Assembly: GCA_022563885.1 (NCBI GenBank) | Contig: JADFMM010000013.1 | Coordinates: 1-47,490, forward strand | Direction of reading: 5' to 3' | Source of the DNA: Planctomycetota bacterium | GTDB lineage: Bacteria; Planctomycetota; Phycisphaerae; Sedimentisphaerales; Anaerobacaceae | Length of the DNA stretch: 47,490 bases | Shown here: positions 1 to 47,490 of the stretch, one piece after another | Position numbering within the stretch: the first letter of the stretch is position 1 | Layout of the letters: the number at the start of each line of letters is the position of its first letter | Notes under the pieces: generated by a model | What the model was told of the DNA's origin: nothing | The model's input: the letters and a program-made list of their open reading frames with translations, nothing else | The model's database searches: none | Translations under genes and position numbers: made by a program

Positions 1-536
1 GCGGTGGAGAGCCTGTTTTCGTCGCAGAATTCGGTGATGGGAATGCCGCGGACCAAGTCCATCACGAAAAAGGGCCGGCCCGTCTCGGTGGCCCCGGCGT
101 CGAGCACCCTGGCAATATTGGGATGATCCATGAGGGCCAAGGCCTGGCGTTCGGCCTCGAAGCGGGCGATCACGCTGCGGGTATCCATTCCTAGCTTGAT
201 GACCTTCAGCGCGACCTTGCGTATCACGGGTCGCTGCTGCTCGGCCATGTAGACCACGCCGAATCCCCCCTCACCGATCTTCTCCAACAATTTGTAGGGT
301 CCGATGAGGGATCCGACCAGACCGTCGGCAGACGCTCCGGGCGGGTCGGTCACGGTGGGGTCCTCCATGAAACCACCGGCCCTCGCCTCAGCGGCCAGCA
401 GCTTTTTCAGACGGGCGTGCAGCCCCCGGTCACCGGCGCAGGCCTGCTCCAAATAGGCGGCACGCTCGCCCTCGGGCAGCTCGATGGCTTGCGCAAAGAT
501 GGCTTCGACGCGTTCGCTGGATTCTCGATCATTCAT
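1..536 (-). CDS. Serine/threonine protein kinase, PknB type (N-terminal part, cut by window edge)
   Basis: The visible 178 residues hold an N-terminal helical region of about 75 residues (acidic, typical of planctomycete kinases paired with ECF sigma factors), followed by the start of a Hanks-type kinase domain. The glycine-rich loop IGEGGFGVVYMAEQ is near residues 87-100 and the ATP-binding lysine lies in VALKVIK near residue 111. The catalytic HRD and DFG motifs lie beyond the left edge, so activity cannot be judged. The ATG at 536 is the first in frame. It follows the sigma-factor gene by 82 bp on the same strand, which suggests a two-gene operon in which the kinase modulates or is expressed with the sigma factor; that partnership is inferred from gene order. 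Confidence 0.9.
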   Translation of the reverse strand, partial: MNDRESSERVEAIFAQAIELPEGERAAYLEQACAGDRGLHARLKKLLAAEARAGGFMEDPTVTDPPGASADGLVGSLIGPYKLLEKIGEGGFGVVYMAEQQRPVIRKVALKVIKLGMDTRSVIARFEAERQALALMDHPNIARVLDAGATETGRPFFVMDLVRGIPITEFCDENRLST

Positions 537-618
537 GGTATCGGGACGAATCTCAATTGTCTTGGGAACCGGCACTAGGACTAACGGCGCAAAACCGCCC
601 CGGTGGGGATCACACTTC

Positions 619-1200
619 TCAGCTTTTTTCTTCCAAGGACTCAAAAAGAACGGTCCGGGCAAAGCGCCAGCGTCGTTTCACGGTCGGCTCTGAAATGCCC
701 AACGTCTTGGCGGTTTCCTGAACACTCAATCCGGCGAAAAAACGCAGGCGTACCACTTTGGCCAACTCCGGATTCTCGGATTCTAAGTGCTCGAAGGCTT
801 CATTCAATGCCAGGACTGCCTCGGGGTCACCCGTATCCGCCAATTGAGCGACATTGCTGATGGGTAATGCCGGCCGGCCGCTGCCCCGTTTCGCCGCCCG
901 GCGTCGTCGGGCGTGGTCGATGAGAATGCGCCGCATCGCCTCCGCCGCCGCCCCGTAAAAATCGTAGCGGTTGCGAAATCCCCGCTCCCCCATGCCCGGC
1001 TCAAGCTTCAGGTAGGCCTCATGAACCAGTTCGGTTGCCTGCAAGGTGGGGTTCAGTCCTTCGGCGGCCATGCGCCGCTGAGCGATCCTGCGCAGTTGCT
1101 GGTACACGGCGCCGATCAGGTCGTCACGGGCCCCTTCGTGTCCCTCGGCGACCTGCGACAGCAGATGTGTGATGCGGTGCGTTTCGGTCTGTTTTCCCAT
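619..1200 (-). CDS. ECF-like RNA polymerase sigma factor (TIGR02999-type)
   Basis: The product, about 193 residues, has region 2 (LIGAVYQQLRRIAQRRM; LQATELVHEAYLKL) and a C-terminal region 4 helix-turn-helix (LSVQETAKTLGISEPTVKRRWRFARTVL, split here for reading as LSVQETAKTLGISEPT and VKRRWRFARTVL). This is the short sigma-70 family abundant in Planctomycetota and often next to Ser/Thr kinases. I chose the ATG at 1200 over the longer frame from 1233 because a GAGAGGTG ribosome-binding site lies about 8 bases upstream of it. It probably redirects RNA polymerase to a small stress or envelope regulon; the targets are not visible here. Confidence 0.88.
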   Translation of the reverse strand: MGKQTETHRITHLLSQVAEGHEGARDDLIGAVYQQLRRIAQRRMAAEGLNPTLQATELVHEAYLKLEPGMGERGFRNRYDFYGAAAEAMRRILIDHARRRRAAKRGSGRPALPISNVAQLADTGDPEAVLALNEAFEHLESENPELAKVVRLRFFAGLSVQETAKTLGISEPTVKRRWRFARTVLFESLEEKS

Positions 1201-1246
1201 GGTGTTCACACCTCTCGAGCTGCGTACGCCCAAGCATTGCTTCTAG

Positions 1247-1657
1247 CTAAAAAGAGGCGGGGATCAGATTCACACGTCCCAGCCGGACTCCTTTCAGGCT
1301 CACCATCTGCCCCCCGACGAGATTGATCTGCGCGATCGTTCCTCTCAACACGATGATCTCGAGACAGTGGTGGTGGTCCAGATGCACGTGCAAGGTGGAA
1401 ATGGTGACCAACAGGTTGGAATGCTGGAGGTGGAGCAACCGCTCGGTCAGCTTGGCCACATGGTGGTCATAGACCAAGAGCACCACGCCGAGGGCAGGGG
1501 CATCATCATCCTCGCTCCGCGCCTGACTGAGTTCTTCCCGAATCAGGTCCCGAAGTGCCTCCGAACGGTTCTTGTAGCCCTTCTTCGCGATCAGACCGTC
1601 ATATGCCGCCAACAAGTCGGCTTCCAGCGATACACCAATTCGTTCCACCTTGTCCAT
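1247..1657 (-). CDS. nikR: Nickel-responsive transcriptional repressor NikR
   Basis: A 136-residue protein with an N-terminal ribbon-helix-helix domain (MDKVERIGVSLEADLLAAYD..., RSEALRDLIREEL) and a C-terminal ACT-like nickel-binding domain. The four residues matching the E. coli square-planar nickel site (His76, His87, His89, Cys95) are present: H79 in LQHSN, then H90, H92 and C98 in LHVHLDHHHCLE. Length and motifs fit an intact NikR. The ATG at 1657 starts the ribbon strand and has GGAG just upstream; the frame open to 1738 would add a non-homologous leader. It is divergent from nikMNQO, so it most likely represses that importer when nickel is abundant. Confidence 0.95.
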   Translation of the reverse strand: MDKVERIGVSLEADLLAAYDGLIAKKGYKNRSEALRDLIREELSQARSEDDDAPALGVVLLVYDHHVAKLTERLLHLQHSNLLVTISTLHVHLDHHHCLEIIVLRGTIAQINLVGGQMVSLKGVRLGRVNLIPASF

Positions 1658-1688
1658 GAGGAGTCTCCTACTGGAGGTAACGCCCGCC

Positions 1689-1716
1689 ATTCTAGTCGTT
1701 ATGATTCTGTTGAAAA
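1689..1716 (-). promoter_or_regulatory. Candidate sigma-70 promoter of nikR
   Basis: Reading leftward, TTTTCA (1716-1711), a 16-bp spacer and TAGAAT (1694-1689) form a weak -35/-10 pair about 30 bp before the nikR start. The -10 matches five of six consensus bases and the -35 four of six. Supported only by pattern and position. Confidence 0.3.
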
Positions 1717-1731
1717 GGGCCGATTTGGTGC

Positions 1732-1760
1732 TTGCCATCGTGTTACTAAATTGATATTCT
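1732..1760 (+). promoter_or_regulatory. Candidate nikMNQO promoter with a NikR half-site in the spacer
   Basis: TTGCCA (1732-1737), a 17-bp spacer and TATTCT (1755-1760) form a plausible sigma-70 promoter 40 bp before nikMN. The spacer contains GTGTTAC (1740-1746), identical to one half of the GTGTTAC/GTAACAC operator known for NikR of some delta-proteobacteria. The second half is not recognisable (only a trailing CAC near 1767-1769), so the operator assignment is tentative. The position between -35 and -10 would suit repression by NikR. Confidence 0.4.
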
Positions 1761-1800
1761 TATGCGCACGCTGTCGATCGTCCTGAGGCAGGCAATCACT

Positions 1801-2835
1801 ATGCACATGGCCAATGAACTCATCTCGATTCCTGTAGCCACCGGCGCGATGGCGCTGTCCGCCGGTGCCCTGGGGTGCATCTGCAGAAAAATGACCTCTG
1901 TCCCCGTGCGCACCATGACGCTCATGGGCGTCCTAGGTGCCTTCGTCTTTGCCGCTCAGATGATCAACGTTCCCCTGCTAGGCCTGGCGGGGGCCAGCGG
2001 ACATCTCAATGGCGCCGTGCTCTTGACCATCCTGCTGGGACCGCACGCCGCCGCCCTGGCGATGTCTTCCGTTGTCGTCGTGCAATGCCTCCTCTTTCAG
2101 GATGGAGGACTGCTGGCCCTGGGCTGCAACCTCATGAACTTGGCGATTCTGCCCGCCTATGTCGGATACGGGCTATACAGCTTGTTAAGGGCTCGGTCCG
2201 CTGCCGTTTGGCGCGTCGACGCAGGCGCCGCGGTGGCCGCTCTGGTGACCGTCCAACTGAGCGCCCTGTTGGTCGTCGGGCAAGTCAAGTTGTCCTCCAC
2301 GGTGATGCTCCCCATCGGATCGTTCCTCATCAGCATGCTGGGCGTCCACCTGGCCGTGGGTGTGTTGGAAGCCCTGTTGACGGTAGCGGTGTTGCGATAC
2401 CTGCGCCGGGTCAAACCCGATCTGGTCCAACACGACCGTCTCCCGTTTGATCGTCTGTGGGGCAGGCAGGCCGTGGCCGGCTTTGCCATCGGAGCATTGC
2501 TCTTGGGTGGGGGCGCCTCTCTCTTGGCCTCCAACAGACCGGATGGATTGGAGTGGAGCTATGCGCGACACGCCGGTCCGGCGCAGAACGGGTCGCCCCA
2601 AAACACCCCAAGCCAAACAGTGGCCGCCCTGGCTGACCTCCACTCGAGACTTGCTCCACTGCCCAACTACGGGATAAGGAACGCTCCACTAGGCCAAGCA
2701 AACACACCGGGATCGAATCCCCAAGCGGGCTGGACCAGTTTCGCCGGCGTGGTGGGCACGCTGACCCTGATGCTGCTGCTCTGGTCGGGTGGACGGCTCC
2801 TCAAGAGACGTCGGCTGCAGGGCGCACATTCGTAG
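1801..2835 (+). CDS. nikMN: Nickel ECF transporter, fused substrate-binding components NikM-NikN
   Basis: A 344-residue membrane protein of the CbiM/NikM family fused to a NikN-like tail. The start at 1801 is chosen because it gives the N-terminus Met-His-Met, whose His2 is a metal ligand conserved in NikM/CbiM; a longer frame from 1762 would bury it. Around seven hydrophobic segments follow, including the conserved GHLNGAVLLTILLGPHAAALA region. The NikN part starts at PDGLEWS (near residue 247) and ends with one transmembrane helix (FAGVVGTLTLMLLLWSGG). Fusion of M and N is common. It captures Ni(II) for import with NikQ and NikO, encoded immediately downstream; the adjacent NikR makes nickel more likely than cobalt. 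Confidence 0.9.
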   Translation: MHMANELISIPVATGAMALSAGALGCICRKMTSVPVRTMTLMGVLGAFVFAAQMINVPLLGLAGASGHLNGAVLLTILLGPHAAALAMSSVVVVQCLLFQDGGLLALGCNLMNLAILPAYVGYGLYSLLRARSAAVWRVDAGAAVAALVTVQLSALLVVGQVKLSSTVMLPIGSFLISMLGVHLAVGVLEALLTVAVLRYLRRVKPDLVQHDRLPFDRLWGRQAVAGFAIGALLLGGGASLLASNRPDGLEWSYARHAGPAQNGSPQNTPSQTVAALADLHSRLAPLPNYGIRNAPLGQANTPGSNPQAGWTSFAGVVGTLTLMLLLWSGGRLLKRRRLQGAHS

Positions 2836-2848
2836 GCCCGCACTTCAC

Positions 2849-3625
2849 ATGCACCACACCCACATCGACAGGATGGCCTATCAGGATTCTTGCGTGCATC
2901 GGCTGGACCCGCGCAGCAAGCTCTGTGTCACCCTGCTATTCACCGGGGTTATCCTCTCTTTGCCGCGGCTGGCGGTGAGTCCGGTGCTCTGCTTTGCGGT
3001 GGGTCCCTTTGCACTGCTGGTCCTTGCCGACGTACCTCTCGGCGCCGTGATGAAGCAGACGCTGCGCGCCAGCCCATTCGTGCTACTGTTGGGACTCGCC
3101 TGCCCCTACTACGACAGAAGCCCGATGCGCGTCGACTTCGGCCCGCTCACCTGGGAGACGACCACCGGCTGGATACGTTGTGGTTCTATCTACGCCAAAT
3201 ACTGCGTGAGCATGTTAGCCCTGCTCTGCCTGACTTCAACCACCCGCTTTGCCGATCTGCTCATAGGCCTGCAAAGGCTCAAGGTGCCCCAGGCGTTGGT
3301 CACGCAACTGGGCTTTCTCTATCGACAACTCTTTGTCCTGGTGGACCAGGCCCATCGCCTAAGACGGGCGCGTCAAACCCGCCACATGGGCTTTTTGGGA
3401 TTGAGCAAGGAAATCTCCGTTGCCGGATCCATGCTGGGCTCCCTACTCTTTCGCAGCCTGGATCGTGCGGAACGCATCGGCCTCGCCATGCACGCACGGG
3501 GCTTCTCGGGGCAGTGGGGCAGCACCACTGCAACTAGACTGGAACCTGCTGACTGGCGGTTCTTCGGGTTATCTCTGGCGTTTGTTGGGGGCCTCATTCT
3601 ACTTCTTCGCGGCACCATGCTTTAG
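2849..3625 (+). CDS. nikQ: Energy-coupling factor transporter transmembrane protein NikQ/CbiQ
   Basis: The 258-residue product is an integral membrane T-component. It opens with LDPRSKLCVTLLFTGVIL, typical of CbiQ, has about five hydrophobic segments, and carries two arginine-rich coupling-helix motifs (RRARQTRHMGF and ERIGLAMHARGF) that contact the ATPase. The ATG at 2849 is preferred over a frame open to 2789, which would overlap nikMN. It lies 13 bp after nikMN and 8 bp before nikO, in one operon. It links ATP hydrolysis by NikO to nickel movement through NikMN. Confidence 0.9.
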   Translation: MHHTHIDRMAYQDSCVHRLDPRSKLCVTLLFTGVILSLPRLAVSPVLCFAVGPFALLVLADVPLGAVMKQTLRASPFVLLLGLACPYYDRSPMRVDFGPLTWETTTGWIRCGSIYAKYCVSMLALLCLTSTTRFADLLIGLQRLKVPQALVTQLGFLYRQLFVLVDQAHRLRRARQTRHMGFLGLSKEISVAGSMLGSLLFRSLDRAERIGLAMHARGFSGQWGSTTATRLEPADWRFFGLSLAFVGGLILLLRGTML

Positions 3626-3633
3626 AGCACACC

Positions 3634-4353
3634 ATGAGCACCCCGGCAGTGAAGATCGTCAATTACTCCTACCACTATCCCGACGGCACGGTCGCTCTGA
3701 AAAACATTTCGCTGACCATCCGCCACGGCGAAAGGGTGGTCATCATTGGCCCCAACGGAGCGGGAAAATCTTCTCTCCTGCTGGGCATGGCCGGCTTTGC
3801 CCAGGGCGAGGGCCAGATCTGGGTCGATGGTGTAGAGGTAGGCAAGAAGACCCTAAAGACCATCCGTCGCGTCATTGGCTGTTGCCTGGAAAACCCCGAT
3901 GATCAACTCTTCATGCCCACGCTGCGGGACGACGTGGGCTTTGGTCCTCTGAGCATGGGGCTCTCGGCTGAGCAGATTCAAGAGCGAGTCGATCAGGCAC
4001 TTTCGGCGGTCGGTCTGTTGGCGCAGGCAGACAGGCCACCCCATCATCTGTCGGCGGGACAGAAAAGGGTCGCGGCCCTGGCGACAGTGCTCTCGATGGA
4101 TCCCAAGATCCTCACCTTCGACGAGCCGGACGGCAGCTTGGACCCGAGACAGCGCAACGCGCTGCTCGAGTTGCTCACCGGGCTTAAGCAGACCCTCATC
4201 ATTGCCACTTGCAACATGAAGTTTGCCTACGCCATTGCCGACCGGGTCATTCTAATAGATGGGGGACGAACCGTCGCCGACGGGACACCGGACGGGATCA
4301 TGCTGGACCCGATGCTGATGGTCAACCATGGGCTGGAGCTACCTGCTAGATAA
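3634..4353 (+). CDS. nikO: Nickel ECF transporter ATP-binding protein NikO/CbiO
   Basis: A 239-residue ABC ATPase. Walker A GPNGAGKS is at residues 39-46, the Q-loop ENPDDQLF has Q91, the signature LSAGQKR is at 139-145, and Walker B ILTFDEP is at 159-165. The residues before the Q-loop read GCCLENPDDQ, where most CbiO proteins have VFQNPDDQ; the two cysteines are unusual. The signature has LSAGQ instead of LSGGQ, a common tolerated change. The gene is last in nikMNQO and its stop overlaps by 8 bp, tail to tail, the stop of the convergent gene on the minus strand. Confidence 0.93.
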   Translation: MSTPAVKIVNYSYHYPDGTVALKNISLTIRHGERVVIIGPNGAGKSSLLLGMAGFAQGEGQIWVDGVEVGKKTLKTIRRVIGCCLENPDDQLFMPTLRDDVGFGPLSMGLSAEQIQERVDQALSAVGLLAQADRPPHHLSAGQKRVAALATVLSMDPKILTFDEPDGSLDPRQRNALLELLTGLKQTLIIATCNMKFAYAIADRVILIDGGRTVADGTPDGIMLDPMLMVNHGLELPAR

Positions 4354-4831
4354 TCTGAAGCCTGCGTCGGATGGAATGGGCCCAACGGCGGCAGTGGAAC
4401 TGGGCCGCCATCAAGAATCCACAGACCACCAGCCAGAAGCCGGCGAAACGCAGATAGTGGAGGATCAAGGGCAAGAGTTCGGTCGACTTGCGCTCGCACG
4501 CCAGGACCAGGTCCTCCGGTCGATAGAGATACCCGCACACAAGCGAATCGAAGATGACATGCCAGGGCAGAAGTAAGACGAGCATGATCAAAGACATGAA
4601 AAAGGCCCGGCAGATATGACGAATCCCTCCGAGACGGCCGACGATGGTGATCGTCATGCTGAAGAGCAAGGTGAGACAAAAGAGAAATACGCTCAACAAC
4701 ATGAGTCCATTCGCGATCCTAAGGGTCTTTGTCAAGCAAGCCAGATTGAATGCGTTCAGAAAACTCGGCGCCGAAGGATCGGACGCTTCATTAGGCTCGG
4801 CGACTTCCGAACCGATAGGCTGGGTTCGCAT
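4346..4831 (-). CDS. Uncharacterised inner-membrane protein, about three transmembrane segments
   Basis: I do not recognise a family. The 161-residue product has a polar N-terminal tail of about 40 residues rich in Pro, Ser and acidic residues, then hydrophobic segments near IANGLMLLSVFLFCLTLLFS, FFMSLIMLVLLLPWHVIF and FAGFWLVVCGFLMAA, ending with an Arg-rich tail. The ATG at 4831 overlaps the upstream small membrane gene by 41 bp; a TTG at 4864 is also possible. The overlap and shared strand with the genes at 4791 and 5128 suggest a three-gene operon and coupled translation. Confidence 0.6.
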   Translation of the reverse strand: MRTQPIGSEVAEPNEASDPSAPSFLNAFNLACLTKTLRIANGLMLLSVFLFCLTLLFSMTITIVGRLGGIRHICRAFFMSLIMLVLLLPWHVIFDSLVCGYLYRPEDLVLACERKSTELLPLILHYLRFAGFWLVVCGFLMAAQFHCRRWAHSIRRRLQII

Positions 4832-5072
4832 TGGCGTCTGCAACCAGGGCCTCGGGTGAGACAAACGCCGACACGTCGAGCCCCTCTGCCTCAGGCTTGG
4901 GCTTCGGCTTGATGATTCCCTGATCGATGAGCCAGAAACCCCCTTGTACGACCAACAGACACAAGATCAAGAGGGTCAGAAAAACGTTTTTCCACCCCCG
5001 AAATACGGCAATGGCTTCCAGAGCATCTGTCACCTCAACCATGTCCGTTGATTCACTCGAATTGTCACTCAT
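4791..5072 (-). CDS. Small single-pass membrane protein, unknown function
   Basis: The 93-residue product has an acidic N-terminus (MSDNSSESTDMVEVTDALE), one transmembrane helix (NVFLTLLILCLLVVQGGFWL) and a Lys-Pro repeat (KPKPKPE) leading into a polar tail. The ATG at 5072 is preferred over a longer frame open to 5186 because GAGGTG lies about 7 bases upstream. It sits 55 bp after the GAF-like gene and overlaps the next membrane gene, so the two membrane proteins may form a complex. No recognised domain. Confidence 0.6.
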   Translation of the reverse strand: MSDNSSESTDMVEVTDALEAIAVFRGWKNVFLTLLILCLLVVQGGFWLIDQGIIKPKPKPEAEGLDVSAFVSPEALVADANANPAYRFGSRRA

Positions 5073-5127
5073 CGCCTGACACCTCTTCATGGCACCCCAT
5101 CCCTGGATAAACGCTCTATTGTCTGAT

Positions 5128-5772
5128 TCAAGGCCCTTTATTGGAAGATAATTGTTTGAATCGCGAGAATCGCCCGGTTGCCGCAATGGCCTCGGAAAAG
5201 CCCGGACAGACGGCGTACACGTGCTGAAGATTCTCGGCCTGCAGCGAATCGGGTCCCTCTTGATGGAGAAAGATGAATCCCAGGGGACGACACCCGCAAG
5301 ACAGGGGAATGGTTGCCAAACAGTACTTTCCGGTCACGCCTGCGTTTACCTGCAACCCCAGCGCCAACAGATTCTCCAGCGAATTGATCCGGTTGGCACT
5401 GCAGATGTCTCTACACACCGACTCCTCTAGAAGGGCCTCCAATCGGCTCGACTGGGTCGCCTGTGCTTCGTAAGGGACTTCCTTGCAGCCCTCAGACCCT
5501 TGCAGAAAGAAAGACACCGATACCTGGGGGAGTTCCCCCCCTATCTGCTCGGATGCCGTGCGGAGTATCTGGGTCAAGTCCGACACCCCCAGAAGGGACC
5601 TGTAAAAAGCGCCGGCGAAACGGAGGGTCTCCAGCCGGCTGATAAAACTTCGCTGCGCGTCAACCAGATCGTGACATAGAATGTCAACTTTCTTCGCCTG
5701 TATCTTGCGTTCCCTGTTGAGTTCTCGAATCATGCGGCGCAAGCGTGCGTGCCTTTTGCTCTGGTGATGCAT
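5128..5772 (-). CDS. Coiled-coil plus GAF-like domain protein
   Basis: The 214-residue protein starts with a strongly basic helical stretch (KRHARLRRMIRELNRERKIQAKKVD), predicted to be coiled coil, continues with a HAMP/linker-like helix, and ends in about 150 residues with GAF-like spacing (RSLLGVSDLTQILRTASEQIG at its start; CLATIPLSCGCRPLGFIFLHQ, near the end). Seven cysteines in the second half are notable. No output domain is attached. The ATG at 5772 has GAGGTG at a good distance; a GTG at 5778 is an alternative. It heads a possible three-gene operon with the two membrane genes. The GAF call rests on pattern only. Confidence 0.55.
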   Translation of the reverse strand: MHHQSKRHARLRRMIRELNRERKIQAKKVDILCHDLVDAQRSFISRLETLRFAGAFYRSLLGVSDLTQILRTASEQIGGELPQVSVSFFLQGSEGCKEVPYEAQATQSSRLEALLEESVCRDICSANRINSLENLLALGLQVNAGVTGKYCLATIPLSCGCRPLGFIFLHQEGPDSLQAENLQHVYAVCPGFSEAIAATGRFSRFKQLSSNKGP

Positions 5773-5815
5773 CAACACCTCACATGGTTTAAACTGGGTG
5801 GCTCCTCAATCCACT

Positions 5816-5843
5816 AACTCGGCACGCACAACGGTGTCCTTTA
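5816..5843 (-). promoter_or_regulatory. Weak sigma-28-like promoter candidate
   Basis: Reading leftward, TAAA (5843-5840), 16 bp, then GCCGAGTT (5823-5816), compared with TAAA-N15-GCCGATAA. The spacing is one base long and only the GCCGA core of the -10 fits. It lies 44 bp before the GAF-like gene. If real, it would tie that operon to FliA. Confidence 0.22.
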
Positions 5844-5953
5844 GAGTTAAACAGGCATGTCGAGAGAATCCGCTTGAGCCCGATAAACAGCAACGCATCA
5901 GATCTGGTCGAATCAGGCGAATTGCCGCAAGAGCGAACGCGTTGCGATCCCCT

Positions 5954-5973
5954 TACCCTCTGTGATGAGGGTA
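5954..5973. other. Intergenic hairpin, 7-bp stem
   Basis: TACCCTC (5954-5960), a 6-base loop and GAGGGTA (5967-5973) form a perfect stem in the 316-bp gap between the GAF-like gene and the HDOD kinase. There is no T-tract on either side, so it is not a standard terminator. I see no gene in the remainder of this gap. Confidence 0.35.
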
Positions 5974-6020
5974 GCCCATTCTAGGACTTGCACACAGGCC
6001 AACAAGCATCAATCAAGCTG

Positions 6021-6054
6021 CCGACACTCGCTCCGGTAGGCGCCTCAGCGTCGG
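6021..6054 (-). terminator. Possible hairpin terminator after the HDOD kinase
   Basis: CCGACACT (6021-6028) pairs with AGCGTCGG (6047-6054) except at one position and encloses a GC-rich loop containing GGCGCC. It lies 34 bp beyond the stop of the leftward kinase gene, where a terminator would be expected. No U-tract follows, so it could only be a weak or factor-dependent site. Confidence 0.3.
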
Positions 6055-6088
6055 CGGGATGAGGGTCGTTGCCGCGGTGAGGGACCTT

Positions 6089-8320
6089 TCAAGATACGGG
6101 GAGTGTCACGGTAACGGTCGTGCCCTGATCTTTCTGGCTGGAGAGGGAGAGGGTCCCGCTATTGAGGTCGATCACACGGGCGGCATAGGCCAGTCCCATC
6201 CCCCGTTGACGTCCGGCAGACTTCGCACTGAAAAAGGGCGTCGTCGCATGTTCCAGGGTCAGCGCATCCATGCCGCACCCATGGTCGCGGATCGAGAATT
6301 GCACTTCGGTACCGGATGCGCCGGGCGTGACATCAAGGCTCACGTCCCCGCCTTCCTCCGGAGTAGACTCGACCGCATTGACCAGGATGTTGGCCAGCGC
6401 CGATACAATCTGCCCCGAGTCGATGTAGATACGATCAACCGACTCCGACAGAGTCGGCGACACCGCAATCTCCTCTCGTCCCGATTTGAAGGCAGCCAAC
6501 TGCACGGCCTCTTCAATGACCTGCGCGATCTCGATCTTCTGCGGCCGCGGCGGAGGGGGCTCGGCAAAGGCCATCAGATCCTCGACCATCTCGGACATCT
6601 CCTGGGCGTTCTCCTCTATCTGCTGGAGGGATCGAACGCGCTCCTCATCACGCTCGGAAGCCAGCAGCAGTTGGGCGCGTCCGAAAATGACCGAGAGTGG
6701 ATTGTTGAGTTCATGCGCAAAACCCGCGGCCATCTCGGCCATGGCATTAAACCATCCACACCGCTCGGGTTGTTGCGGCCGGAGGGTCTCCGGCCGCGTC
6801 AGGGAAGAAAACTCCTCGGCAACACGCTCTTGTTCGTCACGTGACAATGCGAGTTGCAAGACCTTTTGCCCCAGGTGCGCGCTCTCAGCAAAACGCTGCG
6901 CAAGATCGTCCGCGTCTCGCGGATAGCCTAGCTCAAAGAGGAGGCCGGAACGATGCTCCGACGACAAGACGACATACTCCGATCGGTCCCGGGAAAACGC
7001 CTTGCCGATCCTATCCCAGACTCGTTCCAACGCCTCCTCGTCTTCCGGCAACAAGGCACCCCGCCCCAGTCGCCGAAACAGGCGTTCATAGTCTTGATCG
7101 CCTTCCAGGAGCAACCGTTGGGCGCCGTTTAGCTCATCTATTAGGACCGCGTCGATCAGGCTCGGTGATGCCGGCGATTCAAAAAAGATGAGCACCTTGC
7201 CGGTCTGATACTGTCGCTGCCAGCGCCGGGCGAATTCCTCCACAAGGTCGATGGCATCCATACCCCCGCGAATGCCCTTTAAAAACGCCATGAAGAACTC
7301 GAGTTGATCCTCGACCCGGTCCCGGCCTGCCTTCTGTTGGGAAATGGTCACCTTTTCTCTGCTAAGCCGAGCTGCTCCCCGGATGGACAAACGCGACAGC
7401 CGCTGGAAGGGATTCCGCATATCCAGTTTCAGCGACACTGCCTTTTCCTTCACGGCATCTTCCAAATTGTCGTGAATTTCGGTGAGGAGAGAACTGTCTA
7501 CCGACAGCAAGGCTGCGAGGCGTCGCAAATCCAGCGCCCGGTCGAAGCTGCCCGATCTGCCGATCTGCAAAGATTTCACCATGACATCCGCGCAGTAGAC
7601 GATACGAGCCATATCGGCATAGCCCGATGGATTCGCGACAAGCGCCATGTCACTGTGATGGAGCCATATGGCCGTCTGTATCGGCGCAGGCAGTTGCCAT
7701 CGCCGCGCGAGGTGTTTTCCGATCACGCCATGATCCAGCCCCAAGGACGCCTTTTCCAGAGGCACGGAACTCGTCCCTTCCTGCAGACTTTGGCTCACGA
7801 TGCCGGCGAAACCCAGCGGCATCAACTGATGCAATGCCATCTTGCCGATATCATGCAAAAGACCCGCCAGGTAGGCCAGACGAACAGGCGTTCCCACCAC
7901 CATGGCCTGGGCGATCTTCCGGGCGCACACCGCTACCGCCAAACTGTGAAGGACCAGGTCCTCGCGGGGCAACACCAGGCAGTCGCTTGGAACATCATCC
8001 GGTGTGTCCATGTGGTAGAGGTCCAGGGAAAGCACCGCCGTGCGGACCTCATCTTCCGGGAGGCGACCCAGTACCTGCGTGAGAGAGAACCCCCGCTGCT
8101 CCACATCCACACCCAGGTCGTGAGCAAGTGACAGTACACACACCGCCAAGGCGGGCGAGACCTCCACGAGATCGGCCAATTGCGTCGAGGAAAAAGGGTC
8201 TTCAAAAAGGATCGCGGTGGCCTCTGCCGCAACACTGGGAAGCACCGCAAGAGAACTGAGCCCGCTCAGGACAAGCTTAACCCTACGTGCATCCTCTGCG
8301 GGGCCACTCTTATCGACCAT
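6089..8320 (-). CDS. Hybrid HDOD-domain sensor histidine kinase
   Basis: The 743-residue protein has an N-terminal HDOD domain (about residues 20-230, with LLHDIGKMALHQL and WLHHSDMA), a long central region (about 330-510) that may be a divergent GAF-like sensor, a HisKA helix pair with the phosphoacceptor histidine in GFAHELNNPLSVIFGRAQLL (near residue 536), and an HATPase domain with N-box ANILVNAVES, G1 box DHGCGMD and G2 box RGMGLAYAARVI. No transmembrane segment, so it is cytoplasmic. The ATG at 8320 is chosen for its AGAGGCGG site; an upstream ATG at 8350 lacks one. It lies 121 bp after the response-regulator gene and is probably its partner. Confidence 0.85.
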   Translation of the reverse strand: MVDKSGPAEDARRVKLVLSGLSSLAVLPSVAAEATAILFEDPFSSTQLADLVEVSPALAVCVLSLAHDLGVDVEQRGFSLTQVLGRLPEDEVRTAVLSLDLYHMDTPDDVPSDCLVLPREDLVLHSLAVAVCARKIAQAMVVGTPVRLAYLAGLLHDIGKMALHQLMPLGFAGIVSQSLQEGTSSVPLEKASLGLDHGVIGKHLARRWQLPAPIQTAIWLHHSDMALVANPSGYADMARIVYCADVMVKSLQIGRSGSFDRALDLRRLAALLSVDSSLLTEIHDNLEDAVKEKAVSLKLDMRNPFQRLSRLSIRGAARLSREKVTISQQKAGRDRVEDQLEFFMAFLKGIRGGMDAIDLVEEFARRWQRQYQTGKVLIFFESPASPSLIDAVLIDELNGAQRLLLEGDQDYERLFRRLGRGALLPEDEEALERVWDRIGKAFSRDRSEYVVLSSEHRSGLLFELGYPRDADDLAQRFAESAHLGQKVLQLALSRDEQERVAEEFSSLTRPETLRPQQPERCGWFNAMAEMAAGFAHELNNPLSVIFGRAQLLLASERDEERVRSLQQIEENAQEMSEMVEDLMAFAEPPPPRPQKIEIAQVIEEAVQLAAFKSGREEIAVSPTLSESVDRIYIDSGQIVSALANILVNAVESTPEEGGDVSLDVTPGASGTEVQFSIRDHGCGMDALTLEHATTPFFSAKSAGRQRGMGLAYAARVIDLNSGTLSLSSQKDQGTTVTVTLPVS

Positions 8321-8441
8321 CACACCGCCTCTGCTAATGCCGTGCAACATTCATTCTGACGGGTTCTCTCTTGTGGCAGTAGGCCACCTGCTGGCACGGC
8401 GAGACAACCCATCATAATGCCTGTTACGAAGCACGAGTGGC

Positions 8442-9014
8442 CTACACCAACTGCAAACACTCTGTAATCTTCCCTAGCAAGGTGTCAATGTCGAAGGGCT
8501 TTCTGATGAAGTCTTCAGCCCCGGACTTGAGCAATTGATCGATCTCTTCCTGCCTGATCACACCACTGACTATCACGATCTTGATGTCTTCAAACTGGGG
8601 ATCATTCTTGATGGTTTGACAGACGACGTTGCCATTGACATCCGGCAGCATGTAGTCCAGGAGGATCAGGTCCGGTCTGAATTGTTGGGTGGCGATCCCC
8701 GCTTCATATCCGCTCGATGCCGACCGCAACTCAAAACGACTGTCACGTGTCAAGACCTCGGTGATCAACTCCACGATCTCGACATCATCATCGACAACGA
8801 GCACCTTCTTCTTTCCCGACTCGAGATTGTCGAGGGGAATGTTGTTGTCCTTCATGAACTTGAGCAAGCTCACACGTGGAATCCGCCTAAATTTCGAACC
8901 CGGAACTCGGAATCCCTCTAAGCGGCCTGTGTCAAAACAACGAATGATGGTTTGCTGACTGACGCGACAGACTTCAGCTGCCTCTCCTGTGGTGAATAGA
9001 TCCTTCATTCTCAT
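8442..9014 (-). CDS. Response regulator with N-terminal excisionase-type HTH and C-terminal receiver
   Basis: Residues 8-55 form an HTH_17/MerR-like DNA-binding fold (TTGEAAEVCRVSQQTIIRCF, then a basic wing with FRVPGSKFRRIPR). Residues 70-190 are a full receiver: acidic pocket D75-D77 (VVDDD), phosphoacceptor D120 (LILLDYMLPD), S150 and K172 (FIRKPF) are present. The order HTH then receiver is the reverse of classical regulators. An ATG at 9008 is equally good by ribosome-binding site. It precedes the HDOD histidine kinase on the same strand and is probably phosphorylated by it. A good sigma-70 promoter and a hairpin leader lie just upstream. Confidence 0.87.
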   Translation of the reverse strand: MRMKDLFTTGEAAEVCRVSQQTIIRCFDTGRLEGFRVPGSKFRRIPRVSLLKFMKDNNIPLDNLESGKKKVLVVDDDVEIVELITEVLTRDSRFELRSASSGYEAGIATQQFRPDLILLDYMLPDVNGNVVCQTIKNDPQFEDIKIVIVSGVIRQEEIDQLLKSGAEDFIRKPFDIDTLLGKITECLQLV

Positions 9015-9048
9015 CCCTTCCTTCTTAAATTAGCCAACTCCTTTTGAC

Positions 9049-9072
9049 AAAAGGCAATCCATTTTGCCTTTT
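9049..9072 (-). promoter_or_regulatory. 9-bp perfect hairpin in the response-regulator leader
   Basis: AAAAGGCAA (9049-9057) and TTGCCTTTT (9064-9072) flank a 6-base loop immediately downstream of the sigma-70 promoter, so the stem would form at the 5' end of the transcript, or act as a dyad operator overlapping the start site. Its role (mRNA stabiliser, autoregulatory operator or attenuator) is not known. Confidence 0.5.
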
Positions 9073-9078
9073 CGAGGT

Positions 9079-9107
9079 AATTTAACGAAGAGGTGAGGAA
9101 GTGTCAA
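9079..9107 (-). promoter_or_regulatory. Sigma-70 promoter of the HTH-receiver gene
   Basis: Reading leftward, a perfect -35 TTGACA (9107-9102), an exact 17-bp spacer and -10 TAAATT (9084-9079) lie about 65 bp before the response-regulator start. The surrounding 9015-9334 gap is AT-richer than the genes and holds only this promoter and the leader hairpin, with no credible coding region. Confidence 0.6.
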
Positions 9108-9334
9108 GTACAAAAGAAAACGAAAACCTCGTTTGTTGAGCTGAAGATCCCCATTCTCTTCATCCCCCCGGTTGATCCCCTCTTGACAAGCAGGGACCCT
9201 CCACGGGCAGCATCGGAAAACGCCACCCTTGGCCTCCTCACTGGCTCTCGGGAATGAGAGGACTGCGTCAAGCTGCGAAAAGAATACGCACGGACCTCGG
9301 CCTAGCGCAGGTGAGGCCAACGGCAGGCCACGAT

Positions 9335-10156
9335 TTAGAAACTGTAACGAGCACCCACGGTGGCCCAGGCCTCGTTGTGTGGATTGACGCTCCTCTCCAT
9401 GCTGACCTGATAATTGAGAGAAGGGACCAGGACAACGCCATAGCCGAGATCAACGTCCGTCGTTGCCCCGATCACCGCGTGGGACCAGCCGTGGTCGACG
9501 TCTGCGTTGAAGGGACTGACGCCATCGTTGTAGACCAACTCAGAGTGTAACTTGAACATCTGTTCCGGCGTATCCGGGAGGGCGCCGGGAACGGCAAAGC
9601 TGTAATCGAGCATCAAGAAATGGAGAAAACCTGAGGCGTTGGACCCGACGCCGGACGATCCTGAAAAGGCGGGCCACATCCCCACGAGTGCATAGCTGGG
9701 GACAAGGTTTTTCATGCCGGTCAAGTTGGGCCAGGAAAGCATGCCATGCACCTCCTCTAGGTCCATCTGCTTCTTGTACAGCCCCGGGTAATTGTAGTGA
9801 ACCCACCCAATCCTATAGGCCGCGGCGAATATCTCCCCGCGAAACATGGAATCGGCATAGTAGACCGTAAAGTCCAGGCGCTCCTCGTTTGTGTGGCCAA
9901 TGCCCGTGGCCACGTGCCCCGCAAACGCCACCCCAACGCCGCTGCCCATGATATCGGTGAGTCCGGCCGTGACTTGCATCGCCGGGTCGTCGTCGTAAAC
10001 GTCAAACCCGCGCCAGATATACTTACTCTGATAAGTCACCTCGACAGACCCATGGACATCCATTCCGTATCCCAGCAACTCGCTGTCCTTGGACCCAGAC
10101 ATTCCGATTCCGGGACACAGCGACACGATGGCGACGCAAAACAGCATGTTTCTCAT
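9335..10156 (-). CDS. TorF-like (Gcw_chp) putative outer-membrane porin
   Basis: The 273-residue product begins with a short signal peptide (MRNMLFCVAIVSLCPGIGMS), then VEVTYQSKYIWRGFDVYDDDPAMQ, the N-terminal pattern of the TorF/Gcw_chp barrel family (usually VTLxSDYxxRGxSxxxxxPAxQ). Alternating hydrophobic strands continue to the end, which is WATVGARYSF; the terminal phenylalanine is typical of beta-barrels. The ATG at 10156 has GGGAG upstream and starts a real signal peptide, unlike the longer frame from 10270. It is monocistronic with its own promoter. Substrate unknown. The family assignment rests on the N-terminal motif. Confidence 0.6.
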   Translation of the reverse strand: MRNMLFCVAIVSLCPGIGMSGSKDSELLGYGMDVHGSVEVTYQSKYIWRGFDVYDDDPAMQVTAGLTDIMGSGVGVAFAGHVATGIGHTNEERLDFTVYYADSMFRGEIFAAAYRIGWVHYNYPGLYKKQMDLEEVHGMLSWPNLTGMKNLVPSYALVGMWPAFSGSSGVGSNASGFLHFLMLDYSFAVPGALPDTPEQMFKLHSELVYNDGVSPFNADVDHGWSHAVIGATTDVDLGYGVVLVPSLNYQVSMERSVNPHNEAWATVGARYSF

Positions 10157-10231
10157 TTCACTAGCTCCCCATGCGTTGAACAATCCAGGCTGGCTCCGAC
10201 AGTGGCGTGGTATAAAACGGCAACGGCTCCA

Positions 10232-10260
10232 TATATAATTGAATTGGCTGGACCTGTCAA
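10232..10260 (-). promoter_or_regulatory. Sigma-70 promoter of the TorF-like gene
   Basis: Reading leftward, TTGACA (10260-10255), 17 bp, then TATATA (10237-10232). The -35 is perfect and the spacing ideal. It would give a leader of about 70 bases before the ATG at 10156. Confidence 0.6.
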
Positions 10261-10338
10261 TGCACTTCAACCGCTTTTTGACGGCCCGCTACTGCACTGA
10301 ATTAGGACATCGCAGCAGCCCATCCCGCCGCCCTGTCG

Positions 10339-10400
10339 CCGACACGAGTGGGCCCGTGCATAGCAGCAAAGGCCTCGTCCGATAAGACCACTCGTGTCGG
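10339..10400. repeat. Perfect 13-bp inverted repeat with 36-base loop
   Basis: CCGACACGAGTGG (10339-10351) and its exact reverse complement (10388-10400) enclose 36 bases in the 429-bp gap between the divergent porin and purE genes. It is too long for a simple operator and lacks a T-tract. It could be a bidirectional insulator, a structured RNA or a remnant of a small repeat element. A weak -35/-10 pair for purE (TTGCAC-N17-TACAGT near 10474-10502) lies to its right. No coding region is seen in the gap. Confidence 0.55.
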
Positions 10401-10585
10401 TCCAGGCCAGGAACTTTCTCTTCTGTCCCTATCTACAAAGCGCCACATGATCTCGTGTGACGGCCTTATTGACTTGCACTCGGAATTGATGACGGGTACA
10501 GTGCTCGCTGCCAATTGCCCGATGCCGTCAGAGCGCACGGCATTGGCCATAGCAGGCGACCGAAGTCCAAGGGAGACCGAAGCAG

Positions 10586-11089
10586 ATGACGTCAGTGGCA
10601 ATCTTGATGGGCTCCGATAGCGACATGAGCACGATGACCCACTGCGTGGAGCAGTTGCGGGAGTTTGGCATTGATCCTGTCGTGCGCATCATTTCCGCCC
10701 ACCGGACACCCACCGTGGCGGACGATTTCGCCAAGTCGGCTGCCGACAAGGGCATACACGTGATCATCGCAGCAGCCGGCATGGCTGCCCATCTAGCCGG
10801 AGCCCTCGCCAGCAGGACAACGATTCCCATCATTGGCGTCCCCTTACCTTCTGGATTGGGTCTAGGCGGCATGGACGCGCTGCTGAGCACGGTGCAAATG
10901 CCTCCGGGTGTCCCGGTGGCAACCATGTCCCTAGGCAAAGCGGGCGCCAAGAATGCAGCAATCTTTGCGGTGCAAATCCTGGCTCTAGCGGATAAAGCGT
11001 TGGCCAAGAAACTTCGCCTGTTCAAAGCGCAACAACAGGAAGCCGTCATGAAGAAAGATGCCAGCCTCCAACAAATCACCTCGTCTTAG
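10586..11089 (+). CDS. purE: N5-carboxyaminoimidazole ribonucleotide mutase PurE
   Basis: The 167-residue class I PurE converts N5-CAIR to CAIR in purine synthesis. The substrate-phosphate motif MGSDSD is at residues 8-13, SAHRTP carries the catalytic histidine, and AAAGMAAHLAG and GVPLPSGLGLGGMDALLS complete the active site. The ATG at 10586 has GGGAG 10 bases upstream. Length is normal. It stands alone: no purK or other pur gene is within the window, unlike many bacteria where purE-purK are paired. Confidence 0.96.
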   Translation: MTSVAILMGSDSDMSTMTHCVEQLREFGIDPVVRIISAHRTPTVADDFAKSAADKGIHVIIAAAGMAAHLAGALASRTTIPIIGVPLPSGLGLGGMDALLSTVQMPPGVPVATMSLGKAGAKNAAIFAVQILALADKALAKKLRLFKAQQQEAVMKKDASLQQITSS

Positions 11090-11297
11090 GCTCCGTCTGC
11101 GACCCCACGCGCACTACACCGAAGGGTGTTATCAGTATCTTAAACGGGGATTGCCCGGCCCAAGTGACACTTCTTTTCAAAAGGGCGTAGTAAGGCATAC
11201 CTGTTGAGTGCGCTTCAGATTGTGAACACCTCCGACTCCCCTGCCCTCAGAGGCCAATTCTTCCCAAAGGATAAGCTGACACAATTTGTCAAACTTC

Positions 11298-11466
11298 GGC
11301 CTGGTTCACAAAAATGTGCATAAGGGTAGCAGTCCGTCTGGCCTGTTTTCGTGCTCAGCGAAGCGCTACTCGTCATCGTAACCGAGAGCGCCGAGAAGCC
11401 GATTACGAGTACGAGCACCAGTACGATTCCGACGTCGAGTCGTATAACCCGGAATTGAGCCAGGCC
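11298..11466 (-). mobile_element. Dispersed palindromic MITE-like element, copy A
   Basis: 169 bp bounded by 11-bp inverted repeats (GGCCTGGTTCA at 11298-11308; TGAGCCAGGCC at 11456-11466, 10 of 11 paired). Flanks CAAACTTC (11290-11297) and CAAATTTC (11467-11474) look like an 8-bp target duplication with one change. Read on the minus strand it aligns closely with copy B (24885-25047). The interior has TCGTNN-type repeats able to fold into a long hairpin. No transposase is encoded; the short open frames inside are repeats, not genes. The rest of the 11090-11649 gap holds no clear gene. Confidence 0.8.
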
Positions 11467-11522
11467 CAAATTTCTCTTCAGTGGCCATGAAAAATGTGCG
11501 TGGAAAGTGTAGAGATTTTTGA

Positions 11523-11551
11523 TTGCTGCAGCCGATCTATTTAACTATAGT
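11523..11551 (+). promoter_or_regulatory. Candidate promoter of the amidase-like gene
   Basis: TTGCTG (11523-11528), 17 bp, TATAGT (11546-11551). The -10 matches five of six bases, the -35 only three. It lies about 100 bp before the ATG at 11650. Confidence 0.33.
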
Positions 11552-11649
11552 GGCCGGCTCTGGCAGTGCAAAGGGATTCGATCGCCTGTCAGGCTGGGAA
11601 ACTATCTTGCATTGAAGCTCAGCGAAATAAGTATGTCAAGGACGGTACG

Positions 11650-12213
11650 ATGGCGAATCAACTACGGGTCTGGAAAGTCTTAATCGTATTATTGATCTCG
11701 ATGACAAGCGGTGCCATCCTCTTAATGTCACTGAGTGCGGGCCCGCTTTCGGCAGGTCCCTTCTGTCTTTCCAGTTACTACAGACTGGTTTCCGCAGACA
11801 CCGCCATTCATTCCAAAGCCACCCAGTCTCATGATCGATGGAAACGCATCGAAATCTTCTACAGCGAAACGCGAATGGGCGGAATTGAGTGGTTAGCGTC
11901 TATTAACGGATTCAAGGACGCCAAGGAGTTGGACTGCCACTTTGTGATCTGCAATGGGCATGGCGGCAAGGATGGCCAGATTCAGCCCACCGAAAAATGG
12001 CAAGAGCAGGCCTCTGTCCAGCCCCTGCGAAACTGGTATAGCGGAGAGGAGACGATTCGAGTCTGTGTGATCGCCTCGGGGGAATCGTGTCACCCCACCG
12101 ATTGCCAGATCAAACGGGTAGACTCCCTGGTCCAGGCCCTATCGCGGCGATTCGATGTCCCTCCCAACGGCATCCACTACCCAGGCGATATGAGCCGGGG
12201 CCCTTCGTATTAG
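11650..12213 (+). CDS. Membrane-anchored degenerate peptidoglycan-amidase-like protein
   Basis: The 187-residue protein starts with a signal anchor (VWKVLIVLLISMTSGAILLM), then a domain that follows the pattern of planctomycete N-acetylmuramoyl-L-alanine amidases: IEIFYSET where active enzymes have IxIHHSAT, CHFVICNGHGGKDGQIQPTEKW matching the HFVIGNG...DG...W block (shown here in part), VCVIASG...PTDCQIKRVDSLVQAL matching the C-terminal helix, and a final IHYPGDM where HRD is expected. Two metal-ligand histidines therefore seem lost, so it probably binds but does not cut peptidoglycan. The ATG at 11650 starts the membrane anchor. Monocistronic; it sits beside the flagellar region. Confidence 0.55.
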   Translation: MANQLRVWKVLIVLLISMTSGAILLMSLSAGPLSAGPFCLSSYYRLVSADTAIHSKATQSHDRWKRIEIFYSETRMGGIEWLASINGFKDAKELDCHFVICNGHGGKDGQIQPTEKWQEQASVQPLRNWYSGEETIRVCVIASGESCHPTDCQIKRVDSLVQALSRRFDVPPNGIHYPGDMSRGPSY

Positions 12214-12309
12214 GCGTCATCCTCAGGGGAGACCTGGGACCAGTTTAGTGCGGTTTAATGTAGAGGGGGTAATGCGGGCGACAAGGGTGGGGGTGGGGAA
12301 TTGGGATAA

Positions 12310-12579
12310 CTACAAACCGGCATCCAGCATATGCGTGGCGGCTTCTCTGATCCGAGCGGGACTGTCAAGCTCGCCTGCGGCAATCAACGCTTTGGCTCTT
12401 TCGACGGCGTTCCCTGTCGTTTCGGAGGCAACCAGCGCCTGTCCGATAAGATCGCCGAACGCCACTTGCACATCGACGTCCGGATCCAATTGCGGCATTG
12501 CCCGGAGGTCTTTCTCTCTCCTCGGAACCCGCTGTGCCAACGCCTCTTGTATCTGACTGGCCTGTATGTGCTTAATCAT
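12310..12579 (-). CDS. flgM: FlgM-like anti-sigma-28 factor (candidate)
   Basis: The 89-residue polar protein has a flexible first half and a C-terminal helical block (ERAKALIAAGELDSPARIREAA) that follows the FlgM sigma-28-binding pattern (RVAxIKxxIxxGxYxxxxxxIAxxLL, compared by eye). FlgM holds FliA inactive until the hook is complete and is then exported. The gene lies at the end of the operon encoding FliA, and has its own sigma-28-type promoter 35 bp upstream, the usual feedback arrangement for flgM. Similarity is weak, so the context carries much of the call. Confidence 0.55.
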   Translation of the reverse strand: MIKHIQASQIQEALAQRVPRREKDLRAMPQLDPDVDVQVAFGDLIGQALVASETTGNAVERAKALIAAGELDSPARIREAATHMLDAGL

Positions 12580-12614
12580 CGGTTTCTGATCCTATATCCA
12601 ATCTCTGTTATGTC

Positions 12615-12641
12615 TTATCGCGGATCTCCGAAAAAACGTTA
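12615..12641 (-). promoter_or_regulatory. Sigma-28 (FliA) promoter before flgM-like gene
   Basis: Reading leftward, TAACGTTT (12641-12634), exactly 11 bp, then CGCGATAA (12622-12615): 13 of 16 bases match TAAAGTTT-N11-GCCGATAA with perfect spacing. It sits in the intergenic gap between the upstream lipoprotein gene and the flgM-like start at 12579, leaving a leader of about 28 bases. Confidence 0.65.
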
Positions 12642-12666
12642 GGGCTTTTCGAAGATTGCCGGTCCC

Positions 12667-13341
12667 TCAGAGCGTCTCCCCGACTTCATAGGCAACGAAC
12701 TGAATAAACTTGCGGCCACTCACCACAACCAACTCCTCAGCGCCGGCAGCCTCACTTATACCCTTCTTCCGCGCCATATGCTTTCGGATCCTCGCACGGG
12801 TGCTTTCATCCGTACCATCCCAGACCTGTTCAACCGCCCAGAGGAGTTTGCCATCACGTAGATCAATGAGTCTCATGCGCAGACCCACCGTTGTATGGGG
12901 ATAGGGCTCGTAGTGTGTGAGGACGCCGGTCAACACGGCATCGCACCTTAAGGTGCGGCGCATCTCCATAAGGAGTTCAGGACTCCACACGCTTTCAACG
13001 TCCGATTGCAAGCTACGCCATACTGGCTCGTTCTTACCAACTTCGAACAGCCCGAATCGCTGTTTCTTCTGCAGGGCCACAAAGAGACCATCTGATAGGG
13101 CGGCAGGCATCTCCGGATAGCTGGAACGATTGTCAAATTCCACGAGTGCGACTCGCCCCAGTTTGCTCAAGTCCACATCTGGGTTGAGGTAGTAAGAACC
13201 TGCCATCGGGACGTAGACAGTCTGATTCCGGCACCCCAAGAGGATGAGGGCCAAGAGAAGGGCGAACGGCGCCCACCCGAGTGCACAGCAAGAAACTTTA
13301 GGCTCTGTCTGAAAATTCTCGTAGGTCCTGTCACGATACAT
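12667..13341 (-). CDS. Lipoprotein with CsgG/FlgT-like domain
   Basis: The 224-residue protein has a lipobox (ALLLALILLGC, Cys near residue 37) and a periplasmic domain with the CsgG/TolB-N style core: GRVALVEFDNRSSYPEMPAALSDGLF and FGLFEV, then RCDAVLTGVLTHYEPYP, and LRMRLIDLRDGKLLWAVEQVW (given in parts). Such domains occur in outer-membrane assembly proteins, including flagellar FlgT. The ATG at 13341 has AGGAG nine bases upstream; an ATG at 13350 would abut that site. The leader before the hydrophobic stretch is long, and part of it is encoded by a 16-bp match to a mobile-element end (13300-13315). Last but one in the flagellar operon. Confidence 0.6.
   Translation of the reverse strand: MYRDRTYENFQTEPKVSCCALGWAPFALLLALILLGCRNQTVYVPMAGSYYLNPDVDLSKLGRVALVEFDNRSSYPEMPAALSDGLFVALQKKQRFGLFEVGKNEPVWRSLQSDVESVWSPELLMEMRRTLRCDAVLTGVLTHYEPYPHTTVGLRMRLIDLRDGKLLWAVEQVWDGTDESTRARIRKHMARKKGISEAAGAEELVVVSGRKFIQFVAYEVGETL
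13300..13315. repeat. Solo copy of a MITE terminal repeat inside a coding region
   Basis: AGGCTCTGTCTGAAAA is identical, over 16 bases, to the right terminal repeat (read inward) of the element at 26973-27123. It encodes part of the N-terminal leader of the lipoprotein at 12667-13341. A shorter match, AGGCTCCGTCTG, overlaps the purE stop codon at about 11088. Confidence 0.55.
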
Positions 13342-13368
13342 GGGGGTCATCTCCTGAGCAAAGGTGGT

Positions 13369-13893
13369 TTACCGCGCGAGTGACATGGTGAGCGCTGCTT
13401 GATCCTCCGGCAGCTCCGCTTCCCCACCCAGCCCTTCCAAGATCTTTAGTAGGGCCTCTAACTGCGCGTTGTTCGCCTTTCTCATCTCGTGGCGAAACCC
13501 CAAGATGTCCTGTTTCCACAGGCTCAGCTCTCCCATCAGATCCATGAGAAGCTCATTCGAATTGGTCAACTCGGACTGCGCCTGCTTCAACTTCGCCCTC
13601 AGATCGGCGGCCTGCAACATGAGCTGTTCGTTTTCCTGGGTCAGTTCCTGGTTTATTTCGTGCAAATCCGCGGCCTTGGCCGTGAGTTGGGCATACTTGT
13701 CGGAAAGCTGCACAGCCGATTCAATGACCGTTCGTGTCCCCTCGTCATGCCGTTGGTCGAATCGTTGGGCCACCGAGTCCCTGTCGCCCCCGGTGACCAG
13801 GGCTGGATCCCGCGACCCCGTGCAACCGGTCAAGCAGGCAAACAGCGGTAGCATGCTACCGAGCCAATGTCCCTTGCATCCATGTCTTGTCAT
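13369..13893 (-). CDS. Coiled-coil lipoprotein
   Basis: The 174-residue product has a lipoprotein signal (LPLFACLTGCTGS, Cys near residue 24) and a long heptad-rich region (about residues 55-155: VIESAVQLSDKYAQLTAKAA and ELTQENEQLMLQAADLRAKL among others) that should form a coiled coil. The ATG at 13893 has AGGGAG seven bases upstream. It lies 36 bp after a small zinc-ribbon-like gene and 27 bp before the CsgG-like lipoprotein, so the two lipoproteins may act together in the periplasm. No known family recognised. Confidence 0.65.
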   Translation of the reverse strand: MTRHGCKGHWLGSMLPLFACLTGCTGSRDPALVTGGDRDSVAQRFDQRHDEGTRTVIESAVQLSDKYAQLTAKAADLHEINQELTQENEQLMLQAADLRAKLKQAQSELTNSNELLMDLMGELSLWKQDILGFRHEMRKANNAQLEALLKILEGLGGEAELPEDQAALTMSLAR

Positions 13894-13929
13894 GATACAC
13901 TCCCTTCTAGTTTTGTGCGACTGACAAGC

Positions 13930-14133
13930 TCAGTGGTCACAGCGTACATAGGTCTTCTGGCCGCAACCACATGTCACTTCCAAAATGGTAAAGTGAGAGT
14001 CACTTTCCACGACCCGTACACGATCCGGGACATCTTCAGGAGAACTTTGCTGCCCCTCACACCGAACCTTGGTCAAGTCCAGCACATAGGGGTCTTCTAG
14101 CTGTACTTCAGCACGTCTGATGATGTGCGCCAT
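13930..14133 (-). CDS. Small protein with cysteine knuckle, unknown function
   Basis: The 67-residue product (MAHIIRRAEVQLEDPYVLDL...) ends in VTCGCGQKTYVRCDH, a CxC...C arrangement that could bind zinc; a further Cys lies in KVRCEGQ. The ATG at 14133 has GGAG six bases upstream; the frame remains open to 14190 without a site. It sits between fliA and two lipoprotein genes in the flagellar operon. The function is unknown. Confidence 0.55.
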   Translation of the reverse strand: MAHIIRRAEVQLEDPYVLDLTKVRCEGQQSSPEDVPDRVRVVESDSHFTILEVTCGCGQKTYVRCDH

Positions 14134-14186
14134 TGCGTCTCCACATAGTGGGGCCTCTTCTGTCGAACTCGACTTGCAAGAGCCGG

Positions 14187-14405
14187 TCAAGCCCGAAAAT
14201 CCAGTCGGTGTGAGTTGTCCGGGTCGCCCTCAGTATCGCGACCCACATCGTCGGTCTCCTCTTTTGCGTTCTGCTGCTGTACTCCCGGTTCACGTTTCTG
14301 CTTGCCTTTCCGTCTTCGTTTTTTCCGTCGTTCAACATCTGACATGCTGCTCACGTTCTGAAGACCGCTGATTGGCGTAATGAGATTAAAGTCATTGCCG
14401 TCCAT
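14187..14405 (-). CDS. Small basic protein overlapping fliA, unknown function
   Basis: The 72-residue product has a very basic central stretch (RRKKRRRKGKQKREP) with an acidic, disordered tail. The ATG at 14405 has GGGAG eight bases upstream and overlaps the end of fliA by 14 bp, which suggests coupled translation. It could be a nucleic-acid-binding or regulatory peptide; nothing recognisable confirms this. A later in-frame Met is possible. Confidence 0.5.
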   Translation of the reverse strand: MDGNDFNLITPISGLQNVSSMSDVERRKKRRRKGKQKREPGVQQQNAKEETDDVGRDTEGDPDNSHRLDFRA

Positions 14406-15222
14406 CTTTCCACTCCCGTAATTTAGCTGACAAGTTGAACAAGGCACTTGCGTGCAACTGGCTGATGCGTGATTCCGTGATATTGAGTACGTCTGCAATC
14501 TGTTTCATGGTCAAGTGTTGCTGGTAATAGAGAACGATTATTTGCTTACGCTTCCCATCGAGTTCCGTAATCGCTTCGGAGAGCTTCTCGACCAACTCGG
14601 CCCGCTCCACTTGAGCTTCGGGTCCTCCCTGTTCGGGCGCCGCCAAGGATCCCAGCAGGGAGGGCACTTCCTCACCCTCTGTGCTGTCTAACGACACGAA
14701 ATGTTGAGCCCTGGCACTATCGTAGAGGCCCGCCAGTTCTTCGGTGGTGATGCCCAGCCTGTCAGCCAATTCCGCGTCGTTGGGCGCGGTTCCTCTCTCG
14801 GTCGCGATGCGTTGGCTCAGTGCCATGGCCTCTTTGACCTGGCGACTGAGACCCGACGGGAGCATCGAGGCGCTTCGCAGCTCGTCCAACATCGCACCCC
14901 TGACGCGAATGTAGGCATAGGTCTTGAACTGAGCCCCATGGGCGGCATCAAAATCTCGAGCCGCCTTGAGCAGGCCGATGGTTCCGGCCGAGACCATGTC
15001 TTCGAACGAAAGCGGCGGCTTCAAGTAGGTCGCCACCTTACGGGCGATGCTATTCACCATCGGCAGAAACTCGGTGATTTCCGCATCTGTCAATCTCGGC
15101 GACTGTTGCCGCCCATAGGTGCGCAATGCGACCGTCTTCAGGTGCATCGACGGCCCCGCTGCCGGCGAGGCCGTGTCATATGGACTTCCATGCGCCACGT
15201 TGTGATCAGTTTTCGTGGTCAC
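14392..15222 (-). CDS. fliA: Flagellar RNA polymerase sigma factor FliA (sigma-28)
   Basis: The 276-residue protein contains region 2 (FLPMVNSIARKVATYL; FEDMVSAGTIGLLKAARDFD; FKTYAYIRVRGAMLDELR), region 3 (GLSRQVKEAMALSQRIATER) and region 4 (LTMKQIADVLNITESRISQL), the full FliA/WhiG plan. It transcribes late flagellar genes and is inhibited by FlgM. The GTG at 15222 has GAGGG eight bases upstream and overlaps the preceding small gene by 17 bp. Encoded in the long operon under the sigma-54 promoter at 24716-24731; an flgM-like gene lies downstream. Confidence 0.95.
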   Translation of the reverse strand: MTTKTDHNVAHGSPYDTASPAAGPSMHLKTVALRTYGRQQSPRLTDAEITEFLPMVNSIARKVATYLKPPLSFEDMVSAGTIGLLKAARDFDAAHGAQFKTYAYIRVRGAMLDELRSASMLPSGLSRQVKEAMALSQRIATERGTAPNDAELADRLGITTEELAGLYDSARAQHFVSLDSTEGEEVPSLLGSLAAPEQGGPEAQVERAELVEKLSEAITELDGKRKQIIVLYYQQHLTMKQIADVLNITESRISQLHASALFNLSAKLREWKDGRQ

Positions 15223-15451
15223 CCGCGAGTCCCTCGTTTTCTTCGACGTAGCGCTCGACGACGGCGTTGGTCAAAATGACGTTAACCGCTTTCAGCAAAA
15301 GGTTAGCGGCCAGGTAAACGACCATGGCCCCGACCATGCCCCGCTTAGAGCAGGTCAGCGGTGAAATCCCGCTGAAGGTTCCCAGAATGGCGACCGCGAA
15401 AAAAAAGTAGACGGCGCAACGTATTGCAATCGGTCGGATAGGTAACAGCAT
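15206..15451 (-). CDS. Small two-helix membrane protein between flhA and fliA
   Basis: The 81-residue product has two hydrophobic segments (IAIRCAVYFFFAVAILGTF; GAMVVYLAANLLLKAVNVIL) and an acidic tail (ERYVEENEGLAGDHEN). The ATG at 15451 has GAGGA ten bases upstream. It occupies the place where many bacteria carry flhF and flhG, but is unrelated to those GTPases/ATPases. Tight spacing with flhA and an overlap with fliA indicate a role in, or at least expression with, the flagellar export apparatus. Confidence 0.6.
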   Translation of the reverse strand: MLLPIRPIAIRCAVYFFFAVAILGTFSGISPLTCSKRGMVGAMVVYLAANLLLKAVNVILTNAVVERYVEENEGLAGDHEN

Positions 15452-15497
15452 AGCGAACGATCCTCATTTCATAGGGTTGGCATGCTCATGCCTGGTT

Positions 15498-17648
15498 TCA
15501 AACGGCGGCTCCTACCGGGACACCCGGTGCCTGCATCGAAACAGGTTGATCGGTTGGCAGGCTAATGGTCTCAATAGGTTCCACGTCCACTCCCAACACA
15601 ATCTCATCATAGGCAATCACGGGCAACATTTTGACAGTACGTGCCAACAACTCCGAGATGTTGTATCGCAACCGGGAGTCACAGAGCAGGACCACTCGAT
15701 CCAGCCCCTGGTCCATGGCTTGCTTCCACGCAGCCGCCACCTTCTGACTCAATTCGAGCGCCATGTCGGTGGGCAACGCCAGGCTCAGTTCGCCCCCCTC
15801 CTGACGCAAAAGAGTGGTCATGTGATTCTCGAAAACCGGATCGAAGGTAATCGCCTTCACCTTCTTGTCTGCACTCAGGCACATATCGGTAATCGTGCGG
15901 GTCAGCGACTTACGCACCATTTCCGTGAGCGCGACGGCGTGCTTGGTCTTGGAACCATGCTCTGACAAGGCTTCCACGATAGTGGTCAGTTCACGGATGG
16001 GAATACCATCCTTCAGCAGGTTTTTGAGAATGCGTTGCAGCAATCCAATGGTGACGACTCCGTCGGCACCCAAGGTCTCTCCCACCAGGGAAGGTTGTTC
16101 TTTGCGGAGACGGTCCACGAGCTGTTGTACGTCTTCTCGGGTCAGCAATTCATCTGCGTGCTGCCGTAGACTCTCGGACAGATGTGTCATGAACACGGAT
16201 TCGGGATCAATCACCGTGTATCCGCTAAGCTCCGCTTCTTCTTTGTTTTCCGGCGCAATCCAGAGAGCCGGTAGACCGTAGACGGGTTCTACCGTCTCAA
16301 TCCCTTTCACCGGACTCATGACCCCGCCGGGATCCATGGCCAAAAACATGCTGGGCTCCAGACTCCCTGCGGCAATGCGTAACTCGTTGAGACGCACCTG
16401 ATAGGCATTGGCCTCCAAGTTGATGTCGTCTCGCAGTCGCACCAGAGGGATGACAAGACCTAGCTCCTGTACAAACTTGCGTCGCAAGGCTCCGATTCGC
16501 TCGAAAATGGTGTCATTCTTGCGGGGATCCACCATGCCAATCAGACCAACGCCCACATGGACCGACACTCTGTCCATATCCAAGAGGTCTTCGACGGGCT
16601 CCTTTTCTTTGGATTTGGGTTTCGCGTCTTCCGCTTGCGGGGCCTCCCTGTCGCTCTGGGCGCGTCGGGCAAACTGACTGAGTACCCCCATCCCCGCAGC
16701 CAGCATCAGGAACTGAACCATGGGCATCCCCGGTATAAACGCCATGGCAGCAACAATAATCCCCGCAGTCAACAACGGCTTGCTCGCGGTCAAAAACTGG
16801 GAAGATAGATCCTCTCCCACACTCATCTGCGAGGAGATCTTGGTGACCAGAAAACCGGAACTCACCGAGATGATCATGGAGGGGATCTGACTCACCAATC
16901 CGTCCCCAATGGAGAGGATCGAATAGGTTTGGGCCGCATCGGCAAAGCCCATGCCGTTGAAGTAGCCCATGGCGATGCCGCCGATCAGATTGATGATGGT
17001 GATGATGATCCCCGCCTTGGCGTCCCCCCGGATAAACTTGCTGGCACCATCCATCGCCCCGTAAAACTCACTTTCTTTGACGATCTTAGCGCGTCGCTCC
17101 TTGGCCTCAGCTTCCGTGACGATGCCGGCATTCAAGTCGGCATCAACGGCCATCTGTTTTCCCGGCATCGCGTCCAGCGTAAATCGAGCCGACACTTCAC
17201 TGATCCGCTCGGCACCCTTGGTGATCACAATAAACTGGATGATCACCAAAATCAGAAATATCACCAGGCCGACAACGAGGCTGCCGCCCGCCATAAACAT
17301 ACCAAAGGTATTAATAAGATCGCCTGCCTCCCCGTGCAAGAGGATGAGTCGGGTTGAGGCGACGTTCAAGGACATGCGAAAGAGGGTCACGAACAGCAGC
17401 AAGGAAGGGAACGTGGATAATTCCAAGGCCTCTTTCGTGGCGAGTGTCACAATGAGCACGGCTATAGACAAAGTGATACTGCAGGTCAGGAAAAAATCCA
17501 GTATCCAGGTGGGCAGAGGAATGATCAGGGTGGCCAGCACGACCACAATCCCTGCGGCCATGAGGGTATTGCTGTGCGTCAGAACGGGCGATCTCCGCGT
17601 GGGATCATTTAGCTCTTTCTGCTGGGTTGTTTGTTTTGAATCTGCCAT
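15498..17648 (-). CDS. flhA: Flagellar type III export gate protein FlhA
   Basis: The 716-residue protein has about eight N-terminal transmembrane helices, the FHIPEP signature RFTLDAMPGKQMAVDADLNA (near residues 155-175), and the large cytoplasmic export-platform domain ending near residue 700. Length is usual for FlhA. It forms the nonameric ring that receives export substrates and chaperones such as FlgN. The ATG at 17648 fits homologues though it lacks a clear ribosome-binding site; it follows fliN by 36 bp. flhB, fliP, fliQ and fliR are not in the window. Confidence 0.97.
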   Translation of the reverse strand: MADSKQTTQQKELNDPTRRSPVLTHSNTLMAAGIVVVLATLIIPLPTWILDFFLTCSITLSIAVLIVTLATKEALELSTFPSLLLFVTLFRMSLNVASTRLILLHGEAGDLINTFGMFMAGGSLVVGLVIFLILVIIQFIVITKGAERISEVSARFTLDAMPGKQMAVDADLNAGIVTEAEAKERRAKIVKESEFYGAMDGASKFIRGDAKAGIIITIINLIGGIAMGYFNGMGFADAAQTYSILSIGDGLVSQIPSMIISVSSGFLVTKISSQMSVGEDLSSQFLTASKPLLTAGIIVAAMAFIPGMPMVQFLMLAAGMGVLSQFARRAQSDREAPQAEDAKPKSKEKEPVEDLLDMDRVSVHVGVGLIGMVDPRKNDTIFERIGALRRKFVQELGLVIPLVRLRDDINLEANAYQVRLNELRIAAGSLEPSMFLAMDPGGVMSPVKGIETVEPVYGLPALWIAPENKEEAELSGYTVIDPESVFMTHLSESLRQHADELLTREDVQQLVDRLRKEQPSLVGETLGADGVVTIGLLQRILKNLLKDGIPIRELTTIVEALSEHGSKTKHAVALTEMVRKSLTRTITDMCLSADKKVKAITFDPVFENHMTTLLRQEGGELSLALPTDMALELSQKVAAAWKQAMDQGLDRVVLLCDSRLRYNISELLARTVKMLPVIAYDEIVLGVDVEPIETISLPTDQPVSMQAPGVPVGAAV

Positions 17649-17684
17649 ACCGTTCTGTTGCGTCAGGGAGAAGGAGGTGCCGGC

Positions 17685-18044
17685 CTACGGAACCGGTGCA
17701 TCGCCTCCAGGCGCGTCCAGTCCAACCACCGAATTGATCTTGATCGCGAAACAGTCATCCACCACGACGACATCGCCTTCGGCAAACTTGGTCCCCTGCA
17801 GGTAGAGGTCTGCGGGAGCATCGATGCTCTTGCCCAATTCCAGTACGGCACCCGGACCGAGCTGTAGCAGCTTCTTAACGGGCATTTCAACGGTGCCCAG
17901 AGCGACGGTGACTTCCACATCAATATCGAGGAGAAGATCGAACTGCCCGGACGAGGGAGCCACACCCTGTTCCGACACCTCGGGTAATTCGATGGGTTGC
18001 ACCGGGGTCTTTTCGGCGGTGGCTTCCTTTGTTGCTTTCGCCAT
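17685..18044 (-). CDS. fliN: Flagellar motor switch protein FliN
   Basis: The 119-residue product consists of a polar N-terminal tail and a SpoA domain (LLLDIDVEVTVALGTVEMPV; LGPGAVLELGKSIDAPADLY; VVVDDCFAIKINSVVG). FliN forms the lower C-ring with FliM and helps dock the export ATPase complex. The ATG at 18044 has AAGGA seven bases upstream; the longer frame would overlap fliM. Gene order fliL-fliM-fliN-flhA is canonical. Confidence 0.93.
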   Translation of the reverse strand: MAKATKEATAEKTPVQPIELPEVSEQGVAPSSGQFDLLLDIDVEVTVALGTVEMPVKKLLQLGPGAVLELGKSIDAPADLYLQGTKFAEGDVVVVDDCFAIKINSVVGLDAPGGDAPVP

Positions 18045-18079
18045 GCTGTTTTCCTTAACAATCCGGCCCGGCACCAGGG

Positions 18080-19063
18080 TCAGGTGGCTTGGGTGCAGGC
18101 GTCGGTAATCAACACGCACTGCTGTTGTTGCCGTCTGCCCGGGATGCCGCGAAACGCGGTCCTATTCGCGAAATGGATGTCAATCATCTGATGCACGGCC
18201 TGATCCAAGACCAGCACATCACCGACTCTCAAACTCATGAGTTCCGGCAGTTTCAGAGCGACGGTGCCCAGCACCGGGGTCAGAGGCACAGTCATCAGAT
18301 GAACGGACTCCATGATGGCCTCCGAACAGTCTATCGTCTCGAGGCCCTCACCCGGTCGGTTCACCTGTGGGTCCCAGCCCACCAGCGGCCCGAACAGATC
18401 ACAGGGCACTACGAGCGTGACGTCTTGAGTGGCGTCCGCCTCCGAGGGCTTGATACCTATCGTGACACTCAGCAGGCTTTCGGTTCCGGGCCATGTGACG
18501 GGCAACTTGTCCATGACCATCTCTTCACTGGCTGTGACATCGAGACTGGCATGCATCAGCCGAACCTTGTCCACCAAGACCTTCGATATGCCGTAGATGA
18601 GTGATTCTTCCAAAACCGAGAGCGGTTCACCCTCCCCTTCGGTGACTTGTTCCGGGGTTTCGCCTAGCAAAAGCTTGCCCCACCCTCGGGCCGTCTCCGG
18701 TGGAATCGCCAAGAAGCCACAGACATCCGCCTCCGGCGCCGACCGGATCGGCAGGAAGTAACCCGCATTGTCCGAGTCGCCAAAGTCCTTGATCACTTCA
18801 CTGGCGTAACGCTGGCTCATCGATTCCACCGTCGCTTCCACCTGTCCCTGACAGACTTCGGAAAAGACCGCCGCGAAGGCCTCGGCCAACCCTCCGGTCG
18901 CTTCGGTCAGTTCGGTCCAGGCATCGCCGGCAAAGACTCGGCAGGCCTTCCAGTCATGCGCCGTAAACTCCGGTTGCACGAGGTCCGACGGCACAGATCC
19001 CACCGCCTGGATCAGATGATTCAAGTTGGCACGGTCAAGGGGGTTCGTCGTCAGAACCGTCAC
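18080..19063 (-). CDS. fliM: Flagellar motor switch protein FliM
   Basis: The 327-residue product has a divergent N-terminal CheY-binding-like helix (LDRANLNHLIQAVGS, compare LSQxEIDALL), a central CheC/FliM-type domain, and a C-terminal SpoA domain (LGTVALKLPELMSLRVGDVL; QMIDIHFANRTAFRGIPG). Start at GTG 19063: the stop of fliL overlaps it (GTGA) and GAGGG lies seven bases upstream, implying translational coupling. Overall similarity to textbook FliM looks low, as is usual in planctomycetes, but the operon position between fliL and fliN makes the call firm. Confidence 0.85.
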   Translation of the reverse strand: MTVLTTNPLDRANLNHLIQAVGSVPSDLVQPEFTAHDWKACRVFAGDAWTELTEATGGLAEAFAAVFSEVCQGQVEATVESMSQRYASEVIKDFGDSDNAGYFLPIRSAPEADVCGFLAIPPETARGWGKLLLGETPEQVTEGEGEPLSVLEESLIYGISKVLVDKVRLMHASLDVTASEEMVMDKLPVTWPGTESLLSVTIGIKPSEADATQDVTLVVPCDLFGPLVGWDPQVNRPGEGLETIDCSEAIMESVHLMTVPLTPVLGTVALKLPELMSLRVGDVLVLDQAVHQMIDIHFANRTAFRGIPGRRQQQQCVLITDACTQAT

Positions 19064-19635
19064 TGTATGGCCCTCTCGCTGAAGAGTACGTCGATAACCA
19101 GGGGCTTCACGTCGGGAAAAAGTAACTCATTGAGTCCATCTTTAACGTGCGCCAACACCCGTTTGAGGTTCTTCTCCCCCTGTAGTTCGCTGACCGTCAG
19201 ATTTGAAACGTAGATCATGATCCAGTTGATTATCTTGTGCATGTTTTTGGTCATGTGTGCCTCTCCCCCGACAGGATCGAACTGGCCACTCATCTCCAGT
19301 TTGAACCCCGCTCGGAGATAACGCCGAGCCCCAGGGTCCATCAGGTTCGCCACCACCGGCGGCACGTCGAAAACCCATGTGTTTGTTTCCTTGGCTTTGG
19401 TATTCAGCATCTTGACATAATCCGGTTCTTCATCCTCTTCTTCAACTGCCGCGGCATCCGCGGAAACATCATTACCGGCGGCAATAATGCGTCCCAAGAA
19501 ATAACCGCCCCCAGCACAGAGAGGGACGATCACGCCCAGGAGTATCCAGGGCAGTTTGCTCTTCTTGACCGACTGTTCTTTCGCCTCATTCTCTTCGCCT
19601 GTTCCTTCTTGTGGGACGTCGTCGTTAGCCATCAT
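19060..19635 (-). CDS. fliL: Flagellar basal body-associated protein FliL
   Basis: The 191-residue protein has a charged cytoplasmic tail, one transmembrane helix (LPWILLGVIVPLCAGGGYFL, about residues 28-48) and a periplasmic domain with RRYLRAGFKLEMS and a C-terminal LLFPDVKPLVIDVLFSERA. FliL surrounds stator units and supports motor torque. Two adjacent ATGs (19635, 19632) are possible; GAGG is better spaced from the second. Overlaps fliM by 4 bp. Confidence 0.88.
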   Translation of the reverse strand: MMANDDVPQEGTGEENEAKEQSVKKSKLPWILLGVIVPLCAGGGYFLGRIIAAGNDVSADAAAVEEEDEEPDYVKMLNTKAKETNTWVFDVPPVVANLMDPGARRYLRAGFKLEMSGQFDPVGGEAHMTKNMHKIINWIMIYVSNLTVSELQGEKNLKRVLAHVKDGLNELLFPDVKPLVIDVLFSERAIQ

Positions 19636-19675
19636 CTACCTCGCAGACGTATGGGTTCAGGTGCATCCCTGCCAA

Positions 19676-21214
19676 TCATGTGGGCACAAGGCACTCCTGT
19701 TCCTTGTAGCGTCGAATCCTCTCACGTAGAGTTCGGTCACATATGCCCAGCACTTCAGCCGCTTTTTTGCGATTCCCTGCCATTTTACGGAGGGTATCGG
19801 TGATCGCCCGCCGTTCCACGACATCGAGCGAGAGCCCGCCCAAATCCTCGGTTTCTCGTAGCATAGACCCCAGTCCCAGACCCGCGCCCTGCGGTGCGAC
19901 TTGAATGTCCGGGGCCCTCCTCTCCACTGCGGGCCCCTCGGCCGCTGGGTCCTGAGGAACACCATCAAACAACCAATAGACGTCTGCCAGAGAGAGCATC
20001 TCCCCGGCACCCAGAATCAGGGAAGTGCGGACCACGTTGCGTAACTGTCGGACATTGCCGGGCCAGCTGTATTTCGCAAAGATCTCCAACATCGTGGGGT
20101 CCAGTTCCTTAATGTATCGCTGACTCTCGCGGGCGTAGGTGTTCACGAAATACCAAACCAAATCGACCAAATCGTCGGTTCGCTGCCTCAGCGGCGGCAA
20201 CACCAAGCGCGTGGCACTGAGCCGATAATAGAGGTCTTGTCTGAACCGTCCCGCCTGTATTTCCTGCAACAGATCCTTGTTGGTGGTGCTGAGAATACGG
20301 ACATCGACCTTGATGTTCTCGTTTCCTCCCACCCGCTCGAATTCCTGCTGTTCGATGAGTCGTAAGAGTTTTGCCTGGAAATGGAGGGGTGTCTCAGTGA
20401 TCTCGTCAAGCAACAGCGTGCCCCCGTGGGCGTTTTCAAAACGACCTTTGCGTTGGGCGTAGGCGCCGGTGAAGGCCCCCTTCTCATGGCCGAACAGTTC
20501 GCTTTCCAACAACGAGTCACTCAGGGCGGCGCAGTTGATCCGCACATAGGGCCCCATAGACCGTTTGCTCTTGTGATGAATCAGGGCGGAGATGATTTCC
20601 TTGCCGGTGCCGCTTTCACCACTTATGACCACCGGGGCCGAGGTGGGCGCGATCCGCTCCGCCAATTCCGTAACATGTAGCATTGAGGGACTCTTGCCCA
20701 CGATGGCATAGAGACTCTTGCTACCTTCCTGGGCAGCCGCCAGTTTGGACACACCGTGATTGGGCACATGTGTCTCCAAGATCCGCGTGACCTCGTCGGC
20801 CTGGAGCGGTTTGATCAGGAAGCCATTGCAGCCCATCGCCATGGCCTCTTGCACCATCCGAGTGGTGGTCCTAAGCACCGCGGTGGCATCAGCCTCGGCC
20901 TGGCCCTGGCGCGGATCATGCCGGGCCAGTTCGTGTGATCCCACCATGGGGATCACAGGCAGTTCCGGGCTGTTGCTGCGAAGCTGCCTTAATGTTTCAG
21001 GATCCAGCCCCAGACCGCGTCGGGTCCCGTCTGTCGCACAAGGTCCCACGAAGATGAGATCACACGCGTTGCGATCCAGGTAACGCAGCGCGGCGCTGCG
21101 TCCGTCGGCATTGTGAGCACGGATTCCCCGCTTCGCCAAGATCTTCAGCATGAACTTGGCGACCTCCAGGTCGTCATCGATGATCAGTACGTTGCTGGTA
21201 TTCTGCGTTCTCAT
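19676..21214 (-). CDS. Sigma-54 activator with degenerate receiver, flagellar FlrC-like
   Basis: The 512-residue protein has an N-terminal receiver-like domain (1-150), a sigma-54 AAA+ domain (about 168-395) and a C-terminal Fis-type HTH (NRKKAAEVLGICDRTLRERI). Walker A GESGTGKE is at 199-206 and the sigma-54 contact loop GAFTGA at 246-251, both intact. The receiver keeps D13-D15 and the K135-P136 switch pair but has Gly57 where the phosphorylated Asp should be, and a long insertion before the switch. It is thus unlikely to be turned on by ordinary phosphorylation. It is encoded inside the operon it may activate. No good ribosome-binding site precedes the ATG. Confidence 0.9.
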   Translation of the reverse strand: MRTQNTSNVLIIDDDLEVAKFMLKILAKRGIRAHNADGRSAALRYLDRNACDLIFVGPCATDGTRRGLGLDPETLRQLRSNSPELPVIPMVGSHELARHDPRQGQAEADATAVLRTTTRMVQEAMAMGCNGFLIKPLQADEVTRILETHVPNHGVSKLAAAQEGSKSLYAIVGKSPSMLHVTELAERIAPTSAPVVISGESGTGKEIISALIHHKSKRSMGPYVRINCAALSDSLLESELFGHEKGAFTGAYAQRKGRFENAHGGTLLLDEITETPLHFQAKLLRLIEQQEFERVGGNENIKVDVRILSTTNKDLLQEIQAGRFRQDLYYRLSATRLVLPPLRQRTDDLVDLVWYFVNTYARESQRYIKELDPTMLEIFAKYSWPGNVRQLRNVVRTSLILGAGEMLSLADVYWLFDGVPQDPAAEGPAVERRAPDIQVAPQGAGLGLGSMLRETEDLGGLSLDVVERRAITDTLRKMAGNRKKAAEVLGICDRTLRERIRRYKEQECLVPT

Positions 21215-21227
21215 CGTCCGTTTAGTG

Positions 21228-22127
21228 TCAATCGTGTGCCGTCTCGGTGGGGTCGTTCACCTGCTGCAGGGATTCGATGAGTTCCCATGGTTTTTCCGTC
21301 GCATACCAGTCCACGAGTGCCAGCCAGATCTCGGCCGTCTCCTTCCAAATGGAATCAGGATGCTCAGTCAATAGCTGCTGAAACATCCGACCGGCCTCGG
21401 CCGGGTCCCCGTGGCGGACACAACTGCCGGCCTGAAAGATCGCCCAGGCACGTCTGCGTTTGACCGCCGGATCGTCTTGCTTCATACGTTTCAAGGCCAC
21501 TCGGTAATAGGAGGCCGCTTCCTGCAGAAAGCCGCTCTCCCGCAACAATTCGGCCATTTCAAAGGGCCTGTCCATTTCGTCGGCGTGGCCAGACAACGCT
21601 TCCAGGTGGGCCAGGGTGTTCTTAACGGTATCGTTCGGTTCCACCGCAGGTCGCATTGGAGGAGGCGTGGGCCTCGGCGCACTTGGACCGGGGACGGGAC
21701 TGGAACGGATTTCGGATTGCGTCTGGTTGGGATCGGAGGATGAGACCCCATTGGGCTCGGGAGCCTTGGACGCATCTTTTACATCTGTCACCTCTGTCGA
21801 CTCTGTCGGCGGAGACGGGGTCTGTCTCTTTCGGTTGAGACGTATGGCCTGCACCCGCTCGATGAGCCGCAAGAGTTTTTCCTTTTCCCGCAGTTGTTGA
21901 GGTGTCTCGTCCGCCAGACCCGCCGGGCTCTTCCAGTACTGACTCGGAATTCTTGGTGTCTTCTCATCAAGCTGCAGATTGTCACCGGGCTGAGAGGCGG
22001 TCTTTGGGGCCGTAGCGGAGGTCACCGCCCAACGCCCGTGGGAGAGGAGGACCAGCAGCACCAGCGCCGCGCAGAGGCTACCGCCATATCCCAGCGGAGA
22101 AGAACGCCCGCGCTTCGGCACACTCAT
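21228..22127 (-). CDS. Exported TPR-like protein of the flagellar operon
   Basis: The 299-residue product has an N-terminal hydrophobic signal or anchor (SLCAALVLLVLLSHGRWAV), a Pro/Ser/Thr-rich linker (about 100-160, with PSPPTESTEVT and PRPTPPPMRPAVEP), and a helical TPR-like C-terminal part (MAELLRESGFLQEAASYYRV; AEAGRMFQQLLTEHPDSIW). The start overlaps the upstream gene (ATGA). Probably a periplasmic scaffold acting with the 848-residue TPR protein. No specific family recognised. Confidence 0.65.
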   Translation of the reverse strand: MSVPKRGRSSPLGYGGSLCAALVLLVLLSHGRWAVTSATAPKTASQPGDNLQLDEKTPRIPSQYWKSPAGLADETPQQLREKEKLLRLIERVQAIRLNRKRQTPSPPTESTEVTDVKDASKAPEPNGVSSSDPNQTQSEIRSSPVPGPSAPRPTPPPMRPAVEPNDTVKNTLAHLEALSGHADEMDRPFEMAELLRESGFLQEAASYYRVALKRMKQDDPAVKRRRAWAIFQAGSCVRHGDPAEAGRMFQQLLTEHPDSIWKETAEIWLALVDWYATEKPWELIESLQQVNDPTETAHD

Positions 22128-24670
22128 GGTGCAACCTCTGGGGCCAACACGCCCCCATTTACCGGATCAGCTTCAGACGCGTGCGGTTCGGGTAGCAGCC
22201 TTCGTGCCCGCCTCAGCATGAGTTCAGCCGCCTTGCCGAATTCCCTGCGCTGGGCATGGGCCCCTGCCAACATCTCCAGCACCTGGGGATGAAGCGAGTC
22301 GTCAAGGTCCCCTTTGAGAAGTTGGTCACCCAGTTCAATGGCCCTGTCTGCATGACCCATGGCCAGGGTCATTTCGGCAATCTTGTACTGCATCCGCTGG
22401 GCCTCGATTCCCGGCTCCAAGACATTCAAGGTCTGGGTGTACCATTGTCGAGCCCGGTCCAACTCGCTGTTCAATTCATAGCAGGTGGCCAGTTCGACAT
22501 AGGCTAGGGCCCGCTCCTCGTTGTCCTGGAGAGACGTCAACCCATCGAGCAGGTGGGCAGTGGCGGTGGGATAGGACCCCATCAGGCGGAACATATGGGC
22601 CTTGAGGATCATGATCCTGTTGCCGTCCTGACGCGAGAGTCTAAATTGGGGCTTCATCAGGAGTTGCTCCAGCGCCGCAACGTAGTGTCCCAACGCAATC
22701 TGGGACCGGACATAACTGTCCAGTGCCTCTACGTAAAAGGTGCCCATGACGTCTCTCTCCAGGGCTTGCAGCAGGGCGGCCTCGGCCTTGTCATAGAGTT
22801 CCTGCTCCAGAAAGGCCTTTCCCTGTAGAAAATAGGCCTCTGTGACCTGGTCATCCGGCTTCTTGGCACGGGCGCGATGATAGTAGCCGAACCATTTTAT
22901 CGCCTCCTTGTGTTGATGGGCCAGAGACGCGCACAGGCCCGCGCCAAACGCCGCCTCCATGGCGGATTTGGGAGACATCTCCAGCAGGTAGACCCGCCGG
23001 TACACTATTGCGGCCTCGCGGGGCTGGCCCGCCTTAAGTTTGGCGTCGGCCAGATAGATCAAGGCGTTCCCCGAAAACTCCACATCAGGGTACTGCTGAG
23101 TGAGGTTTTCGAGATCTTCACTCGCCCCGTCAAAGTCTGCCGTGTTGGTCTTGAGCCTACTGGAGTTTAGCAGGGCATAAGGGGCCAGATCAGACTGCCT
23201 GAAACGATTCGATACCTGGAAATACTCCTGCAGAGCGGCGGCGGTCTGATCGGTCTGCTCGTAGAGCAGCGCCTGGGCGAAATGGGCCTTGGGCAGGTAG
23301 ACCGACTCCTCGTCGGCCGTGCCGATTAAAGACCGCCAGAGAGAAATGGTCCACCGCGTAAGGTTTTCTCGACGGGCCGTGAGCGACTGCTCATCCAGGG
23401 GATCGGTGATGTGGACCACGTCGTTGGCGTCGCGACGGGCAAAGAGCCCGGCGGCGCCGGCGATGGCGGCGATCGCTTGGGCGTCGGTCACGCCCGCCAG
23501 ATACAAGTGGATCGGCCGCTCCTTGACAGCCGAGCCGATTCGGTCGACTTCGGCCTCGGGATCAAATGACCAGTCCACGTCCAGCCCTGTTTTCTTGGCA
23601 AGACGTTGGATGAGGTCCCCGACGGAGGCGCCTCGACAAACCAGCTCCCAGGAAGGTACCGCCAGGGACCCGTCCACCATGGCAATACGGGGCCCCAGGA
23701 GGGCTTCGTCGTACTTCTCCTGACCGGAGGCCAGCAGGGTCATAAATGATTCGTCGTCGCGACCGAGGAAGGGGTCTGCCACGGCCGGCGCATCGAAGAG
23801 CACCTGAGGCAGCCCATGGTCCGCATCGTGCAGACCCAAGCAATAGAGCGTCATAGCCTTACTCTCGATAAACCCGCAACTTCTCTTGAAGGCGTGGATC
23901 CAAACATGCTCACGTTCCGCGACATCGATGAGGGCCAATGCCTGGCGGGCTCGCCGGGCGGCCGTGAAAAAATTCTCATCGTGCAGTTCCGCCAGGGCCT
24001 GGTGGTATCGTCCGAGTGCCACAATCAAGGGGACCTGCGTCTCGGACACCACCTCTCGAAAAATGCGGCTGGCGGCCGTTAACTGCCCCAGGCCTTTTTG
24101 GCAGAGGGCCAGCCGATAGAGCAGGAAGGCCTTCTGTGCCCTGGATTGGCGGCCGTCAGGCATGCCTTCGTGCAATTCGTAGAAGATGCGGTAGGCATTG
24201 AAGAAGTCCTGCTCCTCATACATCCCTTCCGCCCGGCCGATGGACAAGGCCTCTTCAGGCCTCTCGCCCGCTCGGAGCTGCGGCAACGGCAGGATCCCAT
24301 CTGTCCTCGGCTCCCCTTGGGCCTCGGTCGCAGGGACCGTCGCGACAGCCTGGGCCGGTGTCAGACCTTCATCTTTCACCGGGGCAGCCCAGAAGAAGCA
24401 AGCGACTGCGACCACAGCAATCCCGAGGCCCACCACCAGCAGGACTTGCCGGTTCGTGATCCGCTTGGATGGCTGGACCGTCATCCCCTGCGCATAGTTC
24501 AGTTCTGGATCGAGCCCCTGCTCTGCTCCCACTTCCCCGCAGGGCTCGAAGGGAATGGTGAAAAGGTCCTCGGCGCCCGAACGTCGCGGCATCTCGGTCG
24601 TGAACAGATCGATGTTCGGTACGTCGCTGAAGGACGGCGGATAAAACGTACTCTGTTTTTCTTCGGCCAT
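22124..24670 (-). CDS. Large membrane-anchored TPR protein with a secretin/STN-like domain
   Basis: The 848-residue protein has a cytoplasmic tail of about 72 residues, one transmembrane helix (VLLVVGLGIAVVAVACFFWA), a periplasmic TPR block, a domain near residues 340-420 that resembles the STN (secretin and TonB N-terminal) fold (SVGDLIQRLAKKTGLDVDWS; IHLYLAGVTDAQAIAAIAGA; LFARRDANDVVHIT), and a long series of TPR repeats to the end. This layout suggests a large envelope scaffold. It is the first gene of the operon downstream of a sigma-54 promoter and is made with FliL/M/N, so it may be a motor or disc-like accessory. ATG at 24670 with AGGA upstream. Confidence 0.75.
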   Translation of the reverse strand: MAEEKQSTFYPPSFSDVPNIDLFTTEMPRRSGAEDLFTIPFEPCGEVGAEQGLDPELNYAQGMTVQPSKRITNRQVLLVVGLGIAVVAVACFFWAAPVKDEGLTPAQAVATVPATEAQGEPRTDGILPLPQLRAGERPEEALSIGRAEGMYEEQDFFNAYRIFYELHEGMPDGRQSRAQKAFLLYRLALCQKGLGQLTAASRIFREVVSETQVPLIVALGRYHQALAELHDENFFTAARRARQALALIDVAEREHVWIHAFKRSCGFIESKAMTLYCLGLHDADHGLPQVLFDAPAVADPFLGRDDESFMTLLASGQEKYDEALLGPRIAMVDGSLAVPSWELVCRGASVGDLIQRLAKKTGLDVDWSFDPEAEVDRIGSAVKERPIHLYLAGVTDAQAIAAIAGAAGLFARRDANDVVHITDPLDEQSLTARRENLTRWTISLWRSLIGTADEESVYLPKAHFAQALLYEQTDQTAAALQEYFQVSNRFRQSDLAPYALLNSSRLKTNTADFDGASEDLENLTQQYPDVEFSGNALIYLADAKLKAGQPREAAIVYRRVYLLEMSPKSAMEAAFGAGLCASLAHQHKEAIKWFGYYHRARAKKPDDQVTEAYFLQGKAFLEQELYDKAEAALLQALERDVMGTFYVEALDSYVRSQIALGHYVAALEQLLMKPQFRLSRQDGNRIMILKAHMFRLMGSYPTATAHLLDGLTSLQDNEERALAYVELATCYELNSELDRARQWYTQTLNVLEPGIEAQRMQYKIAEMTLAMGHADRAIELGDQLLKGDLDDSLHPQVLEMLAGAHAQRREFGKAAELMLRRARRLLPEPHASEADPVNGGVLAPEVAP

Positions 24671-24715
24671 TTAGGTCCTACTGAACGTCATTTCCTAGAG
24701 CAGGCCATAATATCC

Positions 24716-24731
24716 GCAAGAACTGTGCCAA
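24716..24731 (-). promoter_or_regulatory. Sigma-54 promoter of the fliLMN-flhA-fliA operon
   Basis: Read leftward, TTGGCACAGTTCTTGC matches YTGGCACGNNNNTTGC with the exact GG-N10-GC spacing. It lies 46 bp before the first gene (ATG at 24670). Two sigma-54 activators are encoded nearby. Confidence 0.82.
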
Positions 24732-24884
24732 CTTGTTCCTCCTCGTCTCTACGTGTCGCATGACTGAGTCACCTTCCGACTCGTCTCAAAAGCGAGCAAC
24801 CCGGCCGTACAATTACTTGACAGGGTTTCTCTTGCGTGCTGCAGGAGCTACCTGGGACTGGAGGAGGTACGGGACGAAGAATTG

Positions 24885-25047
24885 GGCCTGGTTCAATTCT
24901 GGGTTACACGACTCGACGTAGGAATCGCATTCGTGCTCGTAATCGGCTTCTCGGCGTTCTCGATTACGATTACCCCTTCGCTGAGCACGAGCACGAAAAC
25001 AGTTCGGACAGACTGTTACCCCTATGCACACTCTTGTGAACCAAGCC
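24885..25047 (+). mobile_element. Dispersed palindromic MITE-like element, copy B
   Basis: 163 bp with inverted ends GGCCTGGTTCA (24885-24895) and TGAACCAAGCC (25037-25047, 10 of 11 paired). It is flanked by a perfect 8-bp duplication AAGAATTG (24877-24884 and 25048-25055), the clearest sign of transposition. Interior arms TCGTGCTCGTAATCG (24931-24945) and CGATTACGA ... GAGCACGAGCACGA (24961-24996) can pair. It lies between the second sigma-54 activator and the sigma-54 promoter. The rest of the 24671-25132 gap shows no gene. Confidence 0.85.
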
Positions 25048-25132
25048 AAGAATTGGGTTCTTGAAAGAGGGCGCCCGGAAATGTGTAGGCACATGAACGC
25101 CAACGGGACCGCTGAGAGATCTTTGGTGGGGC

Positions 25133-26551
25133 CTAACCGAGAACAGCTTGGGAATCGCGGTCGGGGGCCATCGCGCCTGTTTGGACGGCAGGTCCGCCCT
25201 CTCGCTCGATGTTGTACTGTTTCACTTTGGCGTAGAGTGTCGTTCGCGTAATACCGAGCAGCGAGGCGGCCTGTGTTTTCTGCCATCCCGTCTTGTTGAG
25301 GGCACGGGCGATCAGTTCGCGCTCCGCCTTGGAGAGCGAGAAGTCCTTCGTTTCGTTGGCAAACATGCCCACTTGGCCGTGGTGTTCTTTCGCCTCGGGG
25401 TCGATCACGATACTACTGAGCCCCACCTTGTCGGTCGTTTCCAGCAAAATAGCGCGATCGATGACATTGCGAAGCTCACGCACATTTCCGGGCCAATCGT
25501 GTCTCTTCAGGGCCTCGGAGGCCAATCGGGTCAAGGATCGAATCTTGCCCTGCTTCGGGGGACAGATATCCGAATGTCTCAGAAAGTATTCCGCCAGTAG
25601 CAGAATATCGTCTCGTCTGCGCGAAGATCGTAGCGGCGCCAGCACGATGGGGCAGACGCTCAGGCGATAGTACAGGTCACGCCGAAAACGGCCGGCGTCC
25701 AGCTCCTCTTTCAGATTTCGGTTACTCGAGGCAACGATAGTCCCACGGCATTGGAGGTCTTCGACACCGCCAACCTTCCGGTAGGTCTTCTCCTGCAGGA
25801 CTCGCAAAAGCTTTGCCTGCAGGTCCTGGGGCATTTCACTGACCTCATCCAAAAAAATTGTCCCCGATCCCGCCAACTCAAAGAGCCCCGCCTTGTCATG
25901 GTCCGCCCCGGTGAAAGCCCCCTTCACATGACCGAACAACTCGCTTTCCAGCAGACCCGCGGTCAAGGCGGCACAGTTGATAGCCACAAACACTTCGTGG
26001 GGATGACGTACCTGGTGCACGGAACGAGCCGCCAGCTCCTTACCGGTGCCGGTCTCCCCGACGATCAAGATCGGGTTGCACTGGCTGTTTGCCACCAGCT
26101 TGATCATCCGCAACTCGTCGCCCATGGCCGCACTCTTACCCACGACGGGGATGGAGGCGGCAAAAGGATCCCAGAAGTACCGGCTCGTCGATGCGTCGCC
26201 TACCGGGTCATCTGTTTTGGTTAAGATTTCGTGCGCGATGCGTTTCAGTTGCTCACTATCCTCCAGGCACCGGTACACACCCATCGCGTCAAACCTATCG
26301 GACGCGCCGGTGTCCCCCACCACGACCACTGACACGGGCCGTTCGGTGTTATCGGTCCTGTTCAAAAACGCTTCGACGTGATCCGGTGTGTAAACCTCGT
26401 CAAAGACCACCAGATCCGGATCAATGGTGCCGACCAAGTCCACGGCCTCACCGAGATCGTCGGCCATAAAAATGTGCCGACTGACCTCTTGGGCCAATTG
26501 TTGCATCCGATGCTTCTTGCTAACAACCAATGTTCGCTGAAGGAGGCTCAT
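25133..26551 (-). CDS. Sigma-54-dependent activator, FleQ/FlrA-like
   Basis: The 472-residue protein has an N-terminal receiver-like fold (1-115), a sigma-54 AAA+ domain (about 135-365) and a Fis-type HTH (GWQKTQAASLLGITRTTLYA). Walker A GETGTGKE is at 165-172, GAFTGA at 211-216, Walker B TIFLDEV at 231-237. The receiver-like part keeps an Asp in VVFDEVY (D51) but lacks the acidic pocket (VVSKKH) and the conserved Lys, like FleQ. It lies between the two big flagellar operons, so it is the best candidate for the master activator. C-di-GMP binding, as in FleQ, is possible but not shown. Confidence 0.88.
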   Translation of the reverse strand: MSLLQRTLVVSKKHRMQQLAQEVSRHIFMADDLGEAVDLVGTIDPDLVVFDEVYTPDHVEAFLNRTDNTERPVSVVVVGDTGASDRFDAMGVYRCLEDSEQLKRIAHEILTKTDDPVGDASTSRYFWDPFAASIPVVGKSAAMGDELRMIKLVANSQCNPILIVGETGTGKELAARSVHQVRHPHEVFVAINCAALTAGLLESELFGHVKGAFTGADHDKAGLFELAGSGTIFLDEVSEMPQDLQAKLLRVLQEKTYRKVGGVEDLQCRGTIVASSNRNLKEELDAGRFRRDLYYRLSVCPIVLAPLRSSRRRDDILLLAEYFLRHSDICPPKQGKIRSLTRLASEALKRHDWPGNVRELRNVIDRAILLETTDKVGLSSIVIDPEAKEHHGQVGMFANETKDFSLSKAERELIARALNKTGWQKTQAASLLGITRTTLYAKVKQYNIEREGGPAVQTGAMAPDRDSQAVLG

Positions 26552-26643
26552 CGTGTCTGCGTTTGTCTATTTCCTAGGGGGTCGTTCATGTGGCACTTCT
26601 AGCGTGACTACGGCAGACATCGACTCAGAAGAATGGGCAACTT

Positions 26644-26670
26644 TAATTATTTTATTGGACTGCCCGATAA
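26644..26670 (+). promoter_or_regulatory. Sigma-28-like sequence upstream of the flg operon
   Basis: TAATTATT (26644-26651), exactly 11 bp, CCCGATAA (26663-26670): 12 of 16 bases match the FliA consensus. It would fire toward flgD but lies about 700 bp upstream of it, before the tandem repeats and a MITE, so its use is uncertain. Confidence 0.3.
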
Positions 26671-26814
26671 TGTCACTGTGTCATGTCACAGGCAACGGGT
26701 GACCCGACGCGACGTATCAACAGAGGAAAGATGGGTCAACCTCGAGACTCGATTACCGGACTCTAATCTTTTTCAAGAAAGGGAAAAAACCTTATGGGAC
26801 CCTTCTGTGTCACG

Positions 26815-26874
26815 CAGTGGGTCAGTGGGTCAGTAGTTAGTAATTCAGTAATTAGTAATTAGTAATTAGTAGTC
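26815..26874. repeat. Short tandem repeats (8-bp then 7-bp units)
   Basis: CAGTGGGT occurs twice (26815-26830) followed by a partial unit, then the 7-bp unit AGTAATT (with AGTAGTT/AGTAGTC variants) runs six times from 26832 to 26874 with one extra C. AT-rich and non-coding. It may vary in length between strains. Confidence 0.8.
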
Positions 26875-26972
26875 GGTTCGGTCTAATGACTGATTGCTGA
26901 GTTATTATCCTGCTTCTTCGAGCCCTCGTTTTATTTATGGGACGATCAAGATGTCACGCCCATGACAAAACT

Positions 26973-27123
26973 AGGCTCTATTTGAAAACTCCATCGTCAG
27001 GCCCGGGAGCGAGCGTTTTTCGCCTGGCGAAGACGGAGAAGCAGGCGATGTTGCTTCCATCGTCAATGCAGCCAGGCGATAAACAAGCCGCTCGAAGCCA
27101 GGTGGAGTTTTCAGACAGAGCCT
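26973..27123. mobile_element. Second MITE-like element, 151 bp
   Basis: Terminal inverted repeats of 21 bp (AGGCTCTATTTGAAAAC... at 26973-26993 and its complement at 27103-27123) agree at 19 of 21 positions. The interior is GC-rich and encodes nothing recognisable; the frame across it (26937-27308) is not credible as a gene. No target duplication is seen. The ends are unrelated to copies A-C. It lies in the 823-bp gap between the two flagellar operons, together with the tandem repeats and the sigma-54 promoter. Confidence 0.65.
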
Positions 27124-27268
27124 GGGAGACAAGCGGCAAGATCTGCCGGCTCCGGGGAAAATTCTACCGCCCGGGAGGTTGTCACTCGCTTCGACGTCAC
27201 CACCTGATTCTTCTGAATAAGGGTCGTAGGCCCCGAGAACAAGCGTTCCACGTCACCTCTCCGATGGT

Positions 27269-27283
27269 GGCACGCCTATTGCG
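27269..27283 (+). promoter_or_regulatory. Sigma-54 promoter of the flgD-flgL operon
   Basis: TGGCACGCCTATTGC is a full match to TGGCACGNNNNTTGC with the correct GG-N10-GC spacing. It lies 92 bp before flgD. Confidence 0.85.
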
Positions 27284-27374
27284 TAGTCCTTGTCCACACG
27301 TTCGGTGATCTCGTTGTCACCCCGTGGGGAACAAGTGGTCAAAATGGTCGAATTCGTCATGGGATCCAATCAAC

Positions 27375-28088
27375 ATGGAATCAGTCCAGCCAACACAAAC
27401 AACGAGTAAAATCCAAGCGGATTACATGATGCTGCTGATCGCACAGCTTCAGAATCAGAATCCCCTCGAGCCCATGAGTAATAGCGATATGACCGCTCAA
27501 CTGACACAGTTCTCGCAGCTGGAACAACTTGCGGCCATGGGCAGAAGCTTTGACGGCGTGTTGGCGTCGATGAAGCAGAGCTACGGCGGCTCTCTCTTGG
27601 GCAAGAATGTGTCGTTTTCCATCGACGACGGCCAAGGGAACAGCGTGACCAAGACGGCGGTGGTCAGTGAGATCCTCACCAATCCCGCGACCGGCGAGAC
27701 CCGACTCAAGGTCCTCGAGGGTACCGGTGGCGAGACGACCGAACTCGTCAATGATCCCTACACCGGAAAATCCTATTTAAGACTGGTAGAGTCTAAGCCC
27801 ATCGAATATACGGTGCCTCTGGAAGATGTCACCATGGTCAATGCCGATGGGGCCGGTTTCCTGGACATCCGCAATGCCACCAACCGTCAATTCGCCAGTT
27901 CCCTGGTCGGCAAGACTATTCGCTTCAGCAAGCTGATTGATCCGGCCACCGGGGAATTGGAAGAACTCAGCGGTCGGGTGGAGTCCGTGGAGACCAATCC
28001 CTACACGGGGTTGAATTCCGTCAATGTGGAGGTGGAAGGGACTCGTCACGTTGTCGAACTCGACAAAATTAGAGCGATCACCCAATAG
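27375..28088 (+). CDS. flgD: Flagellar hook-capping protein FlgD, with duplicated cap domain
   Basis: The 237-residue protein starts with the FlgD N-terminal block (YMMLLIAQLQNQNPLEPMSN; TAQLTQFSQLEQLAAM). Two similar SH3/tudor-like units follow: SLLGKNVSFSIDDGQGNSV...NPATGETRLKV and SLVGKTIRFSKLIDPATGE...NPYTGLNSVNV. Most FlgD proteins have one. It caps the growing hook and guides FlgE assembly. I prefer the ATG at 27375 because the conserved block starts close behind it; a GTG at 27324 would add 17 residues. First gene of the operon. Confidence 0.9.
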   Translation: MESVQPTQTTSKIQADYMMLLIAQLQNQNPLEPMSNSDMTAQLTQFSQLEQLAAMGRSFDGVLASMKQSYGGSLLGKNVSFSIDDGQGNSVTKTAVVSEILTNPATGETRLKVLEGTGGETTELVNDPYTGKSYLRLVESKPIEYTVPLEDVTMVNADGAGFLDIRNATNRQFASSLVGKTIRFSKLIDPATGELEELSGRVESVETNPYTGLNSVNVEVEGTRHVVELDKIRAITQ

Positions 28089-28153
28089 AATCAACAGTCA
28101 CGACAGGGAGGATAAACCAAAACTGTCCGTGACCATGCAAGGAGAGACGACGC

Positions 28154-29857
28154 ATGAGTCTTGCACTGTCAGCAGGCGTATCGGGGCTGCAGGCCCATCA
28201 GCAGATGCTGGACGTGGCGGGGAACAATCTCGCCAACGTGAACACCACGGCCTATAAGGCCACCAAGGTGAACTTCACCGAACTGTTGAGCCAGACCATA
28301 GTCAATGCCTCGGCCCCCACGCGAACCGTGGGCGGTACCAACCCCCACCAGATGGGTAACGGTGTGGGCGTCTCCAGTATCGTCCGGAACACGCTCCAGG
28401 GAAACATTGTCAAGACGGGAAACCCGCTTGATGTGGCCATCGAAGGAGAGGGCTATTTCGTGGCCTTCGACGGCGAAAAGGAGGTCTACACCCGCGCCGG
28501 GACCTTCGCCGTGGACCAGAATTCCACGCTGGTCGACGTCTCCACCGGGTACCGTATCCAGAGAACCACCTCCACGGGAGAGGCGGAGGGTTTCCAGACC
28601 GCCGGCGACAATTTCATTCATATCCCCTTTGACGAACCCATGCAACCCAAAGCCACCACCCAAGTGGATCTCGCCGGCAACCTCAGTGCCAACCTCTCCT
28701 TCGAAACCGCGCATACCCAGATGATTACCTCGAACATCACCTTCACCAGGAATGGGATCGAGGCGTCGAACGCCACGGAACTGGCCGATCTGGATCAAAT
28801 GAGCTTTACGGGTTCATCGGCCAGCGCCGGAACCACCACGTTGGCCATCACCGGATTCACACACGCCGGGACCGCTATCTCGACCACGGCCACCTTCAGC
28901 TTCACAGACGAAATGGGTGATTTGCTCACCGCCATTGAAACGGCGGTCAACAGCGCCATCAGCGCGGCGGGAGAATCTACCACCGTCGCCGTGGCCTTGA
29001 CAGACGGCCGGATTCAGATCAAGGACAGCCGTTCGGGCTACAGCAAGATGGACCTCAATATGACCTATGCCGACACCGGTAATACGACCTTGAAGATGCC
29101 GGGCTATTATGAAATGACCACGGTCGGGGGGGAAGAGGTCAAAGACATCAGCATCACAGTATATGACGGTACTGGTATCCCCCACATTCTCACGGCTGCC
29201 CTAGTGCGGACCGACACCGCCAACACCTGGGATTTTCTGCTCACGTCTGTCACCGGACAGGTGAATGCCATCACCAACCTAGGCAGGCGCATCGACGGCA
29301 TCAGTTTCGATCCGGACAATGGTGCCTTTACCGGCATTCCCGGCACGACTGATAATGTCCTCACCGTGCAATTCGGCGACGGGGCTGCCACTGCCCAAAA
29401 CTTGGCCTTCAACTTGGGGACCGTGGGTAAATTCACCGGCCTGACCCAGGTGGGTGGTGCGTCCACGGCGGTGGCGATCGATCAGGACGGCTTTGAAAAG
29501 GGGGACCTTTCGTCGTTAGCGATCGACAGCGAAGGCACCGTGGTCGGCACCTTCTCGAACGGTATCAAGAGAAACGTGGCAATCCTCAAACTGGCCCTAT
29601 TCAGGAACCCCATCGGTTTAGAAGCCATCGGTAAGGGATACTATGCGCCCACCGTGAACTCCGGGACGGCCGTGGGCACCCGAGCACTCACCGGGGGCGC
29701 CGGCAAGATACAGGGCAGTGCCCTGGAGAAATCAAATGCCGATGTGGCCACTGAATTCGTGAACCTGATTCAGGCCCAAAACGGCTTCCAGGCCAATGCC
29801 CGAACGATACGGGTGGCCAATGACATCCTGCGGGAATTGACACAACTGATTCGGTAA
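28154..29857 (+). CDS. flgE: Flagellar hook protein FlgE
   Basis: The 567-residue protein has the rod/hook N-terminal motif (LSAGVSGLQAHQQMLDVAGN, NLANVNTTAYKA) and C-terminal D0 helix (LEKSNADVATEFVNLIQAQN; ANDILRELTQLIR). Between them lie the FlgE domains with GNIVKTGNPLDVAIEGEGYF. It is longer than the 400-residue E. coli protein because of extra surface domains in the middle (about 200-320, Ser/Thr/Ala-rich). AGGAG precedes the ATG. Confidence 0.95.
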   Translation: MSLALSAGVSGLQAHQQMLDVAGNNLANVNTTAYKATKVNFTELLSQTIVNASAPTRTVGGTNPHQMGNGVGVSSIVRNTLQGNIVKTGNPLDVAIEGEGYFVAFDGEKEVYTRAGTFAVDQNSTLVDVSTGYRIQRTTSTGEAEGFQTAGDNFIHIPFDEPMQPKATTQVDLAGNLSANLSFETAHTQMITSNITFTRNGIEASNATELADLDQMSFTGSSASAGTTTLAITGFTHAGTAISTTATFSFTDEMGDLLTAIETAVNSAISAAGESTTVAVALTDGRIQIKDSRSGYSKMDLNMTYADTGNTTLKMPGYYEMTTVGGEEVKDISITVYDGTGIPHILTAALVRTDTANTWDFLLTSVTGQVNAITNLGRRIDGISFDPDNGAFTGIPGTTDNVLTVQFGDGAATAQNLAFNLGTVGKFTGLTQVGGASTAVAIDQDGFEKGDLSSLAIDSEGTVVGTFSNGIKRNVAILKLALFRNPIGLEAIGKGYYAPTVNSGTAVGTRALTGGAGKIQGSALEKSNADVATEFVNLIQAQNGFQANARTIRVANDILRELTQLIR

Positions 29858-29877
29858 CGTCTAACCTGAAAGCCCCC

Positions 29878-31170
29878 ATGTCCTACGTCGCATTACCCGA
29901 CCCAGAGGCCCATCGTTTCTCTGACCTGCCGCAAGTTCTCTTAGCACTGAGTCCGCATGAAAAGTGGTCCGCGCTAAGGCAGGTCGGACCGGACACCATG
30001 GGTGGCAGCCAGTGGTTCATGATCTTCATCGCTATCTTCTTGATTGTCCTCGTGGCGGTCTTGGTCAAGGTCGGCTACAACCGTATCCAAGACAAAAAGG
30101 TCCGAGCGGAAGAACGCTTCGTTGAAAACGTCCGACGACACCACCTCAGCGTACGCGAGTATCATATGTTGCGTGAAATCTACGCCAAGAGTGGTTTGCG
30201 GCATCACGATGCCATATTCAAGGACATCAAGGCCTTCGAACGGGGCTCGGCTCTGGTGGTGGCCGATCAGGTCGCTGAACATGGTCAGGCCATGGAGACG
30301 CGTGTCCAGGCCGAACTGGAGTTTCTCAAAGAAAAGATGGGCTTTGGCGGTGGGGAAACTGCCGAACCGGAACTGCCTCGCCCCAAGACCAAAACCCGGA
30401 CTAAGGGGAAACACAAACTGACCACGCGGGACATCCCCCTGGGCAAGCCTCTCAAGATCACCCGACGGTTGGGGACGACGTCCAATGAACTCCGGGCCAC
30501 CATTGTCGACAACGACGAGATGAGTCTGACAATCACGCTGGACGCCCCGATAAAGGTCACCTTCGGCGAGCTGTGGCGGGCCCACTACCAGTTTGGGGCC
30601 TCCGTCTGGGAGTTTGACACGACCGTGATAAGCTTCGACGGGGACAGGCTGGTCCTGAAACACAGCGACGACGTGCGTTTCATCAACCGCCGCCGCTTTG
30701 TCCGTGTCCCGGCCCACAATATCGCCTTCATCTCCAAGTTTCCCTTCACCAAAGAGATAACCACGGATTCTCTCGAAGGTTGGAAACCCATCGAATTTGT
30801 GCCGGCTGTCGTCACGGAATTGGCCGGCCCCGGCCTGCGTGTGGAGGCCCCACTCGATGTCAGCATGAATGAACGTATTCTGGTGGTGTTTAAATTGGAG
30901 CCAGTGTCAGCGGAGGGCACTGCCGGCGAGGCGTCCCCCGGATCGCGCATCATCGAAGACATCGGTATCGTCCGACGCGTGGAATCCCGGGGTGACACAC
31001 GCAGCATCGGCATCGAACTGATCGGTTTGTCCGACACCAACATCGATGAACTCGTCAAAGTGACCAATCTGGGCGCGATGGTCTCCAGAAAAGAAAACGA
31101 GGAACAGCCCCAGGCCGAGCAGCCGGAGGCGACCGGGGTCATGGCCCAGGTCGCGGCAGAAGAACAGTAG
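29878..31170 (+). CDS. PilZ/YcgR-like c-di-GMP receptor of the flagellar operon
   Basis: The 430-residue protein has a transmembrane segment (FMIFIAIFLIVLVAVLVKVG, near 47-67), a charged linker, a YcgR-N-like domain (SLTITLDAPIKVTFGELWRA region) and a PilZ domain. The arginine motif NRRRFVRVP (about 270-277) is intact, but the second c-di-GMP motif, normally D/NxSxxG, reads ELAGPG. YcgR acts as a c-di-GMP-controlled brake on the flagellar motor. A later ATG at 29998 just before the membrane helix is possible, since no clear ribosome-binding site precedes 29878. It sits between flgE and flgF, an unusual place. Confidence 0.75.
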   Translation: MSYVALPDPEAHRFSDLPQVLLALSPHEKWSALRQVGPDTMGGSQWFMIFIAIFLIVLVAVLVKVGYNRIQDKKVRAEERFVENVRRHHLSVREYHMLREIYAKSGLRHHDAIFKDIKAFERGSALVVADQVAEHGQAMETRVQAELEFLKEKMGFGGGETAEPELPRPKTKTRTKGKHKLTTRDIPLGKPLKITRRLGTTSNELRATIVDNDEMSLTITLDAPIKVTFGELWRAHYQFGASVWEFDTTVISFDGDRLVLKHSDDVRFINRRRFVRVPAHNIAFISKFPFTKEITTDSLEGWKPIEFVPAVVTELAGPGLRVEAPLDVSMNERILVVFKLEPVSAEGTAGEASPGSRIIEDIGIVRRVESRGDTRSIGIELIGLSDTNIDELVKVTNLGAMVSRKENEEQPQAEQPEATGVMAQVAAEEQ

Positions 31171-31176
31171 ACCCAT

Positions 31177-31911
31177 ATGGCAGAGATCGCACCCCTAGTC
31201 AGCTCCAACGCCAACGCCCTCATACTGGACTTTGACATCATCGCCCACAACATGGCGAACGTCAGCACGGCCGGGTACAAGCGGCGCGTGAACGGGTTCG
31301 CGGCGGCCTTGGACGCCCAGATGGCCCAGGCGACGAGAGCGACGTCAGCCGACGTCAAAGTCTACCAGGCCATTGATTTTTCCCAGGGCCCGCTAGAACG
31401 GACCGAACGGGCCCTGGACTTCGCGATTCAGGGCAAGGGATTCTTTGTGCTGGAGACGGCCGAGGGACTTAAATACACACGAAATGGCACGTTCAGCACG
31501 GATGCGACGGGACAACTGGTCAACTCGGAAGGCTATCTGGTGGCAGGCAAGGACGTGAGTCCGATCTTGATACCCCCGGGGGTGGACCTCAGGCAACTTC
31601 ACGTGACGCCGCAAGGCAGCATCAGCCATGACGGCGTCGTGCTGGGCGCCCTGCGGATCGAGGATTTTGGGGATGCCGAAAACCAACTCCGGCCGGTGGG
31701 TGCGAGCACCTTCATCGCGCCTGCGGGTTTGAGCAGTACGACCCTGGACGACGCGGTCGTTCAGCAGGGATTTCGGGAATCCTCCAATGTAAAGATTATG
31801 GAAGAACTGGTCGGCATGATCACGGTGTCTCGCCTCTATGAGGCCAACATGAGATTCCTGTCGGCAAAAAAAGATCTAGGCGCGAGCCTGATGAGCGTGG
31901 CCATGGGATAG
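31177..31911 (+). CDS. flgF: Flagellar proximal rod protein FlgF
   Basis: The 244-residue rod-family protein has the N-terminal motif (LDFDIIAHNMANVSTAGYKR), the mid-domain ALDFAIQGKGFFVLETAEGL and RNGTFSTDATGQLV, and the C-terminal helix VKIMEELVGMITVSRLYEAN. It is distinguished from FlgG by length and by gene order directly before flgG. Follows the PilZ gene by 6 bp. Confidence 0.9.
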   Translation: MAEIAPLVSSNANALILDFDIIAHNMANVSTAGYKRRVNGFAAALDAQMAQATRATSADVKVYQAIDFSQGPLERTERALDFAIQGKGFFVLETAEGLKYTRNGTFSTDATGQLVNSEGYLVAGKDVSPILIPPGVDLRQLHVTPQGSISHDGVVLGALRIEDFGDAENQLRPVGASTFIAPAGLSSTTLDDAVVQQGFRESSNVKIMEELVGMITVSRLYEANMRFLSAKKDLGASLMSVAMG

Positions 31912-31955
31912 GATCACGGCGCCGCCGGATCCGATAGTACAAGGAGTCTTGACCA

Positions 31956-32738
31956 ATGTTACGAGCGTTTTCAACAGCAGCCACCGGCATGACGGCACAG
32001 CAAACCATGGTGGACGTCATCGCCAATAACCTGGCCAACGTGAACACCACGGGGTTCAAGCGCAGCCAGATCGATTTCAAGGACCTGCTCTACACCCAGA
32101 TGATTGTCGCCGGGGCTGAAGTCGCTGCCGGGGTCAACAGTCCCGGAGGCGTCGAAGTGGGCAATGGGGTTCGGGTGGCAGGCACGATCAAGGTCTTCCA
32201 ACTCGGCGAGTTGGAAAACACCGGAAACCCCCTCAACATCGCCATCCAGGGGGACGGCTTCCTTCAAGTGACCTTGCCGGATGGGACCATCCAGTACACG
32301 CGCGACGGCGGGCTGCAGCTCAACGCCAATGGGCAATTGGTCACCGCCGGTGGCTATGCCTTGGAGCCTGCGATCACCATTCCAGCCGACTCTGAAAAGA
32401 TCGAGATTGGTCCCGATGGGATCGTCAATAGCTTCACGGCGACGGGTAGGAGTGTCGTCGGCAGCATTGAATTGGCCCGATTCCTTAATCCGTCCGGCCT
32501 GCAGAGCGTGGGCAACAACCTGTATAAGGAGAATGATGCCAGCGGAACGCCGACCACGGGGGCACCCGGCTCACCCGGTTTTGGCAGCCTGCAATCGGGG
32601 TTCCTGGAAAAGTCCAACGTGCAAATGGTCACAGAACTGGTCAACCTCATCAAGGCCCAAAGGGCTTACGAGATCAATTCACGGGCCATCCGGGCGGGTG
32701 ACGACATGTTACGAACGGCCAATGAGATTGTCCGATAG
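31956..32738 (+). CDS. flgG: Flagellar distal rod protein FlgG
   Basis: The 260-residue protein has the family hallmarks AFSTAATGMTAQQTMVDVIA, NNLANVNTTGFKRSQIDFKD and the C-terminal SNVQMVTELVNLIKAQRAYE. The length is exactly typical of FlgG. AAGGAG precedes the ATG at 31956. Forms the distal rod through the P and L rings encoded by the following genes. Confidence 0.97.
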   Translation: MLRAFSTAATGMTAQQTMVDVIANNLANVNTTGFKRSQIDFKDLLYTQMIVAGAEVAAGVNSPGGVEVGNGVRVAGTIKVFQLGELENTGNPLNIAIQGDGFLQVTLPDGTIQYTRDGGLQLNANGQLVTAGGYALEPAITIPADSEKIEIGPDGIVNSFTATGRSVVGSIELARFLNPSGLQSVGNNLYKENDASGTPTTGAPGSPGFGSLQSGFLEKSNVQMVTELVNLIKAQRAYEINSRAIRAGDDMLRTANEIVR

Positions 32739-32750
32739 GAGTGAACCCCA

Positions 32751-33776
32751 ATGAAACAGGCATGCCCGAAGAGAATCCCCAGTTTGGCCCAATTGGCACG
32801 CTTGGCCCAGTTTGTCCTGTGGGTCCCAGTCGCCCTCCTGGTCCCGGTCCAGGGACAGGGAACCGAAAGCCCCTCCTTAAAAATCTTCCTGCCGACGGAG
32901 ATCAAGATCACCAACAGCCTGCTACGGCTAGGCGACATTGCCATCGTGCGCGGGGACAAAGCATTGGCGCTCACGGCCAGTCAAATCAGTTTGGGACGCA
33001 TGTTCGTGCCCAACCAAAAGGTGGTCTTAAGTCGATCCACCATCTTGAGTCGCCTGGCCAGTCACGGCATCACCGACCGTCAGGTCACCATCTCCGGTGC
33101 ATCCAAGGTCACCGTGCAACGGGACCAAAAGGCCATCAGCGGACAGGAATTGACCGATCTGGCCCAAAGGTTCCTGGAAGAGAGTTTCGGCCCTCCCGGC
33201 AAAATCAAGATTCAAGCGCTTCGAGTCCCCCAGTTCATCTACATCGATCCTAAGCTTAAGGAAGTCCATTTTGTGCGTAAACTGCAGCCCAGCACCAGTC
33301 CCGGCTACGCGCGTGTGACGATTACCGCGATGGCCGGTGGCCAAGCCGTGGCCACCCGTGACGTCTCCTTCCGACTCGAGCACAAGACGTCGCGGATCGT
33401 GGCCAAGGAGGCGCTGGAGAGAGGCACCAAACTGACACCGGAAAACACCGCGATAGAAACCCGTTTTTCCCCCAGACCTCAACGGGCCGACTGGAAGCCC
33501 CCCTACGGCAAGGTCCTCAGACGCCCCCTCGCCGCGGGCAAGGAAATCACCTCCTCGCTGGTGATGGACCCGGCCCCGTCTATGCCGCCCATTACCCTGA
33601 AGGCTCATAAACTCGTGATTATCCAAATCAAGCGCCCGGGCTTTCAAGTGACGGTGGACGGCATCACCGAAAGCGCGGGTCGCACCGGTGATGTGATCCA
33701 AGTCAAGAACATTGATTCTCAACGGATCATTTACTGCACGATCAAATCGGATGGGACTGTCGAGCCCCTCATCTAG
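32751..33776 (+). CDS. flgA: Flagellar P-ring assembly chaperone FlgA
   Basis: The 341-residue periplasmic protein has a signal sequence (LAQFVLWVPVALLVPVQGQG), an N-terminal extension of about 180 residues, then the SAF-type FlgA domain (SRIVAKEALERGTKLTPENT; RPLAAGKEITSSLVM; GDVIQVKNIDSQRIIYCTIK). It is longer than the 220-residue enterobacterial protein. It assists FlgI assembly into the P ring. AGGAG lies upstream. Confidence 0.9.
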   Translation: MKQACPKRIPSLAQLARLAQFVLWVPVALLVPVQGQGTESPSLKIFLPTEIKITNSLLRLGDIAIVRGDKALALTASQISLGRMFVPNQKVVLSRSTILSRLASHGITDRQVTISGASKVTVQRDQKAISGQELTDLAQRFLEESFGPPGKIKIQALRVPQFIYIDPKLKEVHFVRKLQPSTSPGYARVTITAMAGGQAVATRDVSFRLEHKTSRIVAKEALERGTKLTPENTAIETRFSPRPQRADWKPPYGKVLRRPLAAGKEITSSLVMDPAPSMPPITLKAHKLVIIQIKRPGFQVTVDGITESAGRTGDVIQVKNIDSQRIIYCTIKSDGTVEPLI

Positions 33777-33788
33777 AAAGGAAACGCC

Positions 33789-34409
33789 ATGTCACCCTTC
33801 AACCGTCGTCTGACGATCGCCCTGCTGCTGCTCGGTATCACCACCAGTCACGCCGAGGCCGGCTCGATCTGGGCCAAACGGAACAAAAACGCCCGGGACG
33901 TCTTCACGGACGACGTCGCCCGCAACGTGGGAGATGTCATTACCATCTTGATTAGCGAATCCAGCAAGATCGACAACAAGGCCAAGCGAGACCTGCAAAA
34001 GACGACGGACCGCAGTGCCAACCTCATGGGGATCACAGAGTCCACCGGCAATCTCTTGCCGCCCATGCCCGTCATCAACATCAACGCCAAGGGGAAAAAC
34101 GATCTCAGGAGCAAAGCCGACTACCAGGACGAACGCAGCTTCGTGGATCTGATCACGGTGATGGTGATCGATATCCTGCCCAACCGCAATCTGATCGTGG
34201 CCGGCACGCGTCGCCGCGACATCGCCGGCGACATCCAGACCGTGGAAGTCAGCGGCATTGTCAGACCCAGCGATATTTCCTTTAGTAACACCGTGCAAAG
34301 CCATCAGGTTGCCAATTTCTGTCTGGTCACCGTCCACAAAGGCATCTCCGATCCCTATACGAAGCCCGGCTGGTTCGGACGGGTCCTTGACGTGGCGTGG
34401 CCCTTCTAG
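33789..34409 (+). CDS. flgH: Flagellar L-ring protein FlgH, lacking the lipobox
   Basis: The 206-residue protein has the FlgH pattern: GSIWAKRNKNARDVFTDDVA, GDVITILISESSKI, NRNLIVAGTRRRDI, VEVSGIVRPSDI and a final block after SNTVQSHQVANF. Most FlgH proteins are lipoproteins with a LxxC box; here the signal (LLLLGITTSHAEAG) has no cysteine, so it should be cleaved by signal peptidase I. The family call is firm. AAGGAAA precedes the ATG. Confidence 0.93.
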   Translation: MSPFNRRLTIALLLLGITTSHAEAGSIWAKRNKNARDVFTDDVARNVGDVITILISESSKIDNKAKRDLQKTTDRSANLMGITESTGNLLPPMPVININAKGKNDLRSKADYQDERSFVDLITVMVIDILPNRNLIVAGTRRRDIAGDIQTVEVSGIVRPSDISFSNTVQSHQVANFCLVTVHKGISDPYTKPGWFGRVLDVAWPF

Positions 34410-34429
34410 TGAGGTCCCATAGGTTGACA

Positions 34430-35551
34430 ATGACAAATCCATCGCGCTTCCGACTTCAGACCCATCTCCTGCTGGTGACCATTCTCATCTGGCCCCTGTC
34501 CAGCCTGCGGGCGGAGCGGATCAAAGACATCGTGGATATCAAGGGCATCCGCAGCAACCCCCTGAGCGGAATTGGGTTAGTCGTCGGTCTGGGAGACAAC
34601 GGCGACTCGGGCGGCATGTCTCAACAGATGTTGACCAACATCCTGCGGGGGACGGGCCTCGTCCTGCCTCCCTCTGTCCTCAAAGGAAAAAATAATGCCG
34701 TCGTCATCGTCACGGGACAATTGGGACCGTTTGCCCGCGAGGGGTCTCGTTTCGATGTGAACGTGTCGGCAATTGGCGATGCCAAAAGTCTGTCAGGCGG
34801 GACGCTGGTGGCCACGCCCCTGCGGGGGTTGGACGGTCAAACCTACGCCGTCGCCGCCGGCTCCATTTCCTTGGCCGGTTGGATCGCCACGGGCGAACAG
34901 GCCTCGGTGACCAAGAACCATCAGACCGTCGGACGGATCCCGGGGGGCGCCACGGTGGAATTGGAAGAGCTTTCCTCCTACTTCGAGTTCCTGGGTGGCA
35001 AACGGATCGTGACACTTGAACTGCGAAACAACGATTTCTCCACGGCCATCCGTATCGCTGAAGCCATCAACGAGACCTATCCGGAGAGCGCCGTGGTGCT
35101 GGATCCCGGCACCATTCGTGTCGCCATTCCCGATCATATGCAGAACAGTCAAATCCCGGGCTTCGTGGTCGCGATTCAGGCGCCCTCCGTGACCGTCGAC
35201 ATGGAAGCCACTGTGGTGGTGAATGAACGCACCGGCACCATCGTCGTGGGAGAACATGTGGCCATCTCTGCGACCGCCATCGCCCACGGGTCGCTGGTGA
35301 TCAGCATCTCCGAAACAGAGAACGTCTCTCAGCCCGGACCTTTCTCCCCAGGCCAAACGGTCGCCAGCCCCCAGACCAACTTGGAGGTAGAGGAGGCGAC
35401 GGGCTCACTCATTCTGCTGCCCCATGCCGTCACGGTGTCCGAGTTGGCCAACGCACTGAACCGCATCGGCACCAACCCCGGCGATCTCATCGCCATCCTA
35501 GCGGCCCTACAGCGACAGGGATCGCTACAGGCCAAACTCATCATCATGTAG
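34430..35551 (+). CDS. flgI: Flagellar P-ring protein FlgI
   Basis: The 373-residue periplasmic protein has a signal peptide (LLLVTILIWPLSSLRAERIK) and the strongly conserved FlgI core: DIVDIKGIRSNPLSGIGLVV, GLGDNGDSGG, GLDGQTYAVAAGSISLAGW, VVNERTGTIVVGEHVAIS and NRIGTNPGDLIAILAALQRQ. Start at ATG 34430 (AGGT upstream) fits the signal peptide; a frame from 34397 would overlap flgH. Confidence 0.96.
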   Translation: MTNPSRFRLQTHLLLVTILIWPLSSLRAERIKDIVDIKGIRSNPLSGIGLVVGLGDNGDSGGMSQQMLTNILRGTGLVLPPSVLKGKNNAVVIVTGQLGPFAREGSRFDVNVSAIGDAKSLSGGTLVATPLRGLDGQTYAVAAGSISLAGWIATGEQASVTKNHQTVGRIPGGATVELEELSSYFEFLGGKRIVTLELRNNDFSTAIRIAEAINETYPESAVVLDPGTIRVAIPDHMQNSQIPGFVVAIQAPSVTVDMEATVVVNERTGTIVVGEHVAISATAIAHGSLVISISETENVSQPGPFSPGQTVASPQTNLEVEEATGSLILLPHAVTVSELANALNRIGTNPGDLIAILAALQRQGSLQAKLIIM

Positions 35552-35562
35552 GCCCGACTCGC

Positions 35563-35934
35563 ATGGATGCCACGCTTGGACTCAACAGCATGCCTCTCGA
35601 AGGCGTTGATCTATTCAAACCGATCCCCAAGACGGCTCAGTCGCAAGGGGTCGGTGCTCCGGAATCTGCGGCACGCGACTCCGAGCGGAAAAAAATCGCC
35701 AAAGCGTTCGAGTCCATTCTGCTGGTTCGTTTGCTGGAGCAGATGAGAAACTCAGTGGGCAAGTGGGGCTTCGAGGAAGATGCCGCTTCAGAACAGGTTC
35801 AAGGGATTTTCTGGATGCACCTGGCCGAGGAATTGGGCGCTCAGGGAGGCATTGGATTATGGAAGAACATCTATGAGTACATGAATGACACAATGCCGAT
35901 TACACCCTCGAAAGGCCTGGATCTGAAGTTATGA
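35563..35934 (+). CDS. flgJ: FlgJ-type rod-binding protein (no muramidase domain)
   Basis: The 123-residue protein contains only the N-terminal FlgJ rod-scaffold domain (AKAFESILLVRLLEQMRNSV and EQVQGIFWMHLAEELGAQGG). The peptidoglycan hydrolase domain found in gamma-proteobacterial FlgJ is absent, so another enzyme must clear a path for the rod. Overlaps flgN by 4 bp (ATGA). Confidence 0.87.
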   Translation: MDATLGLNSMPLEGVDLFKPIPKTAQSQGVGAPESAARDSERKKIAKAFESILLVRLLEQMRNSVGKWGFEEDAASEQVQGIFWMHLAEELGAQGGIGLWKNIYEYMNDTMPITPSKGLDLKL

Positions 35935-36455
35935 ACACCACGAGCCCAATCCTCCTAGTCCAAAAAGTCGAGGCACTCGTCACTCTGCTGGATAGAGATG
36001 TCGACTACCTTACGGCCAATTTGGCGCGCCTGGACGCACTTCGCAGCATGGTCGTGAAACGGCAGGACCAGGAATTGAGCCGGCTCCTGGACACGATCCG
36101 CATTGAATCGGAGAGTTACGCGCAGCATGAGAGCAAACGTCACTTGCTCCGCCAGGAAATCGCCGATTTGTTGGCCTGTGACGTGCAGGAGTTGACGCTC
36201 TCCAGCCTGGCGCAGGTGCTGCCCCCTCCCCTCAATCACACCTTGGCCCGGCGCAAGCGGCAACTGAGAGAACTCACCGGCCAGGTACACAAAGAGTGCC
36301 TTAGTACCCGCTGGCTCCTCAAGGACTGCGCCCGGTTCAATACGGTGCTGTTCAATACCCTGTTCCACCCCGGTCAGGAAAACGCCTTGACCTACACCGT
36401 GAAGGGCACCACGCAGCAGCAGCGCGGACAGAGCATGATAAGCCTACAGTTCTAA
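35931..36455 (+). CDS. flgN: FlgN-like export chaperone for FlgK/FlgL
   Basis: The 174-residue all-helical protein has N-terminal coiled-coil heptads (VEALVTLLDRDVDYLTANLA; RQDQELSRLLDTIRIESE) in the pattern of FlgN. It lies directly before flgK, and the ATGA overlap with flgJ shows it belongs to the operon. FlgN keeps hook-junction proteins unfolded and delivers them to FlhA. Confidence 0.8.
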   Translation: MNTTSPILLVQKVEALVTLLDRDVDYLTANLARLDALRSMVVKRQDQELSRLLDTIRIESESYAQHESKRHLLRQEIADLLACDVQELTLSSLAQVLPPPLNHTLARRKRQLRELTGQVHKECLSTRWLLKDCARFNTVLFNTLFHPGQENALTYTVKGTTQQQRGQSMISLQF

Positions 36456-36470
36456 GAGAAGAGGTAGACC

Positions 36471-38450
36471 ATGTCAGGTTTGGATATTGGATTAAGCGGC
36501 ATCGCCGCCGCACAGAAAGGCTTGGAGGTCATTGGCAACAACATTGCCAATGCGGCCACCGATGGATTTCACCAGCAGCGACTCAACTTCACGCCCGGCC
36601 TCACCTCCTTTCGCGATGGATTCGCATGGGGCACGGGTGTCGATATTTCGGGTGTGGTCCGAGTCATCGACAATCTACTGGAAAAGGAGATTCTGCAGCA
36701 GCAGGCGATCGGAAGCCAGGTCGAAAAAGAATTGTCGACGCTCAAGACCATCGAGAGTACCTTTAACGAGTTGGCCAGCGGCAGTAGTCTCAGCAAGACC
36801 CTCGACGACTTCTTCGCGGCCATACGCGATTTATCGGCCCATCCCGATGAAGTCATCTGGCAACTCCAACTCCTGAGCGCGGCAGAGGCCATGACCTTTC
36901 AATTCAGGACCCTGGGCGAATCGCTGGACCGTATCGAAGCCCGCCTGCAGACCGAAGCCAATGCCGTTGTCGATCAGATCAACGAACTCAGCGCCGAGAC
37001 GGCCGACCTCAACGGCAGAATTCTACAGATAGAGGTCGTCCATGGAAACGCCAACAACCTGAGGGACCAGCGTGATCAACGCATATCCACCCTCTCCAAG
37101 CTGATCGGCATCAGCACCACCCGGGGAGACCTGGGTGTCGTCAACGTCATCGCCGCAGGCGTCCCCATCGTGCTAGGAAAAATCGCGACCGAGCTGAAAG
37201 TCGGTCTCGTGACCAGTACCGACCTCGGGTTAGGAGCAAAAGGGACCTCGGTCTTCAACTCCCGGATTGAGGGGGGCCAGATCTCGGCCTTGATCAAGCT
37301 TAGAAACAATATCGTTGCCGATATTCACGCCGATCTGGATGCCTTGGCCAAGACCCTGGTGGATGCCGTCAATACCTACCATGTCCAGGGCGTGGGGTCC
37401 GATGGCGCGTTTTCCAGTAAAACAGGGATCCTTGTGACGGATCACACCGCCCTCTCTTCCCTGAGTCCCGCTGTCAAGGATGGGACTCTGTATGTCCGCG
37501 TCACCAACACCACGACCGGCGCCGTCACTCGGACCGCTGTCACCATCGATGCGGATGCCAATTTGGCCGCTGCCGCCACCGCCATCAGCAGTGCGGTTTC
37601 CAACGTGACAGCCACGACGCTCAACAGCGGCAATAAACTCAAAATCGACGCCGCCGCCGGCTACAAATTTGATTTTATTCCCGCGCCCCTGCCCAACCCC
37701 GACCCCTCTCCGGCGCCCACCTTTGGCTCCGGGTACTCATCCAGTAAGGTTCACCTATCGGGACTCTTTACCGGATCGGCCAACAAGACGCTCACCTTTA
37801 CCGTGTCCGGTTCCGGGTCGCTCGGCAATGGCACGATTAGTATTGATGTTTCCGACGGCAGCTCCACCATTGCGACGCTGAACGTGGGCAGCGGCTACGT
37901 CGTGGGGACGGAACTCAAACTGGGCAATGGCCTCCGCATCGCCTTCGATGCGGGCACGTTGGCCGGCGCCGACACCTTTCAGGTCACCGCCCTGGCCGAC
38001 AGCGACACATCGGGTCTCCTGGCCGCAGCGGGCATCAATACCTTTCTGTCTGGCACCGAAGCCCGTACGATTGCCCTGCGGGCCGACATCGCCGACGCAC
38101 CGGGTAGCATTGCCACGGCCATGGGAAGTGAATTGGTGGACAACGCCAACGCCCTGCGGATCGCCGAACTCCAAGACAGCAGCCAAAGCGCCTTGAAAAG
38201 CCTCAGCATCACGGATTTCTACCACTCCATGGTCACACAAATCGGCCAGGATATCAGCAACAAGCGACTGCGCCATGAAAATACGGAGGCCATACTCCTG
38301 AATCTAGGCAATCGTCGTAGTGACACGAGCGGCGTTGATGTCAACGAGGAGGCTGCCCGTATCTTGATGTTTCAGCAGATATTTCAGGCCATGGCTCGCT
38401 ACATAAACAGCGTTAACACTAACATGGCAACCTTGCTAGAGCTGTTATGA
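36471..38450 (+). CDS. flgK: Flagellar hook-associated protein 1, FlgK
   Basis: The 659-residue protein has the N-terminal rod/hook signature (IGLSGIAAAQKGLEVIGNNI; ANAATDGFHQQRLNF) and the C-terminal D0 helix (VDVNEEAARILMFQQIFQAM; VNTNMATLLELL). Between residues about 330 and 440 lie extra Ser/Ala/Thr-rich domains and a proline linker (PAPLPNPDPSPAPTFG). AGAGG precedes the ATG. Confidence 0.95.
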   Translation: MSGLDIGLSGIAAAQKGLEVIGNNIANAATDGFHQQRLNFTPGLTSFRDGFAWGTGVDISGVVRVIDNLLEKEILQQQAIGSQVEKELSTLKTIESTFNELASGSSLSKTLDDFFAAIRDLSAHPDEVIWQLQLLSAAEAMTFQFRTLGESLDRIEARLQTEANAVVDQINELSAETADLNGRILQIEVVHGNANNLRDQRDQRISTLSKLIGISTTRGDLGVVNVIAAGVPIVLGKIATELKVGLVTSTDLGLGAKGTSVFNSRIEGGQISALIKLRNNIVADIHADLDALAKTLVDAVNTYHVQGVGSDGAFSSKTGILVTDHTALSSLSPAVKDGTLYVRVTNTTTGAVTRTAVTIDADANLAAAATAISSAVSNVTATTLNSGNKLKIDAAAGYKFDFIPAPLPNPDPSPAPTFGSGYSSSKVHLSGLFTGSANKTLTFTVSGSGSLGNGTISIDVSDGSSTIATLNVGSGYVVGTELKLGNGLRIAFDAGTLAGADTFQVTALADSDTSGLLAAAGINTFLSGTEARTIALRADIADAPGSIATAMGSELVDNANALRIAELQDSSQSALKSLSITDFYHSMVTQIGQDISNKRLRHENTEAILLNLGNRRSDTSGVDVNEEAARILMFQQIFQAMARYINSVNTNMATLLELL

Positions 38451-38478
38451 TTGCGGTTAAGTCTTAAGGAAATAGGCC

Positions 38479-39672
38479 ATGGCAGGCTCTATACAAAATA
38501 CGCACCGCAATGTCAGCTACGGCCTGGCCGTGCACTCACGGGACTTGGCCCGCCTGCAAGAACAGGTGACCACGGGCTCTCGTGTCAATCGCATCTCGGA
38601 CGATCCCTCAGTCGCTTTTCAACTGCTCTCCTTGGAGTCGCAGAAACAGTCGTTGATCCACTACCAGGATGGACTGACCGACATCGTGAACACCATGGAA
38701 ATGGCCACCACGATTCTGGAGTCGATAACCGCGGAGCTGCGCTCCACCAACTTGCTCCTCACCCAAATCTCCGGCGGCATCCATGGACAGAGCAATCGCG
38801 ACCGAATTGCGGCTGCCATCGACGATCATCTGGAACAAACTCTGCTCTTGGCCAATACGCAACAGGTCAATCGGTATCTGTTTAGCGGGGCCAAGACCAG
38901 CACGCAACCCTTTGTGGCCACCCGCGACAACAACCACGAGATCACGGCCGTGACCTACCAGGGCAGTCAGGAACAGCGTCGCGTGGAGGTGGCTGCCGGC
39001 ACAAAAACAGAGGTCTACTGGGTCGGGAACGATGTGTTTCGGGGAAGCCACCGCAAGACCGCGGAGTTTGTGCTCGACAATACCGGGGCCACCCTAGGTT
39101 CCGGAACCTCGGGCGTACGCGGCGACGTGTGGCTGGAAGTGACGGCCAATGGCGCCAGTTACGATTTGTCCATCGACGGAGGCGCCACGAAGATCAGTGT
39201 CGCTGCTGCCGGCGACATCACCAACATCCCAGTGACCAATGCCAATGGAGAAGTCCTATACGTGAACGCCTCGAGCATTACCACGACCGGTACCGATGTC
39301 ATCAGCTTCCCGGGGTCCTATGACATGTTTGAAACCCTGATCAGCATCCGCGATATCTTGAGAAATGAAAGGGGTTTGCCAGACCACCAACTCACTGAGG
39401 TCTTGCAGGGCGCCATCGACTGGACCGGGGAACTCAGTGAGTTGCTGCTACAGACGCAGGTGCGCGTGGGGTCACGGACCGGATACTTGGAGAACCTCAA
39501 TCTAACACTCGACGATATGGAGTTCAACATTGTCGAGGCACAAACGCAGCTCGGCGACGCAGACATCGCCCAGCTTGCCATTGACCTGGCCCGCCGCAGT
39601 GTCCTCTACGAGATGTCACTCAACGTGGCGGGCAAATTATTGTCCATTTCTCTGCTCGATTTCCTAAGGTAA
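38479..39672 (+). CDS. flgL: Flagellar hook-associated protein 3, FlgL
   Basis: The 397-residue flagellin-family protein has the N-terminal block (LARLQEQVTTGSRVNRISDD; SVAFQLLSLESQK) and C-terminal helices (EAQTQLGDADIAQLAIDLAR; RSVLYEMSLNVAGKLLSISL). It joins the hook junction to the filament. AAGGAAA precedes the ATG. Last gene of the flgD operon. No flagellin gene (fliC) is in the window. Confidence 0.95.
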   Translation: MAGSIQNTHRNVSYGLAVHSRDLARLQEQVTTGSRVNRISDDPSVAFQLLSLESQKQSLIHYQDGLTDIVNTMEMATTILESITAELRSTNLLLTQISGGIHGQSNRDRIAAAIDDHLEQTLLLANTQQVNRYLFSGAKTSTQPFVATRDNNHEITAVTYQGSQEQRRVEVAAGTKTEVYWVGNDVFRGSHRKTAEFVLDNTGATLGSGTSGVRGDVWLEVTANGASYDLSIDGGATKISVAAAGDITNIPVTNANGEVLYVNASSITTTGTDVISFPGSYDMFETLISIRDILRNERGLPDHQLTEVLQGAIDWTGELSELLLQTQVRVGSRTGYLENLNLTLDDMEFNIVEAQTQLGDADIAQLAIDLARRSVLYEMSLNVAGKLLSISLLDFLR

Positions 39673-39753
39673 ACCAGCTTTGGGTCGATCACTAGGACAA
39701 GGCGACTCTTGAAGATGGCGGTCGAAGACGAGGCCCCAAGACGAATACTTTAC

Positions 39754-39766
39754 AGACGGACCGTCT
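39754..39766. other. Small palindrome after flgL
   Basis: AGACGG-A-CCGTCT, 82 bp beyond flgL and 64 bp before the next sigma-54 promoter. It could be a weak terminator stem or an operator. No T-tract. Confidence 0.25.
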
Positions 39767-39829
39767 AATTCCTGTTCGCCACAGCGGGGTGGATCCTCGC
39801 AGGCCCGGGAGGCGGCGGGTTTTCATGGA

Positions 39830-39844
39830 TGGCACAGGGTTTGC
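39830..39844 (+). promoter_or_regulatory. Sigma-54 promoter of the TPR-fliD operon
   Basis: TGGCACAGGGTTTGC matches TGGCACGNNNNTTGC at all but one core base with exact GG-N10-GC spacing, 58 bp before the gene at 39902. It shows that the TPR-fliD genes are a separate sigma-54 unit. Confidence 0.8.
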
Positions 39845-39901
39845 GATACTCGCGAAACAGTGAAGGGCCTATAAAAGGTCCCTTGGCAAAGGAGATACGG
39901 A

Positions 39902-40390
39902 ATGTCGACACAGATTCGGTCACAGAGCCACGAAAAAGCCATCAGCCTGGCTGAAACCGGCAAGCACCAGGAAGCGTTCGATATCCTCGAGACCCACCTG
40001 CAACAGTCGCCTCAAGACAGTGAAGCGATAAACGATGCCGGTGTGATTCTGCACTGTCTGGACCGCAGTTCTGATGCCGTTGACTACCTGCAGCGGGCCC
40101 GCAGCCTGGATGGAAACAATCCCGAAATCACCTGGAACTTGGTGGAGGCCTACTTGGCCGAGGCGCGGGCCGACGAGGCCAAGGCCCTACTCGGAGAGAT
40201 GGAGCACAGTGAAACCATTCATATTGAAATCCTCAATCGGGCGGCCGACATCTTTATCAATGAAAACAAGTTGACTGACGCCCTCGAGATGTTGGAATGG
40301 TCGCTCCGACTGCAGCCCAAGCAGGAAATTCTCGAACCCATTTGTGTGGTCGTTCGCCACAAACTCAATGAACAACTCCTTGCGTCCTGA
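39902..40390 (+). CDS. TPR protein, first gene of the fliD operon
   Basis: The 162-residue cytoplasmic protein consists of about four TPR-like helix pairs (LAETGKHQEAFDILETHLQQ; DAVDYLQRARSLDGNNPEIT; TDALEMLEWSLRLQPKQE). No signal peptide. AAGGAG precedes the ATG. Placed before fliD under a sigma-54 promoter, it may be a chaperone or scaffold for filament proteins, but this is only context. Confidence 0.75.
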   Translation: MSTQIRSQSHEKAISLAETGKHQEAFDILETHLQQSPQDSEAINDAGVILHCLDRSSDAVDYLQRARSLDGNNPEITWNLVEAYLAEARADEAKALLGEMEHSETIHIEILNRAADIFINENKLTDALEMLEWSLRLQPKQEILEPICVVVRHKLNEQLLAS

Positions 40391-40440
40391 GCCGGATACA
40401 CGGTTTGCTCAGGGCCAACGTGCGTCGGAAAAAACAACCC

Positions 40441-41109
40441 ATGAAGCACCCCCCAGATGAACCCGGGGCACCCACTCACTGGCACGATCAGTACGACGTC
40501 GTGCAGACGCTGGGGAACTGTCATGCCACCGTCGGTAACGACGCCGAAGCCCAGCACCACTTTGCCCAGGCCGCGTCACTCGAACCCGACGAGCCGGCGC
40601 CCTATGTGGGCTTGGGTGTCCTCGCCCTGCAAAACGACAAACTGGACGATGCCGAGGTCGCCTTTCGGGTGGCCTGCCGCCTGAACACTCAGTGCTCCCG
40701 GGCCTATGCCGGACTGGCCATGGTTGCTCAGCGGCGGCAGGACCTCAAAGGGGCGTTTGGTTACTATCTGAAGAGTTTGGAACTCGACACGGACAACCTG
40801 ATCGCCTTACTCGGTCTGTTTCAGACCTCCTGTGAAATGGGATCGTTTTCCCAAGTCACCCGCTATTTGGAGCTCTACCTCTCCGCCCATCCGGACGACA
40901 CCTCGGTCATGTTCTCACTGGCGGCCCTCTACCTGAAAGATGGATTGCTCGACAAATCGAGGACTGTGCTCTTGGCGATGCTGACGCGGGATCCTCACAA
41001 CACCGACGCGCAAGATCTGCTCGAGGAAGTGGAGCACGATTTGGCCCAAACCGAACAGCCTCTCGCCGTGCTTCCCAGGGCGTGTCCCGCTCGGCGAATG
41101 CCAGCCTGA
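40441..41109 (+). CDS. TPR protein of the fliD operon
   Basis: The 222-residue protein has five or six TPR units (GNCHATVGNDAEAQHHFAQA; EPAPYVGLGVLALQNDKLDD; AYAGLAMVAQRRQDLKGAFG; SVMFSLAALYLKDGLLDKSR). I start at the ATG at 40441; a TTG at 40405 would be an alternative. It follows the other TPR gene closely. No enzymatic domain; role unknown. Confidence 0.75.
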   Translation: MKHPPDEPGAPTHWHDQYDVVQTLGNCHATVGNDAEAQHHFAQAASLEPDEPAPYVGLGVLALQNDKLDDAEVAFRVACRLNTQCSRAYAGLAMVAQRRQDLKGAFGYYLKSLELDTDNLIALLGLFQTSCEMGSFSQVTRYLELYLSAHPDDTSVMFSLAALYLKDGLLDKSRTVLLAMLTRDPHNTDAQDLLEEVEHDLAQTEQPLAVLPRACPARRMPA

Positions 41110-41128
41110 AAACGAGAATGCACAAGAG

Positions 41129-41434
41129 ATGGCGAACCACAAGGAAACGATCCCGGAACGGTTACTGGCGCGACTGGAAGAGCAAAAAATGAATCTGCGC
41201 AGGGGTGACCTCAGTCGATACGAGACCGGGTCGCAAGAGGTAGACACGCTCATTGAGGCCCTGTCAAACCGTCAAGGCACGGACCCCATTCCCTTGAATC
41301 AGAGAGAAGCGGTGATGGCCTCCCTTGAGCAGTTGACGTTAATCGTGGCCGCCTCCCAACAGACCTTGTCCGACAGGATACAGCGCATTCGCAGACACAG
41401 GCGGACTGTCAGCGTCTATCAGGAGGGAACGTGA
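41129..41434 (+). CDS. Small helical protein before fliD, possible FliT/FlgN-like chaperone
   Basis: The 101-residue protein is nearly all helical, with charged heptads (PERLLARLEEQKMNLRRGD; SLEQLTLIVAASQQTLSDRI) and a basic tail. It lies 3 bp before fliD, where many bacteria encode the FliD chaperone FliT or FliS. I cannot show sequence homology. A TTG or GTG start further upstream is not needed. Confidence in the coding call is higher than in the role. Confidence 0.6.
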   Translation: MANHKETIPERLLARLEEQKMNLRRGDLSRYETGSQEVDTLIEALSNRQGTDPIPLNQREAVMASLEQLTLIVAASQQTLSDRIQRIRRHRRTVSVYQEGT

Positions 41435-41437
41435 CCC

Positions 41438-43846
41438 ATGGGTACCATCAATTTTCCCGGCCTGGCGACCGGCATCGACACCACTCAGATTGTCAAACAG
41501 CTCATGGCCATCAACGGCAGGCGCGTGGCGAACTACAAGATCGACAAGCTCCAGTTGAGCCAAAAAGAGACGGCCGTCGGTGAACTTAAAACAAAAGCCA
41601 GTACCCTGGTAACGGCCGCCGACGCGCTCTCCGATACGGAAAAACTGGAAACCTTCAAGTCGACCTCCAGCCACCCGAATCGTCTGGGTGTCGCGACGAC
41701 CTCCGCGGCCAACCCCGGCTCTCACTCCATCGAAATCAATCAGTTGGCCACCGCGGAGACCTGGATCCAGGACACGACCACCTTTGATTTCGAGACGGAA
41801 CTCGTCGGTGCCGGAACCTTTATCTATTCCTACAACTACAAAGAACGGACCATCACGGCCACGGCGACGACGACCCTCGAGGATTTTGTCGGTCTGATCA
41901 ACAACGATGAAGAGAATCCCGGGGTCACGGCCAGCCTCCTCAACCAGGGTGGAAAACAGCGTCTCCTGCTAAATGGTCGGGAAACCGGCGAAGACTTCCA
42001 AATCACCATCAACTCCAAGAACACCGAGGTATGGAAACCAGATACCGGCGCATCGGACCCCACCTTCCTGGACGATGGAGAAAATGCGGTATTGACGGAC
42101 AAGATCATCAATCTGGACCAATGGACCGACGCCCACACGGGAACAGAGACGATCACCATCAGTGGCACGAACAATGCCGGGACCACCATACTGCCCTCTC
42201 GCGTCCTGACCATCACGGCCGATACGACGCTGGCGCACCTTATCAAAGACATCAACTATTTCTTCGAGGGGTTTGCCACAGCCCGCTTGGAAAACGGCAA
42301 GGTGGTCCTCACCGATCACACCTCGGGGACCAGCAGTCTGTCGGTGAGCCTCACCTATGCGGCCAACGGCAGCGCGGCCAGCCTGGGCCTGCCGACGATG
42401 GTGGTCTCCACCGAAGGAGGCTCCATCTCCGAAAGCCTCACCTCCCTGACCTCCACTTATTTCGTCCAGACACAAAACGCCCAGAACGCCCAGGTCAAGA
42501 TCGACAGCTTTACCCCCACCGCCGTGGCAGAGGTTCAGACGCTCACGCCGGATGCCGTGGCCACGGCCGGAACCTATACCCTGACCTACGGCGGTGAAAC
42601 CACATCGAACCTAACCAAGAATTCCACCACCGCCAACATCGAAAGCGCCCTTAACGCGCTATCCACCATCTCGGCCATCGGCAATGTCACGGTCACTGGC
42701 GATGACCTTGGTGAAAGTACGAATGGCCTGATCGTCACCTTCGCCAGCTCGGCGGGCAATGTCTCGATGATCACCATCGATATTTCGAGTCTCACCGGTC
42801 CTACCGCCGTCACGGTATCGGAAACGACACGCGGCAACAACGAGGAATGGGTCAGCCGAAATTCCAACATCATCACCGACGCGCTCACCGGCACCACCCT
42901 CATCCTGCAGGATGTCAACGACACCGACAGCGACAGCAACATCATCCCCATCGAGATTACCATCAGCCGGGACACCGGCGGGGTCAAATCAAAGGTCACC
43001 AGGCTGGTCAGCAGCTACAACTCGGTCCTGACCTATCTGAAGGAGAAGACCGAGTACAACGTGGACACTAAGAGGCTGGGCATGTTCAGCAACGACATTG
43101 CCGTGACGCTCATCAAGACTCAGATGAAAGCCCCCTTCCTGGGAGTCCTCGATGGATTTTCCTCGGAAGATACTTATTTTCAGGTTCGCGACATCGGCCT
43201 AGCCTTTGATGGGCGCGGTCAGATGACGTTCGATGAGGGCAAGTTCAACGATGCCATCAAAGACGACTATCTGGCTGTCATCGAACTCTTGGGAGCCGCC
43301 GGCAAGGGGAGAAGCGACAGTGATACGGTCAAATTCCACAGCGCCAGCAAGATCTATACCACGCCCACGACCTATAACTTCACGGTGACGGTGGCCAGCG
43401 GCATCGTCACATCAGCCGGTATCAAACTGAGAACAGAGTCCACTTATCGTGACATGACCATAGACGGAAACTTGGTGAGCGGTAACGACAGCTTTGATGC
43501 CACGGGATTCGGACCCATCCACCCGGAAAACGGACTCTTTCTGCAAGTGGATCTCAGCTCCGACGGCACCTTCACGGGAACCGTGACTGTCAAGCAGGGC
43601 GTGGGAGGCGTTCTGGAAAAAGTGATGGATGACATCGTCGAGGCCAATGGCAGATTAGACATCACCTCTAAGGGCATCAAAGACAACATCAGGCGTCTCG
43701 AAGGCATCATCGAAAAAGAGGAAAAGCGATTGGAAAAACTGGAAGACCGCCTGGTTGCCCGCTTCGCCCGCCTCGAAAAAAACCTGCAACTCCTCCAGAG
43801 ACAGTTGGCCGCGGTGGGAGCACTCTCCGCGACGATCTTTAGGTAG
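41438..43846 (+). CDS. fliD: Flagellar filament cap protein FliD with inserted planctomycete repeat domain
   Basis: The 802-residue protein has the FliD N-terminus (FPGLATGIDTTQIVKQLMAI), FliD_C (VTRLVSSYNSVLTYLKEKTE; AFDGRGQMTFDEGKFNDAIK) and a long C-terminal coiled coil (LEGIIEKEEKRLEKLEDRL). Residues about 364-470 form an inserted domain that matches, by eye, the planctomycete pattern VQTLT...GTYTLTYGGETT...IESALNALSTI..VTVTGDD...VTFASSAGN. E. coli FliD has 468 residues, so the excess lies in surface-exposed domains. GGAGGG precedes the ATG. Confidence 0.92.
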   Translation: MGTINFPGLATGIDTTQIVKQLMAINGRRVANYKIDKLQLSQKETAVGELKTKASTLVTAADALSDTEKLETFKSTSSHPNRLGVATTSAANPGSHSIEINQLATAETWIQDTTTFDFETELVGAGTFIYSYNYKERTITATATTTLEDFVGLINNDEENPGVTASLLNQGGKQRLLLNGRETGEDFQITINSKNTEVWKPDTGASDPTFLDDGENAVLTDKIINLDQWTDAHTGTETITISGTNNAGTTILPSRVLTITADTTLAHLIKDINYFFEGFATARLENGKVVLTDHTSGTSSLSVSLTYAANGSAASLGLPTMVVSTEGGSISESLTSLTSTYFVQTQNAQNAQVKIDSFTPTAVAEVQTLTPDAVATAGTYTLTYGGETTSNLTKNSTTANIESALNALSTISAIGNVTVTGDDLGESTNGLIVTFASSAGNVSMITIDISSLTGPTAVTVSETTRGNNEEWVSRNSNIITDALTGTTLILQDVNDTDSDSNIIPIEITISRDTGGVKSKVTRLVSSYNSVLTYLKEKTEYNVDTKRLGMFSNDIAVTLIKTQMKAPFLGVLDGFSSEDTYFQVRDIGLAFDGRGQMTFDEGKFNDAIKDDYLAVIELLGAAGKGRSDSDTVKFHSASKIYTTPTTYNFTVTVASGIVTSAGIKLRTESTYRDMTIDGNLVSGNDSFDATGFGPIHPENGLFLQVDLSSDGTFTGTVTVKQGVGGVLEKVMDDIVEANGRLDITSKGIKDNIRRLEGIIEKEEKRLEKLEDRLVARFARLEKNLQLLQRQLAAVGALSATIFR

Positions 43847-43857
43847 GGATCGGCAAA

Positions 43858-44610
43858 ATGAACCAACCACTGTCACACGAAGAACTGTTGCAATTGAAAC
43901 GCTGGAATACCCCTACCATCTACAACGGCTGGGAGCAGATCACGCAGCACAACCCGGCCCGTGACGCGTTCAATATCGAGGAGACACACGATTTCATGCC
44001 GCAGATGGGACCCATGGTCGGCCAAGCCGTCACGTGCGTCATCCAACCGGGTAGTGACGAGCACCGACGAAACAATCCGAATGCCTCGACTGAATATCGA
44101 GCTTATGTCGCGTCGGTTCCAGGTCCCAAGATCGTCGTCATGCAGGACCTCGACAAACCCATGACCTATGGCTCCGCCTGGGGCGAGGTGAACAGCAACA
44201 TCCACAAGGCACTCGGGTGCGTGGGTGTCATCGTCGATGGAGCCATCCGCGATATGGACGAGATGAGCAACGCCGGTTTCAAGGCGCTGGCTCGGCGCCT
44301 GTGTGTCGGACATGCTCATGCCGTCCCGATACGGTGGGGCTGTGAGGTCGAAGTCTTCGGCCGTCACGTTCAACCGGGGCAACTCATTCATGCCGATAAA
44401 CACGGTTTCATGGCGATCCCCTTCGGCGAAGAGAAAGGGCTATTGGATGCGGCTCGTTTCATGGACACGAACGAATGCAAACATTTGATCTCCGCGGCCC
44501 GCACTTCATCGGGTAAACCGATGGAACAGGTATTGCGGGAGATTGATGAAGGCGCGGCAAGATTCGCGGAGGCTGCCCGGGAACGGTTCAAGCGTGGTGG
44601 TGAGTGGTAG
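43858..44610 (+). CDS. RraA/HMG-aldolase-like protein
   Basis: The 250-residue protein carries the RraA-type barrel motif WGEVNSNIHKALGCVGVIV and DGAIRDMDEM, where the GxxxDG-x-x-RD segment holds the substrate and metal site of 4-hydroxy-4-methyl-2-oxoglutarate aldolases. It could be an aldolase or a bystander family member; the N-terminal 50 residues are not typical. It starts 11 bp after fliD, so read-through from the fliD operon is likely. It ends 12 bp from the convergent aldehyde dehydrogenase gene; a link to the two dehydrogenases is possible. Confidence 0.75.
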   Translation: MNQPLSHEELLQLKRWNTPTIYNGWEQITQHNPARDAFNIEETHDFMPQMGPMVGQAVTCVIQPGSDEHRRNNPNASTEYRAYVASVPGPKIVVMQDLDKPMTYGSAWGEVNSNIHKALGCVGVIVDGAIRDMDEMSNAGFKALARRLCVGHAHAVPIRWGCEVEVFGRHVQPGQLIHADKHGFMAIPFGEEKGLLDAARFMDTNECKHLISAARTSSGKPMEQVLREIDEGAARFAEAARERFKRGGEW

Positions 44611-44621
44611 TGGTGATATCG

Positions 44622-46076
44622 TCATCGGTATTTGACATAGGCGACCTTATGTTCGGAAAAGAACTCGATACCCGTATGACCCGCTTCGGGCAGGCCGAAT
44701 CCGGAGGCCTTAACGCCACCAAAACTGAGGTGCGGCTCTTTGACGGCTGTCATTAGATTCACGTGCGCCAAGCCCACCTCGGTCTCTTCCAGAAAGGTAA
44801 ACGCCTTCTGCAGATCCGAGGTAAAGATCGACGAGGAGAGGCCAAAGTCGACTTGATTCGCCACTTGCAAGGCTTGCTCGAAATCAGCCACCTCCATGAT
44901 ACTCAGCACCGGGCCGAAGATCTCTTCCTGGGCAATCCTCATCTCCGGCTGGACATCGGCAAAGAGGGTGGGCTCCACGAAGCAGCCTTTTTTATACTCG
45001 CCGCCAGTCATCCTGCCACCCCCGCATAGGAGTGTGGCGCCTTCTTCTTTTCCCATTTTCAGGTAATCCAGGATGGATTCGAGCTGTTGCGTGCCGCAGA
45101 CCGGCCCCATGGCAACCGCCGGATCCATCCCGTTTCCGACTTTGATTTGACGCGTCAACTCGAGCACGCGTTCCCGAAACTCCGCAGCAACTCCATGGAT
45201 GACGATGGCGCGACTCGTTGAGGTGCACCATTGTCCGGCACAGGCAAAGGCCGCCTTGGCTACCGCCTCGGCGGCCTGATCCAGATCCGCATCTTCCAGG
45301 ACGACAGAGGCATTCTTGCCGCCCATCTCCAACTGGGTCCGGGTCATGTTCCGGGCCGCCTGCTGATGGATCTGTCGGCCGACCTGGGTCGATCCCGTGA
45401 AGGAGATGGCCTTCACGAGGGAGTGGGTGACAAGCTCGTGGCCGAGGGTGCCGCCACTACCCGTGATGAAATTCAACACACCGGCAGGTAAACCCGCCTC
45501 CACAAAAAGCTCTACGAACTTTAGGCCGGTCTGTGGCGTGAGGCTGGCCGGCTTGAAGACACAGGTGTTGCCGGCCATCAGCGCGGGGGTGATCTTTCTC
45601 CCGGGGACATTAAAAGGGAAATTCCAGGGACTGATGATGGCAACGACACCCAAGGGCTGTCGAGTACTGTAGGCGAAGACACCGTCCATTGACGAGGGGG
45701 CCGTCTGGCCATAGACGCGCACGCCCTCGTGTATCTGGAATTCCATCTCTAGAATCGCCGAGTCGATCTCGGTTCGGGACTCCGTGAGTGTCTTGCCGTT
45801 TTCCCGAGTCAGGATTTCGGCAAATTCGTCCCTGCGGCGTTTCATGGCCTCATGGGCGACCTTGAGAATCGCCGCCCGCCTTTGGACCGTCCAACGCGAC
45901 CACGGGCCAAAGGCCTCTTGAGCCGCTTCGATGGCGCGTTGGGCGTCCCCCCGCGTTGAAGCGGGCCATAACCCCGTCACCTCGTCGAGATTGGCTGGAC
46001 ACCGCTGTTCGAAGGTCGGGTGATCTGCCATGTCTTCCCATTGACCATTGATATAGATCGGGAATGTTTGCGTCAT
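44622..46076 (-). CDS. NAD(P)-dependent aldehyde dehydrogenase, semialdehyde dehydrogenase-like
   Basis: The 484-residue ALDH superfamily enzyme has the NAD-binding FTGSTQVG, the general-base Glu in LEMGGKNASVVLEDADL (near 249), and the catalytic Cys in ACAGQWCTSTSR (near 283); EEIFGPVLSIM follows. Sequence style fits succinate- or alpha-ketoglutaric-semialdehyde dehydrogenases; the exact aldehyde is not determined. ATG at 46076 with AAGGG eight bases upstream. It is 14 bp downstream of the iron-alcohol dehydrogenase gene, a natural alcohol-to-acid pair. Confidence 0.9.
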   Translation of the reverse strand: MTQTFPIYINGQWEDMADHPTFEQRCPANLDEVTGLWPASTRGDAQRAIEAAQEAFGPWSRWTVQRRAAILKVAHEAMKRRRDEFAEILTRENGKTLTESRTEIDSAILEMEFQIHEGVRVYGQTAPSSMDGVFAYSTRQPLGVVAIISPWNFPFNVPGRKITPALMAGNTCVFKPASLTPQTGLKFVELFVEAGLPAGVLNFITGSGGTLGHELVTHSLVKAISFTGSTQVGRQIHQQAARNMTRTQLEMGGKNASVVLEDADLDQAAEAVAKAAFACAGQWCTSTSRAIVIHGVAAEFRERVLELTRQIKVGNGMDPAVAMGPVCGTQQLESILDYLKMGKEEGATLLCGGGRMTGGEYKKGCFVEPTLFADVQPEMRIAQEEIFGPVLSIMEVADFEQALQVANQVDFGLSSSIFTSDLQKAFTFLEETEVGLAHVNLMTAVKEPHLSFGGVKASGFGLPEAGHTGIEFFSEHKVAYVKYR

Positions 46077-46090
46077 GATGCGCCCTTCCG

Positions 46091-47251
46091 CTAGTACGCC
46101 GCCCGATAAATGGTTTTCACATCCTGGAGGGTCATCGCGCGGGGATTGTTCTTCATCAGGCGGGTGACCTTCAACGCGCCGGCGGCCATCTGATCGATCG
46201 ACTCCTCCGGGATGTCCAAGTCACCCAGGCGGGAGACGATGCCGACTTCAGAACACAGTTCCCTCACGGCGTCCACTGACGCTGCGGCCGAGGGGGCCGC
46301 GGCAAACTCACCGTTTGGTCTTCCCAGGGCGTCGGCAATCCGGGCGAACCTCTCCGGACAGCTCTCCAGATTGAACTGCATGACATAGGGTAACAACAGT
46401 GCGTTGGCCATGCCATGCGGCACGTCGAACATACCGCCCAGCGGGTAGGCCATGGCGTGCACGGCGGCCGTGTTGACGGATCCGAGGCACATGCCGCCGT
46501 AGAGACTCGCCATGGCCATGTGGTAGCGAGCCTCCAGATCCGAGCCCTCCGCAACGGCCCTCTTCAGATACCGTCCTATCAGTTGGATCGCCGCCAGGGC
46601 AAAGGTGTCGATAAAAGGATGGGCGAACTTATTGGTGTAGGCCTCAATCGCATGCGTCAAGGCATCCACGCCGGTATAGGCCGTTACCTGAGGGGGCAAT
46701 GTCACGGCCAACTCGGGATCGATCAGCGCGACATCGGCGTAGAGGTGATCACTGACGATCCCCTTCTTCAGTTGTGCCTGCTTATCGGAAAGCACGGCGA
46801 TCGGCGTGACTTCGCTGCCGGTGCCCGCGGTCGTGGGGATCATGACGGTGGGTAGACCGCGGTGGGGAATGTTGTCGATGCCAAAATAGTCTTGCAGATC
46901 GCCGCTATTGCCCAGGAGCACCGCCGTCACCTTCGCGGTATCCAGGGCACTGCCCCCACCCAGTCCGATCAAGACCTCGCATTGAGAGGAGCGAGCCGCT
47001 TCATGACAGTCCCATACGACCTCGATCCTCGGATCCGGTTCAACCTTGTCATACAAGGCGGTTGAGACATCCGCCTCAGACAAGATGCCCAGGAGTTTTT
47101 CGGCTATCCCCGCTCTGACGAGGCCGGGATCCGTGACGACAAAGGCTTTGCCGGCGCCGATCCGCCGAACGGCCTCCGGTAGCTCTTCGAGGGCGCCCTT
47201 GCCGAAGATCAGTTTCCCACTCATCTGGAAGGGTAGCGTTCTATTCATCAT
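46091..47251 (-). CDS. Iron-containing alcohol dehydrogenase
   Basis: The 386-residue group III ADH has the NAD-binding GLGGGSALDTAK and PTTAGTGSEVT, and the metal site formed by DALTHAIEAYTN and HAMAYPLGGMFDVPHGMANA (Asp plus three His). It oxidises or reduces an alcohol/aldehyde pair, coupled with the adjacent aldehyde dehydrogenase. Two ATGs (47251, 47248) are possible; a TTG at 47260 would extend it slightly. A mobile-element copy lies just upstream, so the promoter region is short. Confidence 0.92.
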   Translation of the reverse strand: MMNRTLPFQMSGKLIFGKGALEELPEAVRRIGAGKAFVVTDPGLVRAGIAEKLLGILSEADVSTALYDKVEPDPRIEVVWDCHEAARSSQCEVLIGLGGGSALDTAKVTAVLLGNSGDLQDYFGIDNIPHRGLPTVMIPTTAGTGSEVTPIAVLSDKQAQLKKGIVSDHLYADVALIDPELAVTLPPQVTAYTGVDALTHAIEAYTNKFAHPFIDTFALAAIQLIGRYLKRAVAEGSDLEARYHMAMASLYGGMCLGSVNTAAVHAMAYPLGGMFDVPHGMANALLLPYVMQFNLESCPERFARIADALGRPNGEFAAAPSAAASVDAVRELCSEVGIVSRLGDLDIPEESIDQMAAGALKVTRLMKNNPRAMTLQDVKTIYRAAY

Positions 47252-47295
47252 AAGACTCAAGCAATCTAAGGGCGTAGATACAATTCTGAAAAAAA

Positions 47296-47474
47296 GGCCT
47301 GGTTCATTTCCGGGTCACATTCCCGATCGTTGTCGTTGTCGTGATCGTAATCGAAACATGGGATTGGGGCAATCACGGGTATCGATTACGACAACGACAA
47401 CCGCTGCGCTGATTACGACCACGAGGAGTGGCACACGGACTGGCACCTATGCGAGAACGATTCTGAACCAGGTC
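47296..47474 (+). mobile_element. Dispersed palindromic MITE-like element, copy C
   Basis: 179 bp with ends GGCCTGGTTCA (47296-47306) and TGAACCAGGTC (47464-47474, 10 of 11 paired). Flanks GAAAAAAA and GAAGAACA agree at six of eight bases. It shares the ends and the subterminal CCGGGT and ACGGACTG...TATGC blocks with A and B, but its inner arms differ: GTTGTCGTTGTCGT (47329-47342) pairs with the 47383-47401 stretch CGATTACGACAACGACAAC. The element is non-coding. Confidence 0.75.
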
Positions 47475-47490
47475 GAAGAACAGCACACTC

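Follow-up and report, generated by a model that had tools for sequence, protein, structure and literature searches.

Short mobile elements with two-part, unequally spaced ends in a planctomycete genome and a candidate transposase family sharing these ends

Results

Three intergenic elements in the window

The window, that is the whole stretch of 47,490 nucleotides analysed here, carries a large flagellar cluster between positions 15498 and 46076 (FHIPEP export protein, hook protein FlgE, FlgK and FliD). In this flagellar region a short element, copy B, sits between a gene for a TPR protein and that of a sigma-54 activator (25133-26551), which adjoins it. Copies A and C of similar elements are likewise intergenic, between larger ORFs. 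The original prediction had placed three non-coding elements here, each with 11-bp inverted ends and flanking repeats, and a renewed reading of the sequence returned the same coordinates, ends and repeats (Table 1). In each copy the 11-bp ends correspond to GGCCTGGTTCA, one end being perfect and the other having a single mismatch. Copies A and B form one subtype and copy C another, with ends and layout in common and interiors unlike. The octamer pair flanking copy C is the weakest of the three (6/8). Over the window as a whole we counted 38 TIR-like 11-mers (≤2 mismatches) versus 17.8 ± 4.1 in shuffled sequences.

Table 1. Positions of the elements, their flanking octamers and subterminal boxes in the window, and the S23-linked repeat loci of the host genome
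Feature	Position	Strand	Remark
Copy A, 169-bp MITE, A/B subtype, opposite orientation	11298..11466	-	15-spacer end at 11298, 5-spacer end at 11466
Target duplication CAAACTTC of copy A	11290..11297	.	7/8 to CAAATTTC; single octamer at the empty site in G001
Target duplication CAAATTTC of copy A	11467..11474	.	7/8 to CAAACTTC
Subterminal box GGGTAGCA of copy A, 15-spacer end	11324..11331	+	
Subterminal box GGGTTATA of copy A, 5-spacer end	11443..11450	-	1 mismatch to GGGTNACA
Copy B, 163-bp MITE, A/B subtype	24885..25047	+	5-spacer end left, 15-spacer end right
Target duplication AAGAATTG left of copy B	24877..24884	.	8/8 to right octamer (locus L001)
Target duplication AAGAATTG right of copy B	25048..25055	.	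8/8 to left octamer (locus L001)
Subterminal box GGGTTACA of copy B	24901..24908	+	5 nt inward of left terminal repeat
Subterminal box GGGTAACA of copy B	25014..25021	-	15 nt inward of right terminal repeat
Copy C, 179-bp MITE, second subtype (TCGTTG hexamers)	47296..47474	+	5-spacer end left
Left flanking octamer GAAAAAAA of copy C	47288..47295	.	6/8 to right octamer
Right flanking octamer GAAGAACA of copy C	47475..47482	.	6/8 to left octamer
Subterminal box GGGTCACA of copy C, 5-spacer end	47312..47319	+	
Degenerate subterminal box AGGTGCCA of copy C, 15-spacer end	47441..47448	-	read from the sequence
S23 genes flanked by inverted arrays	L046-L049, L051-L053		G000 contigs C312, C12, C151, C286, C93, C31, C19

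Copy number and target duplications

The elements are not confined to the three copies on which the original prediction was built. The host genome (G000, 6.5 Mb in 470 contigs) has at least 40 B-like and at least 40 C-like places, i.e. at least 80 copies of the two main types, in addition to rarer types, a third with TCGAAA hexamers and a fourth at L044 895-1044. The exact 11-mer occurs 115 times in this genome versus 4 times for its reversed control; the corresponding figures are 79 versus 6 in G001 and 29 versus 0 in G002, with few occurrences in other relatives.

Among the fetched loci, the matching of the two flanks peaks at a length of 8, not at 5, 6, 7, 9 or 10, and the octamers match at 7-8 of 8 positions in 43 of the 86 scorable elements, compared with 0.9% of mismatched flank pairs. 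The 8-bp duplications first noted at three copies are thus borne out by the larger sample. The target octamers have an AT-rich middle. Roughly one third of the candidates match at 4/8 or less, so a sizeable share of the candidates are old, rearranged or mis-paired. At one locus (L011:1501-1862; G000 C79:7234-7595) a MITE of one subtype adjoins a MITE of another with nothing but the octamer AAATTTCG between them, which suggests that one target received insertions twice.

An empty and a shared site in a close relative

The flanks of six copies, with the element removed, were searched in two genomes of the same genus. One of these, G001, is a close relative with aligned flanks 88-97% identical, and in it the site of copy A is intact but unoccupied: a single CAAACTTC takes the place of the CAAACTTC-element-CAAATTTC of G000. 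Copy B in turn is shared with G001 at the corresponding position, where its interior is one hexamer longer. Since A is absent and B shared, some insertions appear to be younger than the species split and others older. A precise loss of copy A from G001 is less likely because one octamer would have to be restored. Two further sites in G001 were rejected as clean empty sites, L018 since the join is too diverged and L003 since another MITE-like stretch lies close by. Empty sites in sister strains had been proposed as a check on the mobility of these elements, and an exact one is present for copy A. Mobility had also been set against the same copies standing at the same sites in distant species; what we find is copy B shared with a close relative that does not have copy A. 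Together with at least 80 copies and their matching octamers, the empty site upholds the MITE-like element with 8-bp duplications that had been put forward.

The ends are bipartite and unequally spaced

Inward of the terminal repeat lies a second conserved block, GGGTNACA. One end of an element reads GGCCTGGTTCA-5 nt-GGGTNACA and the other GGCCTGGTTCA-15 nt-GGGTNACA, the two spacers differing by one helical turn. A pattern search allowing spacers of 3-26 nt placed the box nearly always at exactly 5 or 15 nt from the terminal repeat. A 5 end is paired with a 15 end in 64 of 88 element candidates, pairings that are not independent events and belong to a few interior types, three large and others rarer, while neither 5/5 nor 15/15 pairs occur (0 each); in the remaining candidates the box is degraded or shifted at one end. 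The copies descend from few founders, so that independent lineages, with the autonomous ones counted in, number closer to ten. The subterminal box, the 5/15 asymmetry and the hexamer hairpin interior described below were no part of the original prediction.

The same ends are found on a viral contig (L189; IMG/VR, IMGVR_UViG_3300037322_000390), which has its own 163-bp MITE in the stretch 4980-5158. The ends of this MITE are GGCATGGTTCA, its boxes stand at 5 and 15, and its 8-bp duplication, AAAAAGTA, is perfect. Its interior is unrelated to those of the MITEs of G000, which argues that the ends and not the interior define the mobile unit. In view of this copy, phages or other mobile DNA may be vehicles for these elements.

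Hexamer interiors and repeats at S23 genes

The interior of the elements is an inverted repeat built from short tandem hexamers. On both strands the predicted folds are better than those of shuffled sequences, with z scores of -2.7 to -4.9 for the genome copies and of -7 and -11 for the viral-contig element. Element lengths change in 6-bp steps (157, 163, 169, 175 and 181; 173, 179 and 185; 170, 176 and 182), which is consistent with hexamer slippage, and a difference of one hexamer is directly seen between the orthologous B copies of G000 and G001.

Inverted arrays of short tandem repeats, with units of 6-8 nt, also enclose 7 of the 8 S23/IVS-protein (PF05635) genes of G000 (Table 1). Their inverted scores of 13-30 compare with at most 11 in 60 random placements, and the arrangement suggests free-standing IVS-like hairpins whose loop contains the gene. 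We rejected the S23/IVS genes as cargo of the elements, the canonical end pair being present around none of the 8. The hexamer core of the MITEs (CTCGTAATCGGCTT...CGATTACGATTACCGCTTCGCTGAGCACGAG; TCGTTG/TCGTAA; TCGAAA) does occur near S23 genes without MITE ends (L050:1930-2200, L051, L053), and because this core is common to both, the MITE interiors and the S23-linked repeats may share an origin.

Transposase-bearing elements with the same ends

Elements of ~1.75 kb that bear a transposase gene and have the same end geometry are present in other planctomycetes and, in decayed form, on Acaryochloris plasmids. Following single ends in relatives led to L139, a Sedimentisphaerales contig in which a 508-aa ORF (530-2056) lies between a 5-spacer and a 15-spacer end (element 413-2165). 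More full-length copies were found in G451/G006 and G083 and partial ones in G015 and G001 (the latter only a 3′ half), while G029 has a 485-bp internally deleted derivative. In G015 the N-terminal frame of the transposase continues into amidohydrolase-like sequence (L114:875-2347; C504), by fusion, truncation or an assembly join. Relatives of the protein at ~40-55% identity are encoded on Acaryochloris plasmids and on one Burkholderia latens plasmid, annotated nearly throughout as 'hypothetical protein'; the Acaryochloris copies have 5/15 ends and the Burkholderia copy a 5 end. All autonomous copies that were read have their 5 end at the side where the protein starts, and one (L149) has a 16-nt spacer in place of 15. 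The transposase is sparsely distributed: of 392 genomes of the phylum 3 have a member, and of 89 genomes of the taxonomic family 7, one of which (G024) has a distant relative only. Protein scans of viral contigs and a search of phage records gave no relatives of the transposase.

The original prediction had looked to a transposase gene with the same ends as the partner of the elements, and a candidate now exists, full-length in relatives and truncated in G000. The truncated copy reads GGCCTGGTTCA-TTTCC-GGGTAACA followed by ~120 aa of the transposase, and its TTTCC spacer is that of the C-type MITE. Neither G000 nor G002 has an intact transposase of this family. No clean 8-bp duplication borders any autonomous copy read: 5/8 is the best match among the planctomycete copies and at one intact Acaryochloris copy (L139, L152 and L157), and the other Acaryochloris copies, further ones included, have essentially no matching octamers; several of these carry stops or insertions. 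L152 and L153 come from two genomes within one genus and agree in the left flank and not in the right one, so the flanks of these 1.7-kb repeats may be obscured by draft assembly or by recombination.

The ~500-aa protein belongs to no Pfam or NCBIfam family at cut-off. Its best match is the IS256 profile (4.6e-5), at 22.6 bits versus a curated cut-off of 150, so that the cut-off of the IS256 family is not reached. The match spans residues 183-284 of the G083 protein, including the second D and the DVFH of the motifs that stand out in the alignment: D (GxDxxSTYCYLL), D (TIADxxxxLRAGQ), DVFH and E (SLVENLNSRLRNY). From these residues the protein is a putative DDE transposase with a C/D(2)H motif. 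PF01610 (DDE_Tnp_ISL3) scores 14.4 bits, below its cut-off of 23, and gives a weak match (0.005-0.03) in one or two members. Alignment with one ISL3 transposase by hhalign gave no match and a PDB sequence search found no transposase; the structure prediction, from two sequences, had a mean pLDDT of 41, too low to be informative.

Discussion

The elements described here are MITEs, i.e. non-autonomous DNA transposons: they are short and non-coding, have terminal inverted repeats and 8-bp duplications, occur in dispersed copies, have an empty counterpart at one site and have ends matching those of an autonomous element. It is probable, in our judgement, that they are mobilised in trans by a DDE transposase of an unnamed IS family, distantly related to IS256, which would cut with an 8-bp stagger and recognise bipartite ends. 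Repeated insertion with 8-bp duplications, the precise empty site, the identical end geometry of MITEs and transposase elements and the transposase remnant in the host are directly supported. Mobilisation by this particular enzyme, end discrimination and an IS256-like chemistry are what we infer from comparing sequences.

Several observations argue for trans mobilisation by this family: the same end geometry and orientation around full-length transposase ORFs, both in planctomycetes and on Acaryochloris plasmids; the C-type MITE spacer in the truncated host copy; and the internally deleted derivative in G029 together with the independent viral-contig MITE with its perfect octamer. The relationship to IS256 is suggested by the conserved D, D, DVFH and E motifs and the weak IS256 match over that core. 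Counting against the proposal are the autonomous copies without a clean octamer, the lack of an intact transposase in G000 and G002, the 16-nt spacer of L149 and the roughly one half of MITE candidates that have no good octamer.

In the mechanism that we propose, the transposase of a full-length relative would act in trans on both bipartite ends, using one end of each spacing and cutting AT-rich targets with a stagger of 8 bp. An end would consist of the 11-bp terminal repeat (GGCNTGGTTCA) and, 5 nt or 15 nt inward, the GGGTNACA box; repeat and box may be contacted separately by two parts of the transposase, and the one-turn difference between the spacers could let the enzyme tell the ends apart. 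The interior would be a filler, a hexamer inverted repeat able to fold into a hairpin, with a length that shifts by 6 bp. In the host genome the partner would survive as a truncated copy, or intact copies may have been lost in the draft assembly.

The MITEs could instead be moved at present by a different resident transposase, an IS256-, ISL3- or other 8-bp enzyme recognising the same ends. The missing intact enzyme in G000 and the autonomous copies without clean duplications would fit such a situation. We nevertheless consider it unlikely, as the proposed family has the same two end parts and the same two spacings in several lineages, G000 carries a truncated copy of this family with a C-type left end, and the loci read showed these ends around no other transposase. 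Far less probable still is that REP/REPIN-type hairpin repeats or S23/IVS-linked palindromes have spread by another route with the octamers being incidental: the interior does resemble the repeats flanking S23 genes and does fold better than shuffled sequence, but octamers far above chance at length 8 only and a precise empty site already contradict this reading, and the viral-contig element has the same ends around an unrelated interior. A chance resemblance of unrelated intergenic sequences, to which the imperfect octamers of copy C and of many other copies might point, is refuted by copy number, octamer statistics and the empty site, and we give it practically no weight.

The kind of element is one already known. 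MITEAba12 is 113 bp long, with 9-bp duplications and with 16-bp repeats that belong to ISAba12, an IS whose transposase is named (PMC6382973). Like that pair, the elements described here are short and non-coding, have terminal inverted repeats matching those of an IS, fixed-length duplications and AT-rich targets, and are similar to the IS at the ends only (PMC6382973). Unlike it, they have two-part ends with unequal spacers, 8-bp duplications and several interiors with the same ends, and the enzyme matching these ends is in no family of Pfam or NCBIfam.

IS256 makes duplications of 8-9 bp, a length into which the 8 bp of the MITEs would fall, with 5/8 as the best match at an autonomous copy. 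The candidate transposase matches the IS256 family weakly over the catalytic core and has ends starting with GG; the putative DDE and D(2)H-type motif and the E-N-x-x-(L/I)-R context read from the alignment would agree with that family. Its score is however far under the cut-off and the protein has no Pfam transposase domain. Asymmetric bipartite ends are, to our knowledge, no recognised trait of that family. The ISL3 family likewise has 8-bp duplications and ends starting with GG, and PF01610 matches weakly, yet below its cut-off, while hhalign with an ISL3 transposase was empty. REPINs also are abundant short intergenic repeats with hairpin potential; they rely on Y1 HUH enzymes and are not known to make target duplications, in contrast to the 8-bp duplications seen here.

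In how they may work, the ends recall the RAG/Transib signals with their 12/23 rule, where each end has two conserved blocks, the spacers differ by about one helical turn and opposite kinds are paired. The comparison is limited to these three features; sequences, spacer lengths, duplication length and proteins all differ, and the pairing described here is one seen in counts of ends. More tentatively, the unnamed bacterial transposase family might have a strict 5/15 pairing rule, functionally 12/23-like and kept across planctomycetes, cyanobacteria and a viral contig; we regard this as possible rather than probable.

A literature search combining MITE, Planctomycetes, transposase and target site duplication found nothing, and among the matches listed for papers printing the 11-mers none was, by title, about transposons. 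Judged against Pfam, NCBIfam and this literature, neither ends with such unequal spacing nor the transposase family appears to have been described; ISfinder may have a name for the family.

By this analysis an abundant orphan repeat is tied to a family of transposases that escapes current profile libraries, so that carrier genomes are left with 'hypothetical proteins' and with repeats that lack an explanation. With their conserved two-part build and unequal spacing, the ends would make a simple, testable case of how a bacterial DDE transposase could tell its ends apart through helical phase.

Follow-up and report, generated by a model that had tools for sequence, protein, structure and literature searches.

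Genes set between complementary or inverted repeats are known from two kinds of described systems. In intervening sequences (IVS) of 23S rRNA, e.g., that of Coxiella burnetii, the S23p ORF lies between complementary ends that form a stem, and these inserts are sporadically spread; S23p has no assigned function, and IVS mobility is debated (PMC4990558). In REP/REPIN-RAYT systems, and in TIRYT and TIRtrons, a gene is framed by inverted repeats and is accompanied by many gene-less matching palindromes. A single genome may have several types, each with its own gene, and the REP tag is described as a GTAG or CGTC tetranucleotide (PMC3733652). Genes of the S23 domain family PF05635 are further described from 18 cas loci (PMC3936711) and from rRNA inserts of CPR bacteria (PMC11270868). 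In addition, Avd of diversity-generating retroelements is described as a structural relative of PF05635 proteins (PMC10053308).

We analyzed a 47,490-nucleotide stretch of Planctomycetota DNA (hereafter, the window), in which three copies (A, B and C) of a self-complementary repeat had been noted. The inverted repeat at 47329-47401 was confirmed: its arms at 47329-47347 and 47383-47401 are 19 nt long and 95% complementary, and a further arm pair of copy C (47335-47366 and 47370-47401) is 81% complementary over 32 nt. The core CGTAATCG occurred six times in the window, compared to 1.12 expected, and none of 100 shuffles reached six. These are not free hairpins, but internal parts of longer elements bounded by terminal inverted repeats (TIRs). 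Copies A, B and C were found to be complete MITE-like elements of 163-179 bp with an 11-bp TIR, GGCCTGGTTCA, and 8-bp target duplications, and each contained a hairpin of GTNNTC/GANNAC hexamers.

Copy C, recognized by its TIR pair and homologous to 23 other copies of its subfamily (subfamily C), occupies 179 bp at 47296-47474 on the plus strand. Its left TIR is at 47296-47306 (plus strand) and its right TIR, with one mismatch, at 47464-47474 (minus strand). The flanking target-site copies, assigned on the basis of the family-wide 8-bp duplications, are eroded: gaaaaaaa at 47288-47295 is paired with gaagaaca at 47475-47482, and 6/8 positions agree. The left arm, GTTGTC GTTGTC GTGATC GTAATC, is at 47329-47352 (plus strand) and the facing arm, GATTAC GACAAC GACAAC, at 47384-47401 (plus strand), in agreement with the GTTGTC/GACAAC units previously reported for this copy. 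A mini-hairpin at 47403-47409 reads GCGCAGC on the minus strand, i.e., a GNA triloop on a GC stem; GNA loops closed by at least two G-C pairs are described as exceptionally stable DNA mini-hairpins (PMC4686876).

Copies A and B represent a single subfamily (AB) in opposite orientations. Copy B (24885-25047, plus strand) has an exact 8-bp duplication, AAGAATTG, on both sides, a left arm GTGCTC GTAATC at 24933-24944 and a right arm at 24962-24994, both on the plus strand; the latter consists of GATTAC GATTAC, a broken mini-hairpin and GAGCAC GAGCAC. Copy A (11298-11466, minus strand) is flanked by caaacttc and caaatttc (7/8 positions). The arm units of these two copies are GTGCTC/GTACTC/GTAATC facing GATTAC/GAGTAC/GAGCAC. 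Self-complementarity had been claimed for every copy; the inverted repeats are real, but the core of copy A is imperfect (CGTCATCGTAACCG vs facing CGATTACG). Another inverted repeat of the window, which is not built of hexamers, spans 26973-27123; its 21-nt arms show 90% complementarity and are separated by 109 nt, and a 14-nt pair is nested between them at 27015-27084.

The 11-mer GGCCTGGTTCA was present in 115 exact copies in the 6.5-Mb assembly, compared to 4 for the reversed control. Searches of the same genome with copies B and C yielded 40 scored regions each, nearly all of which were different copies. Among copies with both ends, target duplications of 8 bp with at least 7/8 positions matching were detected in 31 of 43 AB and 11 of 23 C elements, whereas shuffled partners gave means of 1.2 and 0.6 and maxima of 6 and 3, respectively; 77 of 146 raw TIR pairs fell outside all three subfamilies and were not counted, and these may include reverse readings and chance pairs. 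Another listing contained 128 TIR pairs, many of them nested and spurious. The third homologous subfamily, D (L090, L038 and L072), has GAAATC/GATTTC arms and GAAATC/GATATC/GGGATC units, compared to GTGCTC/GTACTC/GTAATC units in AB and GTTGTC/GTAATC units in C. Arms of the subfamilies consist of tandemly repeated hexamers, with GNNNTC units in the left arm and GANNNC units in the right arm, and AB, C and D can be aligned over their length, including subterminal GGGTNACA/TGTTACCC, despite different matched arms. Of 61 genomes, three had DNA matches to copy B, and each of these belongs to the window's genus; the Planctomycetota MAG B36T1B5 carries the same element.

With terminal inverted repeats and a target duplication of fixed length (8 bp), AB and C elements have the anatomy of a MITE derived from a DDE insertion sequence. 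They share with bacterial MITEs of this kind the TIR, AT-rich 8-bp target duplications, a size of 160-190 bp, tens of copies and the absence of an ORF, but differ in a modular hairpin core that is common to unrelated elements elsewhere. A search of the genome for PF12762 identified no transposase carrying the TIR GGCCTGGTTCA. IS1595 was rejected as the parent because the TIR of its single genome copy (the sole PF12762 copy, L097 1031-2091), GGGGGTAGTCGGTTAG / GGGGGTAGTCGGTTAGCTCCTCC, is unrelated to that of the MITEs. Several MITEs were arranged in pairs, back to back (L010/L042 at contig C79 7234-7593 and L013/L056 at contig C453 5752-6093); the C79 pair combines different subfamilies and has a common 8-bp target, AAATTTCG, as if one had inserted at the end of the other. 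One D element (L072 11-289) is 279 bp long, with extra internal sequence and intact TIRs.

The original prediction was that repeat copies keep base pairing while arm sequences change, which could be checked by covariation in a larger alignment. When 44 rows from subfamilies AB, C and D were aligned, 37 cells were changed on both sides, compared to a shuffled mean of 17.3 (0/500 shuffles) and 4-11 in slid controls, and the covarying cells clustered at the two positions that vary within the hexamer units. For the three subfamilies together, arm match was 0.546 vs 0.377 in shuffled pairs (0/2000). Within AB, however, arms matched no better than shuffled ones (0.488 vs 0.501), and within C the match was weak, as 124 of 2000 shuffles reached the observed value. 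Because the paired changes sort by subfamily and are absent within AB, covariation in the MITEs amounts to approximately two subfamily switches. Paired changes are real between subfamilies, but matched changes do not occur copy by copy within AB, and these values do not support selection on hairpin pairing at the level of individual copies. Arm type switches jointly between subfamilies. Among the explanations offered at that time, exchange of the arms as a unit fits best.

These patterns could also arise in a conventional MITE whose palindrome drifts. The TIR element would be moved by a DDE transposase, the number of hexamers would rise and fall by slippage, and template-switch copying of one arm from the other would occasionally re-match the arms; pairing would then persist without function, and the matched arms of S23 elements (see below) would have the same mutational origin. 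In the window's genome, the TIR and target duplications suffice for dispersal. Moreover, the number of units is free and uncorrelated between AB arms (-0.11), copy-level matching is missing in this subfamily and no G·U excess is seen. We nevertheless consider this explanation unlikely in view of observations made outside the MITEs.

S23 genes framed by matching hexamer arms, with an acidic tail encoded in frame, are spread across phyla. Four-helix-bundle genes have acidic repeat tails, and PF05635 was examined for this reason. The MITEs of the window encode no S23 protein; the window's genome had eight PF05635 matches, with hexamer arrays near three of them. The genes with or beside these arms are of type C (L068), type D (L066) and type AB (L065), and all three arm types also occur among the MITEs of this genome. 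Arms of L065 are not flush with the S23 ORF, and the C-type gene (L068 1300-1750) is frameshifted; its counterpart in G001, a related genome, is open (L257). Identity of the proteins was indicated by TIGR02436 (E 2.8e-18 and 1.5e-20), PF05635 and PDB 2gsc (E 3.1e-14).

Across 22 genome handles (21 distinct genomes), 9 of 76 S23 places had arrays on both sides, and all nine doubly framed genes fell in one clade. A profile of this clade, based on seven seeds chosen for having arrays, matched 31 of 392 Planctomycetota genomes at 1e-20 and 7 of 116 Thiodictyon-family genomes at 1e-25. It was also scanned over all collected S23 loci, resulting in 67 distinct rows. At a score of at least 130, arrays were present on both sides in 18 of 21 rows and on one side in 3, so that each of the 21 had at least one array, whereas only 3 of the 46 rows below 130 had arrays on both sides. 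As the seeds had been picked for their arrays, 11 blind clade members from two genome searches were counted separately: nine had arrays on both sides and two on one side. Phylogenetic analysis recovered a 23-row clade (support 100/99) with arrays in all members, 19 on both sides and 4 on one, in a tree that has few columns for its rows and whose label counts compare these two states only; its rows for L068 (frameshifted, read with X) and L313 (starting upstream of the domain) include non-domain letters.

In these S23 elements, the upstream arm stops near the start codon, and in most cases the downstream arm encodes an acidic tail: 26 of 29 downstream runs were in frame with S23. The DYDNDYDN-type tails found in four-helix-bundle proteins of this kind are explained in this way as translated repeat arms. 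Arm types included GTTGTC, GAAATC/GGGATC, GGGGTC/GCTATC, GTGATC/GCAGTC, GTTCTC, GTATTC and GTCCTC. The two arms of an element matched each other with a score of 0.664, compared to 0.166 for swapped partners (0/10,000), for n=21, a number that overstates independence because some rows are close relatives (L257/L068, L391/L392 and L387/L388). Excluding GTAATC/GATTAC, the values were 0.630 and 0.116 (n=19). Two elements, L272 and L386, scored 0, their arms not being matched by exact unit, and L391 has GACTGC at the mirrored place of its GTGATC/GCAGTC arm. Protein similarity tracked arm type (r=0.467) and did so between phyla (0.335, 0/5000), with phylum labels assigned by hand from genome origin; this correlation does not prove recognition, as it is explained by co-inheritance of linked arms.

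As a more stringent test, hairpins unlinked to S23 genes were sampled over 400 kb in each of three genomes. In G520 (S23 arms GAAATC/GGGATC), 12 of 13 hairpins were of the same type, and in G070, with S23 arms including GGGGTC/GGTATC, all 6 were. No convincing dispersed hairpins were detected in the 400 kb of G274 (S23 arms GTTCTC). Arm type of the S23 element agrees with unlinked dispersed hairpins in two of the three sampled genomes. In addition, S23 and hairpin types agree in the rows of G203, and G065 has hairpins of its own S23 type as well as GATACC/GACCCC and GAGTAC hairpins for which no matching S23 gene was found in this genome. The hairpins of G070 have unrelated flanks, whereas those of G520 lie inside a larger repeated element. 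Because these surroundings differ, the hairpin appears to be a module able to travel in different carriers, of which the TIR MITE of the window is one.

Hexamer hairpins were not limited to the window's genus. A palindrome scan of genome contigs identified at least 102 stretches in at least 10 lineages, with hairpins in Chromatiaceae, Planctomycetota, Verrucomicrobiota, Lentisphaerae, Riflebacteria, Anaerolineae, Desulfobacterota, Hydrogenedentota, Gemmatimonadota and Sumerlaeota. Among the first 80 loci analyzed, all 32 that were listed had a GTAATC tip followed outward by GTGCTC, GTTGTC, GTATTC and other units, and a nested mini-hairpin was frequent among these 32. Of 35 distinct mini-hairpins from outside the window's genus, 23 had a GNA triloop (1 in 16 by chance), 20 of the 23 were situated between A and G, and their stems varied (GC, GT, AT, GTCC and GTCGC). 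In five hairpins of Chromatiaceae (L163, L181, L202, L219 and L221), an outer GAGACCGTCTC-type palindrome replaces the GNA mini-hairpin. A Thiodictyon MAG (G061) has a very large load of hexamer arrays, with 3117 matches to CGANNNCGANNNCGANNNCGA on both strands vs 21 for the reversed control.

ORFs beside the dispersed hairpins belonged to no recurrent family, with no Pfam family above 4 (125 of 127 ORFs; two long ones were left out). A five-sequence S23 profile matched near short hairpins in only one of 80 loci within the stretches examined, at a distance of 2.6 kb, and hence there is no cis link between S23 genes and the short hairpins of other phyla. PF05635 had no match in either of the two hairpin-bearing Riflebacteria genomes, no insertion footprint was detected at hairpins outside MITEs, and a literature search with the repeat sequences as words retrieved no relevant paper. 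The drifting palindrome accounts neither for the recurrence of the GNNNTC/GANNNC register, the GTAATC tip and the GNA mini-hairpin in unrelated genomes nor for the framing of one S23 clade, and it leaves unexplained that dispersed hairpins in G520 and G070 are predicted by the arm type of S23.

Alternatively, the arms may pair in a transcript, as in IVS; RNase III or S23 would act on the RNA stem, and dispersed copies would be processed RNA elements. The layout is the same as in IVS, with the S23 ORF between complementary ends (PMC4990558), and a stem whose upstream arm stops this close to the start codon could control translation. However, on the sense strand of S23 stems, G·U pairs were not in excess (57 vs 67 A·C), although this comparison is weak because the local alignments are gappy. 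GNA triloops on a two-pair GC stem are described as a signature of DNA stability (PMC4686876), Rfam had no match in the window, and the hairpins adjoin unrelated genes. Both the GNA mini-hairpins and the absence of a G·U excess point to DNA rather than RNA; the structured RNA proposed earlier for these repeats finds no support here, and we regard an RNA stem as quite improbable.

Recognition of the hairpin as single-stranded DNA by a Y1/HUH (RAYT-like) transposase, as in REP/REPIN and as envisaged in the original prediction, is highly improbable: Y1 matches in 21 of 22 genome handles (two being the same genome), 19 of them in the window's genome, and the strand-specific mini-hairpins would suit such an enzyme, but arrays were near only 3 of 30 Y1 loci, two of these being coding-like and one convincing as a flanking case, the complete chromosome G071 bears hairpins without a Y1 match, and the MITEs leave 8-bp duplications, which HUH enzymes are not known to make.

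As in 23S rRNA IVS, the S23 elements have an S23/IVP four-helix-bundle ORF set between complementary, stem-forming ends (18/21, with matching arms), but here each arm is a tandem array of hexamers, the downstream arm is part of the coding sequence and the genome also carries dispersed, gene-less hairpins of matching type. With REP/REPIN-RAYT they share one framed gene plus gene-less palindromes of matching type, and several types per genome; the differences are the absence of a Y1 transposase, hexamer units in variable number and a four-helix bundle without known catalysis. No paper naming this arrangement of hexamer arms and S23 was found among those listed in searches of open-access text.

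We consider it somewhat probable that S23 elements and gene-less hairpins, some of them lodged in MITEs, form a master/satellite system. The S23 element would be the master and the gene-less hairpins its satellites, and recognition of the hexamer stem, probably at the DNA level, would link them. In such a system, an S23 protein would bind extruded DNA hairpins of its own hexamer type; binding may drive or guide the copying, insertion or protection of the element that encodes it, and may act likewise on gene-less hairpins of matching type elsewhere in the same genome. Within the window's genus, some hairpins would have become fixed inside a TIR MITE, moved by a separate, putative DDE-type transposase. 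If S23 recognizes the stem, it follows that arm sequence would change only jointly, as a unit. A broader proposal, that of a novel kind of system which moves or maintains hairpins, is tentative, and we regard it as a possibility: S23 proteins may be sequence-specific DNA binders of hexamer hairpins, with a separate code for each paralogue (GTTGTC, GTACTC/GTGCTC, GAAATC/GGGATC, GGGGTC, GTGATC and others), that propagate the framed gene and its satellites across phyla without a classical transposase, with 23S rRNA IVS as an rRNA-lodged branch.

S23 proteins have been familiar for decades from 23S rRNA intervening sequences, without an assigned function. Framing of S23 genes by matched stems provides a first clue to what these proteins may recognize. 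Each S23 paralogue comes with a predicted target, which turns the question of S23 function into a direct binding test. If the proposed recognition is true, hairpin type would be readable from the protein sequence, and the reverse.
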